From Russula earlei (taxonomy: Eukaryota > Basidiomycota > Agaricomycetes > Russulales > Russulaceae), in NCBI GenBank assembly GCA_025769875.1, contig JAGFNK010000167.1, forward strand, positions 1-64,000: DNA of 64,000 nucleotides. The letters run 5' to 3'. Shown piece after piece: positions 1 through 64,000 of the stretch. Position numbers and translations under genes: made by a program. How positions within the stretch are numbered: the stretch's first letter is position 1; every line of letters begins with the position of its first letter. The notes under the pieces are model-generated. The model did no database searches. It worked only from the letters and a program-made list of their open reading frames with translations, and had not been told where the DNA came from.

Positions 1-337
1 TTGCTTGGATTTCTTCAGGGAGAATATCCTCTCTGGGTTTTTCTCAGAAGGGAACGTGCTCCACATCTTTGACACCACTGATCGTTCGGTTTGCTTGTTA
101 TCTTCTGTGTCCAAAATTTACTCAATCCTCGATGTTTTCATTAGATGACAACCCGATACAATATCGCCCCATCCATTGGTGTTACGTAGAATATAGATAG
201 AGATGATGCTGATGCAATAATATTGAACCCCCTCTATAATTACGCGAGCGCGTTCCTTTCCTTTCCTTCGCCATGTCTCCAATTTCAATGCATCCCTTGT
301 CGGCCCTTCCAGTCACCATATAGCCTCGCAGCTTCAC
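1..337. other. Left edge, no gene resolved
   Basis: No recognisable coding segment was found here. The last part probably contained the 5' end of the decayed sterol oxidase that follows: sequence related to its N-terminus becomes readable from about 338. An ATG at 273 opens only a short frame that stops at 321 and is not in frame with the homologous segment. Confidence 0.4.
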
Positions 338-1541
338 GCTAGCTTGAACGTAGACCTTACCCAGCTTAATAATTGGTTCGAGAGGTAATGGATGGCTTGG
401 TACATCTGGATCGGGAACCCTCTCCTTGCGACCGGCATTGCCTCTTTCATCCTCCACGAGGTTCGTTTCGTTCCCTTGGTCTGCTCCCTATCCAGAGCGA
501 GAACGCTTATTCTCTCTGTTCTAGACCGTCTATTTCGGTCGCTGCATACCGTGGATCATCATCGACGCGATCCCATACTTCCGCAAGTGGAAGCTGCAGC
601 CCGGAAAGGTACCCACACCACAGGAGCAGTGGGAGTATATCAAACTCTTTTCACCGTCGAGGGGCCAGCCGTAAGCATTCAGTTCTGTCTCACTACTTTT
701 CGCCCGTGTAAATGTTTCTCGTCTCACAGATCCTCCTCTTCCATCCTGTCGCCGAGTCCTTTGCCATGAGCACTTGGCAGGTGCCGTTCCCGTCGTGGGA
801 AGATATGCTCCCACAACTCGCGTTCTTTTTTTTGAGGACATGTTCCACTATTCACTATTTCTGTTCGTGCTCTTCGATTCGTCTCTGGCTTCTCCAAACT
901 GACCGTGATCCGACGCCCTCACACCACCTCTCTATGACCCCACAGCTCATCAGCTCCTTCACACACCCTTGCTCTATAAGTACATTCACCAGTTCCACCA
1001 CAAATACTCCGCGCCCTTCGGCCTCGCTGCGGAATATGCGCACCCCCTCGAAGTCATGATCCTCGGAACAGGAACGATCGTCGGACCGCTGCTCTACTGC
1101 TGGTTCAAACCCAACTTGCACATCATTACCGTTTACATCTGGATCACGCTCCGTCTTTTCCAGGCCATCGACGCCCACTCAGGATACGGTAAGTCCAAAC
1201 GTCCTCGTACCCAGCATATTGCTGATAGGGGCTGGCGTGCACCATTGATGCGGTAGACTTCCCCTGGTCCCTTCAGCACATCGTTCCGTTTTGGTCAGGC
1301 GCTGAGCATCACGATTTCCATCACATGGCGTTTGTGAATAATTTCTCAACCTCGTTCCGGTGGTGGGATCGGATCCTCGGAACTGATGACAAGTATCGGA
1401 CATACCGTGAACGGATGCGCGCTGCCACGAAGGGCTTGGACCCTACGCATCGCAAGGCCATTGAGTGAGGAAAAGATGGTTGCAGAGCAGGAAGAGGCAG
1501 GTTTTGCCGCAGAAAAGGATGTCGCGCAACCCGCTTCATAG
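338..1541 (+). pseudogene. ERG25: Decayed C-4 methylsterol oxidase (ERG25-like)
   Basis: Homology to the ER di-iron C-4 methylsterol oxidase of ergosterol synthesis runs across five exon-like blocks. All three histidine boxes are readable: HQLLH (~930-945), HQFHH (~985-1000) and HHDFHH (~1310-1330), as is the hallmark [15 protein letters not shown]. The frame is broken repeatedly. A TAA sits at 386-388 inside the conserved NWFER-WMAWY segment. About 13 nt are missing near 645. A T8 run at 826-833 one base out of register, plus a 7-bp tandem duplication at 846-859, together replace the conserved EDMFHY with unrelated residues. An extra T at 1466 makes a TGA, beyond which the usual tail (EEKMVAEQEEAG) continues to a stop at 1539-1541. 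Canonical introns remain, e.g. ~1190-1257. It is probably a pseudogene or dying paralog; single-read errors are unlikely to give this many lesions. Confidence 0.75.
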
Positions 1542-1831
1542 CGCCAATTATATTCACTTAATGACCGCGCATGTGCTTTACCTTATGCCCGTGCAATCTA
1601 ACATACAATACCTTACACCAGCTCCAAGTGATATCAAACTTGAATGTGACCCACAAACACAAGGTACGACAATCCCCGTTGGAAATCTGTACAATCCGTA
1701 TGATCTGCATCGCTCCCCTCTGTGACCGCTTCAGTTCGCGTTAGTTGAACCTGTCTCTGCAGTGCTGCTAAGCGGTGGGTCGTCAGTCTGACCTGTTGAA
1801 GCTGTGGCATTAGCCGCTGGATGCGTCGTTG

Positions 1832-3411
1832 CTACGTTTGCATTCCTTCCCTTGCCCGGTGGAGGAGGGTGGTACACTTTTTCCTACACCCACCACCCTC
1901 AGTCGACAAGCTCCTTAATCCGCAAGGAACACCCACTTTTTTCTTCTTTTTTTCGGGCACGGGGGAAGGATAGGCTCGCTCGGTGACCTCCTGCCACTCT
2001 TTGCTTTCTTCGAAACGCTTGCGGATTGGGGAGAGCAGACTGACGAGGGCGTCCGCCACAACGTTCTTGAGATCTTTTGGGTGCACTTGACGCGTCTCGA
2101 ATGCCTCCCTGAGCGCATCGTACGAGGAGAAGTGCAACGGCCCGCCATACTTCTCGTCCCTGGATACGCTAAACACCGTGCCCGGAGGCGCACCATCAAA
2201 CACAAACGGCTTTTGCGCTCCCTCATCCTTGCTCCCGTCTCCGTTAGCGAGGGAGACAGCAGAGCCGTTGGCCGTGCTGGCTGCGCGTTCGAGCCGAAGT
2301 TCCGATATGGGGATGAGAACGGCCTCTACGAACGCGAGGACGCCGTTGTCTGTGACATTGCCTTCTTCGCAGAACGCCTTTTTGATCTTGCGCCGCACGG
2401 CATCGGGAGGGTCAAGAAAGTCGATTTTCGAGTCCGGGTCAGACGAGGACATTTTACCTCCCGCCAGGCCAGGGACCATCGCATTCATGAGGTGGGCACG
2501 CTTTGCATAGCCAAGACGTGGGAGGTAAAGCTCCGCAAAAGTGAAAATTTTTCGCTGCGTGCCCGTCATTTGAGCGACGCATTTTGGTAAAGGCGGATCT
2601 ATGCTCATGCTCACGCACCTGGTCAACACCGCCAAATTGGAAGTCTACATCCAAATACTGTTCATCGAGCGCCTGTAGGCCGGGATAGAGCAGGCCGCTC
2701 AACAGTGGACTCTCAACCTGTTTGACGACCTCCGCGCCAGCCTTTTTGGCATCGTGCTCTGTTACAGTTGCGCATAGCCGGTAATTGTCAAGATTGTATT
2801 CCTTTGTGAGCTGGTAAGATGAGCCTTCGATGAAGGTCAGTCTCGAAGTAGGGATGCCGAGTGATTCGAAGACAGCGAGAAGGACGAATTTGTAATATTT
2901 GGTGCGATGCCCGACGAGCTCAAGAGGCGCCTTCATGTTGTCCAGGAATGCATGAATATCTAAGCATATGCGTCAAGGACTGTATTTTGATAGTGACAGC
3001 ACAGCGTAAGCGCACCGGCGAGCAAGATCTTGACCTACTCAGCTGAAGGTCAGTCTTGTGTCGTCGAGACAGGTATTGTTTTGCATGCGCACCTCGACAT
3101 CTGCCCTCAAGAAGTCTGCTATCTTGGTCAACGGCACAAAGTATCCGACATGTGCTAGGCATCATCACCATGATTAGTCACCGCTGCAGAGAACTCCATA
3201 CAATAAATGACCCACGTCTACCGGTCGGGGCTGTCCCTATTTTATGATTAGCTTGCTTTGCTGTAGATGCAACCTTGAAACAACACATACCCCAATAGCA
3301 CTTTGGCGTCTTGCCCTGGACAAGTAAGGTTTTGACGATGTCTCCACCAAGAACTTCTTGCAGACGACGCGTAATTAAACGATATCTATCATCTGGTGTT
3401 GCCTCTGACAT
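1832..3411 (-). CDS. TYS1: Tyrosyl-tRNA synthetase, cytosolic type
   Basis: A class Ic synthetase charging tRNA-Tyr with tyrosine using ATP. The first exon begins [20 protein letters not shown]; the upstream ATG at 3442 is in frame but the family start is the one at 3411. Splicing gives [22 protein letters not shown], which contains the HIGH-type motif (HVGY). Further exons carry the tyrosine-pocket region [17 protein letters not shown] then [12 protein letters not shown], and the KMSSS loop in [12 protein letters not shown]. The C-terminal part ([14 protein letters not shown]...) matches eukaryotic TyrRS and ends in a lysine-rich tail. That tail may be spliced differently, so the exact stop at 1832 is less certain. 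At least four introns are visible. It is divergently arranged with the REX4 gene, with a 155-bp shared upstream region. Confidence 0.9.
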
Positions 3412-3566
3412 TGTTGTGTTGTGGTTGTCCCATACAGACGGCACGCGGAATCTGCCACTCTGATTCAGTTACTGCGCTGTGCTGTCAGGTATCTAGGTAG
3501 ATTAGTAAGCTGCCGAGTTCTACGTGACTACAATTCGTGCCGCTCGTGTCCCTCGTCGAGTCCGTT
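3412..3566. promoter_or_regulatory. Shared upstream region of TYS1 and REX4
   Basis: About 155 bp separate the start codons of two divergent genes, so both promoters must lie here or reach into the neighbouring gene. I see no clear TATA box or named motif. The call rests only on gene arrangement. Confidence 0.35.
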
Positions 3567-4823
3567 ATGTCAAATCGCGTTGCTAAACCGTCTGAAAATT
3601 GGCTGTCTCTACAAAAGGTTGACCTCCATTAGTATGTCAACTCAAGACCGCTCTTGTTGATGGTTGTGCTCGTAGAGATTGCATGCCACCGCCCCATCTC
3701 CAGCTCTACCTCGAATCAAGCGTCAGAAGAGCTCACCCGAGACCCCCAGTGCATCGACCTCTTCAAATGTTGTGCCATCAGTTTCCCCTTCACCTGCAGG
3801 TGATCTTTTTCACCACGACGATACTGTGGAAGCCCTTCGTTCCCTCATACTTTCTCCAATCCCGTGTTCTCCTGATCTACCGTCCAAGGATCGCCAACCA
3901 GGGCCGTATATTGCTCTAGATTGCGAAATGGTTGGTGTGGGACCCACGGGGGAAGAGTCGACACTTGCGCGAGTATCAGTGGTCAACTACTTTGGAACGG
4001 TCTTGCTGGATGAATTTGTGCGGCAAAAGGAGCGGGTTACAGATTGGAGGACGCAGTGGAGCGGGATACGAGCAAGAGACATGATCAACGGTGATTCCGC
4101 CCATCCCCGTTCTGCTCATGACTTATGATCTCCCCCTAACTCCCAGCGAAACATTTTGAAGAGGTTCAACGCTCAGTGGCTGAGCTTATCAATGGTCGCA
4201 TTCTTGTTGGTCATGCTGTTCAGAACGATCTCAAGGTCCGTAGTCTTCCCGCTTGTGCGCCGTGTATAAATTCTCTTCCCTCAGGCCCTCATGCTCTCAC
4301 ACTCACGAGCACAAATTCGAGACACGCAAATTCTAGCTCACAGGCATGGCCAAAGCCGCTCCGCTCGACCGGCCTTGAGGAATTTGGTACGCGACATGCT
4401 GGGTGTAAAGATCCAAGAAGGCGAACACAGCAGCGTGCGTCGCGATTCCAGCCTTCTCGTCGAGGAGATTACTGAACGTAAGTGCAGGTGACAGACGCTC
4501 GCGCTACCATGGCGATCTACAGACTCCACCGCAGCCAATGGGAGAGAGGATACGCTGTCATTCCCATTCGATCCCAAGAGAAAGTAAAGGAAGTGTCAAA
4601 GGGACCCCGGCAACGAAAGTCAATCAGAACCAAGAGTGTAGCAAAAATATCTATGAAGGCATCTCTTTTGTCCGAGAAACGGAAGGGTGTCTCGTCTGGT
4701 CTTTCAACGGTCATACGCAATCGGAGGAATGTCAGGGGGGGAGTGGGTACCAAGGTCAAATGGTGGTCTCAGTTGGCGGGCACTAGGGACGGATCGAAGG
4801 GCCATATCAGTGTCGTTAAATAG
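3567..4823 (+). CDS. REX4: RNA exonuclease 4 (REX4/REXO4 type)
   Basis: A DEDDh 3'-5' exonuclease of the ISG20/REX4 group, in yeast linked to pre-rRNA processing in the nucleolus. Exon 1 (3567-3617) reads [17 protein letters not shown]; a 58-nt intron (3618-3675) joins it to [18 protein letters not shown], a basic stretch expected near the N-terminus. ExoI is [10 protein letters not shown] (Asp and Glu), ExoII GHAVQND, Exo[20 protein letters not shown] (His and Asp), so all catalytic residues are present. Introns fall after RDMING, after the ExoII motif and inside the HSS|V segment. The tail is long, basic and probably disordered (SKGPRQRKS...), ending at 4823. It lies head-to-head with TYS1 and only 136 bp before the next gene. 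Confidence 0.88.
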
Positions 4824-4959
4824 TTCACCATATCCTGCTGTAACATATCATGCTCAGTGGAATCCCAGCGCGGAATGCCAGACGCTCATGCGCTCGGCGC
4901 CCGGCTTTCCGGGGTTACTGACGAGCTCGCTCCATCGCCTTCGCTTTGCTGTTATAATC

Positions 4960-7500
4960 ATGGGCGTTCACGGTCTTGCCACCTATCTTCGCGACAATCT
5001 CCGCGCCTTATCGTCCTCTCTCGTCCTCTCTCACGAACAATCGAAATACAAGTCCGCACTTCCACTCGTCGTTGATGGCTGGTCGTGCGTCCGGCCAATT
5101 AACATGTTATGTAAACGTCGTCGATAACGCTTCTGTAGCTTCATATATGAACTACACAACCAATCCCGTCTGTCGTGGGTGTATGGCGGCGAACTTGGGG
5201 AGTTCCGCGACCTTGTCATTCGAGTTACTCGAGCGTGGATCTCGGTGGGTTGGAAACCCTATTTTGTCTTCGATGGTATCACCCCCTCCCTTCTGCTTTT
5301 GTTCGACCTGAGGCTAAACTGAAACTATCGATCAGGGCCATATCGCTCGTCTAAGATTGTGACTTGTTCAAACCGCATGACGCAGTCCGTCGCCCAACCC
5401 TCGCTATTGTTTTTCAGAACCTCGCCCCTCTCGCGAGTCACTCCACGCTTCCTCCGGGAAAATTCTATCTTGCCTCCGCTTTGTTATGCGGCAACTCTTG
5501 ACGCCTTACGATCTGTCAGCGATGCCGTCGAAATATACTTGGCAGACGACGAAGGCGACCCTTTTGCCGTGGAGCTCGCTGGTCGGCTCAAAGGCTATGT
5601 AACGGGTCAAGACTCTGACTATGTCATCCTAAACTCTGAGGGGTATGCTGGCTATATTCCTATGGATCAGATGGTCTGGGGTGTCAATTCACACAGGGAC
5701 AGAGAAGAGTGCCAATCACAAGACGATAATGGATTCGTGGTGGCACAAAAAGGCAAAGCCCGGGATGCTTTTAATCGAGGGATCATCCCACCAGAAATAA
5801 ATGACGAGCTATCTCTGAATTGCCTCGTCTTCACGCCGCATACGCTTGCTTCCCACTTTCAAATCTCATTGTCCCTTCTTCCACTCCTAGCTTCCCTTAT
5901 TGGCAATGATTTCACGGCAGAGCGTCTCCCAACCAACAAGTTATTTTTCGATCGTAACATGACTCCGTCCCAGCGTATGGCACGTGTGGCAAGTGTCTTG
6001 AAGTCGGTCTCAGCCGTCGCGACGGGAACGTCCACGAATAGGAGGATCCGACATCAGATTACCAATGTCGTTGAGTTTGTGGGTTTGACCGTCGAATCTC
6101 TCCTGATCCGACCGACGTCAGTGAGATCTGGCGAAATGGAAAACATAGTAGAGAAGACCGTCGATGCTACGCTGCAATATACGATCCCAAAAAATCAGGA
6201 CTTCGGTGATGGGTCAATCACCCCTTGTGTCCTTCATGATGTCAATTCTTGCCCCCTTGTAGGGCATCTTTTTCGCCCTACGTCCGGTCACCTGACGGAG
6301 AACGAGAATGAAGCCCGCAAGGAGATCAGTTTCCTATACATTTCAGCATATCGACATACCCACTTTTCTCCCGGCTTGATGGACGTTTTGAGCACTGGAA
6401 CTGCATGGCCTGATTCGTTCTTGGAAAACCCGGATCTCGAAACAGTGTCCCGGAGCCTAGGACGCCCCATTCGGGAGTGGGTTTACGCACTGCTGGATGA
6501 CGGGATCGGCCTCATGGAACATGATGCTGGTCTAGAGAATGAATCGGGAGACACCAGTGCCGATGAAGTGTCAGATGACGACGAAATCATTGATGTCATC
6601 GAGGAAGACTCCGATGAAGACCCAGGTCCTGGCAACCCTCTGGCCCCACTACAAGGGGCACTCAAAGAGCTCACTATTGGCACAACACCCCCGTCGACGT
6701 CATCTCGTACGACAGTAGTTTCACGTAGTATGCGACACAAGTACGTCGATGAGTACGTCCGCCGTGGTACTCGGCATGCTAAAGAGCCTGTATCTGTGCC
6801 ATCACTTGCCACCTTGCTGTCATCTCATGGCATCAATACCAACATTGGAAATCGTCCCAACATTCGCCCCATTCAACTTCAGGATGAAAACCTTCGCCTG
6901 ACGGTCTTTTTACGTTTTCTAGGTTCCGATACCCATTTGGTTAAAACGCTTCCGTCAGAGTACCTGATGGCCGTTGTGTCATTGAGATGGATCGTAAACC
7001 GCCTTGCTGTTCGAGCCGACGAATCCCGGCACAACGCTGAGAGAGAAAAAGAGAAATGGACTGTTAGGGAGGCTAGGGCCTTCTTGGCGTCCTTCTCTTG
7101 GCCCGGTGGCGCGGCTGTCGAGCCAACGAGCCCTCCGTTGGAGAACCGTCGCATTCAGCTCACTGCACAAGTATTGGCCACATTCGACGCTGTCGAGATG
7201 CTTTCTCAAGTCCTACTCCTGACGGACAGGGTGCCTAATCCGGCAACCTTTTTCTCTGGGAAGGCTTTCCACCACCGTCTTGCCGATGGGGACCTCCCAG
7301 ACGCACACATCCCCCCTGTATTATGGGACGCTTTCGTAGATGACCTGGATGGAGTTTTTGCGCATGAAAAGGATTGGAAAAAGAAAAGGGATCGCAAGAC
7401 GAAGGGAAACCGAGCGAGTCCGGCGCATGGTCAGACTGTGCGAGGAGTTGGAGGCCAGAGCATGTTCGATGTCCTTTCGGCTTTGAATGAAGGCGTCTAA
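4960..7500 (+). CDS. XPG/asteroid-type nuclease domain protein
   Basis: Exon 1 starts MGVHGLATYLRDNLRAL, the N-terminal block of the XPG/FEN nuclease superfamily. Two introns (5'ss GTGCGT at ~5085 and GTATCA at ~5276) join it to SFIYELHNQSRLSWVYGGEL...KPYFVFDG and then to the large third exon. Acidic metal-binding clusters are visible in YLADDEGDPFAVELAG and GQDSDYVILNSEGYAGYIP (DSD). The C-terminal half has an acidic patch (DEVSDDDEIIDVIEED) and a long region typical of fungal asteroid-domain proteins, giving about 790 residues. Function is not established for this group; a structure-specific nuclease role in DNA or RNA handling is inferred from the fold. Confidence 0.82.
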
Positions 7501-7918
7501 CTGGGTCGTGTGGATATCCGGTGCTAAGGGACATGACAAATAATATTTTAGGGCCTCTCAGCGATCATACCTAGCGATAACCTCGCGCGCCCTGGTGGTG
7601 TCACTGCCAGAGTTGTAGTCAGTCGTATAGTAGTAGTAACTGGAACGGAAGATCTCTCAGAACATTGCATGGACATAGGAACCATATATAGTAACTTGGT
7701 CGCACAGCTTTCACAGCCTCCTTTTCCCTCGAATCGTCCTTCAGCCCTGCTAAGGCTATGCTTGCTGTGCAAAGTGGTACAATGAATGAAAAGGCAGGCA
7801 GTGGATCCGCCATGTCTGTGTTTGTGGCTGTCTCACTTCTCCAGGACCCTCTGCTTTTTGTATAAAGACCCACCAATCGTCCCACCTTGGTCGCACAACC
7901 TTGGGTCTTTCAACCGTC
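7501..7918 (+). promoter_or_regulatory. Intergenic with TATA-type promoter
   Basis: This interval joins the 3' end of the XPG-type gene to the upstream region of the next small gene. A TATAAAG lies at 7861-7867, about 55 bp before the ATG at 7919, a plausible core promoter. Nothing else was recognised. Confidence 0.45.
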
Positions 7919-8547
7919 ATGACTTACCCTTCCTACGCCTTCACCACTGCGTTATCTACAACAGGATCCGCGCCGTGCATCACATCTCGGAATCCTCCTG
8001 ACATCCTCACATACTGCTTCGCCACACGGATGGTATACGTCACTCCGGGCGAGACTTACGATGTATGTCTCTCTCCTCTTTACCTTTCACCACCATCGAG
8101 TTTACTGACAACCGATCGCTTTCCCACACATCATAGCAAGCCATCGATATCGCCCAGGAGTCGTTTCCAGAGCTTAATGACGTCGAACGTAGCAGAATAG
8201 GTTTAGAGGTCCGCGTCGTGCTCAGCAACCAGGGCGAGCGCAAGGCTGCGGAGATTGGGCGGTCCGCCTGGTCTGCGGTCATCAGGACGCTCGCGCAGTT
8301 CGAAATCGTTGAAATCCGCGTCGCGCCCTCTACCAAACCTGCGAGAGCAATCTCCAGTGCAGGATCTTCGGTCTCCGGGCCCCCTCCTTACTCTGATGAA
8401 ACAGGCTGGGGTCCGGATATGAAAGTGTCGGCGACGAATTTGGCTCAAGCCAGCCCAAACTCCCAATCATACTCACAGCCACACACCCTTACGAACCGCT
8501 TCGTGGGTCTTCTTTGCGGGTCATCTCGAGGACGTCACTCTGCTTAA
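7919..8547 (+). CDS. Small unknown protein, tandem paralog A
   Basis: Two exons (7919-8062 and 8137-8547) with a 74-nt intron bounded by GTATGT and TCATAG. The product is about 184 residues. The N-terminus is followed by a conserved core TRMVYVTPGETYD|QAIDIAQESFPEL, then RIGLEVRVVL, GERKAAEIGRSAW and IVEIRVA; the tail is Ser/Pro-rich with a PPPYSDE stretch. No signal peptide, membrane helix or catalytic motif is seen. The core recurs in the downstream gene at 9784 with the intron in the same place and phase. It resembles short hypothetical proteins of Agaricomycetes; I cannot assign a function. Confidence 0.7.
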
Positions 8548-9783
8548 CCATACCGCATTTCTAATCTTTGTGCTATTACTTGTCGTATGAAACTACTATA
8601 TCATTTTCCACTCGTTAGGCTTAACTTCAGCCTACGATACCCAGCGACACCTAAAGTGTTGGAATCCTCATTTTGTACAATCGACAGGTTTTCCTTGTTC
8701 CAATAACCTTACGCGCCCAACGATACGCCTCAGCCATAAGCTCGGTTGTTTGGACACCGTCACCTCTCCCGTTGATCGATCGTTTTGTTTGACTCTAAAG
8801 CGTCATCCCCTTAGGCCTCACTCATAGGGGACTCGGGTTCCAAACAAACACAGGCTATAATACCTGCCCGAGTCTTCCCCTTGCAACATTTTCCCTAAGA
8901 ATGTCTTCCAAGTCTCTTCAATTGCTCCGTCACTCGGGTCCTTCTGAGTTATTGGAACGTGCTTTATTGGTTCTGTGTCTAGGGTTCATGCAACCATTGC
9001 GCCCCGTGTTAGCTTGAGTGACCATAAGACTAGGTGTTGACCCGTCGGCTATTTGCTGGCTTGGTGCTCCTTTCAAATCATGCCCTGTTTGACTCACTCC
9101 CGTATCCCGAATTTTTATACACGAAGCGGGTTGTATATCCGTGTCCGTACTAGAATAAGAATGGCGAAAAGGGTTGGTTGGAAGTCCTTAATAATTATTG
9201 TAGGCTGTAAGAAACACAGCAAGGGACCATGTCCTGGCAGTGCCCACTTGGTTTCATTCTGTTCCGACTCGAGAGAAACTGGACGGAAGGTGTGGATATC
9301 AATGGTATCGCCACAGGATCCACCTTGAGGAAGCTTGGGTATGCTAGCACGGTGTCACCGCTTGAATGCACAGCGCTGTGTGTTGGTTGGAATAACTCAA
9401 CGATGCTATATACAGCAATAGAGCACTGAAATGGACTTATTGTTGACCATTACGCTGCCGTACTATTAGTATACGGGACCGTAACTCACAGCCACCGCCA
9501 GGTAAAGGAACGAATGAACGCCAATTTCGGACGAGAACGACGAAAACCAGGCAGCAATGCCATATCTTGTAGCATCAGCCTACATCAGAGGCGCGATGCT
9601 GTGAAGACACAACCCCCTTGTGCTGCGTCATTCAGCTCAAACCGATGGAACTTGACCCGTCAGTGCACAGCCGTAACTGTAGGGGTGAGACGGGGTCATC
9701 GCCTGCATCGGCTGTCGCGGCCGGGGTGCTTCTTGAGGTTGAGATAAAAGGCCCACAAATGATCGCCCCATGGTCACCACCTC
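8548..9783. other. Intergenic between tandem paralogs
   Basis: About 1.2 kb separates the two paralogs. I find no convincing gene. A TATAATA at about 8857 precedes an ATG at 8900 whose frame is open for only 38 codons and has no likeness to either neighbour. A GATAAAAG at 9743-9750 lies about 35 bp before the ATG of the next gene and may be its TATA-like element. Confidence 0.4.
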
Positions 9784-10400
9784 ATGTCTTCCTCTCACAA
9801 CGCTTCTATCACCTCAGCGCGGCTTCCGAACCCGCCCGACCTCATCACGTACAGCTACGCCTCACGGATGGTGTACGTCACTCCTGAAGATACCTACGAT
9901 GTGCGCACCTTTTCTCTGACCCACACCCCTCATCGCCGAGCGACTTGCCTTGCTGATCGGTCTCCTCATATCCTTATATCCAGAACGCCATCGAAAGCGC
10001 CCGAGACTCGTTTCCGGAGCTCTGCGACGTCGACCGCGGCCGGATCCGTTTAGCGGTCCGTGTCTCGCTTGGCGACCAGAATGAGCGCAAGCTCGCGGAG
10101 ATTGGGCGGAGAGCCTGGCCCCTCGTTATCACCACGTTCACGCGGTTCGCAGTCGTGGAAATCAGCGTCGCATCGGCCCCCCGCCCTGCGGCCGCGCCTT
10201 CCACTAGCTCCCGGGATTCGGCCTCTGCCCCACCGGCCTACGAAGTCGGAACGCACTCGAATGTGAACGCGTCGGAGGCCGAACTAGTTCCATATAGGCC
10301 ACAAAGTTCGCGCCTACAACCGCACACACAAGACCTTACGCGACATGTTCGTTTTCTTCCATCCGGAACCGTGTCGTCTCGGGGTCGTGTTGCCGCCTAG
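9784..10400 (+). CDS. Small unknown protein, tandem paralog B
   Basis: Two exons (9784-9900 and 9984-10400) with the intron at the same site as in paralog A, after the codons for ETYD/DTYD. The core SRMVYVTPEDTYD|NAIESARDSFPEL aligns directly with paralog A. It is followed by RIRLAVRVSLGDQNERKLAEI, GRRAWPLVITTF and VVEISVA, and by an Ala/Pro/Ser-rich tail containing PPAYE. The product is about 177 residues. The tails of A and B have diverged far more than the core, which suggests an old tandem duplication with a constrained domain of roughly 75 residues. Function unknown. Confidence 0.7.
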
Positions 10401-10638
10401 GCTGCGAGTGGATCCTGTTTGCTGGATAGTACATTTTATGTGTATTTAAATTCTAATTTTTGGGGCAGATGGCTGTACTATCTTCTACCTGAGCTGCATC
10501 ATTGGTCTTCCGTAACTTTACGATACCCACTAACACCCAATTTTTAAACATCTCGCATTGTTGTATTCAAATAAATGAAACTACCCCCTCGATTATCAGT
10601 GGAGCTAGAGTCTGTGAGTGCATGGTGTCAAGTTAGCC

Positions 10639-12181
10639 CTATGTTCGGCTGTGCCTTAAGAGCGCTTTGCTACGAAAGGTGGCGTTGTATTGCAGAAGGT
10701 TGTTGATGTCCCGGACCCAGTCATCTTCTTTACCGGGACTAACACCTTCTCCATGAACGTCAAAGGCAGGGTCTGAAATCGAAGACCGGTTGATACAAGG
10801 AATGGGATACAACGAGGAGCGGACGGTGACCAATTCTCCTGGGTTCAAGATATGGGAGGCTTGTCCGTCCATAGATACGCCCGCGGGTGCACGGCTGCGA
10901 TCACCTACCTGTGCACAGTCAGTCGAGTGAATCAGAGGTGGGTGCCATGGAGTATAGATACTTACTCGAAGAGTAATCGAGGAAGAGGCTGGGAAAACCA
11001 GTGGACGAAAAGACAGACTTCGGGGGCAGATTGGCGTAAGAACCAGCGCGCTCAGGGATGGATGGACGATAGGGCCACCCGCGGAAAGAGAATAGGCTGT
11101 AGAGCCAGTTGGCGTGGAAACAATCAACCCATCCGACTAGCAAAACACATCAGAATTGATTGAGATTTTGAAAAATTCCAGACAGTGCTTACTACAGCTT
11201 CAGTGAGATGTTGACCGTCGACGAATGCGTCAACCGTGTTTAGGTGCGGACTTGATCCTCGGTGCAGGGCGACTTCATTCATTACTTGCCAGTCTGAGGG
11301 TTGGTTCGGTCATCATGTTTGATAAGACGCATGACAACGACTACCTTCACCCTCATTCCCGATACTATTCCCATCCTTATCAGAGAATGCGCAGGACAGG
11401 CGCATCCGGTATAACACTGTAGTTTTCCCCTGAAAAACGCTCTCTAATGCTTTCGAAAAATCGTCAACGTCTGTATTGATTTTCCCAATCATCTATCGGC
11501 ATAAGATAGGCACAGAAACCCGGGAAGGCTCACGGAATGGAAGGAGGAAACCGAGCGTCCCCATTGAGAAACTAAGCACAGGTGGAACAGCCCCAACCTT
11601 GAACAGCGATGACGCATGGAGGATGGTTCCGTCTCCTCCAAGCGTAATTACTAGGTCAATCTTTTCGGCACCCTGGCCTGTGATAAACAGTTATCAAGCC
11701 ATTCAAGTTGTTACGGCGATGCACGGACCAGGGCGCCACACCTCTACACCATGTGGTATATCCGGCCTGTCTTCATGGAACGCCTTGACTTTGGGGTAGC
11801 GAGTTCGAAGATGGCTGATAGTTGTCGGTGACGGCGGTCTCGTGAAGGCAAACGCACTCACTCGAGGAAGGAGTCAATGGTGTCGATGACCGGTTTTGTG
11901 CGAAGCTTGTTCACGATGAGGATAGATTTAACTTGCTCTGCGTCTGTTCTGTCTTGATTGATAAGTTGGCTGCTGCTCGGTTGAGTCGATGTACACCATC
12001 CAAACGTACGTGACTGGGGGGCCGAGTGATTGGAGAGGAGGCGAATACCCCCAGGGGGAGGTGTTGATAAAGACCACAGCCGTGCGCGCCAGCTATGTTT
12101 ATAAAGCAGAAGAGACGACGTTCGAATATTCTGTGTCATGAGAAGACGATTAAAATTGTTGTGAGCTTTTGCCATGGTCAT
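10639..12181 (-). CDS. POS5: NAD(H) kinase, probably mitochondrial (POS5-like)
   Basis: An ATP-NAD kinase that phosphorylates NAD(H) to NADP(H). The GGDGT motif is in [17 protein letters not shown], followed by [36 protein letters not shown] and the conserved [20 protein letters not shown]. The C-terminus [15 protein letters not shown] is typical. The N-terminus is rich in Arg, Ser, Thr and Leu and poor in acidic residues ([20 protein letters not shown], then [10 protein letters not shown]), which looks like a mitochondrial presequence and points to the POS5 branch rather than cytosolic UTR1/YEF1. At least four introns break the frame. Two in-frame ATGs lie at 12181 and 12175; either could be used. 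It is divergent from the BRCT gene, about 400 bp away. Confidence 0.86.
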
Positions 12182-12589
12182 CGGTCATCATCTATTACGG
12201 ATCACCTCTGCGCTCACCAGAGCCTCCCCTCAGTTACACGGAAATGACGGACCGCCATCCGATACCACCCACCAATGTCATTCTGATTTGCATCGAGCTA
12301 AAGCAAAAGCACACCTCCTCTGGAGAAGTCTCAGATGTCATTTATCGTGTCCAAGCCGCTCGAAACGAAAATAACCCGCTCGCAACTCGTTACTGTAATC
12401 AACTTGTCACGTGTTGATGCCCCGCGTATCTTACATAATCGTTCATCCTCGCTCGCGTCGCGACCTTTGAATGGGATGGACCGGCTCGATTGAAGAAGTA
12501 TCCTCCCCCCTCTTTTCGTTTTGGCATCGCTCACGCTCGCAGGATCTCTACCGGGGATCGCAGTTTTTTCTACCGACCCTTGGCGCCCG
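12182..12589. promoter_or_regulatory. Divergent upstream region, NAD kinase / BRCT gene
   Basis: About 408 bp lie between two divergent start codons. Short open frames occur but none resembles a gene. No named promoter motif is clear. Confidence 0.35.
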
Positions 12590-15500
12590 ATGTCAGACCA
12601 CTCGAAGCGGACGCGGTCCCAGCTCACATTACCCGAAGAATTTGGAGAAGTTCACTTCGGAATCTCCCCACTGAGAGCCGCGAGGCAGGAGCGAAGGAGA
12701 AACCTACAGGCAGACCCTTTGACTGATCACCCTCAGTCTCCAGCTCATCCCAACATCGGAGTTGGCGGGGATGAGAGCGATGACGAATTGTTGCTCTCGC
12801 CTCCCAAGGCCCGACTCCAGAAACGGCCTCCACTGTCCCAGCAGCCAGGAGTTTCTCTAGAGGGTGGTCCTGAAAGACAATTAAAGCGGTTCAAGCAGGA
12901 CCATCGTGATGGTGGGTACCTTTAGATAAATAACGAGCTTTAACTTGCCGACGACTTTTACTCAGAACTGCCTCACATCGCCATATCCGAGGCAAAACAG
13001 CCTAGCGGTCCGTTTGACTTCTCTTCTATCAATCCAAATGTTCCCTCGTTTTCTACGAGCCCCGGGCAGAAACCGCGCGCACACACAGTTCCTCTTGTCT
13101 CACCTACCGTCCTCCGCTGGGACCTTGGGCAACTTATGCCCGCGCCTGGTGAGGCACATATTGTACCTCATGTGCGCGAAGTGTTGCGTTTCTCCAGTCT
13201 ACCGCACTCTCGGGGGCCCTTAGACAACATCGCAAAGTTATCCGGAGAATCAAAACAAGATCTGAATCTCGCGGGGTCGTGTACACCACCACCGCCGCCA
13301 CCAGAATCAGACTCTTCTTTATGCAAATCTTCAATAACGGAGGTCATGGATTCACTTCCCTCGGGCAGTCTGGAAGTTATACCCTCGAGTGTAGCTCCTT
13401 CCATATCGTCGGACGTGGGTGCCCCTCTACTCTGGCACGTTGTGACGTTCACATTTGCCTAGTTACCTGCGATGACAGCCCAAAGGTCACCCGAGGGACC
13501 AGACCGTGAAATTACACCTAAACCTATCCACCCACCCCTTCCCTCCCCCTTGGATGTTCAGCCGATTCCTCTAACACTTGAACACTCTTCCTCAATATCT
13601 GATAATCCTCCTTCCCCACTCTCTGCTCTCTCCTCGCTGTCTGAAAGCCCACCGCCTCATGATCCTGGTGTTGACACCCCAAACGTAGAGCTTACCGACG
13701 GTATCCCGCGAGCAACACAACCTCTGCCGTCTGCAACTCCGCGTGGCATCACAAAGAGCTCAGACTCTGCTTTATCTCAAGCAGCAGGGCTGGCTACTAC
13801 TGTCTCACGCAGCCGAGGAGGAAGGGGATTTGCGACGCCGTCCAGTTCGGCCAGGTTAACCCGTTCCGCCTCGATAAAGAAGCAAAAGGACGGGGGATCA
13901 GTTGATGGGAACGTCAACGCTAGTTCGTAGCTCAGTCTCACTGCCTCCCGAATATTATGTTGATCTGTCATCAGAACCTCAAGTTACTCGTCTGATATCG
14001 CCTGTCCCAACATCTTCTATTCCAGCGAAACGTTCTTCAGATTTTCCGGGATTAGCGTCCGATTCCTCGAAGAAGTCGACATCTACATATGTGTCTCACA
14101 GGAAAGCCCTCTCATTTTCAATGCCTACTTCGTCTTCGCTGAACAAGATTACCGGGAAAGCGCCAGCCTCATCGCCGCAGAAACCGTCTTCGCTCCCGAG
14201 ACGACAACTTCCTAAGCTACCATTACCAATGAAACCTGCTTTGTCGCTGGGGCCAGGAGAACTACCTCACCCGTCAAAGCACACGGGTCTCTCGAATCTT
14301 TCCCTTGCTTTGGAGAAACTGAAGATCCCCCCGCCACCGAGGCCGGCTACGACACTTGGTTTTAACAGTGACTCTCGGTCTGCATCTACCGCACTCGATT
14401 CTAAAAGTGCACCCAAATCAAGGGATGATAGTACCATTCGACTCGGGAACGGGCTGCCCTCAGGCGTCAGGGCTTGTACTACACCCTTGAGAAGAGTGGC
14501 CACGGATGGGTCTATGGCGAGCTTCGGGCCAAATGCTCACGTCTCCAGTAGTAAGCCCACGGCCTTGGTTAATCCTCTTGCACGTTCTAGTGACGCCGGC
14601 CCTATGATGAAGAAGATCAACCTACACTCTGGGATTGTTGTGGGGAAAAGCTCACTCACTAAACCAAAAGGATTCGTGTATGGGGGCGTGGGTAACATAC
14701 GGCCATTTGAAAGGGTCAGCAAGAAGTCGAGCCTCCCAGTCGTTGAAGCCAGCCCAGTAAAGGAGACTGAGAATGCGCGAGCTGGAAACTTGGATGAATC
14801 AGATTTGCCGTCGACAAGTGGAATTTTTGCTGCGCCCTTAGCGGCACGCAAGGAGGGCAATGGTCCGGCAGATGCCTCTACAGTGGTGACGGCGGTCGAA
14901 CCAATGAAGTTACAAGAGGCTATTGCAGAACAGGGTGGCGTTTTTGGAGCGGATTGCTCATCTCCCGAACATGGCCAAGCAGAGTCCCTAGACACGTGGC
15001 AGCATGCATCTCGTCGAGCATCGTTGGCCTCTCAATTTCTACAGCAAACTCTTGCGGTCCTCCCATCAACCCCTTCACCTCCGAAAGCCAGCAGTTCCAA
15101 GTCGAAGGCCGAACGATTACAGATGAGTTCGCAGAGCGCGAGGACCGGGCTTCGTTCACGTAGCAATTCAGACGTCGGTGGCCCGCGAGGTGTTCCAAGA
15201 GCTCGATCGAATGATCAAGAAGTCGGTGCAACCGTTTCCAGACCAGGTTCAACCGCCGCGGCGTCATCGTCATCGACGAAGCCGTCGTCGTTGAAAGTAC
15301 TCAAGGCGTGCACAATATTTGTGGATGTAAGGACAGACGACGGAGACGACGCTGGTGGTCTCTTCGTAGATATGCTGAAAGGGCTTGGCGCCAAGGTACG
15401 CTCCGCACACGTTGCCTTCCTCATAGATTGTAATGTGTTTTCTGATCCGGAACCGTAAGATTATTGGACGTGCCGGTCAATCCTGCACACACATCGTATA

Positions 15501-16075
15501 CAAGAACGGTTTAATGAGTACACTGACAAAGTATAGGTCAGTCCATACGACGTACCGAGTGCGTGTTACGTCTAACACTCTTTTGGGCAGACTCATGCGC
15601 GAGCCAAAGCCGTTTGTTGTTGGCATATCTTGGGTAGTTGAATGTGTCGAACAGTGCAGGCGAGTCGGAGAAGAGAACTTTCTCGTCGACCTCGAAGGTC
15701 TCAATATAGCAGGAAACAATAAGGTGAGCGTATCCTGTGGCCGTCGGGTTCCTTGGGATTCGCCCTGACATGGTCACCCAAAAAAGCGACGGCGTTCGAT
15801 GCTCCCCAAACACATCGCATCTAATATACAAGCTCATGCGACGGCACTTCCAGCACGGCCTAGTGCTTCCCTAGCTGCGTTGTTAGCGAGTGATCAATCA
15901 ATGGAAGGGTCTTCGGGTGAGACTTGTCCCTCTCTGGCACCCTAACTTTACCATTCTTTTCATAGTAGGCGTCGATCGATCGCTGAACTCTAGCGACGGC
16001 CTCGTTGGGGACGAAGATGACCTTCCTCCTCTGGAGAGGGCACGACAACGCCGAAATTTGTTCTTCAAGCCATAA
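12590..16075 (+). CDS. BRCT-domain protein, microcephalin-like
   Basis: The first ATG in frame (12590) gives MSDHSKRTRSQLTLPEEFGE. Most of the ~1,000-residue protein is Ser/Pro-rich and probably disordered. A BRCT domain follows near the C-terminus: ACTIFVDVRTDDGDDAG..., LKGLGAK, then GQSCTHIVYKNGLMSTLTKYR, LMREPKPFVVGISWVVECVEQ with the conserved Trp, and FLVDLEG. A basic RRRSMLPK segment comes next. Introns that restore the frame include one at ~12911-12963, a 48-nt one at ~13413-13460 (GTGGGT...CCTAG), a 52-nt one at ~13922 (GTTCGT...ATCAG) and a last 50-nt one beginning GTGAGA near 15920, which joins to VGVDRSLNSSDGLVGDEDD. Single BRCT domains of this kind bind phosphopeptides in DNA-damage and chromosome-condensation proteins; the exact role here is inferred. 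Confidence 0.78.
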
Positions 16076-16318
16076 CTGTGGGACACCGTCTCCTCGATTT
16101 ACGACTAGATTTTCATGGAGTAATTTACAAACCACATCGCTGTATCACACCACACATTACATTAGTCGGTCAGATGACTCGGCAACGCGATCACATGATA
16201 AAGTTGCACCCGTTGCGCGCTTTTCGTTCCCACGCTGTGTTCACTTTACCGTTATCGACGACGACGACACCGCCTTCACTTTCGTCGTCAAAATCGACGT
16301 CCCTGCAATTGGCAGGAC

Positions 16319-19300
16319 ATGCTCCCCCTTCGTGATCGCCCCCCTCCCAATGCCACCGAGTCCGAGTGGCCTCCCCAGTCCATCACCCCTCTTCGCATCG
16401 CGAAAAGGGACACACAGCAACGACAGCATGGCTCTCAACTCAGCCGTCGTAGCTCTAATACTTTTGCAAAGTTGACTCGTAGTAATCTCGTTTCTCAATC
16501 GCCATTTCGTTCTCAACCGTCCACCCCTTCTCGCCCCTCATCTCTTACTAATGCTCCTTCACCTCGTCGTGTTAGTGGCGAGAAGAGGCCTCGCCCTGAC
16601 TCCATGCAATCCCACGTGGAGAACGAGCGGCCACTTGGGTTTAAGAGACGTCAGTCCAAGGGTTTTCAAGACCTCGTGGAGAGGGAACCCGTCACAAAGA
16701 GTCCATTCCGTCTTCCTGCCACTGCAGCTGATGATCCTTTCCCCCCTGCGCCACCGCCAACAAAGATCCTCCGCACAAGCCACCTCCCTACGCCGTCATC
16801 ATCAGCCTCCCCCGGGCGCCCATCCTTAGTATCCAAACGTTTGCACGGGCCAAGACTCATTGGGCATGACGTCTCTAAGCGTCAGAGGAGAAAAACTGTG
16901 ACGTTCGATGAGACATGCGACGTTGTTACCTTTGAGAGGGACGATTCACTGGAAGAAGAACTCTTTTCTGACGATAATAACGATGATTATGATGAGGCCG
17001 AGGATTACGAAGAGCCAGTCGGAGGCATCGAGGCAAACGATAGCATAACTGGGCTGGTCGACACGATGATTCAAGATGCTCGTGGAACCTCCAGTCCTCA
17101 GACCCCCTCCATGGACAGATCCTTACCTTTTTCCATGGACAACGAAGATGGAGTTCCATATGGTCGCACCCACCACACCGACAGGGTTGCACATTCCCGC
17201 CAATCTCATCCAACCCCTCCGCTAGATACCCCTGAAGTCCTCACCTCCATTACAAGTCAAAGTCCTTCCCTTACTAGCACCCCTCCCCGAAGTCAGTCCG
17301 TCGGGTCCACCATGCCACTTGGGCGGTCAACACATGTGGAAAGAGCCCGGGCTGATCGTATGCCCGATGATGTCGAAGAAGATATTCAGATGCTTCCTCC
17401 ATCACCCTCGCCGGCAAAGAACAAGAGGTATCCATTCGGTGATCGTAGCGAGAGTTTAGTACCGAAATTCGACCTTGATGCACATCGGCAAAACGTGGCA
17501 GATAGTGCAGGTACGCATTGCAAATCAGTTGTACAGTCTTGGAACTCAAAGCGTAAACCAGGGGTTGAACCTGCGGATCCATTTAGCCTTCCAGACCGAG
17601 AGGATGACCGAGAGGATGTTCAAATTGTTGAATTATCATTTATGTCGTCAGAAGGCGCCTCGGGATTATTACCCGAAACGAAGGTCGCTCCACGACAAGC
17701 ATCTGAGGTCGCTGGAATTGAGAAAGAGCTCGGTCTTGGTACACCCAACTCACAGGTTCGGACATCTACCCCACCGTTGAGACTAAAGTCTCCCGGCAGT
17801 TCGTTTGGTAAAACGATCGAATCACCAAGTCCCAGAGAGCTTCCACGACTGCCCAGAGGCAGGAGCGAATCACCGTTAGCAATTCACGCAGTGTCTCCCA
17901 CTGGATTACCTTCAGGCCTGGCTTATTTGGACTCCCCGTCGTTCCGCTCTACATCCGGCTCTCCGGCTTTCACCTCACCGGCGCGTGTAGAGTCTCCACT
18001 CTCCCGAAATCTTGAATCCATGCCTAGCACGGGCAGTTTAACTGGTCCTAGCGGGACTGGAAGTATTTCTCGGCGTAACCCCAGAATCGATCGGGAAGAC
18101 ATACACAAGCGGTTGCTGCTCAAAAGAAACATAGACAGTCCTGTGCCAGAGGAGATTGGAGAAACTTCGACGATCGCGGACCCTCTGACAAACGTGGACG
18201 CCACCGATATCAGTATCCAGTCAGAGGGTGCACCGCTTGGCCTACTCCAGACATCCGTCCCCCCTCCCCCTCCCTTGCACAGAGAAGGAACTTATGATGG
18301 CGTCATGTCCATTGATCCCGATCCTCAACCCGCCGATCCTCCCCGTCCTTCCATGCTCGTGCGCGCTCAGTCCGAGATAGAGACTAACAGTACGCGCAGC
18401 ACCAGTACGATCGGCTTCCAGGGTCTCAAATTGGATTTTTCTGATGACAGCCCAAGCCTTGATCTTAGTCTCAACGCATCTGCGTCGGGGTCTACTAGAG
18501 TTGAAATCGACGAAGTCAAAAGTGCGCTAGAACGCCTTGTTCAGAATGTTGCCACAGACTCAGCTAGTGCGAGCTCATCGGCACATCCGTCTCCTCAGAA
18601 TCTTAAAATGAAAGGTAGCCGTGCGTCTCTCAAACTGGCTACGGTTTCAAAGGGCGTCAAAGTCAAGAGGTATGAACCTCTCAGTGACTTGGACACTACG
18701 ATGGAGGAGGAGGAGCCACTTGATGAACACGCCGACCACCAGCATGCCACACCAAGTCATTCGACCACGTCTTCGTCGGCACAGCGCACACCAGAACTAC
18801 TTTCCGGAGGCGGTTTTATGAGCCCATCCTTGAGCCGCAACACCAGCGAATCATCGAATATGGTTCAGCCTATACCGAAGGATGCGATCCGCCATCGCGA
18901 ACAGATGATCCTCGAGAAGCGACGGGAAATGCGCCGGCGTGAACAGGACGAAGACTTGGGTTATGTTACTCCTCCACGAAACCCGCCCCATCCTGTGGGA
19001 AGACCAAGTGCAAGACGCAGCATGAGTACTGGGGATGCGGAAGATTTACAAGCGGCGGCCAGGCTGGCAGCATTGAACCCTCCAGGGTCGAGTGTACTAC
19101 CTGATGTGGTGGTGACGGAAGAGAAGGACCCACTAGCGGAAAGCATTGCTAGGGAGCTGAGAAAGTTGCGCGGTTCGACGAAGAGCGTGAGTCTAACTAC
19201 TGCTGGTCGCACCGAATGCTCAAGCAAGTCTCCAGAGATATCACGTACGTCAACACAGTGAGACGATTTATGCCTCTTCGGACGCAGATAAAGTCTCGCA

Positions 19301-20792
19301 CATCGATGGCGCTGGCGACGTCGATAACGGGAGAGCTTGGAGGACCGTTCGTCGCCCCTCGGACATGGTATGGAAATTTCCAAGTGAATGCATATAGCGA
19401 TTGACACCTGAATGACAGAACGAGTACGCCAAGCAAATAAGAGAGTATCGCACTCAAGAAAAGTCAGGTAAAAGTCATGGTAAGGTGTTTGTTAGAGGTG
19501 AGCAGTTCATAAATTTGAGGCTATCCTGTATCTCACTTCGAACGCCCGTAGTGCTTCATGTGAAAAGTCTCAACGTGCCGTTCCCCCAACAAACTACCGT
19601 CATGACCTGTACACTTAACAACGGCATTCATTTTGTGACAACGCCCGAATGTAACCTGGAGAAGAAGTGTCAAATCGAGCAAGAATTCGAACTGTAGGCC
19701 CCCCTGGCCCCACCCATCATTTAATTGGCTCTCTAACCCTTTCTGATAGCATCGAGCATAGCAAGCTCGAGTTTACGCTCACGCTGAAGGTTCGGCGGGA
19801 TCCACACATTGTGGCACAGTTCAAAGCCAACAGCCCTGCACCTGTACCTCCCGTTCCCGCGCCTCCTGCTTCCAAAGGAGGCATGCGAAGCTTTTTCTCT
19901 TCTCCGAAAAAACCCGCGCGAGTCGTCCAGCCCCTTCCCGTAGCCCCTCCGGTAATTGAGGAAAACCTTGCGAGGTACCTTAAACCAGATGGCACACTGG
20001 CGCGTGCTTTCGTGTCATTCAAAGATATTGCTTCTCGCTGCGATACACGTCTATTTGAGACTAGTTATCCTCTGATCGGTCAGCGTATGGAAAGTGGATC
20101 GAAGGCTGTTTCTTTGGAGATCGGCGAGCTTGTGTTGCAGTTATTTAGACTACCTCCACTCCCCGGAATCCCCCAAAGTCAGCTACCACAAAGTCTGGAG
20201 GAGTGCCATCGAGGATTACGCCACGTTCACTGGCACAAGATGACTTATTTCGAAGGGACTCTGACACAAAACGGTGGTGATTGCACGGCGCGTAGTGTCG
20301 ATGTTTCATTTCTGGCCAGCTTGAACTAATTGTGACATGTAGACATGGCGCAGGAGGCAATTTCGTGTCATTGGGGCAAATCTAGTTGCGTTCAACGATG
20401 TCACCAAGAGAGCCACCGTAACCATCGACCTGCGAAAAGCGATTGCGGTTGAAGACATCCCTGACCCACGTGACCGAATCCTCACCCCCTCCTCAGCACA
20501 AACGTCCACAAGCAGTTTCGACGAGTATGAAGGTCTTTATGGCGTAGAACGATCATTCCGTCTCCGCTTCCAAAGGGGTCTGGAAATCCTCTTCTTCACC
20601 GACACGGATGAGGAGAAAGAGAGATGGTGGGTAACTTTTCTCTCTTACTCCAACTCTACAGCATTTCCAACGGCGTTTCATAGGCTTGAGGTTCTCCATG
20701 CACTGATCGGTCGAATCCCGCCCAACCCCTTGTGGGCGGAGCTATTGTGGCAACGTCAGCAGGAATCGGCACAACATCCACCAATGCCTTAG
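16319..20792 (+). CDS. BUD4: Bud4/anillin-like septation protein with PH domain
   Basis: A large exon (16319 to about 19185) encodes about 950 mostly disordered residues rich in Ser, Pro and acidic patches, including RRKTVTFDETCDVVTFERDD, a block common to basidiomycete Bud4-like proteins. Further exons carry the anillin-type C2-like region (FVRVLHVKSLNVPFPQQTTV, then CTLNNGIHFVTTPECNL) and SKLEFTLTLKVRRDPHI. A PH domain follows, starting TYFEGTLTQNGGDCTA, then WRRRQFRVIGANLVAFNDV, ending at TDEEKERWLEVLHALIGR. The stop is at 20790-20792. Bud4/anillin proteins scaffold septins and the cytokinetic ring at bud necks or septa. The strong C-terminal match makes the family assignment firm; exact intron borders in 19186-20690 are approximate. 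Confidence 0.84.
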
Positions 20793-21149
20793 GGCGCCAT
20801 GAAATACCAACGACAGCTACGCAAGCGACACCTCTCCCCATGCTCCGAATGAATATTAAACCTGGCCGATTGTGCGAGCGCAAATGGCAGGATTATGTAT
20901 ACTGGACACTACATTCCCATATCATTGACTATTGACTCGCCTCCACGTCGCAATATCTCGCATGTTGATAAGCGCTCATTACTGGTCCACTATCATCGTT
21001 ACGCTTTCGATCTTGTTATATCACAGCATTCATGTATGTTATATCCAGGCTACGTGATTTATTGCGTATCTGTGCGAGTTCGGGCGTCTGCCCTGCCCGC
21101 GAGCATGTGTGACGAGACGGGTAAGCGTGACAAAGGCTGAAAGTGAGAG
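20793..21149 (+). other. Intergenic, BUD4 to LRO1
   Basis: No further gene is evident. An ATG near 21106 followed closely by a GTAAGC donor could begin a short upstream exon of LRO1, but the ATG at 21150 gives a simpler model. Confidence 0.35.
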
Positions 21150-24100
21150 ATGATTCCTGAATCATCCACCACAGAACAGAGTGAAACAGACACTCAAAGC
21201 CAAATCTCAGAAGAGCCCAGCAGCGAGTCGCGAACTGGCCCTGGAAAGAGGAAAACTCGGGTGCGTAACGACCAAGACTTTGAGTAAAACCCTCGAACCA
21301 TTGCGCTAGCCGCCGCACCATCGACAGCGCTTCTATTCAAGGCCTCGGTTATTGTTTCCGCTCGGGATCATACGTGAGCATCATCATAACATCGCTTCTC
21401 AGTCCCTCATCTAGCTTGCGTCTCCAAGTGGGCATTGTTTTGGGTGTTATATTCATAGAGCCCTCCAATTTGGCCGACATTCCCGGTCTTTTTGCGGTCT
21501 TTCTCGAGGAATATGACATTTCTTTGTCACTCCCTCAGATCGACCTCTCGCGCGTTCAAGCAGAGTGGAGAAAGCTGATCAGCACAATTCCCGAACCCTG
21601 GAAGCTAAATACAGATGGCCGAGAATTCCAAATTGGGGACGCCATCAAGGCGAGGGGTTTGGAGGCGAACCACCCTGTCATTCTCATCCCCGGTGTCATC
21701 TCAACTGTACAGTCGCCCCTGACCTCGAATTTTGATTTCATATCAAGCTAAGATACAACCTCCAGAGTCTCGAGTCCTGGTCAACGTCACCGGAATATCG
21801 CGCCTTCTTTCGCCAAAAAGTATGGGGAGGCTTCCCAATGCTATCCCAAGTGACCTTCAATCGGGAGAAGTGGATGTCGATGCTGCTTTTGGACCCCGTG
21901 ACCGGGCTGGATCCTGATGGAGTCAAGGTTCGAGCTTCGGGAGGGTTTGACGCCGCCAGCAGTTTTATCCAAGGATATTGGATCTGGCGAGGCGATCATA
22001 ATCCGCTGGATTTCCCGACATGCTAACGATGTTTCAGGTCGAAGGTCATCGAAAATCTCGCTGTGGTCAACTATGACACGAATAACCTGGTGTTGGCTCC
22101 TTATGATTGGCGGCTTTCGATGTACAACCTTGAAGAGCGCGATGGGTATTTTTCAAGACTGAAGACCGCCATCGAGGGATTTAGGTAGCACCCCCTGTCC
22201 TGTGTTCGATTTCCTGGTGATTGACGTATGACTGCAGAATGAGGCAAAGAAAGAAATGTGTCATTGCGGCACATTCCATGGGTAGTACTGTACGTGATCT
22301 GAATGCCTGATTAAGCGTTAAAACAAAATATTCCAATGCAGGTTCTTTTGGTACGATTTCACCCCTCAGTTCTCTCGGCTGATTAGGGGAGGCTACTGAC
22401 TGAAGACTAGTATTTGTGAGCTCTTTGAAAAGCTATCCTTTCCCCGTGCTCGAATACTGGTCCCCTGTCATAGTTTGAAATGGGTGGAATCCCCTGCTCA
22501 TGGCAAGGGAGGTCCCAACTGGGTTGAAGTAAATTTGGCCCTGATTTGCTGAACGATGTTTGATGCTGGCTTTCAGAGTCACATACAAGCAATTGTCTCC
22601 ATTGCAGGCACGCACCTCGTGGGTTTTTCCCCAAGAATTACTTTGTGACCGACTGACTAATCGCGCCGACTACAGGGTGTGGTGAGTGTCTAACGTTGAT
22701 TGGATAGCGGAGAATTCAATCGGGTCACGATCCAAGACGAAGGCTATGGCTGCGTTGTTGTCGGGAGAGATGAAAGACACTGTAGATCTGAACCCTGCTG
22801 GCGCATATGGTCAGCGCCACTTTTTACAACTATTACTCAGCTGCTCCCCTGTCTGACTTGCACGGCAGTCCTTGAGAGGTTCTTTTCGAAAAAGGAACGT
22901 CAATCGCTCTTCCGTAGCTGGGCAGGCGGCGCGAGCATGTGGATCAAAGGAGGCAATGCAGTATGGGGTGATGCCACGTTTGCACCGGACGATGAGGAAG
23001 GAGGCAATCACACGCACGGGGAGCTCGTCTCTTTTCGTCAGACCATTGACCTCGACGACATGGACGTCGAGACACCACCAGTCATGCAAGGACCAACCCA
23101 GACTGCAGCAGCACAAGGTCAGAACAAAATGCCATCTGTAATGAAGAACATGACTTCCGATGAGGCGGGTACTTGGATTCTAGGGCATACACCTCTGACG
23201 TTTAGAGTGAACCCGCCTTCTTTGTCCTTCCACCTAGATACTGACACACTTCAGAGAATGATTGCTACCAATTACTCTTATGGTATTGAGCGGGATGAAG
23301 AGGCATTAAAGCGCAATGACCTAGACCACACCAAATGGACAAATCCTCTCGAGATACGGTATGTTGTTGTATCGATGGACTCCGATCCGAATGCATAGTT
23401 TTAGACTACCAAACGCCCCATCGTTACGACTATACTGTGTCTACGGTCATGGAAAGGAAACCGAGGTAGGCTTCTGAGTATGGAAGAAAGTCGCGCTCTG
23501 ACAAATTGATATTACTCAGAGGTCCTATTGGTGAGCAGGAGCTCGGGACAACTCTTTTTTTGGCGCTGGAGACGACTGTCCTCGCACAGGTATACTACGG
23601 AGCCTTACGAAGATGAGGACAAGGCGGTGGAACTTGGGGTATGCACGAAGGACAACATCTGCCCCGGATGGGACCGTCACTCGCTGCACGACATGACGTT
23701 TTCCCGAAGTTGGATTGACAGGGACCTCACGAATGAAGGCTCGATTCCCAAAGTTCATTCATTCCGCTGCTGGTGACTTCCGCTGTTGATAGCTTCAACA
23801 CAGGTTCGAAATGGGGTCAAGTTGGGAGAAGGAGACGGCACTGTATCTCTTCTGAGTTTGGGGGCTATGTGTGTCGAGGGCTGGAAACGGAAGCGATGGA
23901 ACCCCGCCGGGATCAAGATCATTACAGTAGAGGTGCGAGAGCAGACTCATCCTGAAAACTCTCGATTCGCAGTCGAGACCTCTGAAACAATGACAGCTAC
24001 CCCACCAGCCACAAACGACACTCCCTCGGGGCGGAGCCAACACCAGTGATCATGTTGACATCCTAGGGTCGAACGCATTGAACGAGATTATACTGAAGGT

Positions 24101-24185
24101 AGCGACCGGGGCGGGCGACGAGATCCATGACAATTACGTCTCGCGAATCCGCCAGTACGCAAAGAGAATTCGCTGGGAGGGTTGA
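21150..24185 (+). CDS. LRO1: Phospholipid:diacylglycerol acyltransferase
   Basis: An LCAT-family enzyme that moves an acyl group from a phospholipid to diacylglycerol to make triacylglycerol in the ER. The N-terminus is hydrophilic, followed by a hydrophobic segment (VGIVLGVIFI), then HPVILIPGV and LESWSTSPEYRAFFR. The nucleophile elbow is AAHSMGST, the acid lies in GDGTVSLLSLGAM and the His in DHVDILGSNALNE; all three are present. Other hallmarks are DPVTGLDPDG, NLVLAPYDWRLS and ALLSGEMKDTVDLNP. About ten introns are needed, all with sensible AG acceptors. One, after GYWIW at ~21992, appears to use a GC donor (GCGAGG). A 66-nt intron near 23932 skips an in-frame TGA and joins to LPHQPQTTLPRGG. 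Length and motifs fit an intact gene. Confidence 0.88.
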
Positions 24186-24630
24186 GCCTCTCAGACGGCC
24201 GCAGGGGCGCGATATAGAACATGAGAAAAGTTGCATGCAGCCCTATACTTTTAGATTCGGACTCGAACTCGTTGATGTGACGACTACATGGGCGCTGTGA
24301 CTAGAACTGCGAGAGAAAACGTATGCACGATGAGGATTAAGGTTCACGCGTACCTAGCCGAAAGGTCCTTTAGTGGAAGGCGCCAATCGAAAGTTTGGTG
24401 ATGGGATGGGATGGGTGATTGATCGTAGTAAGGTAGCCACCGAAAAATGGGGTGCCAAACTCGACGTTAACGAGGTCGTTTCAAGTCAGCCCAGCGCAAT
24501 CCCAAAAGGAATAAAATAACTACTTTGCATTGCACAGGTTAAGTGCCACGACAAACAAATGAATAACACTGAGTCCGTTCCTCCGGAGAGAGGAGAGAGA
24601 GGAAATGTACAAGGGCAGAGAAACAGGTCA
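24186..24630. other. Convergent 3' intergenic region
   Basis: This 445-bp stretch lies between the stop of LRO1 (+) and the stop of the next gene (-). It presumably holds both 3' ends. No gene or RNA was recognised. Confidence 0.4.
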
Positions 24631-25517
24631 TCATTCCGCGGCGGCGGCGGCACGTTCGAGCTTTGCATGTCCGAACGAATGACTCGAGTCTTTGTAGGGA
24701 TACGCGTACGGGACACCGGCAAGGGGAATCTGGGATTCCTCATCCCGATTTACGTGCGAGTATTTTGGGCCAATGTTCATTGCGGCGACGCCCGGGCCAG
24801 ATCTCCACGCCTTCTCGTCCTGTAATTTCTTGGCGTATGACGAGACGATATATGAGGCCCCTTGAAGAGGCGCACGTTAAGCAACACTGCGCCGCGCGAA
24901 CGTCCGCAGAAGGAAGGACACTCACAGATTTGAATTATCAAGCCGATGACCATGCCGACGATGAGGGACCACTTTCCCGAGTTGAAGGACTCGTTGCATA
25001 TGTTCTGAATGTCCTGGTCCGTCGAGCCGTCGATGCAGCGATTGACGAGCGATTCGCGAGATTGCGAGAAGAAGGCCCAAAGGTAGACGGCATCGATGAT
25101 GATCTGCATGCCAATCGACCAACCAAGATAAAAGGCGTAAGTGGATAGCAAGCTGGCATTGCGCGCAATCGTCCCCAAGAACCTGTCATCTTTCAGGTCA
25201 GAAACAAGAGATTTCCTCCGCCACGCTCTGGGACTCACCCGACGAGCGCGGAGAGAGCGAGGATGGTGTAGTAAGCTCCGTTCGTGATGATGATGATTTT
25301 CAGAGGGGCCGGAAGATGACCACCTGCTCAGCGCAAAGAGGCCGCCGTCAGGTTTCCTTTCGGGAGAAACGGTGAAAAAGGTCTGAGACGTACGCATGCC
25401 CGTGAGCGTGTACCAGCTTCCAGCGGCCACGAGCCCGGCCAAGAGGAGTTGGGCGACGGAGATGAGCAAGGTACCGAGGCGCAGGGGTAGGCAGCACAAA
25501 AAATGACGGGCGACCAT
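24631..25517 (-). CDS. Four-helix membrane protein, unknown function
   Basis: The product begins MVARHFLCCLPLRLGTLLIS and shows four predicted helices: LGTLLISVAQLLLAGLVAAG; one in the exon reading IIIITNGAYYTILALSALVG; FYLGWSIGMQIIIDAVYLWAF; and WSLIVGMVIGLIIQI. Between the third and fourth is a loop with two Cys (NRCIDG and NICNES). The last exon reads ASYIVSSYAKKLQDE, then SHVNRDEESQIPLAG and a polar tail ending HAKLERAAAAAE, with the stop at 24631-24633. This layout recalls tetraspan proteins widespread in basidiomycetes. No enzyme motif is seen. It is divergent from the next gene across about 240 bp. Confidence 0.72.
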
Positions 25518-25758
25518 CGCTTGTGTTCTCTCAGTTCTGAGGGTCGCGGGGATGAAGGGAGGGGTTGTGCTGGATGATGCGATGAGGGAACGTTTATAGT
25601 TTACCTACAGGGGTTGTTGTGTTGCATTCGAGTTCGAGGGGTCGTCGTGATGGAGCGTAATTAGATCACCGATCGCAGCTGGGCTCGGCTCGGCTGTGTC
25701 GTTCTGTTCGGTGTTCGCTGCGGTGGTGGCGGTGTAGCGCTCCTTCCGCGGTCATCCC

Positions 25759-27329
25759 ATGCGCCTCCACAGTCGTTCCCTCCTCTTTTTTTCAATCCTC
25801 CTTGTCACGCTTTCTCTATTCAGCCGGTATCGCCCCTCTCCACGCCCAGGCGTCCTGTCCTCGCCTCTTGACCCCACCCTAAGACTTGTCGACGCCCTCC
25901 TAGACGAAGCTCTCCTCGTCTCGCTCTCCATCCGCCAGAACCATCAGCGTGGCTCTCGCCCGCCCCTCAGAGGTACCGAGATCGCCGCGGTCTCGCGTCG
26001 GCCCTCGTCGCGGTCGACCGGTTCTGCCGTCGATTCGGACCCTCTCAGTGTACAGCTCTGCCGGATCTTGCGAGGGAAAACCCTCTTCCTCGTTGGCCCA
26101 CACGACACCCTCTACCAGCTCCACTCTTTCCTCCTTGGCGTTCTCCGCCACGCCCCGAGTCCCGGCCCAGACCCAGGGCCGGCGGTGGCCGTGCCCACGG
26201 CGCCCGTCTCGTGCCCCGGTCCCTCCTCTTGTCCTTTCCACGCTCTCTGCCGACCGCCTGCTAGTAGCACCTCAGGCCCCGAATCGCTCGCTTATGCCCC
26301 CGACGACGCCGCCGCGCCGAATAACGGCAGCCTCATGCGTTTTCTGCTCTCCGGCACCCTGAAGAATCCTTCCCCGGCGCAGGGAGATCACGCGCGGCTC
26401 CTCGCGAGCGTGCCGCTCGTCGACCCTCGCACCGGCGTGCGCGTCGTCGAATCGCGTTGGGTGCGCCAGGCGGCGCGCAAGGCCGACGTTCTCGTCCTCA
26501 ACCGCGGGCCTCTCCCCGCACCCGCCTGGAGCTATGCGTACGCGTACAACGCCTCGGCGCGCAACCTGACCTGGCTCGCCGCGCTTCGCCTCCTCGAACG
26601 GGAGCGCCCCCCCGCCGGTCCCCTCTCCGACCTCTTCGCCGACGTCCTCGCTCGCCTCGACGACGACGACGACGACGACGACGACCCCGACCGCTTTCCG
26701 TCCGAATCCGACGCCCAGAAGCTGATCCGCGCGGCGCTGCACTCCACCCTCAGCGCCTTCCTGCCCTCGCTGCTGTCGACCCTGGGAGGTCTGCGCGAAC
26801 GCGCCGGCCGTCGCGCCATCCTCGGTAAAAGGCCCTGTTTTTTGGTACGGAACCTGGTATTTGCCCGTCTCGTGCGCCCCCGACCTCCTCTCTGTTTTCT
26901 CTTCGGAGGTGAGTGACCCTGCACGCCTCTTGGCGCGGCTGCTCGCCCAAGCCGAGGCGATGGACAATCCGTGGAGTGCATATTACAACGCACAAGGTTT
27001 GATCGATGAAAGCGGGCCGCTGCTTGCTCCATGCTAAACCCGTTCGTTCAGTATACATGCACGACCGACTCCTTGCGCGACTTCTGCCTACGTACGACGT
27101 GCTTTACCTCTCTTCGCTGTCCACAGGCACGGCCGTACCGTCTTACGCAGGTCAGTCACATCAGCAAGGTGACCCGCCTTTGCCAAGTCTGCTTCTTTGG
27201 TTCTCAACCTTCTGCATAGCAAAGGACTGGTCCTGTATTCAACGTGTTTTCGAAACCCCCCGAGGAGCAATGATGGGGCATAACTTCTTGAGAGACTTTA
27301 TTGACGCCCTCGGCACCTGGAAACCTTAG
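25759..27329 (+). CDS. Signal-anchored protein of unknown function
   Basis: The N-terminus RSLLFFSILLVTLSLFS is a clear signal or signal-anchor helix. Downstream are ILRGKTLFLVGPHDTLYQLHSFLL, which resembles the strand-loop that opens PC-esterase/GDSL-like folds, and a Cys-containing segment CPGPSSCPFHALC. Residues around 300 form a nine-Asp run encoded by a GAC repeat at ~26657-26687. Later exons appear to give EVSDPARLLARLLAQAEAMDNPW, VYMHDRLLARLLPTYDVLYL and a tail ...RGAMMGHNFLRDFIDALGTWKP. The usual catalytic DxxH ending of PC-esterases is not evident, so enzymatic activity is uncertain. Exon borders after 26825 are approximate. GC content is higher than in its neighbours. Confidence 0.6.
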
Positions 27330-27503
27330 ACCGTCTGACTTCTTGTAATCGGTGTAAAGCAGAGCAATAAATTATAGTGTTATACAGCGTGAATTATGAA
27401 AGGAGGGTATCGCGACGTTCAGTTTCTGTGTGTGCGGTGCTTTGCGGATTTTCTATCTCTATCGCCCTTCTGCCTCATCCTCCTTGGTGGGGATGCGTAT
27501 CCT

Positions 27504-29072
27504 CTAAGCAGCCGTCGACGGCCGTACCTGTAGCCTCATAGCGTCTCTTTTTTTCACGTCCTCAACGGGTGCCCCACCATCGGCCACCACTCCTTCCGTT
27601 CTCCTCCGTCTCCGTTCCTCTCGCTCTCTTCGCCGCTCCTCCTTTGCACGTTTCTTCTCGCTTTTCCCGTAGTGGCCGACGCGGCCTTGGTCAGCAGCAT
27701 CGTGCGTCACCTTGAGCCCGACGCCCGCCGTACCGCTCTCTTCCCGAGCGTCCGTCATTGGCCGCCCGAGCGCGAACATTGTCGCAAACTTCGACGACGA
27801 CGAAGCGCCGATCCCTCCGCGCGCCTGCTGCTCTTCATCCAACCCGTCCGTCAGCGGTGCTCGCGACGCGACCTCGGTCAAACCCAAACCGACACGATCG
27901 CCTGCAGAAGCCGAAGCCGAAGCCGAAGCGGCCGCACGATCACCGGCGGCGGACAACCCCGGGTGAAGCTGGCGCTCCCCGTGCCGTTGCCGCTGCTGCG
28001 CCACGGCGGCGCCGAGCTTCGTCCTAAAGTAATCGCCGACCGACTGCGAGGACGTCGTCAGCTTCTCCAACGGGTCTTGCGCCCCGGAGGAGGCGGCGGA
28101 AGCGGGTTCGGGGGTTCGGGCTGCGGCAGGGGTAGCGACGGTGGACGGGTACGGCGAGGGCGAAGAGGACGAAGGCGGGATGCCTAGGATCTCCGCGAGA
28201 GCGGTCGCGTTGGACGCGGCCATTCGCTTGGCCGCGATTATTCGCGCGCGGTGCGCGCGAGGGCTGCGGGGTGAGGAGGGGGATTGGAATTTTTGCACCG
28301 GATGGACTTTTATCAGCGGCACGGTTTCCCGCAAAGTGTGCGTGACAACGTACGGAGCGCGTGCGGAGGTCGGCGTAGATCCAGGCTCGGCAACAGAGGC
28401 TCCAAGAGCAGTAAGGGGAGCGGGAGAGTCCGGTTTGCTATCGGACACAGCAGCGGGCGGCGCCTCGCCATCCGTTGATTTCGATTTCGATCCTTTCCGT
28501 TTCTTGCGTCTTTTCTGGCCAGGGTGCTCCTCCTCTGCCGCCTCTGCGGTCTTGCGCTTCGTTTTCCTCTTCTCTTTCCTCGTGACGACGCCGTCGGACT
28601 CCTCACCGCCCCGGTCTCCGTCGCCATCCGCGTCGTCCAGATCCCTCGCAGCGCCTTCCTCTCCTGCTCCCGCTGCCCCTCCGAGCGACTCCGACTCGCG
28701 TGCCTTGTGAAACGATCCCGTGGACTCCGCCCCCTCGTTCAGTCTGCGCAGCAAGTTCTCGAAGTCTCGGTTCTGTCGCCACGCGATGCCGTTGGGGTCG
28801 TTCTGGTGCTCCATCCCGATTCCGAACATGTCCAGCTTCTGGCTTGCCTTGATCGCACTTGTACGTCCCTCACCAGACGTACCGAGACCTTTGGACGGAT
28901 CCCATCCAAATTTCGCAAGATACGCCTGGCCGAAGCGACTGGCATCTGTATATGCGATGAAATGAGGATGCAAGGATGTCGGGAAGGATCAGGGGCATTT
29001 ACCATCCGCCCACGAGAGGTTTCGTGGGTCTTTACCAATTCTCTGCTTGACCTTTCTGCCTGAAAGTCCCAT
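27504..29072 (-). CDS. PXR1: G-patch protein, PXR1/PINX1-like
   Basis: Exon 1 starts at 29072 with MGLSGRKVKQRIGKDPRNLS and is spliced to the main exon, giving a G-patch: FGQAYLAKFGWDPSKGLGTSGEGRTS. It is followed by NDPNGIAWRQNRDFENLLRRLN, the characteristic PXR1/PINX1 continuation. The remainder is highly charged and low-complexity (KRKTKRKTAEAAEEE, EKKRAKEERRREREERRRRR), as in nucleolar family members. Yeast Pxr1 activates the Prp43 helicase in rRNA/snoRNA processing, and PINX1 also affects telomerase. About 500 residues. The same Glu/Lys/Arg tracts produce long false open frames on the other strand. Confidence 0.82.
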
Positions 29073-29218
29073 CAGTGGATTGGATCGATCATGCAATGAC
29101 TGGCTTTCAGAAGACCAAAAAAAAAAAACAGGCTCTGCTGACTAATCAGGTACTGACTATACTAAAGGTCATCGGCGGGCGTGAATGTGTCGTGAAAGGT
29201 CATCAAGTCGTAAGGTCG

Positions 29219-32200
29219 TCATGAGTTCTGATACCGCGAAAGATTCTGATCTGCGCGAGGCGCCGTGGGCGGGGAACGCGCATCTGGTAAGTGGTAAACA
29301 CTGTAATTCAAAGGCAAAGGAGAATGTTGATGAGGTAAGGCTGGCTGAAGTGACATCCCCCCTTTCGAGCGTTGTCGCCGTGATTGCTCGGGGCTGAATG
29401 TATGGATCGGTACCGCCACTCCCCGACTGCGCGAGAGAGGCTTCCGTGCAGCATCCCGAGAAGACGCAACCTTATTAACTCGGGGCACAGGCGGATGAGG
29501 GGGGTTCACAAATGAAGTCTGGGTTTCGGGCAGCTCACAGATGTTTGGCAGTGAACCGGCTTGGCATGACTGTTCTTCCATTTTCGAAGCCGTTGTAATG
29601 TGTTCGGGATCAGAAGCAGCCTTAGGCGCTTGCAGAACTAGCGCCATTGGCGCAGAGGCGAGATCGGCCTGCGCAAGACTATGTTGGAAGTGTGCCAATT
29701 CGCGACGATGCAATGACCCTCGGGGGTCTTTGGGGGGAGGGGAAGGCGACAATTCAGCGCCACTTCGATCTGACCGTCCCGGCGGCTGTTGCGCCAGTGG
29801 TGGGAAGGAGAGAACAGCTGGTTCGACGTGAAGCTCCTCCGCACCGGGAGACCCAGGATGCCACGACGCGACCTCGACAGGCCTCTCGGCGTCAACACTA
29901 CGTGGCAATACTGCGGGTGAAGCATGAAGAGGAAAGTGGGACCTGTGAGATTGAGACGACGGAGAGACGACAGAGTCAGACACTGAGGTACTGCCCCTTC
30001 GAAGCGGCCGGTTCGAGAAAAGCCGATCGAGGACTGTATCGGCGCGGGCAATGGTCGTATTCACAGGCGGAAGAGGATGTCGATCTCGCATGGGTAAGCC
30101 AAGCGGGTCCTGGGCCATCATGTTTCTGGAAATATGGGGAGCCATTGCGCTTGAGGGCAATTCTCGGATAGCCATTCGATTGTCCTGGTACGTCCTCAAG
30201 ATCGATGGGGGTGGGTGGTCATCGTATACACGCATGTGCTCTTCAGCATCCCTAGGAGTGGGCTGGGGATGCAATTTGCGTTTCGGCGATGACGACGCGC
30301 GCACCGCTGGGTGGTGGGGATCGCTTTGAGAGTTTCGAGAGGCTCGATGGTGCGGGCTACGCCAACCGGATCGATGTCTACGTTCGCGCGTGTGGCTTCG
30401 GCCGCGATTTGCATCCGGATCAAAATCTAATAGTCACAGAGGGTTAATACGTAATCATTGGAAGGATGTTAGGCACTCGCACTCACTGGGAAGTCCATAA
30501 CCTCTCTTCTCTAGCTCTTGTTCGACCTGTGCACCCAGTGCTTCGCTTCGCTCCCTTTGCATAAGCCCATAACCATAGTCATCTCCTACTCCTAGCCATT
30601 GTCGTTCGCCATCCACTTCAACTTCGACCGCTTTGTCCACTTCCACTACCTCTCCAGGACGTCCTCGCCGCCCTGCCACACGGTCCTTATCAAACGCATT
30701 TTCAAACACGGTGATTCGGCGAGCAAGTGGGTCAGTCTCGACATGGCACATGCGATGCCACATGTACACCGAGCCGGCGAACAACTCGCGGAAGGTCTCA
30801 CGGAAGTCCATCGCGTGGCCAAAGGAGCGGAGACGAGGCGTCCGCTTCGAATTGGGGGCGAGTGGGCGATATGGCTTGTAACTAAATGCCTTGATGTGAA
30901 CGAAAGCGAAGATGCTGCACGGCATTCGGCGTCAAGGAAGGACATTCAGAGTTATGTCCTACAGACCTCATTTCAAACGTCTCGAGGATGGCACCCCAAC
31001 CAATGTTGATATCCTCAGCAGTCATATAGGGTGTCTGGCAGATTATCAGAGACTGGGACATGAATCACGCCTGACGACAACCATACATCTTTGACAACTC
31101 CGAATGTGCTCAGCAAGGATAGAAATGTGGCTTGCCAGAAAGTCAGGAAAACTGTCAAGAAGGCGCATTCTCCGTGAGGTCAAGATGGTACGGATGAGTT
31201 AGAATAAACCCACCAACAGCTTTGACGGAGATCAGCTTCAGAATAGGACGATTGCGGGGACAAGTCCGTCGCGATGCAAAGATATAATTGAAGAAGGCAA
31301 TACATGGCTATCGAAACACTGAGTGAGATGATGGTCGAGATCTGCCAGACAACCTTTAATAAAAGGCAAACGTTCAAAAGTCGGCACCACGCACGTAGAT
31401 ATGGCCCCATTTCGGAGACCAAGATTGCTCGCAATACAAGCCTATGTGGTTTAAAATCACAGCGAAGAGAGTGGTCCTGCCAACGGTACGTCAAAAGAAA
31501 GAAAATGTACAAACGTGACTTGGACGTACGTAGGTCTGACGACGCAGTACTGAAGCACGCCCCACTTCATAAGCTGCAAAAAGAACAGTCCATCCTGACA
31601 ACATGTAGCAATTGGCATGGGGAACGAGGCATGATACGAAAGCATTTCCTCCCTACCTGGGGTTTCCACCTGACAAATCCGAGAGGGAAGACCCACTTCT
31701 GTCGTGGCAGCCCACGCAGTCTGCGTTCTGTGTCCGCTTCTCGCGAGAGACCGCGCTTGCGAAAAATAACCTTCTGCTCATCGGGGTCCGGGGACAGATA
31801 CGTGAGCAGGAGATAGAAGAACGCGGTGAGGAGGACGGCCTCATATGCGTCGCGGATGAGAAGTAAGGGCGTGGCGTTGTCCTGAGAGATACAATACGGG
31901 GTGTGTCAGCGTGCTACATGCACTTAGATGCGGAGGCAAAGACCCGGACCCAGAAAAGATACGATGCGAGGCTGATCGAGGCGTATATAGGGACCATGAG
32001 GAGCAGGCGGACGATATCTGCGAAGAAAATGGTGATCAGGCAAAACGTTCGACGGCACATAATGCGCGGCCATAATAACAAACGGCACGTACAGCGCTGC
32101 TCTCCTTTCTGTGCGGACAATCAGAACAGACTATGGTTCAGGAGGGATCGCGCAGAAGCGAACGTACATTGGTGTACCACTGAAGATGCTTGTTGATGAG

Positions 32201-32423
32201 CCAGGAGGAGGCCACGGATGGCCACGATGGTGAAGAAACCGGATACGAGCCAGCCAACATCGTGCGCTAACGGCACCACATACAGGGACACGCTATCGAT
32301 TAGACCAGAGCCTGATAACACGAGACTATCGCACTGACCTTGAAATACCACATTGCCGTGCTGAAAGAGAGAAGGTCCTTTCTGGGGTGCCGTGGGCGGA
32401 AAGCAGGTCGCGTTTTGCGACAT
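29219..32423 (-). CDS. Ost-alpha/TMEM184-family membrane protein
   Basis: The start MSQNATCFPPTAP (32423) leads into helices WLVSGFFTIVAIRGLLLA and VRLLLMVPIYASISLASYLFW. The family signature DAYEAVLLTAFFYLLLTYLS follows, then FFLQLMKWGVLQYCVVRP and helices around 31200-31400 (STIISLSVSIAMYCLLQLYL). The cytosolic segment AFSYKPYRPL and FRETFRELFAGSVYMWHRM follow. A long Ser/Pro-rich, probably disordered C-terminal tail runs to 29219. Seven or so helices and the DAYEA motif identify the Ost-alpha/DUF300 family, whose fungal members are poorly characterised; transport of steroid-like solutes is known for the animal Ost-alpha. Many introns are present and exact borders were not all traced. Confidence 0.78.
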
Positions 32424-32710
32424 GGCTTGGTGCAAAACCAGTGCGATATGAGATGAGATAAAGGTGCGCGAGAATCAAAGAGATCGTGAGGCCGAGTCGT
32501 TAGGCGTCGTGATAGAAAATGTCATATGAACAGAAGATACTGCGATGTGCTCGTGGTGGCTGGCCGGAAAGGGAGGCCGTAGGAGCTGTGACGGTCCGAA
32601 TCGGTTGCCTCACAGACATGCAATTTATAGAGTCAACCACGAGCGTACAAAAGGACTGAGACTGATACACCCCCCATCCTCCCTCTCAACGTATATTTTA
32701 CCTTCCCACT
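32424..32710. other. Short intergenic region
   Basis: Contains the upstream region of the Ost-alpha-type gene and the 3' side of the MAP kinase gene. Nothing distinct is seen. Confidence 0.4.
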
Positions 32711-34734
<2,024 letters not shown>

Positions 34735-34929
34735 GACTATCTGTCTTCTCTTCTCGTAGAGTGACAGAGAGAGTGGAAAGAGAAAGGGGAATCGATGACA
34801 GACTATCTACTCTTCACGCCACGCCACAGGGTAATGGGTTGCGAGATCAGCTATCGATCGCGAGTGATACGGAAGTGCACTGCGTTCTCAAATTTACAGT
34901 ACTTCTGTGGGCCTCACCACAAAGGGATT

Positions 34930-37379
34930 TCAGCGACTTGCACCCCCCCGCACAGCACGGACAAACGCGTTCACTTTCTCCACGTCTTTCTCCTGCCCGT
35001 CCGCAGTCTCGACACCGCCGCTCACATCAACAGCCCACGGACGGACCGCGCTCACAGCTTCGGCGACGTTGTCCGGCGTCAACCCCCCAGCCAAGATTAT
35101 CGGCAGAAACGACGTCGAGGTGCCACCTGTTGATGCCAAGCCCTCACCCTCGTTCCTGTCCTTACCCTCACCCTCGCCGGCAAGCACCGCGCGCTTCGCA
35201 AGCTCCCAATCGAACGTCTTCCCTGTGCCCCCGCTCAACCCGGAAGGGACTGCTGTATCGAGTAATACATGCTTGTGCAAGCCCGGTCGTGTGATACCCT
35301 CGAGGCCGCGCCCTTCCTTGTCGACGTGGAACACCCTGATGACAGGAACGGGGATCTGCTTGCTCCACTCGAGCGGCTCGGAGCCGTGCAGCTGGACCAC
35401 GTCGAGCTGCGCGACGGCGACGCAGTGCAGGACAAAGGATAGTGGTTGGTCTTGGAAGACGCCGACGAGAAGAGGCTGTAGTGCAGAGGGAGAGGCGCGA
35501 GCCAGCTGCCTTGACAGCCGGCGTGCGTGGAGAGTGAACCAGGGCTCGTTGTGAGTGGTGCCATCGGTCGATTCGGGGGGGTCAGGAGGCACAGCCGAAG
35601 CGCGGAGCCCGCGGATGGCCGAAGATATCGCCTGCGCTTGTTCCAACGTGATGCATCGCTTGCTGGTGGGGACGAACATCAGACCAAGCATCGCAGCGCC
35701 GGCACTGGCCGAAAACAGCGCCTCCTCCGTCGTTCTGATCCCACAAATTTTGACCAAAGGCGGCCAAGGTGCCTCTTCGGGCTTGGCGGCGTCGGCCCAG
35801 TCAAGGAGCTCGGCGATAAAAGCGCGAGTGTCTTTGGCACGCATTAAAGCTTCTCCGACAAGCACAGCGCTCACACCCTCTTGGACGTACCGCCGAACGT
35901 CTTCACCTCCGGTGATGCCGCTGAGTGCGCACAGGATAGCCTCCTGATTCTTCACCATGTCTGCGAGGCGAGACGTTGTACCCATGTCGACCTGGAAATC
36001 GTGCAAGTTGCGGTTGTTCACACCGATGACGCGCGCGCCGAGCGCGAGCGCAGCCTCCATCTCGCGTGCATTGTTGACCTCCACGAGTGGCTCCATCCCC
36101 AGCGAGAGTGAGTAGCCGTACAAGGCGTGCAGACGCGCGGGTGGGAGCATGGCGACGATGAGCAGCACAGTGTCCGCGCCGTGGAGACGCGCCTCTGCAA
36201 TCTGATACTCGTCGAGGATAAAATCCTTGCGGAGGAGGGCCGGCCGGTTCGGTAGCGCATCCACGGCTTGCCGCGCGAGACGTAAATCGAGTAAAGAACC
36301 CTTGAACCACGTTGGCTCGGTGAGGACCGAGATTACGGATGCGCCGGAGAGGGCGTACGTCAACGCCTGCTGCGCTGCGTTGGCAGAGAGCGCGATGGGT
36401 CCCTTGGACGGGCTGGCACGCTTTATCTCCGCCATCAGGGCAGGGGTTCTAGCTTTGAGGCGGGCGACGAGCGAAATAGACGGTGGCGCGAGGTGCATCG
36501 AGAGGAAAGTGGCAAGGTCGGCGGGCGTCGTGCCTGGCGTCGCCTTGGCCGTCTCGACGTCCTCGAGGCGCTGAGCATAGATTTTCTCCAACACACTGGA
36601 GATTTTTTGAGCCGCGAGCGCGGGTTCACCATTTGAGTTCTCAATGTTGAACGGGGGGAGGGTCCGGTCAAGCACGCGGGCAGTCGGATTGTCTTCCCAG
36701 CGCCCGCCGACAAGTTGGAGGAAATTGCGGAAAAAGTCGTCACCGGACTCGGATAAAATGCTCTCAGGGTGATACTGCACGGCCTCGACCGTGTAAACAC
36801 GGTGGCGCACACCCATGATCACGCCGCTCTCTTGGGAGAATGCGGTGACGGCGAGGTCAGGCGGGAGGGTTTTGATATTCGCGCTGAGGGAATGATAGCG
36901 GGTCGACTTGAAACCCTGGGGAAGCCCACGAAAACATCCACGATCGTCGTGTCTGATCGGACTCAACTTTCCATGCATGATTTCGCCGGCATAGCTAGGG
37001 GGTGGGGAGTGAAGGGATTAAACCGAGCATCCCCGTCTCTGATGAAGTGAGGTGTCTCGTACCCAATCTCGCCGCCATAGACGTCCACGAGACACTCCAA
37101 CCCCATACAAACGCCGAGAACGGGTACCCGACCTGCGAAATGGCGGATCGCATCTCGCGAGATGCCTGAATCGGTGATGGGGTGACCTGGGCCTGGGGAA
37201 ATGATAAGGGCACGAATCTGGAGAAGCGAGAGGCTGTCCGATGGGATGGCATCATTTCGGATGACGGTCACGTCTGCACCTAGGAGGGTGAGGTGTTGGT
37301 AGAGGTTCCAAGTGAAGGAGTCAAAGTTATCGATCATCAGCACGTCCAACGGACGGGCGAGATGTTTTGGAAGCGACAT
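34930..37379 (-). CDS. TRP1: Trifunctional tryptophan enzyme (TrpG-TrpC-TrpF)
   Basis: Three fused activities of tryptophan synthesis. Residues ~1-220 form the glutamine amidotransferase subunit of anthranilate synthase (IDNFDSFTWNLYQHL, ISPGPGHP, nucleophile Cys in LGVCMGLE, His-Glu in YHPESILSE). The middle third is indole-3-glycerol-phosphate synthase (EIKRASPSKGPI, LRKDFILDEYQIAEARLHGAD, GVNNRNLHDFQVD). The last third is phosphoribosylanthranilate isomerase (VKICGIRTTEEALF, DVVQLHG, LAGGLTPDNV, VDVSGGVE). One intron of about 64 nt near 36997-37060 begins GTACGA and joins GGEIG to YAGEIMHGKLSPI. Its 37379 start gives MSLPKHLARPLDVLMIDNFD. The gene looks intact and its domain order matches the usual fungal TRPC-type gene. 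Confidence 0.93.
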
Positions 37380-38443
37380 GGGTTCGATGTCAAAGGGAAG
37401 TGTTGTGGGCGTCGAATCTTATTCGATAAAGCTGGAACTGGCCATTCCTGGACCGCGACCGACCGTGACCGAGCGCGACCGTTGGGAGAACGACTGCGAT
37501 CAACCGTCACGGCGGTGAAGGACTGATGGCTTGGCATGCGACGCAACTCCATGCCCCGCCCCGCAAGCCCCATATGTACAATAACGGACACATGACAATT
37601 CTTATTTATCACACTTGGTAGGTAGAGGGATGGGGGGTGGTCAATGTGGCCGTTGGCATGGATACGAGACTGAACGGCCCCTCTCGAGTTCCGGTGCCGA
37701 AATTTTTAAGAAAGGGTTTGGCTTGGCCCGTGGGGCTGCGCGACTGTTCGCATAACAGCCTTGTTTCGCGGGCGTGGAGAGGCGCGTCAGGGGGTTGTCA
37801 AGGCAAACGGAGGGGAGGCAAACTTTCCCCGATGTGACAAAGTGGCGACGGACGGCGCCCAGCGATGGGAAAACAGCGCGCGACCCTTGCGACACAGCAA
37901 CGAAGAAATTAAGACTCATGTCGAGAGTGACGGCACGGTGCAAAAAGTTTCCGTCGTCCAGGCGAAAGTGAAGTGGGATTGCACGCCTACGCCTCCAAGG
38001 GTGAACGGCTGGTTAGAAAGGTGCGGGAAGGACCATCCGAGGGGTGAATCAATGACGACGACGACGACAACGACAAGGCGATCGCCGATCAACGGCATCT
38101 CTCTCTCTTTTTTTCAGCTCGGCCCTGTGCTCTGGCGTTCCGTCTGTTCATGGCTTAGCGCGGCCCTTGGCCCTTGGGGGTGGAGGAAGAATTGATATAA
38201 TTTCACCCCTCAGAACGAGCGCTCGTGCTTGCTGCCTCGCTTCCCTCCCCCCCCCTTTCGTTTCACGGTGCTCGTGGTCATCGTCCTTCCTTCTTTCCAC
38301 ATTCATTCCTTTTCTTGTTCTTCACAACGCTTCGCGTCTGGCACGCCCCTCGCTTCTTGACTTTGCTTTTTATACCGCCTCCGCTCTCGTCCTCTCCCTA
38401 AATCTTGCCCCTCAGTCCCTCCCGCCTCGTCACCTAAACCGAA
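37380..38443. promoter_or_regulatory. Divergent upstream region, TRP1 / NoxR
   Basis: About 1.06 kb lies between two divergent start codons. A TGATATAATTTC at about 38193-38204 is a possible TATA-like element about 245 bp before the NoxR start, followed by long pyrimidine-rich stretches (CT-rich from ~38230 to 38430) of the kind often found upstream of fungal start sites. A short (GAC)n-type repeat occurs near 38054. No gene is evident. Confidence 0.4.
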
Positions 38444-40431
38444 ATGTCCCTCAAAGCCGAACTCGAAACATGGGCCGCCGCTCTCAAAGCCTATGACGAG
38501 GAGGATTTCGAACAAAGTCTCGAGCTTTTCTCCGTCTGTCTTGCTCATCTTTTCGCTTTCCCGTTCCCTGTCTCACCTCCTTCCCTCTCAGACCATAGCC
38601 GACTCTTCAAAAATCCTCACAAATATAGGCCTTATTTATGCTACTCTCGGTGAACATGAAACGGCCGTGGAGCAATTCATGGCCGCCACTCGTCTTGACA
38701 ACTTCCTTGCCGTCGCGTCAGTAATGTCCTTATTCCTTCACCTCATCTCCTCACACCTGCCATTCCAGTTACTTCCAGTGTGGTGTTTCAAATTTCTTGC
38801 TTGGTCGTTATGACCTCTCTGCAAAAGATTTCGAGGAAGCTTTACTTTATTTACGGGGGAATCAGTCAATGTACGTAGCTTGCGGACATCCCTTGACCCT
38901 ACCCCTTCTTACAACGCCGCAGTAACTATACCCAACTCGGCCTTGCCTTCACCCTCTTTTCCGCCGAAGTCCTATTTAACAAAGGTCAGTCATCGTCTAA
39001 CGCGTTTTTTCTTGTACTTTTTAATCTTTGCGCCAGGTCTCTCTTTGATTTACCTTGACCAAATGCAAGAAGGGATGGCCGAGTTAGAGGATGCAGCGAG
39101 GCAAAAGGCGACGGAGGAGCACAGCGTGATCGATGAGGCTATTCGTGATCGTGGAGAAGGTTACACAGTCTTCAGCATCGTACGTCTCAAAACGTTCCTG
39201 TCCCATCCTCAAAGTTCACCGGATCCACAGCCCGTTGGTGTCCTTTACCGTCCTTCAGAGAACAAGCTTAGGAACGCCAAGACCCGCGACTTTCTGGGTA
39301 AAGCTGTACGTAACTCATCTCACTCAGTGTGATACTCCTGACTGTTCGTACAAAGAAACTCGTGGCAACGGAAAATCCTAGCGAGGCGTACACGACTTTC
39401 ACCGGTGTCACTCGTCTTCGACAGGGCATTACCCCCCAAAATGTTTTCTTAGATCGGAACGACGACGAAACCAATCTGTCGCGAGCTGTAACATTGAATC
39501 GTTTGAGTACGCATCATTACGTTTGATTCCATTCGAGTCTCATCTTTGATTTCTAGAGGGACCCGACCTGGACGTGCAACCCGTTGGTACTCTTGCACGC
39601 TCTAAGACTACCATCAATGTTCTGGCTGATGCCCGTGAACGTGCCGTCGGTGCGACAACCGGCGCAGATGCTTCTCGGCCTACATCACCCGGCAATGATT
39701 CTTTTTCTGCCGATACTGCCATCTCCCGTAGTAACACTACGAGTCGTCCTGGTCAAGCGGGTCTTCCTTTGCGAGGACTCTCTTTGCGGAAACCAGGGAG
39801 TGCCGACGTCGCCCCTGCCGTCACATCTCCCAAACCTAGTGAGCAGACACTCCACGTGTCATCTCAGACACCCGTTCTTACACCATATATCTTTTCTATA
39901 GAGACATCCCCTGGTTCATCGGAGTATTTTGACAACCTGGTGGATTCATACGCTCGAGCATCCCCACCACCAAAGAATGAGCGCATCGCTAATTGGGCAC
40001 GGAACAATGCGGGAGGACTATCCCGTTCACCGAGCTCCTTTGGAGGCTCGACGCGTTCTGGCACGATCAAACGGCGGGTGACGCGGCGGACTGTCGCGCC
40101 GAGCGCGTACGACGAAGACGAGGAAGGCTACGTCTCGGGCGAGTGGGACGAGATGTACGAGCTGACTAAGATCCGGGTGAAGATCCACTTTGACGGGGAC
40201 GTGCGTGGCATGGCTCTCGATCCCGGGTTGCCGTTCGAGGAGTTCAAGCAACGCGTGGCGGCCAAGTTTGAGACGAGCCCGCAATCAATCATGCTCAAGT
40301 TCCGTGATGAGGACGGGGGCAAGGTGTCATTGCGTGACGAAAGCGACTACGAACTCGCGATCGAGACTGCCAGGGAGAGTGCCAAGGGCCGGCCGGAGGG
40401 CAAGCTTGAGTTTTGGTGCGAGACAAAGTAG
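38444..40431 (+). CDS. NOXR: NADPH oxidase regulator NoxR (p67phox-like)
   Basis: The ATG at 38444 gives MSLKAELETWAAALKAYDEE. TPR repeats are spread over several exons: the first, then TIADSSKILTNIGLIYATLG, FLLGRYDLSAKDFEEAL, NYTQLGLAFTLFSAEVLFNKG and QMQEGMAELEDAARQK. A PVGVLYRPSENKLRNAK segment follows and then a Ser/Thr-rich linker. The C-terminal PB1 domain (TKIRVKIHFDGDVRGMAL, FKQRVAAKF, and the OPCA-type acidic motif DEDGGKVSLRDESDYELAIE) ends at 40431. NoxR binds Rac GTPase through the TPRs and activates NoxA/NoxB; its PB1 domain can bind Cdc24. About six short introns lie in the first kilobase. Confidence 0.9.
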
Positions 40432-41596
40432 ACATGTTCGCTATCATTTGATTCGTTAAAGGGTGGATTGTGCGATTAGTGCAGCTCTCTCGGGATTTTA
40501 CACTGTCTATCTGTACATGTGCGTGTTTATTCTCGACAGTATTATTACTTTATGATCTTTTGATTTCTTTATTTTTTGCTGGTGTGGGCCACTGATCGTG
40601 TTACCCACGATATCAATCTAACAGTTGTCATCGCCATGCGCGCCGGGTCAATACCTGAGGTTGCTACCTCTGAAACGTCAATTGATGCACCGCCTCTGCC
40701 CTTTGTGTGTCAACAAATGTAGGGTGCAGCGCCCTTTTCAAACGGCGACTTGATGTAGGACTTACCCAAGCTCAACTTGTCCCGGAAACGAAGGGCCCAA
40801 GTCATTTTTCCAATGCGACCAGCTTTATTATCCTCGCCAGCACACGGACGTAACAACTGGACCGACCTTACATCTACCCTTTTGACGACTAGCAAATACG
40901 CGTACACCTGGGGATGTTGCTGGCGCCGTATGAGGTTGCAGTACTACGAATCACCGCGTCGCATTTTTTTTTTTTCCCGGCCAGAGCGGAACATGCACGT
41001 TTCATTTTTCACTTGCGCAGATTCACCCCCCGCGGAAGCACTGCGTGGGTGGGCTTGCCGGTGGTCGAATCCGTTGCCCATCTCGACCAAAAAAAAAAAA
41101 ACCACAAATCTTTGTCACCGCCACCATCGTCACCATCAGCGTCAGCGCTTGCGCCAAGAAAGAGAGAACAGGGTAAATTCAAAAGGTCTGCGGCACCCAC
41201 CGCATGACGGCGGTTCCGTAAATCCGGTCGTCTCGCTCCGTTTGATCGGAATGGTTCCCTCTCGCTGACGGTCTCTGTCTTGGCGATGGCGATGATTTTT
41301 GTCGAAGCGATGTCTGGTCACGTCTCCGTTATGCCGGCGATACCGAGGTGTGATGCTGGCGAGCATGCAACAGCTGCGTGCGGCCCGTCTAGCTCTAGCT
41401 GAAATCGAGGCGGTGTGTGAATCCTATATATCAGTGGACAGGGAGTGGGGAGAGTGCACAAGGAGGTCCCGCACATGAAAACGTTGGCCTTGTGCGATTT
41501 GGAAAGAGGAAGAGGACATTGCATCGCAGGTCAATTTTGCGACCGGTCCTACTCAGACAGCTGTCTGTGGAGTGCACACACAGCCGCATCTCTACT
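40432..41596. other. Intergenic, no gene seen
   Basis: About 1.2 kb following NoxR. It contains A and T homopolymer runs (for example T10 near 40966 and A12 near 41091) and no frame with recognisable homology. It ends at the left terminus of a short repeat element. Confidence 0.4.
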
Positions 41597-42177
41597 CATC
41601 AGCAAACCACAAAAAAAAATTCCCGGGTTTTGTTGGTTTCTGCTGGTTTCCCAGTTTTCGGAAACCGAAAACCCAGAAACTGGGAAACCTGGTAGACATC
41701 ATGAAGCACACTGGAAAACAATTCAAGTTTTCTATGGTCACATTGACCATCTGAGTGAGCGACGCTGGCACCTTGCACTGGAATGTGCAGACAATGATGG
41801 TGACGATGAATCCCTTCATCGTGCTGATGCCTCGATGATATCTGCATTCCATGCTGATCTGTATATACCTGAGAGTCCCCTCAAGGCTTAGATCCATACC
41901 AGCTTGAATCAACTTCCAATTACAAGTAGAAACGACTGTATACCCTATTTCTGACCATTTTCAGTGATTTTTTTCCTACTATACTATAGTTCTACCAGTT
42001 TCCATACTTTCGACAGGTTTCTGTTAGTTTCTTAGGTTTCCATGAAAGATACTCTCAGGTTGTTTCCAGGAAACCAGACATGGGTTTCCCAGTCTCCTGG
42101 TTTCCTGGTTTCCGCTGGTTTTTTTTGGTTTCCTGAGGTGAGAAACCGACGGAAACTAAAATCCATCTTTACTGATG
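41597..42177. mobile_element. Short TIR element, copy 1 (~581 bp)
   Basis: A near-identical copy lies at 52572-53141. The ends form short terminal inverted repeats: CATCAGCAAA at the left and TTTACTGATG (reverse complement CATCAGTAAA) at the right. Both halves are packed with GGTTTCC/GGAAACC motifs, and a palindrome (CCCAGTTTTCGG...AACCCAGAAACTGGG) lies at about 41649-41684. The flanks show only a 2-bp match (CT/CT). A frame of about 65 codons inside, containing LALECADNDGD and SMISAFHADLYIPESP, is also open in the other copy. This looks like a non-autonomous DNA transposon; the superfamily is not assigned. Confidence 0.65.
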
Positions 42178-42530
42178 CTTTCGTGCACTGGAATATCTAC
42201 TGAACTTTCCCTGTCCCCTCCACGATCCGAAAACTGTTCGGAAACGAGTTTATAGTACTTAGACACACACGAACTCGTTCATCCTCGCAAAAGAGATGGC
42301 TGAACATGACAATATTCCTGCGCAAATAAACCGTGGAGTCAGCCGTCCCGGAGGACAGAGGCGCACAACCTTGTTTTGATCGAATGCCTTGAACGCTGTC
42401 CAAGTTGTTAATGTCGTCATCACTCTGAAGCTCTTCACCCTTGAAGGCTCAGCGTGGTATTGAAATCGAAAGCGCGGTTGTGGTTGCTAATTTCAAATAA
42501 TTAATCAAACCACTTTCCCTCCCGATAACG

Positions 42531-44283
42531 ATGAGCTCTCACCCGTACGTCGGGCGAAATTCACTGCCTTCTATAGAAGAAGTAACTAATCGAATCTCGC
42601 CAAGTCGTACTCGAAGCCGCGTCCGTCATCAAGTGGCTACACTTCCCTCCGGCTCCGCCCAGCTGCCATTACCTGGCGACCCAGCCTCATCGACTCCGGT
42701 TGATGACCACTCCAAAGGCTCGTCGAAAGGCAAGCGACGTGCCCGTCGCCCGACTCGGAAGGGATTAACCAAACGAGATCAACGTCTGTGTCAGTCATTT
42801 GCGCGACGTGCCCCCGCGACCCACCACTGATCGAAACGGTCCAACGCAGGCAAGGCGACCGCCGGAATCGACCTGCTCCCCGACGAGGTCCTCTTGGAAG
42901 CGTTCCGTTTCTACGCGGACGATTGGCGCGCGCGGACGAGCAAATGGCGCACCTTGGTCCACGTGTGTCGAAGATGGCGACGGGTCGTGCTGGCGTCGCC
43001 GCGTCGCCTCGGCCTGCGCGTCTGGTACGGAGGACTGAGGCCCATCGCGGAGATGGCGGACGTCTGGCCGGCGTTGCCCATCGTCGCCGTGCTGTGGACC
43101 TCGGACGACGAGGAGCAGCGAATCGCGTGTGCGGACAACATCGTCGCCGCGCTCGAGTCGGAGCACCGCGATCGCGTGTTCGAGGTCGACCTCGGGAACG
43201 TTCCGAGTTCGCTCTGGGCGAGACTCGCCGCGGCGATGGAGGAGCCGTTGCCCGAGCTGACGGACCTCCAGGTCTGGCTGCTGAAGGACGACGATCCGGC
43301 GCCGGCCCACGTCCCCGACGACGATCCCGCGTCGGCGTCGTTCCTGGGTGGATCGGCGCCGCGTCTGCAGATGCTCTCGCTGGAAAACGTCCCGCTTCCG
43401 TCTCGGGCGATGCGGAATCTCCTCTTGTCTGCGCATGGTCTCGTCACGCTTTTCCTTTCGAAGATACCGTCCGCTGGGTACATCTCGCCCGAAGCGCTGG
43501 TAGCGGCCATGTCCACGATGACGAGGCTCGAGACACTCTTTCTTCATTTCCTATCCCCACGATCTCGCCCCGACCCGGAAAGCTCGTGTCCGCCTCAAAT
43601 CACACGTTCTGTCCTCCCCGCGCTCACCTGGCTGCAGTTCCAGGGCGTCAGGGAGTACTTGGAGAATTTCCTCGCCCGGATTGATGCCCCTTTGCTCGAC
43701 AATCTCCGCGTAGTATTCTTCATGGACATCATCTTTGATGTTCCACAACTTCACCGGCTCATCGGCCACGCTCAAAAGCTCAAGACACTCGATCGAGCAA
43801 TGGCGTCCTTTTTCAATCACTCCGTTCAGTTCACTCTCTCCCCACAGGCAGGGGAAGCCGATCGTTCGATGCTCGCCTTGGGGATCTCATGCAGAGAGTC
43901 TGATTGGCAGCTCTCGTCCCTTATCCAGGTCTGTAGCTCGTCACTGCCTCTGCCTCTCCACTTTGGAAGAGCTCGAGATCATGGATGGTGATCCACCGCC
44001 GTATTGGAAAGACGATGTGGAGAGCACCCAATGGCTAAAACTTCTAGACCCGTTTGCTGCTGTGAAGAAGCTGTACCTATCCAAACAAGTCGCGCTTCGT
44101 GCCGGGTACGCCCTGCAAGAGCTCTCCGAGGACGCCGTAGCGGAGGTGTTACCTGCGCTCCAGAATCTTTTCGTGGAGGACCTCGAGCCAGCGGAGGCTG
44201 TTCGGGAAGCCATCGAGCCGTTCGTCGCCGCACGACTGCTGTCTGGTCGCTCTGTGGCCCTCCACCATTGGGAAAGACGGTGA
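42531..44283 (+). CDS. F-box/LRR-type protein, one frame break
   Basis: Exon 1 (from ATG 42531) is basic and ends near DQR. A roughly 58-nt intron joins it to KATAGIDLLPDEVLLEAFRFY, an F-box-like start (LPDEVL), followed by WRTLVHVCRRWRRVVLASPRRLGL. The remainder is the leucine-rich scaffold typical of Agaricomycete F-box families (LFLSKIPSAGYI, FQGVREYLENFLARIDAPLLDNL, LGISCRESDWQLSSLIQVCSSS). At about 43940-43960, in a CCTCTGCCTCTCC run, the frame shifts by one base, and homology continues in the next frame (STLEELEIMDGD, then FAAVKKLYLSKQ, VLPALQNLFVEDLEPAEAV) to 44283. No intron fits the shift. Either a recent frameshift or an assembly error. F-box proteins select substrates for SCF ubiquitin ligases. 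Confidence 0.72.
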
Positions 44284-44589
44284 AGGAAGCTGGCGGATGA
44301 TGATCGGTTTAATTCTGGGGTCATCTACCTGCAATCCTGGATCACACCCATCGCTTGGATCGTGTGATGCAAGTTACAGGAGCATCAGCGTGATCCGGTC
44401 TCTTTGTACGATATCCTTGGACCCCACTCTGACTACAGCAATGTTTGCACAATGGATGTAGTACGTAGGACAGGATAAGGTGGGGGAGTTCAAACCTTCT
44501 TTGAGGCGATGTACCGGGGTAGGGGTGAGGCGTTGGAACAATGTCAGGTGAATGTGACATATTCTTGGCGCTGGGGTACCCTCGGGATG

Positions 44590-45077
44590 TAGTATGCGGT
44601 CGCCCAGTGAAGGCGGTAGCCAGTATGGGCGTGACAAAGGTCACATGACCCAGCCACTGCTATGCGCTTGCTTGATGGGATGTGATGTGCAGGCGCGCAC
44701 AAAGGAAAGCTTCCGCGCGGCGCAGAAACGAGCTCATGGTCGACGCCCCAACAGCCCCTCTCTCACCTATCCCTTCCTCCATCCTTCTTCTCAGAGCCTT
44801 ACCTACCTGCTTGACCTAGTTGAGGCCCTGGAGTCGAAAGCCTATCCGAATAACCATCACCTTCGTCTTATCACTACAATCAGTCAGTGCGTCTTCTTGT
44901 ATCCTGCGTTGGCTTTTGTCTTCCACTGCGAGGTGACTTAATCACTAATTCTCTGCAGGCTGCAGTTAGTGAAGATCATTGCATCATCGGGGAAGGATCG
45001 CGCAAAACTAGGCCTCGTTAGGATCGCAACTTTCCGATCTCTCATCAACGGTGGTTAAGGGAGACATTATCTCAAAA
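44590..45077 (+). repeat. Duplicated upstream region of lectin-fusion copy 1
   Basis: This leader is shared with the sequences upstream of copies 2 (about 51995-52545, opposite strand) and 3 (about 61015-61420, opposite strand). Recognisable shared words include GACGCCCCAACAGC, CCTTCCTCCATCC and GAGGCCCTGGAGTCG. The family was therefore duplicated with its promoter. Confidence 0.6.
44631..44644. promoter_or_regulatory. Inverted repeat GTGAC-N4-GTCAC upstream of copy 1
   Basis: A perfect 5-bp inverted repeat with a four-base spacer (GTGACAAAGGTCAC). The same 14-mer lies upstream of copy 2 at 52371-52384 in the orientation matching that gene. It could be a dimeric transcription-factor site or simply a conserved part of the duplicated leader. 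I did not find it upstream of copy 3. Confidence 0.35.
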
Positions 45078-47749
45078 ATGGCTACCATCCGTGTACAAAA
45101 TATTCCTTTGGGAACTGGTCAAGATAGATTCTGGCTACAGCGTCTGGGCTTCTCTCTCGACACCGTCCTAACATCATCAATTGAAGTTAGCCCTGACAAC
45201 TCTACCAAGATGACTGGAACCGTCACACTACGGAACCCGAGTGAAGTACAGAGGCTGCTGAAACGTGATAACACAACTCCGGCAGGCATTTATCGTTTAT
45301 CATCGAGGATTGCAATCGACAGTCACTTCCGCGGATTCACGGTAGTTGCCGGCGGTACTAATAACAAGTTAGAGTGGGTTTAAATAATATTATCTCATCA
45401 CCAGGTCAAGCTGAGGGTGATGTGATCACAAGCATTATCGCAATTCATGGCCTAAACGGACACGCGTTCAACAGTTGGACAGTCGACGATGTCATGTGGC
45501 TTCGCGATCTTTTGCCCGAACAAGTACCGGACGCTCGGGTGATGCTTTATGGATATACCGCGAATCTCGTAGACGATACTACTGTGTCCCGGATTAAGGA
45601 GCACGCAAGACTCTTCATTAGGTCCCTGCAAGGCTTGGAGGAAATCGTAAGGGTGGCTTTTTGTTTCTCAACTGCTTCTGTTCGTTCAACTGTCGCCTTT
45701 AGGAGAAACGCCGCGTTATTTTCATCTGTCACAGCTTGGGAGGATTGGTGCTCAAACAGGTGTGTAGACATTGGCTAAACGATTCAACATGTTTAGTATA
45801 TTACAGGCGTTGATATACATCAGAAACCAAAGTGAATATTCGGCCCTACGGGATGTTGCAATAGGAGTGATCTTCTTAGGAACACCGCATAGAGGTAGCC
45901 CGCACGCTAATCTGGCCCGTATTCTTGTCAACATTGCCAGAATCTCATTTCGTGCCAATGCGAAACAGCTATTGGCTACTCTTGAGAAAGATTCTGCTAA
46001 CTTGATGGATCTATCTCACAGCTTCAGAGAGATTAGTTCCAAAATGAGGTTAGGCAGCTTTTGTGAGCAATTGCCAATGAAACTGCCTGGAGTGCGTCCA
46101 TTCGTATTTCAGCGTGATACAATTTTTGCTAAATTTGGGTATTAGAAGTTCTTGACGACCCTTGATCTCGGTCTGGTGAGATTGGATGATTCGTGAGCGG
46201 CCGAATATCAGCCAATCGTTCCTATAGATCATCGATCAATGGTCTGCTACTCTTGAGGTCATCGGCGAATTGGTCATTCCCGTTAACCGCGATCATATGA
46301 CCATTGCCAAATATGCCAATGCTGGCGATGAGGTGTACAAGCTAGTTGTTAATCAGGTGAAGAATATGGCAAAGGGGATTGTCACATCTACGCCTCTTTC
46401 AACACACATGACGGCATCTTCAGACAATGCTTCAACAAGAGGTGATTACCTTTCGATTATGTCAATTGTTCCTTTGAAAAAGGGTTCCTAGATTCCCGCA
46501 GATTGCTAAACGTCCTCGATATCTCGATACCAAGTCAACCCGAAGTAACGACTGAGGACAGAGATCCAATCTCCGACAGCAACAACATGTCTAATTCACG
46601 ACTGCCACCGCCATACAATATTGACGTTGTATCTACAACGTCCACAGAAGTCCAGTCTACTGATCTACGATCTGGCAGCACTTCTTCGCCTAGGTTAGTA
46701 AATATCTCCCTAAGGAATCATCGCTTCAACTTGAAGAAGTCCCCAGCGCGAACCCGTACATTACGCCTATCGCATTCATTTCAGAATTGCTGACGAAACC
46801 GGACAAGATTTCCGCGTCATCGATCGCGCTGTAAAGGGAACGAGTGACATCTGGGAAAAGACGTCCCTTACAACTTTCAAACTGAAAATGAGGGGAAGTG
46901 GGACCTCTGGGAGCTTACTACTCAGCAACAACAACTCTTCCGAATTGTTCTCTGTAGCGGCCGGAATGCACAACGATAACCCATGGGGCGATATCGTCGT
47001 CGATGTGCCGGGTTATGCTGTGTCGCAACTTATCACTGATTCGTACTACGAATCGCGATCTGGGAGATTGTCGGCCAACTCGAAAAAAGAAGAAAGGACG
47101 AGTTCTCGAGGAACGACTATATTCCTTACGATATCGGATCTGCAGTGGGATGGCGAACGAATTGCGACAGTTCTCATTCGTGACAGAGGTCAGATTAGTA
47201 CGCCTCCTCCAGAGTGAGTGCTCTCGGTACCTCAATCTACCTGTACCATTGAAACTATCCAGAGAAATTCTCGTTGAGCTCGATATACCACCAGCCCCTG
47301 ACTACGAGTATTGTATCCTGTTACGTATCCTGGACAAGACTACGTACGGATTTCGCGTTGCCGGCCAGGACCTCTTCGATCCAGATAACGACCTCTGGCA
47401 AATCTTTCTTCCAACGCAACTCCGATTGTGCATGATGCATCACGGAAAGTCCGCAACCTTGCTCTTTGAGGATGGTTCCTCCTCGGAACGCTTTTCGATC
47501 GCAGTCGGGATTCACGATTATAAACCGTGGTGCGATATTCTCACGGACTTGCCTGCCAAAGCAAGGCTCTCCATCATTAATAAGACGTACTATGGAATTC
47601 GAGGGGATAGACGCTTGGCCAATTCGTCGAGGGAAAGAAAAGTGACTTCGAGAGGGACGGCTGTGTTGTTACAGATCTCAGGTTTGCAATGGGATGGAAG
47701 CTACAATGCCACAGTGACGATATCAAGTACCCGAAACCTGTATACGTGA
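45078..47749 (+). CDS. Hydrolase-double lectin fusion, copy 1 (frame break in linker)
   Basis: ATG 45078 gives MATIRVQNIPLGTG, a small RRM-like region ending FRGFTVVAGG. An intron at 45374-45432 joins it to an alpha/beta hydrolase of the SERAC1/SesB-like kind: IIAIHGLNGHAFNSWTVDDV, MWLRDLLPEQVPDARVMLYGY, nucleophile elbow ICHSLGGLVLKQ, GVIFLGTPHRGSPHA, and a likely catalytic His in VNRDHMTIAKYA. A linker follows (46270-46680). Two fruit-body-lectin domains then occur: ~46745-47214 (MRGSGTSGSLLLS, FSVAAGMHNDNPWGDIV, TDSYYESR) and ~47272-47749 (FSIAVGIHDYKPWCDI, INKTYYGIRGD, LQISGLQWDGSYNATVTI). In Agaricus bisporus lectin the matching GTSGS, HN and DIV positions border the T-antigen pocket. 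Near 46480 an A-run is one base shorter than in copy 3, so the frame stops at 46491 before the lectins. The hydrolase may be made alone. Confidence 0.72.
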
Positions 47750-49020
47750 ACTGCAAACTATGATCTACTTTACCATTACTACGCTATTAATCAAACCAAC
47801 TTGGCTAATATGAAAGTGTAAGCCTCCATTATGGTTACGGTATTCTTGCTAATCGGTCTCTTTGTCATTTAGCGCAAAGGGCTGTAAGCTTACAGGACTT
47901 CCTTTCGCGTCGTGCTTTCAAGGCTCGCCTTTGTGATTGTGGCCCAATTGAATCCCACTGGCTCGCCTGGTTTCATTCCCCTTTATGTCATCTCGCCCGC
48001 TCTCGATGGCCCTTCCACTATCTCACCATTCCCTTTCCCTCGAACAGGACGTTATAACGAACTCGCCCAATCGTTCGCTGTCATCGCCGTCGTTGGAGCC
48101 GAAAGCTCACTGCCCGATTGCTTGGCGCTTTTATCATCGCGGCGCCACATGACTCTCGCGGCCAGTTCTTATGTCTCCCACCCAACTCGTTGGATCCCTC
48201 GTTACGACTCCGTTTGTCTCAACTTTACCCTTTGTCGCCTCGTTCATCGTCTACGGCCCGCTTTCATACCTTTTCCTTTCATCGCCTCTCTCTTATAGTT
48301 TTTCTGTGTATACAAACTCTCTAGTCACTCTCCGGAACACGAGTTCGGTCTCCAAAACGCCCGAGCACGAATCGCCTTCCTCAACCCCACCTCAAGACGC
48401 GCCTTCTTTGCTCATCGATCTCGTCTGCTTCTGTGTCCGACATCCTCCTGGGACTGCTTTCCTCCCTCTCTTCCTCAGGTCTATGCCAGCATCACGAAAT
48501 TACCTGCGCGTCCCCACACATGCTACTAATACACCGCCTGACACCTCCATCATCCCCTTTGCATTTGAAGGAAGGGAGGATACATAGCTCATCTACCATC
48601 GTCGGATAAAATAGCATCTTCCTAAATGACTCTCGAAGCGGGGCGGGTTTCGGCTTCGGAGTCCCACTTTCACTACTGAGAGGTAAATGTGACTGTTTAC
48701 TCTTCTCTGAGGGCCCATGGCCTTTCCAGCCGTCAGATGAAGGTGTGGTGACAGACGGCGAGGCAGAAGCAGGAGAAGATGTCAACTAGTAGCTAGTTGA
48801 CTGACCTAGAGGCTTTCCCAACGCGACACGCTAAGAGGTCCAGGAGGAGACGGTAAGCACCTTTGGACCAGCGTTCTCCGACCAAAGATGTAAGACGCCC
48901 AGTTGTGCTGATTGAACGCTCCTGGAGGGATGAAGTTGTGAGACCACTTGGCGCAGGCCGGAGAGGGCAGCAGGAACGAACTGCTTGGGGAGAGTAGTGG
49001 CAGCAGCTCGTACGGGGATA
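47750..49020. other. Intergenic with unresolved Ser/Pro-rich frames
   Basis: Several overlapping open frames (about 47912-48587 on + and 48492-48785 on -) are rich in Ser, Pro and Leu and do not form a coherent gene model. Nothing with recognisable homology was found. They may be remnants of a decayed gene or pure composition effects. Confidence 0.35.
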
Positions 49021-49490
49021 CATTGTCATGCGAGGACGCGAACTTGAAAGGAGTTCTTGGATCGGCGACACAGAGGCGGTATCCAGAGGCATAGATATTC
49101 TCTCATACTTGGTTTTGAGCGTGGGCATAGCAATGAAATGTTTCAGAGTCATTCGATTAGTTTTTGGCAATCTCTAAGGTGGTCACGTGGTGGCCATAGC
49201 CGGCGTCCAATCGCTACCGTACCGTCCTCTTGGACTTCTTATCATGTTGCACTGGGAGGGCCTCCAGGCCAGTAGTGAAGTCAACTGCAGCCTCTTCATT
49301 GCATTCTGCTCCTTTGCATCACACCTTCATCTCAGCCGCTGAAATGCAATCGACCAGAGAGAAGCCAGTCATGTTTGCCTCTTGATAGTGAGAGTGGGAC
49401 TGCGAGGCCGAAGCATTCCGTCTTACGATAGCAGACGAGCTACATCTTCCCTTCCTTGAAGAATAACGGGATGATGAGGGCATTGGCGGA
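49021..49490. repeat. Duplicated flanking segment, copy A
   Basis: This segment recurs in the same orientation at 53142-53629 (matching from CATTGTCATG, through GGACGCGAACTTGAAAGGAG and GACTGCGAGGCCGAAGCATTC, to AGAATAACGGGATGATGA). A shorter inverted piece occurs near 61570-61630. It adjoins the 3' end of lectin-fusion copy 2. In the second copy the same junction is split by an LTR retrotransposon, so this copy is the empty site. Confidence 0.7.
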
Positions 49491-49588
49491 TTATGGTACC
49501 ACATCCCGCCTGTTTGTCGAAATCGATTTCATCAATAGCGTAGTAATGGTAAAGTAGATCATAGTTCGCGATTCACGTATACGGGTTA

Positions 49589-51994
49589 TCAGATACTTGA
49601 TATAGTGACTGTGGCAGTGTAGCCCCCATCCCATTCCAAACCCGAGATCTTTAACAACACCACAGTTCCTCTCAAAGACACTTTTCTTGCTCTCGTCGAA
49701 TTGGCCCGGCGACGTTCCCCTCGACTTTGGTAGTATGTCTTGTTGATGACGGGAAGCTTCGCTTTGGCGGGCAAGTTTGTGATAATATCGCACCACGGTT
49801 TACCATTGTGAATCCCGGCTGCGATCGAAAAGCGTTCCGAGTTAGAACGGTCCTCAAAGAGTAAGGTTCCAGATCTCTCGCTATCCGTCACGCACAATCG
49901 GAGTTGCGTCGGAGAGAACGTCTCCCAGAGGTCGTCCTCTGGATTCAAGAGGTTCTTGGCAGCAATGTAAAATCCCTCTGTGGTCGTGTCCACGACACGA
50001 AACTGAATACGATACGCGTAGTCGGGGGCTGGTGGTATATCGAGTTCAACTTCTCTGGGTAGTTTTAATGGTAGATGTGGATTGAGGTACCGGGAGCACT
50101 CACTCTGGAGGAGGCGCACTGGTGCTGATCTGGCCTCTGTTACGAATGAGAACTGTCGCAATACGTTCGCCATCCCACTGCAGATCCGATATCGTAAGGG
50201 ATATGATCGTTCCTCGGGAACTCGTCGTTTCGTTTTTATCGGAATTGGCCGAGAATCTCCCAGGTCGCGATTCGTAGTACGAATTGGTGATAAGTTGCGC
50301 GAGAGCATTATCAGGTACATCGACAACGATATCGCACCATGGCTTATCGTTGTGCATTCCGGCCGCTACAGAGAACAATTCGGAAGATTTGCTGTTGCTG
50401 AGTAGTAAGCTCCCAGAAGTACCACCTCCCCTCATTTTCAGTTTGAAAGTTGTAAGGGACGTCACTTCCCAAATGTCACTAGTTCCCTTTACAGCATGAT
50501 CGATGACGCGGAAATCTTGACCGGTTTCGTCCGCAATTCTGAATTGAATGCAATAGGTGTAATGTGCGGGTTCGCACTGGGGACTTCTTCTAGTTGAAGC
50601 GATGATTCCTTGGGGAGATAGATATTTAATTTACTAACCTGGGCGAAGAAGTGCTGCCAGATCGCATATCAGCAGACTGGACTTCTGTGGACGTTTTGAA
50701 TACAACGTCAATATTGGGTGGCAGTCGTGAAGACATCTTGCGGTCGGTGATTGGATCTCTGTCCTCAGTCGTTACTTCGGGTTGACTTGGTATCGAGATA
50801 TCGTGGACGCTTATTAGGCCCCTTTTATCTTTACCAACCGCATTCTTATTTGGCAATGGTCACATGATTGCGGTTGAGACGACGGGAGACTCAAGGATAG
50901 CAGGACCAATCTATAGCTAAGCTATAAAAACGATTGGCTAACATTCGGCAGCTCACAAGTTATCCAATCTCACCAGACCGAGATCAAGGGTCATCAAGCA
51001 CTTCTAACACCCAAATTTAGCAAAAATTGTATCGCACTGAGATACGTATGGACGCACTCCAGGCAGTTTCATTGGCAAAAGCTGCCTAGCTTCAGTTTGG
51101 AACGAAGTTCTCTGAAGCTGTGAGCTAGGTCCATCCGGTCAACAGAATCGTTCTCAAGAGTAGACAATAGCTGTTGTTGTTTCGCATTGACACGAAAAGA
51201 GATTCTGGCAATGTTGACAAGAATGCGGGCTACCTCTATGCGTCTACACACTTGTTTGAGCACCAATCCTCCCAAGCTGTGACAGACGAAATAACGCAGC
51301 GTTTCTGCTGGAGGCGACAGTTGAACGAACAGAAGCAGTTGAGAAATAATAAGCCCCCTCATGATTTCCTCCAAACCTTGCAGGGACTTAATGAAGAGTC
51401 TTGCGTGCTCCTTAATCCGGGACATAGTAGTATCTTCTACGAGATTCACGTTATATCCAGAAAGCAACACCCGAGCGTCCGGTACTTGTTCGGGCAAAAG
51501 ATCGCGAAGCCATATGACATCGTCGACTGTCCAACTGTTGAACGCGTGTCCGTTTAAGCCATGAATCGCGATGATGCTGTCATCACATACCCCTCAGTCA
51601 GCTTGGCCTGGTGATGAGATTATATTATTTGAACGTACTCCAATTTGTTATTAGTGCCGCCGGCCACTACCGTGGATCCGCGGAAGTGATTGCCTGCGAT
51701 CCTCGATAATAAAAGATAAAGGCCTGCCGGAGTTGTGTTATCACATTTCAGCAGCCTTTGTACTTCACTCGGGTTCCGTAGTGTGACGGTTCCAGTCATC
51801 CTGGGGATGCATGTTGCCAATCAGCCTTAGCTGCTTACAAATACCTGGGGATCATGCTGTATACCTCTTGAGTTGTCAGGGCTAACTTCGATTGATGATG
51901 TTAGGACCCCGTCGAAAGAGAAGCCCAGATGCTGTAGCCAGAATCCATCTTAACCAGTTTCCAAAGGAAAATTTTGTACGCGGATGGTAGCCAC
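49589..51994 (-). pseudogene. Hydrolase-double lectin fusion, copy 2 (hydrolase decayed)
   Basis: Homologous over its length to copies 1 and 3, but the start codon is GTG at 51994 instead of ATG. A CAA-to-TAA change follows about 13 codons later. An extra ~70 bp interrupts the N-terminal region near 51790-51860. About 116 nt are missing between the nucleophile exon (FVCHSLGGLVLKQ) and ILVNIARISF, removing the GTPHRGS segment. A 10-nt deletion follows near 51085, and most of the hydrolase-lectin linker is gone. Both lectin domains remain open (50100-50560: MRGGGTSGSLLLS, GMHNDKPWCDIV; 49589-50060: AGIHNGKPWCDIITNLP, NKTYYQSRGE) and are joined by the same intron as in copy 1. A lectin-only product from an internal start is possible but unproven. 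Confidence 0.72.
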
Positions 51995-52545
51995 TTCGGA
52001 GATAATGTCTCCCTTTACCACGGTTGATGAGAGGTTGGAAAGTCACGATATTCGAATTTGAATAAGGCCCGATTTTGCACGCTCCTTTCCCGGTGATGCA
52101 ATGATCTTCACTAACTGCGGCCTGCACAGAATTAGCGGTTAAGATGAAGATGTCACCTCACAGTGGAACGGAGGACGCAAGAAGACGCCTGACTGATCGT
52201 AGTGATAAGACGAAGACCGGTGATGTTTATTCGGATAGGCTTTCGACTCCAGGGCCTCAACTAGGTCAAGCAGGTAGGCAACGCTCTGAAGAAGAGGGAT
52301 GGAGGAAGGATAAGTGAGAGAGGCTGTTGGGGCGTTGACCACTCATGGCTTTCCAAAGTGGCTGGGGAATGTGACCTTTGTCACACCGCAAAACAATCCC
52401 ATACCCCATACTGACTCTGATACGCTGCACTTTAATGCCTTCACTTGTAAATCGCATTGCCCTTGGAAAAAATCCCATTGAATCACAGGAATTACAGGTA
52501 TCTATCATAATAAGTAAGACACGACCGCATGCTACATCCCGAGGG
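51995..52545 (-). repeat. Duplicated upstream region of copy 2
   Basis: This matches the leader of copy 1 in inverted orientation, including the GTGAC-N4-GTCAC inverted repeat (52371-52384) and a GGTACCCTCGGGATGTAG block near 52530-52550. The TIR element at 52572 was inserted just upstream. Confidence 0.6.
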
Positions 52546-52571
52546 TACCTCAGCATAGCCACTGACTCACA

Positions 52572-53141
52572 CATCAGCAAACCACAAAAAAAATTCCTGG
52601 GTTTTTGTTGGTTTCCACTGGTTTCCCAGTTTCCGGAAACCGAAAACCCAGAAACTGGGAAACCTGGTAGACATCATGAAGCACACTGGAAAACAATTCA
52701 AGTTTTCTATGGTCACATCGACCATCTGAGTGAGCGATGCTGGCACCTTGCACTGGAATGTGCAGACAACGATGGTGACAATGAATCCCTTCATCGTGCT
52801 GATGCCTCGATGATATCTGCATTCCATGCTGATCTGTATATACCTGAGAGTCCCCTCAAGGCTTAGATCCGTACCAGCTCGAATTGACTTCCAATTACAA
52901 GTAGAAATAATGTATACCCTATTTCTGACCATTTTCTCCCTACTATACTATAGTTCTACCAGTTTCCATACTTTCGACAGGTTTCTGTTAGTTTCTTAGG
53001 TTTCCATGAAAGATACTCTCAGGTTGTTTCCAGGAAACCAGACATGGGTTTCCCAGTCTCCTGGTTTCCCGGTTTCCACTGGTTTTTTTTGGTTTCCTGA
53101 GGTGAGAAACCAACAGAAACTAAAATCCATCTTTACTGATG
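52572..53141. mobile_element. Short TIR element, copy 2 (~570 bp)
   Basis: Same element as at 41597-42177, same orientation, with identical CATCAGCAAA and TTTACTGATG termini and only scattered differences plus a few short indels. The flanks share CA/CA, again a possible 2-bp target duplication. The internal frame (LALECADNDGDNESLHRADA) is preserved. High similarity between two copies 11 kb apart points to recent activity or recent duplication. Confidence 0.65.
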
Positions 53142-53629
53142 CATTGTCATGCAAGGACGCGAACTTGAAAGGAGCTCTTGGATAGGGGACACAGAGGCGG
53201 TATTCAGAAGCACGGATATACTCGCAGACTTGGTTTTGAGCACGTGCATAGCATAGAAATGGTTCAGAGTCCAAAATTTCATTCAATTAGTAGCGTCTAA
53301 GGTGGTCACATGGTGGCCAAAGCTGTCTGTGGCAGATGATCTTGGTTGGTCTTCTTAGACTTGGATTTCCCAGCATGTTGCACTGGGAGGGCCTCCGGGC
53401 CAGTAATGAAGTCTACTATGGCCTCTTCATTGCATTCTGCTCCTGCTTCTGCCTTTGCGTCACACCTTCATCCCAGCCGCTGATGTCTGGCAATGCCATG
53501 TACAACCAGAGAGAAACTGGTCATATTTGCCTCTTAGTAGTGAGAGTGGGACTGCGAGGCCGAAGCATTCCATCTTATGATAGCAGACAAACTACATCTT
53601 CCCTTCCTTGAAGAATAACGGGATGATGA
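53142..53629. repeat. Duplicated flanking segment, copy B
   Basis: The second copy of the segment at 49021-49490. It starts exactly where the TIR element ends and stops at the left target-site duplication of the LTR retrotransposon. Its continuation resumes at 58250 after the element, leading into lectin-fusion copy 3. Confidence 0.7.
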
Positions 53630-54064
53630 TGTTGAGATAAAGCATAGCCAAAGTGTTGATGCGTCGGCCCAAACTGTCTGGGTGGCCCACAGGCCCGGAC
53701 CACATAAGCATTTCAGATCAGTTGCTGAAACACATACAATAACAAAATTGATAGGGTGATCTAAGACAATTGGTAGCTAGCACATAGCAATTGTGAAAAC
53801 AATTTGATAGTTACTACAGACAAAATAATTAGGGATGCTCTCAGATACTTAAGAGCGTCGTACATACAGTAGATACTTCAGTTTCTTCTCACAGAAACTA
53901 AAGTAAGTACTTACTATCTCACAATCTTATCAGTAGCTGATTACGTGCTGTAGTATCATTTTATTAGGTAAATATGACACAAGTAGTTTCTTCTCACAGA
54001 AACTGAATATCATTTTATTAGATCTACTATGATCTAATCTTCCTTATCACTGCACGATTCAACA
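53630..54064 (+). repeat. 5' LTR
   Basis: 435 bp, TG...CA, with 6-bp terminal inverted repeat TGTTGA/TCAACA. It contains two copies of GTTTCTTCTCACAGAAACT. It differs from the 3' LTR at about thirteen sites, most at CpG-derived dinucleotides. Confidence 0.88.
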
Positions 54065-54076
54065 GGTTATGGGCCC
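54065..54076 (+). promoter_or_regulatory. Primer-binding site, half-tRNA iMet type
   Basis: GGTTATGGGCCC directly follows the 5' LTR. It is complementary to the anticodon stem-loop of eukaryotic initiator tRNA-Met (GGGCCCAUAACC), as in Drosophila copia, which primes from an internally cleaved tRNA. The match is to the anticodon arm, not to the tRNA 3' end. Confidence 0.65.
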
Positions 54077-54500
54077 TGGCCACTACTAAATTCCCAAGAC
54101 AGAAATCCACATACAAGCTCACACAGTCTATCCACACATTCTCTCCCCTTCACGAGCCACTGTTCATCAGAATGACACCCCACACTTTCAGTACTTGGAT
54201 TGAAGTTTTGACCCACGCGTCAGGGGTACTGATCAGATTTCTAACATCTGGCATGCATATTTGCTCCACTTGCCCAGATTGGCTTTATCACCCCATTTAC
54301 CTAATCGAATCACATGGCACCTTGCCTAATGTTTACGTTCCCTCCTCGATCTTGATCACTTGCTTGGTCATCTCGCTTACTGGCCATTACCCCATCGTGC
54401 ATCGCACTACAGTTACAGATGATAGCCCCTCCAGCAATACTTCTTAGGACGCTGAGGGAGAACTCTTTTAGACACATGCACTCCTGAAATATACATTCAG

Positions 54501-54977
54501 ATGGTCACATCAGCAGTAACAAAAATGACACTAAATTGTATACTTGCAAGCTCAAGTGGGAGGAACTCAAATGCACATATGGCAGCATCAGATCAATGTC
54601 AAATGTTCTACACATGGGCATCCCTTACACGCACATTCCTAGACATTAAACAACACACATCAGACGTTCCTGTGATTGCAACAAACGATGCATGGATCAC
54701 TCTCCAATATAACCATTTATTCATATCGAATCTTCATTTCATGTTACCCAACGCTTACTTGGCTGTCACATTGACAAATTCTAGCCTCCGGCGCTCCGAT
54801 GAACCTTTCCCCACACAATCCAGGTACAGATCAAATGAAGATGGTTGTCAGGCCGGCCTCTCCACCTCACAAAATATAGTCATTCCAGTAAAGACACACA
54901 ATGCTACGTCCGAGATACAATGCTGCTATTGCAATAAACTTGGGCATGCAGTCTGGACTACTGGAAGGAGAAGGTGA
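54501..54977 (+). pseudogene. Gag-like remnant with imperfect zinc knuckle
   Basis: An open frame of 158 codons in the 5' part of the element. Near its end is CCYCNKLGHAVWT, matching the CX2CX4HX4C retroviral-type knuckle except that the final Cys is replaced by Thr. An upstream NDAWITLQY-like segment is plausible Gag. Probably non-functional. Confidence 0.5.
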
Positions 54978-55165
54978 CGAATACAAAAGTGACAGGCACT
55001 GACAGAAACATCAGCGCGTACATAGTGGGCAATACTGCTCCTATCACTGAGGTATCGAACGTCTGATGAATATGAGATTCTGGGTTTCCCTTTACGCGGC
55101 AACTAGATCTTGATTGACTACAGAGCTCATCATATTAGTCTGTTCTGGACCCCCAACTTCATTAT

Positions 55166-57146
55166 TTGTGCTCCAGCCTCCAGATCTATTACTCTGGGAG
55201 GTTATACAGTCATCAGACAGATTGGGACTGGATCTGCATCCGTCCTGCTGGCCGGAAGGCCTTGGAGATATCCTTATTAACCCTCATAGACATTCTACAT
55301 GTACCGAAGGCTGATGCATGCAACTACACAGTGTGCGCGCTACTTTGGAATGAGGGATGCATCACATACACTCAAGAGGGGTGTTCAAATTTACACATCA
55401 AAGATCGGAAGATCACACACAGCTGGCTGGAGAACAATCTATTGTGTAGTAACTTCATAACTCCAGCTCTACAAGTGCAAAGAAGTGTCCTATCATTCCA
55501 CATCCAGCATCAGCACATGAGGCATATGTCCACACACGCATTAATCTATTACTGTGATTCCGGTACCCGGATCTCGCTTGGCTTTACGGATTGCGATCAG
55601 TTATCCTGTCCAGAGTATACACTTGGCAACTGAATGCTTCTTTTCTGGGTTTCCCCTTAGCGATTGGATCCTTGGCTACAAGATTATCTACAGCACCTTA
55701 GCCAATCTGCTGCACATGAGATCAATTTGAGGCGCTAGCTATTGAGGCAACATGCACTCACATACTTATCAGTTCAATGAGGGATCATACATAGATTAAC
55801 AATGCCAGATTTACCACAGGAGAATAGAGTACCGAAAGATGGAATCGGACCCTTAAATACAACATGCATTCAAAAGTTACACAGCACTGGTCTCACTCTC
55901 GGGTTCTGGAGCTCAGTACTAACGCTACCCTCCATACTAATGATCAGACTCCATCACGCATTCTCTGTGCATGCACACTTCATACACTGTGAACGGACAG
56001 ACTGACTCCGGTCATCTCACAATTCCACCTTCTTTAGATGTAGGGCGTATGTCTACACACCTGACCATCGCGATCTTATAGCGCGACAAGCGCATACTGC
56101 ATAGCCAGGGGACATGTTACAGACACTGCTCCGCCTGCACAACTCTTGGTCCCTACAGGACCAGTGACATTCTCTGCCTTAATTTCACATGAACCGGATC
56201 ATTGGCACTTTGTTCCACGCCTCTGGAAACCCCATTAGATTCCCTCACACCACACTCACTATACCTTACCCCGCCTATACAGCCAGTTACACGTGTTCTG
56301 CCATACCATTTACACCATCCTCACTCAGCATTATTGGGACAATTCATTGGTCCACCGCATCTGCTCTCAGTTACACATCTTGGGTCTTATTCGCATCCAC
56401 GTTCCAAATGTCTCGGAGGGACTGCACACACAGATCCGAGAGGGTGCTTATCACATATGGCTCGGCCACGTGGAAATGATCACTGGGCTACATATCGGGA
56501 AGGCACTTTATTGGATTTTGCCGATGAGTGGCAAGTCGCGTATCCATATGTGATCGGCGCATTTGTGAAAAATGGTCCCTGGGATCTTGTCGATCTTATC
56601 GGAATGGGTGTGCAGCACGCAAATCTTGGAGATTTCACGTGCATTTCAGTTGCACAGGGGTTCACCCAATTTACAAGGCATTGACATTGATGAAACCTTC
56701 TCACCAGTAGCCAGGTCCAAGTCTTAGCAACTCTTGTTCAGCATTGGCCACGCTAGCATATGGATTGGGAGATCTGAGGACATCTTGTCAACATTCATCA
56801 TCGGCTCACTGGGTGAAGAAGATTAGAATTATTTGGAGCAATCGCAAGGTTTCATCACACTGAAAACACTTTTTTGGTCTTACACAGGCCTCTCATACAT
56901 GGGACCTACGTTCTCATGGAGTCCTTAGTGACTCGTGTTCAACTTATCTCGGTTGCATGCACACGCATTCTCATGCGGACATATGTCATCGCCAAGACAT
57001 GGGGGGATCCACTATCATTTTGCTCCACTATCATTTTGCTTCACATCCTCTCTGCTGATGACATCATTATCTTAGGCGACCCTTGCAGTCTTGACGCTCA
57101 CATCTACAGGTGCAATATCTATCTTTGTCTATGCGCTATGAGTTGA
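55166..57146 (+). pseudogene. Copia Pol remnants
   Basis: Fragments in different frames are consistent with integrase and reverse transcriptase. The best are KNGPWDLVDL (~56572-56600) followed by VAQGFTQ and DETFSPVAR (~56648-56715), which together form the N-terminal edge of a copia reverse transcriptase, and LHILSADDIIILG (~57045-57080), a degraded form of the YVDD-type catalytic region. No long continuous frame survives. Confidence 0.55.
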
Positions 57147-57490
57147 CAGATCTAGCCAAGATCGCGTCATACCTTGGGACCCACATTACACGCGATTGCT
57201 AGGCTAACACAGACATTGATTAATCAAGGCACATCTCAGATTTCTTCGGGATGGCAGATTCCACTCTGCTTCTGTAATCTGTAATCTCGGAGGTCTTACC
57301 TTGGGATGGCAGACTTCTGTTCCACTTCTGTATTCCACTCCATTCAGACACAGAAATCCGTTTGATCAAGCACTCCAGAGAAGCAACGCCTGTGGCGACT
57401 AGGCAAATATTAATGTTTTAACAGCAGCCTCCCCTATGTGCAGATCTGAACACTCTATAGATAGTCTCTCGACTCTGCGTCCACACGCAT

Positions 57491-57710
57491 TCACCTTTCC
57501 TTTTGGAGTCTCTCAACTCACAGTCTTATCGACTCACCCACTCGTTCACCTTTCCTTTTGGAGTCTCTTGACTCACAGTCTTATTGACTCACCCACTTGT
57601 TCACCTTTCCTTTTGGAGTCTCTCGACTCACAGTCTTATTGACTCACCCACTCATTCACCTTTCCTTTTGGAGTCTCTTGACTCACAGTCTTATCGACTC
57701 ACCCACTTGC
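57491..57710 (+). repeat. Minisatellite, four 55-bp units
   Basis: Four tandem units start at 57491, 57546, 57601 and 57656, each beginning TCACCTTTCCTTTTGGAGTC and differing by a few substitutions. They lie between the Pol remnants and the 3' LTR of the retrotransposon. Confidence 0.85.
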
Positions 57711-57815
57711 TGATGGTCTACCAAGATGCACGTGCACCACACACAAATGCACTCTTTCATCACTGGATTAGGTCTCATCTGATCTAATCTACTGACTGTC
57801 AAGATCACAGGGGGA

Positions 57816-58249
57816 TGTTGAGATAAAGCATAGCCAAAGTGTTGATGCATCGGCCCAAACTGTCCGGGCGGCCCACAGGCCCGGACCACATAAGTGTTTC
57901 AGATCAGTTGCTGAAACCGTACAATAACAAAATTGATAGGGTGATCTAAGACAATTGGTAGCTAGCACATAGTGATTGTGAAAACAATTTGATAGTTACT
58001 ACAGACAAAATAATTAGGGACACTCTCAGATACTTAAGAGTGTCGTACATACAGTAGATACTTCAGTTTCTTCTCACAGAAACTGAAGTAAGTACTTACT
58101 ATCTCACGATCTTATCAGTAGCTGATTACGTGCTGTAGTATCATTTAATTAGGTAAATATGACACAAGTAGTTTCTTCTCACAGAAACTGAATATCATTT
58201 TATTAGATCTACTATGATCTAATCTTCCTTATCACTGCGCGATTCAACA
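57816..58249 (+). repeat. 3' LTR
   Basis: 434 bp, direct copy of 53630-54064, preceded by the purine tract AGGGGGA and followed by the GATGA target duplication. Confidence 0.88.
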
Positions 58250-58360
58250 GATGAGAGCATTAGCGGATTATGGTACCACATCCCGCCTGTTTGGCGAAGA
58301 CGATTCCATCAATAGCGTAGTAATGGTAAAGTAGATCATAGTTCGCGCGTATGCGGGTTA

Positions 58361-61014
58361 TCAGGTACTTGATATAGTGACTGTGGCAGTGTAACCTCCA
58401 TCCCATTGCAAATCTGAGATCTTTAACAACACAGCCGTTCCTCTCAAGGACACTTTTCTTGCCCTAGTCGAATTAGGCCGGAGTCTTGCCCCTCCTCGAC
58501 TTTGGTAGTATGTCTCGTTGATGATGGAAAGTTTCGCATTGGCAGGCAAATTTGTGATAACATCGCACCACGGTTTACGGTCGTGAATCCCGACTGCGAT
58601 CGAAAAGCGTTTCAAGGAGGAGTGGTCCTCAAAGAGTAAAGTTCCGGATGTCCCGCTATCTGTCATGCACAATCGGTGCACTGGAGAGAACGTCTCCCAG
58701 ACGTCCTTATCTGGATCCAAGAGGTTCTTGGCGGCAACGCGAAATCCATGTGTAGTGTTGTCCATGATATGAAACAGAATACGATACGCGTAGTCGGGGG
58801 CTGGTGGTATATCGAGTTCGATTTCTCTGGATAGTTTTAATGGTAGATGTGGATTGAGGTACCGAGAGCACTCACTCTGGAGGAGGCGCACTGGTGCTGA
58901 TATGGCTTCTGTTACGAATGAGAACTGTCGCAATACGTTCGCCGTCCCACTGCAAATCCGATATCGTAAGGGATATGATCGTTCCCCGGGAACTCGTCCT
59001 TTCTTCTTTTTCGGAATTTGCCGACAATCTCCCAGATCGCGATTCGTAGTACGAATTGGTGATAAGTTGCGACACAGCATTACCAGGTACATCGACAACG
59101 ATATCGCACCATGGCTTATCGTTGTGCATTCCGGCCGCTACAGAAAACGACTCAAAAGATTTGCTGTTGCTGAGTAGTAAACTCCCAGAAGTACCATTTC
59201 CCCTCATTTTCAGTTTGGAAGTTGTAAGGGACGTCACTTCCCAAATGTCACTAGTTCCCTTTACAGCGCGATCGATGATGCGGAAATCTTGACCGGTTTC
59301 GTCAACAATTCTGAACTGAATGCGATAGGCGTAATGTACGGGTTCCGGCTGACGACTTCTTCAAGTTGAAGCGCTGATTCTTTAAAGAGATCATCACTAA
59401 CCTAGGAGTGTTGCCAGTTCGCAGATCAGCAGACTGAACTTCTGTGGACGTTTTGGATACAACGTCAATATTGGATGGCGGTGGCAGTCGTGAATTAGAC
59501 ATGTTGTTACCGTCGGAGATTGGATCTCTGTCCTCAGTCGTTACTTCGGGTTGACTTGGTATCGAGATATCGAGGACGTTTAGCAATCTGTGAGAATCTA
59601 GGAACCCTTTTCTCAAAGGAACAATTGACATAATCGAAAGATAATCACCTCTTGTTGAAGCATTGTCTGAAGATGCCATCATGTGTACTGAAAGAGGCGT
59701 AGATGTGACGATCCCCTTTGCCATATTCTTCACCTCGTTAACAACTAGCTGGAACACAACATCGCTAGCATTGGCATATTTGGCAATGGTTACATGATCG
59801 CGGTCAACAGGAATGACTGGTTCGTCCGCAAGAGTGGCAGACCATTGATCGACTACCTATAGGAACGATTAGCTGATATTCGGTGGATCGTGAATCATTC
59901 AAAGCTCACCAGTCCGAGATCAATGGTCGAGAACGGCTAATTCCCAAAATCAGCCAAAATGTGCATTCACGCTGAAATACCCCGAGACGTACCCCAGGCA
60001 ATTTCATCGGCAATTGTTCACAGAAGCTGGCAATCTTCAGTTCGGAATGAAATTCTTTGAAGCTGTGAGCTAGGTCCAGCAAGCTAACTGAATCCTTCTT
60101 AATAGCAGTCAGTAGCTGCTTCGCATTGGCACGAAACGAGATTCTGGTAATGTTGACAAGAATTTGTGCCATATCGGCGTGTGCGCTGCCTCCATGTGGT
60201 GTTCCTAGGAAAATCACTCCTAGTGCGACGTCCCGTAGGGTCGAATATACATTTTCGTTTCTGATGAATACCAACGCCTGTAACAAAATACGCATCTCTC
60301 AAATCGGTTGGCCAATATTTACACACCTGTTTGAGTACCAATCCTCCTAAGCTATGACAGATGAAAATTATACGACGTTTTTGCTGGAAGGGACGAGTGA
60401 ACGAGTGAACGAACGAGAGATATTAAGAAAGAAAAAAAGTTGCCCTCACAATTTCCGCCAAGCCTTGCAGGAGCTTGATGAAGAGTCTGGCGTGTTCCTG
60501 GATCCGGGACCTAGAAGCATCTTGTATGATATTCGCGTTATATCCATAGAGCAATACCCGAGCATCCGGTACTTGTGCGGGCAAAAGATCGCGAAGCCAC
60601 ATGACATCGTCGACCGTCCAACTGTCGAACGCGTGTCCGTTCAAACCATGAATCGCAACAATGCTGTTATCACATCACCTCAGCGCGACCTGGCGATGAG
60701 ATGATATTATAAACCTACTGTAAGTCACTATTACTGCCGCCGGCAACTACCGTGAATCCTTGGAAGTGAACGTCTATTGCGATCCTCGATGCTACACTGT
60801 ATGGGCCTGTCTGGGTAGTGTTATCAAGTTTCAGCAGCCTCTGCACTTCACTCGTCTTCCGTAGTGTGACGGTTGCAGTCATCTTGGTAGAGTTGTCGTG
60901 GCTTACTTCAAGTGATGATGTTAGGACGGCAGCGGGAGAGCAGCCCAGAACGTCCTGCAAAAATTTATCATGATTGGTATTCGAAGCAATATTTTGTATT
61001 CGGATGGTAGCCAT
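58361..61014 (-). CDS. Hydrolase-double fruit-body lectin fusion, copy 3 (appears intact)
   Basis: ATG 61014 opens MATIRIQNIASNTNHDKFLQ. An intron at 60664-60718 (GTAGGT...ACAG) joins the N-terminal domain to the hydrolase (IVAIHGLNGHAFDSW, DLLPAQVPDARVLLYGYNAN, nucleophile elbow ICHSLGGLVLKQ, GVIFLGTPHGGSAHAD, VIPVDRDHVTIAKYA). The linker DISIPSQPEVTTEDRDP ends NTPR. Splicing here (GTTAGT...TTGAAG) leads in frame to lectin domain 1 (MRGNGTSGSLLLS, GMHNDKPWCDIVVDVPG, TNSYYESRSG), and a further intron to domain 2 (AGxIHDxKPWCDV-type block: VGIHDRKPWCDVITNLP, NETYYQSRG, LKISDLQWDGGYTATVTI), stop at 58361. Roughly 800-850 residues, no signal peptide or membrane helix. Lectins of this fold bind Gal-beta-1,3-GalNAc and include nematotoxic and insecticidal fungal proteins; lectins fused to a hydrolase would act in a different way. 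Intron borders near 59900-60000 are uncertain. Confidence 0.75.
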
Positions 61015-61989
61015 TTTGGAGGAAATGTCTCCCTTGACCACCCTCGATGAGAGATTAGAAAGTTACGATCCGAATGAGGCCCGGTTTTGCGCGCTCTTTC
61101 CAATGACTGCAGCCCGCACAGAAATCAGGGTTGATATTAAGTTGCTGCTGTCACCTGGCAGTGAAAGATGCGAAAGCAGGATGCAAAAAGGGGACAGCCT
61201 CTCAATTGATCGGGGGTGATAATGATGATAAGACGAAAACTGGGATGATAACGATGATGAGACGAAGACCGGGGACGGGGATGATAGTTGGCTAGGCTTT
61301 AGGCTCCGGGGGCTCAGGAAGGTCAGGAAGGTAAGGCGACGCTCCCGAGAAGATGGATGGAGGAGGGGATAAGGCGAAGCTGTCGGGGCGTCTCCCACAC
61401 TCATCAACCCATCAATACCTTCGGGTTTCCGCGAGCGCCGGCACGCAGCTTTTTCCACGTCTTTGTACCAAAGCAGTGACAGACGCAAACAGTAATTCGG
61501 GTTGGTCTCCCACGGGAAGTTGAAGTCCAACCAAGCTGCCCGTTGACTATGCCTCGAAATACGGCTGCCACCCCACTGGCATCTGTGTCCCCTATCCAGA
61601 AACTCCTTTCAAGTTCGCGTGTTCGCTTGACAGCGCGTCTCTTCAATTACCCTGTATGCCACTGCTCTCTCCATCCAGGTCGCTCCCGTTTCTCCGTCTC
61701 ACACCCTTTGTCCTACCGAAGCGCTTGATCTGCATAAGGTCTGACATTATTGGTCGAACAATGTTCAAAGAAGGCGCTACCTCCTCTCGAATATCACAGC
61801 GTGTTATTGGAGGAGGTGCAATGAGAACGAGAGCTGGCGGAAGTCTTTGACATTTCGCGGCGTGTTGAATTACCATAAAAGGCGATTGTGTCGGCAAGAG
61901 AGTCGGGACTTCAATCACGCGTTAATGGATGTAATTTAGTTATATAAGTGGGTTAATAATAAGATAACTCCTTACCATTTTCCCCCTAC
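61015..61989. repeat. Upstream region of copy 3 with duplicated pieces
   Basis: 61015-61420 is the diverged leader shared with copies 1 and 2. It includes a short imperfect repeat of GATGATAAGACGAAAACTGGG-like units at about 61221-61284. Near 61570-61630 lies an inverted, shortened piece of the 49021-type segment (matching CTCCTTTCAAGTTCGCGT). No independent gene is recognised in 61430-61989. Confidence 0.5.
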
Positions 61990-62026
61990 CAAAAAAAAAA
62001 AGAAATGCAATCTCGTTTCCAATTGA

Positions 62027-64000
62027 TTGGCATGCCATCCGCATCATCCGCCCATTCCGGCCCGAGTGCCCCTTTTGCGACAATGTTTCCAGATCACTGC
62101 CAATTCTGGAAAGAGGGGAGGACTCAATTATGACTGGGAGCACGGCAGATACCCCATGGAATGGCTGACAGCAGCCAATTTCAACGCGTGGCGCCGGCAA
62201 GAAGAATTGGCTCACTCAATTGAATTGATTCCATCCAGCACCAAGCATGGGCAGGGATGGACAAAGAAGGTTTTCATCTGCTCCCGCCAACTATCTGGGG
62301 GAGCTTCAAGTTATATAAAGAAGCACCCCGATCACACATGGAGATCTGAGATCAAGAAGACGGGTTGCCGTTGCCGAATAGTCATCAAGTCTTACGCGGA
62401 TGTGCCTACCATTCTTGGACAATATGCAAGCGAGCATTCTCATGAAATTGGAATTGCTAATCTTGCTTACACATGAATGTCACGTGTAGCATGTGATAAA
62501 ATTAAATTCATGCTGTCAAAGAAGGTTGATCCACGGGAAATAGTAAGTGCCTGTATTGAATTTATTTTATTTTTATTCGCTAACTTAATAATGGAAAGGT
62601 ACACAATATTCAGGATTCATCGCCCGATGGCAGCTGAGACCGATTCATCTCACTCCGGGATGTAAGCCGCATGGCCCGGGAAATGGAAGATGAGATTATC
62701 AGGCTGCATCCAGAGGATGCTATCTCCACCAGGCTCTGGTTGGACAGGTTTACAGATGAAAAAACAAATGTTTTTTACAAAGACAGGCTGCACAGTGCCC
62801 CATCTCAATCAAATCTGCAGGAGGATGCATATGTATTATGCATCCAGACCCCTTTCCAAATGGAGGCATTCTGCTGCCTCAGGAATGGCTTCATCGGTAT
62901 CGATGCAACTCATAATATTACTCAATATCTGGACTTCTTATTATTTACCATGATCACGCGCGATCACTGGGGACATGGTGCGTAATATTTACTAAATGTC
63001 AATTTAGCGCGCTTACCCTTTCCAGATAGGTGTGCCTGTTGCCTGGATGCTGGCATCCAATGGAACAAAGGACACAATATCCTTTTTTGTCCATTGGGTC
63101 AGGGATGCCAGTCCGGCTATCTGGCCATCTATTATTATGACAGATCGTGATGCTGCGCAGATTGCCGCCCTCAAGATTGCCTATCCGGGAAGTCGGATAT
63201 GGCTTTGCAAGTGGCACGTGTTGCGCGTGATGCGATCACACTTCAATGCTAACAATTTTCCTGATCTGTGGGATAAGATCAAGAGATGGGTACATACAGA
63301 TGATCAGGCCGACTTTCTACAAATCTGGGAGGAGATCTCCACTGATCCTCAGGTTCCAGAAACTTTTGTGAACTATCTTGGGTCTCAATGGATGCCTGTG
63401 GTGCATATGTGGTCCATGGTTTACCAGAAAAATCAACATATCTTTGAGGAAGGGGACACCAACATGTTGATTGAAGCGTATGTGATCCTCCCAATCTAAA
63501 GATAAGATGACTCAATCTTTTTAGATATCATCATGTCCTCAAATCACATTGGCTCGACAGCAAGTGCAATTGGTGGATCGATCGAATATTATTTGTTCTA
63601 GTGCATCGCATGGTGCTATATTACCAAAACAGGCACGAATGGCAGAACGTCGGGCTCGATGGTCAGGACCTGGCAGCTGACAGGCGTCATATAATTTTCA
63701 CCCATGCCGAGAGCATCTCACAAGATTCGATCTTGCAATTCGATGAGATCTGCTTTCACGTCACTTCACAGTCCTGTTCCAGCGCATTTTACTCAATCAA
63801 TCTGATGAAGTCAACTTGTGATTGCACAGATTATCCCCAGATTAGATTCTGCAAACACATTGCAGCAATCTACATCCATTTTCCCTACCTCTGTCCTGAG
63901 GGGAGCACACAAAAGGAAAGTGCAAATAAATCACCTGACCCCCCATCCCCATCATCTTCTTCATCCACACCAAGGGAGAGCCTAGTATCTCTCTCACAGG
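62027..64000 (+). pseudogene. Mutator-like (MULE) transposase, right end outside window
   Basis: The N-terminal block FNAWRRQEELAHSIELI..., TKKVFICSRQLSGG and KKTGCRCRIVIKSY is a FAR1/WRKY-GCM1-like zinc-binding region. Next come VACDKIKFMLSKKVDPREI, an intron-like gap, MAREMEDEIIRLHPEDA, and the MULE core: GFIGIDATHNITQYLDFLLF (first catalytic Asp), PVAWMLASNGT, SIIMTDRDAAQIAALK (second Asp), IWLCKWHVLRVM. A SWIM zinc finger CxCx(n)CxH (TCDCTDYPQIRFCKHIAAIY) follows near 63813-63870. Two in-frame TGA codons (62474-62476 and 62635-62637) sit where relatives have Arg, consistent with CGA to TGA. The coding region seems to continue past the right edge. Terminal repeats were not identified. Confidence 0.75.

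Follow-up and report, generated by a model that had tools for sequence, protein, structure and literature searches.

Tandem fruit-body lectin domains fused to a SesB-like hydrolase in Russula earlei: a candidate NOD-less sensor–effector family

Results

The window, a 64-kb stretch of contig C167 (103,479 bases) in the 66.6-Mb assembly of Russula earlei, carries three copies of a gene family, of which copies A and C are intact and copy B is decayed (Table 1). The original prediction placed this array at 44590..61420 and described an N-terminal RRM-like region, an alpha/beta hydrolase with an HSLGG elbow, a linker and two lectin domains; this domain order, the elbow and the coordinates were borne out by spliced models built from GT–AG junctions and by Pfam, which placed two stretches of FB_lectin and one of DUF676 over cut-off in both A and C. 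That each copy encodes the fusion held for A and C but not for B, in which indels break the frame in the hydrolase exons and in the exon joining the hydrolase to the linker. The lectin exons of copy B (49592-50558) are open except for a one-base difference close to the very end.

The public annotation also reports fused genes. Copy A is annotated as F5148DRAFT_1286402 (P0002, 737 aa) with both lectins, differing from our spliced model in the acceptor used before lectin 1 and having 16 residues fewer, and copy C is annotated as P0001, a fused gene of 598 aa that stops after lectin 1. When the last intron is left unspliced, the frame ends right after lectin 1, as in the public models P0001 and P0003.

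Around the array, pieces of a tryptophan-pathway gene (GATase, IGPS, PRAI), a housekeeping neighbour, lie at 34933-37418 on the minus strand, and a weak F-box-like match below its cut-off lies upstream of copy A (42831-43988, plus strand). The segment 62027-63496, some 1 kb past the start of copy C, contains a MULE transposase domain over the cut-off and a weak FAR1 match under it.

Table 1. Positions of the fused hydrolase–lectin genes, their parts and the related loci.
Feature	Position	Strand	Structure and evidence
Copy A, fused gene, intact	45078..47749	+	9 exons, 753 aa spliced model; Pfam; public annotation
Copy A exon 1, RRM-like N-terminal domain	45078..45373	+	
Copy A DUF676/SesB-like alpha/beta hydrolase	45433..46381	+	exons 2 to part of 6; Pfam, fold matches
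Copy A linker	46382..46740	+	part of exon 6, exon 7, start of exon 8
Copy A lectin domain 1	46741..47213	+	FB_lectin
Copy A lectin domain 2	47263..47749	+	
Copy B, decayed	about 49592-52000	-	frame lost in the hydrolase; the two lectin exons open until close to the end
Copy C, fused gene, intact	58361..61014	-	9 exons, 743 aa spliced model; Pfam
Copy C exon 1, RRM-like N-terminal domain	60719..61014	-	
Copy C DUF676/SesB-like hydrolase	59700..60663 (low-coordinate limit approximate)	-	Pfam DUF676
Copy C lectin domain 1	58876..59358	-	FB_lectin, spliced model
Copy C lectin domain 2	58361..58826	-	FB_lectin, spliced model
Loci A, B, C, D	contig C167		second copies on C513
Loci E, F, G, H	contig C351		second copies on C972 (F) and C189 (G, H)
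Locus D	68516-65948		C167, just past the window edge
Locus E	C351:6087-6998		linker and lectins only, hydrolase absent

The family proved larger than the three copies first counted. A profile search of the contigs returned 28 FB_lectin matches genome-wide, every one above cut-off, which can be grouped into eight loci, A to D on C167 and E to H on C351, with seven of them present on two contigs. We infer that the paired contigs represent two haplotypes and that the loci on them are alleles, with a DNA identity of 98% for A–B and for C. Intact full-length genes are found at five loci (A, C, D, F, H) and broken ones at B and G, the latter in both alleles; at A, D, F and H the second allele has an open frame too. 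The allele of copy C on C513 (13527-11339) has a premature stop in the linker, and the window allele is open. The lectin pair is readable almost to its end in copies B and E, where the hydrolase is broken and absent, respectively, and the second lectin of E departs near its end; these pairs could be lectin-only products, decoys or remnants.

The introns of A and C are of the GT–AG type and measure 43–66 nt, and the spliced models comprise 753 codons for A and 743 for C (nine exons each) and 735, 727 and 731 for D, F and H (eight exons each). All five intact genes share exons 2, 3 and 4 of 214, 57 and 285 nt; because these sizes are constant and the FB_lectin matches are very strong, a chance origin of the arrangement is implausible. 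The NG86 omega values of ten paralogue pairs, which are point estimates without a significance test, were 0.22–0.67 for the hydrolase, 0.21–0.61 for lectin 1, 0.31–0.71 for lectin 2, 0.32–0.92 for the N-terminus and 0.44–0.98 for the linker. Substitutions favoured the third codon position in the hydrolase and lectins and hardly did so in the linker (172, 193 and 199 at the three positions), and 10 of the 38 alignment gaps in the linker had lengths other than multiples of three, in every case in a comparison of A or C with D or F. The pLDDT is below 50 across residues 345-440 of P0002, the linker region, and the linker of copy A is predicted to be disordered. Judged from these alignments, the hydrolase and lectin domains appear to be maintained, with a loosely constrained linker between them.

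The weak linker constraint, the flat codon-position counts and the off-frame gaps would suit separate hydrolase and lectin genes that gene prediction had wrongly merged. Against this, the five intact genes, whose introns match, keep the linker frame open; hydrolase and lectin 1 are likewise joined in the public models of A, C and F, and a separately deposited protein of another fungus, Cerrena zonata, is fused as well. As the frame crosses the linker in all five genes and in Cerrena, the separate-gene reading was rejected despite the weak constraint, and we regard it as very improbable.

Concerning the lectins, FB_lectin (PF07367) scored 121.1 and 133.6 bits in copies A and C against a cut-off of 25, in two stretches each. 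DUF676 scored 28.1 and 32 bits in A and C, over its cut-off of 20.3, and 16.6 and 19.7 bits, under it, in P0003 and in the Cerrena protein P0004; the scores for A and C were obtained with the first models of 743 and 734 aa, one mini-exon short. The fold search recovered the FB-lectin (actinoporin-like) fold and matched the hydrolase to lipases. The expected lectin signatures GTSGS and HNxxPWCDIV are present, but the second lectin deviates from them (GKSAT and HDYKPWCDIL in copy A). In a tree of 14 rows with ABL and XCL as the only outsiders, the fused domains formed one separate branch, within which the two domains of Cerrena paired with modest support (85/78).

For the sugar sites, ten Russula and two Cerrena fused domains were aligned to fragments of ABL and XCL. 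Four Russula domains (lectin 1 of A, lectin 2 of F and the two lectins of H) and the two Cerrena domains retain the complete primary site of Ser, Gly, His and Asn, and the other six Russula domains have lost at least one of these residues. The primary-site His is kept and the second-site Arg aligned in 12/12 domains, and the Tyr114 position holds Y or F in both Cerrena domains and in none of the ten from Russula. The remaining sugar-site residues and the ABL numbering are assignments that we presume to be correct. In BGL, changes at S48, G49 and H71 abolish or nearly abolish binding of the TF antigen, and a change at R103 abolishes that of GlcNAc (PMC7794217). Some sugar sites of the fused lectins may be functional.

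The enzyme–lectin fusion (chimerolectin) MOA of the mushroom Marasmius oreades has a different enzyme and lectin fold. A comparable role here, that of a cytoplasmic protein stored for fruit-body defence, whose lectins bind grazer glycans and deliver the lipase, would suit the complete primary sites, the aligned Arg and the BGL data, and FB-lectins are described as acting against parasites and micropredators (PMC10890737). The relatedness of the hydrolase and the effector domains of NLRs and the six Russula domains with an incomplete primary site argue against such a defence protein, and we consider it possible, if on balance doubtful.

The copy A hydrolase has the HSLGG elbow and a His within DHMTIAK; over 16 rows, HSxGG is invariant and His317 is kept at 90% or more, and the Ser of HSxGG and His317 are putative catalytic residues. 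A word-seeded, length-limited profile search, scoring 7,998 candidates, gave 143 matches, of which 120 were listed. Among the matches listed, FB_lectin occurred in 4/120, and a P-loop NTPase or a TPR, ANK or WD repeat family in 99 of the other 116 (a by-eye count from precomputed Pfam), a share that is inflated because the length limits shut out short free-standing hydrolases. PF24883 and PF13191 were taken by us to be NTPase families. Even with this inflated share, the proposed assignment of the hydrolase to the NLR effector type is sustained as kinship. P0067 of Talaromyces proteolyticus combines a DUF676 hydrolase with HeLo and a ubiquitin-conjugating domain, another unusual non-NLR use of this effector.

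Fungal NLRs are presumed to use SesB-like domains as lipase effectors, and a human relative of these domains, SERAC1, has phospholipid esterase activity (PMC4986451). The latter activity and the omega values below 1 would also accord with a lipid-modifying enzyme that the lectins tether to endogenous glycolipids or glycoproteins, without a role in non-self recognition. We consider such an enzyme improbable, as lectin fusions came from two species only among the matches listed in the word-seeded searches and broken copies stand next to intact ones.

For copies A and C and for P0002, P0003 and P0004, Pfam returned no match to NACHT or NB-ARC, to HET, or to C-terminal TPR, ANK or WD repeats, and FB_lectin occurs in place of the repeats. 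Since the NOD is absent from these proteins, the lectins occupy the NLR position of NOD plus repeats. The original prediction that the lectin pair replaces the NLR sensor half thus holds as to position; replacement by descent would be a conjecture, no RRM–hydrolase–NLR protein having been seen.

The RRM-like character of the N-terminal region, as first proposed, has moderate support, with no profile match over the cut-off. The RRM profile (PF00076) did not match copies A and C; it matched two of nine related N-termini weakly, below the cut-off of 20.7, namely a Russula paralogue on C133 (18.5 bits) and P0038 of Lentinula edodes (16.8 bits). A profile of the N-termini built without P0038 matched P0038 weakly, with a probability of 39% and an E-value of 3e-4. 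RRM–hydrolase paralogues lie elsewhere in the genome on C133, C277, C355, C702, C421 and C135, with a further match on C1373, and no NLR fusion was found in the open frames inspected by eye on the first six contigs. The copies on C133 and C277 (L017-L019) are divergent and without an FB_lectin match. Those on C355, C702, C421 and C135 (L020-L023) are close, truncated copies that carry an insertion and what remains of lectin 2, and sit within long segments shared at 88–98% identity; three of these contigs (C355, C421, C135) also have NACHT matches.

Beyond Russula, P0004 of Cerrena zonata (Polyporales, 606 aa) has the hydrolase, the linker and two FB_lectins; it shares 33–36% identity with H, A and F, and its annotated start lacks the N-terminal part. 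The domain fusion is real and extends across two orders. The other two fusion searches scored 8,000 and 2,946 candidates; the latter, queried with the lectin half alone and restricted to the permitted lengths, recovered three proteins from two species. No FB_lectin fusion beyond R. earlei and C. zonata was found in these searches; further fusions may exist, as the searches were word-seeded and length-limited. Lentinula P0038 (472 aa) has the RRM-like N-terminus followed by the hydrolase, with 38% identity over 286 aa, but differs in its C-terminal region, which is without a lectin and has no Pfam match at E 1. That region begins near YPVLILGQYTYWALSYIDNRY and may be another sensor module. Given the NLR-type relatives and this Lentinula half with another C-terminus, the hydrolase half looks like an exchangeable effector.

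Discussion

We propose that the fused genes encode NOD-less intracellular recognition proteins in which the tandem FB-lectins act as the sensor and the SesB-like hydrolase as the effector, a reading whose chances we put at about even. It draws on the continuous frame, the identity and folds of the domains, the kinship with NLR effectors, the omega values below 1 and the occurrence in a second order. The ligand of the two C-terminal lectins would be a glycan or a glycosylated molecule, or else a protein partner as in het-B of Podospora anserina, and on binding it the protein would be clustered or relocated by means of its flexible linker; the lipase-type domain would then attack membrane lipids, leading to cell damage or a defence response. 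Such a protein would presumably be expressed, be located in the cell (no signal peptide is obvious by eye), have lipase activity, be activated by its ligand and take part in cell death or non-self recognition.

Several observations weigh against the sensor–effector reading: the alleles are close (98% DNA identity), whereas those of het-B are divergent; no NLR carrying the RRM–hydrolase half was seen; canonical FB-lectins are better known for defence; the NLR share among the relatives is inflated by the search length limits; and the linker has little coding constraint. The fusion is better read as a NOD-less sensor–effector protein than as an NLR. The glycan trigger of the original prediction is possible, and the data are equally compatible with a protein partner or with a role in defence. 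The narrower proposal that these are immune or allorecognition receptors of basidiomycetes, in which two working FB-lectins sense intracellular glycans and switch on the SesB-like lipase, seems to us rather unlikely. If true, the same lectin fold would be plugged into different cell-death effectors, HET in Ascomycota and a lipase here, as an alternative to NLRs.

Work on FB-lectins has centred on free-standing lectins with a role in defence and on their use as glycan tools; the SesB-like lipases, presumed effectors of fungal NLRs, are abundant but little understood. The natural fusion of the two, known from two orders of mushrooms, provides a compact system that allows separate mutation of sensor, enzyme and sugar site. 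The fused domains share the fold and many sugar-site residues with the free-standing FB-lectins ABL, XCL, BEL, SRL and BGL (PF07367) and differ from them in being fused and in tandem. With the SesB-like NLRs of fungi, the family shares a related hydrolase on the N-terminal side as the presumed effector; the former continue with NACHT or NB-ARC and repeats, and the Russula family has two lectins and an RRM-like N-terminus (PMC4986451).

The nearest published system is het-B. Its product BH combines a HET domain with an FB-lectin fold at the C-terminus; this fold sets incompatibility specificity with a PII-like partner and is carried by 13/132 HET proteins of P. anserina (PMC10890737). No such partner gene was found beside the Russula array among nine window frames scanned. 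The belief that the architecture was undescribed stands for an FB-lectin joined to a SesB or DUF676 hydrolase, of which no description was found in open-access full texts, but the principle is known from the NOD-less combination of HET and FB-lectin fold (PMC10890737), a precedent absent from the original prediction. BH and the Russula proteins have in common an N-terminal effector, a C-terminal FB-lectin fold and the absence of a NOD. BH differs in its HET (TIR-like) effector, the HAD domain in between, its single lectin domain and its place in Ascomycota, and its lectin fold was found by Foldseek, whereas the Russula pair is recognised by Pfam (PMC10890737). Taken together with het-B, our findings suggest that the FB-lectin fold serves as a general recognition module on different fungal effectors.
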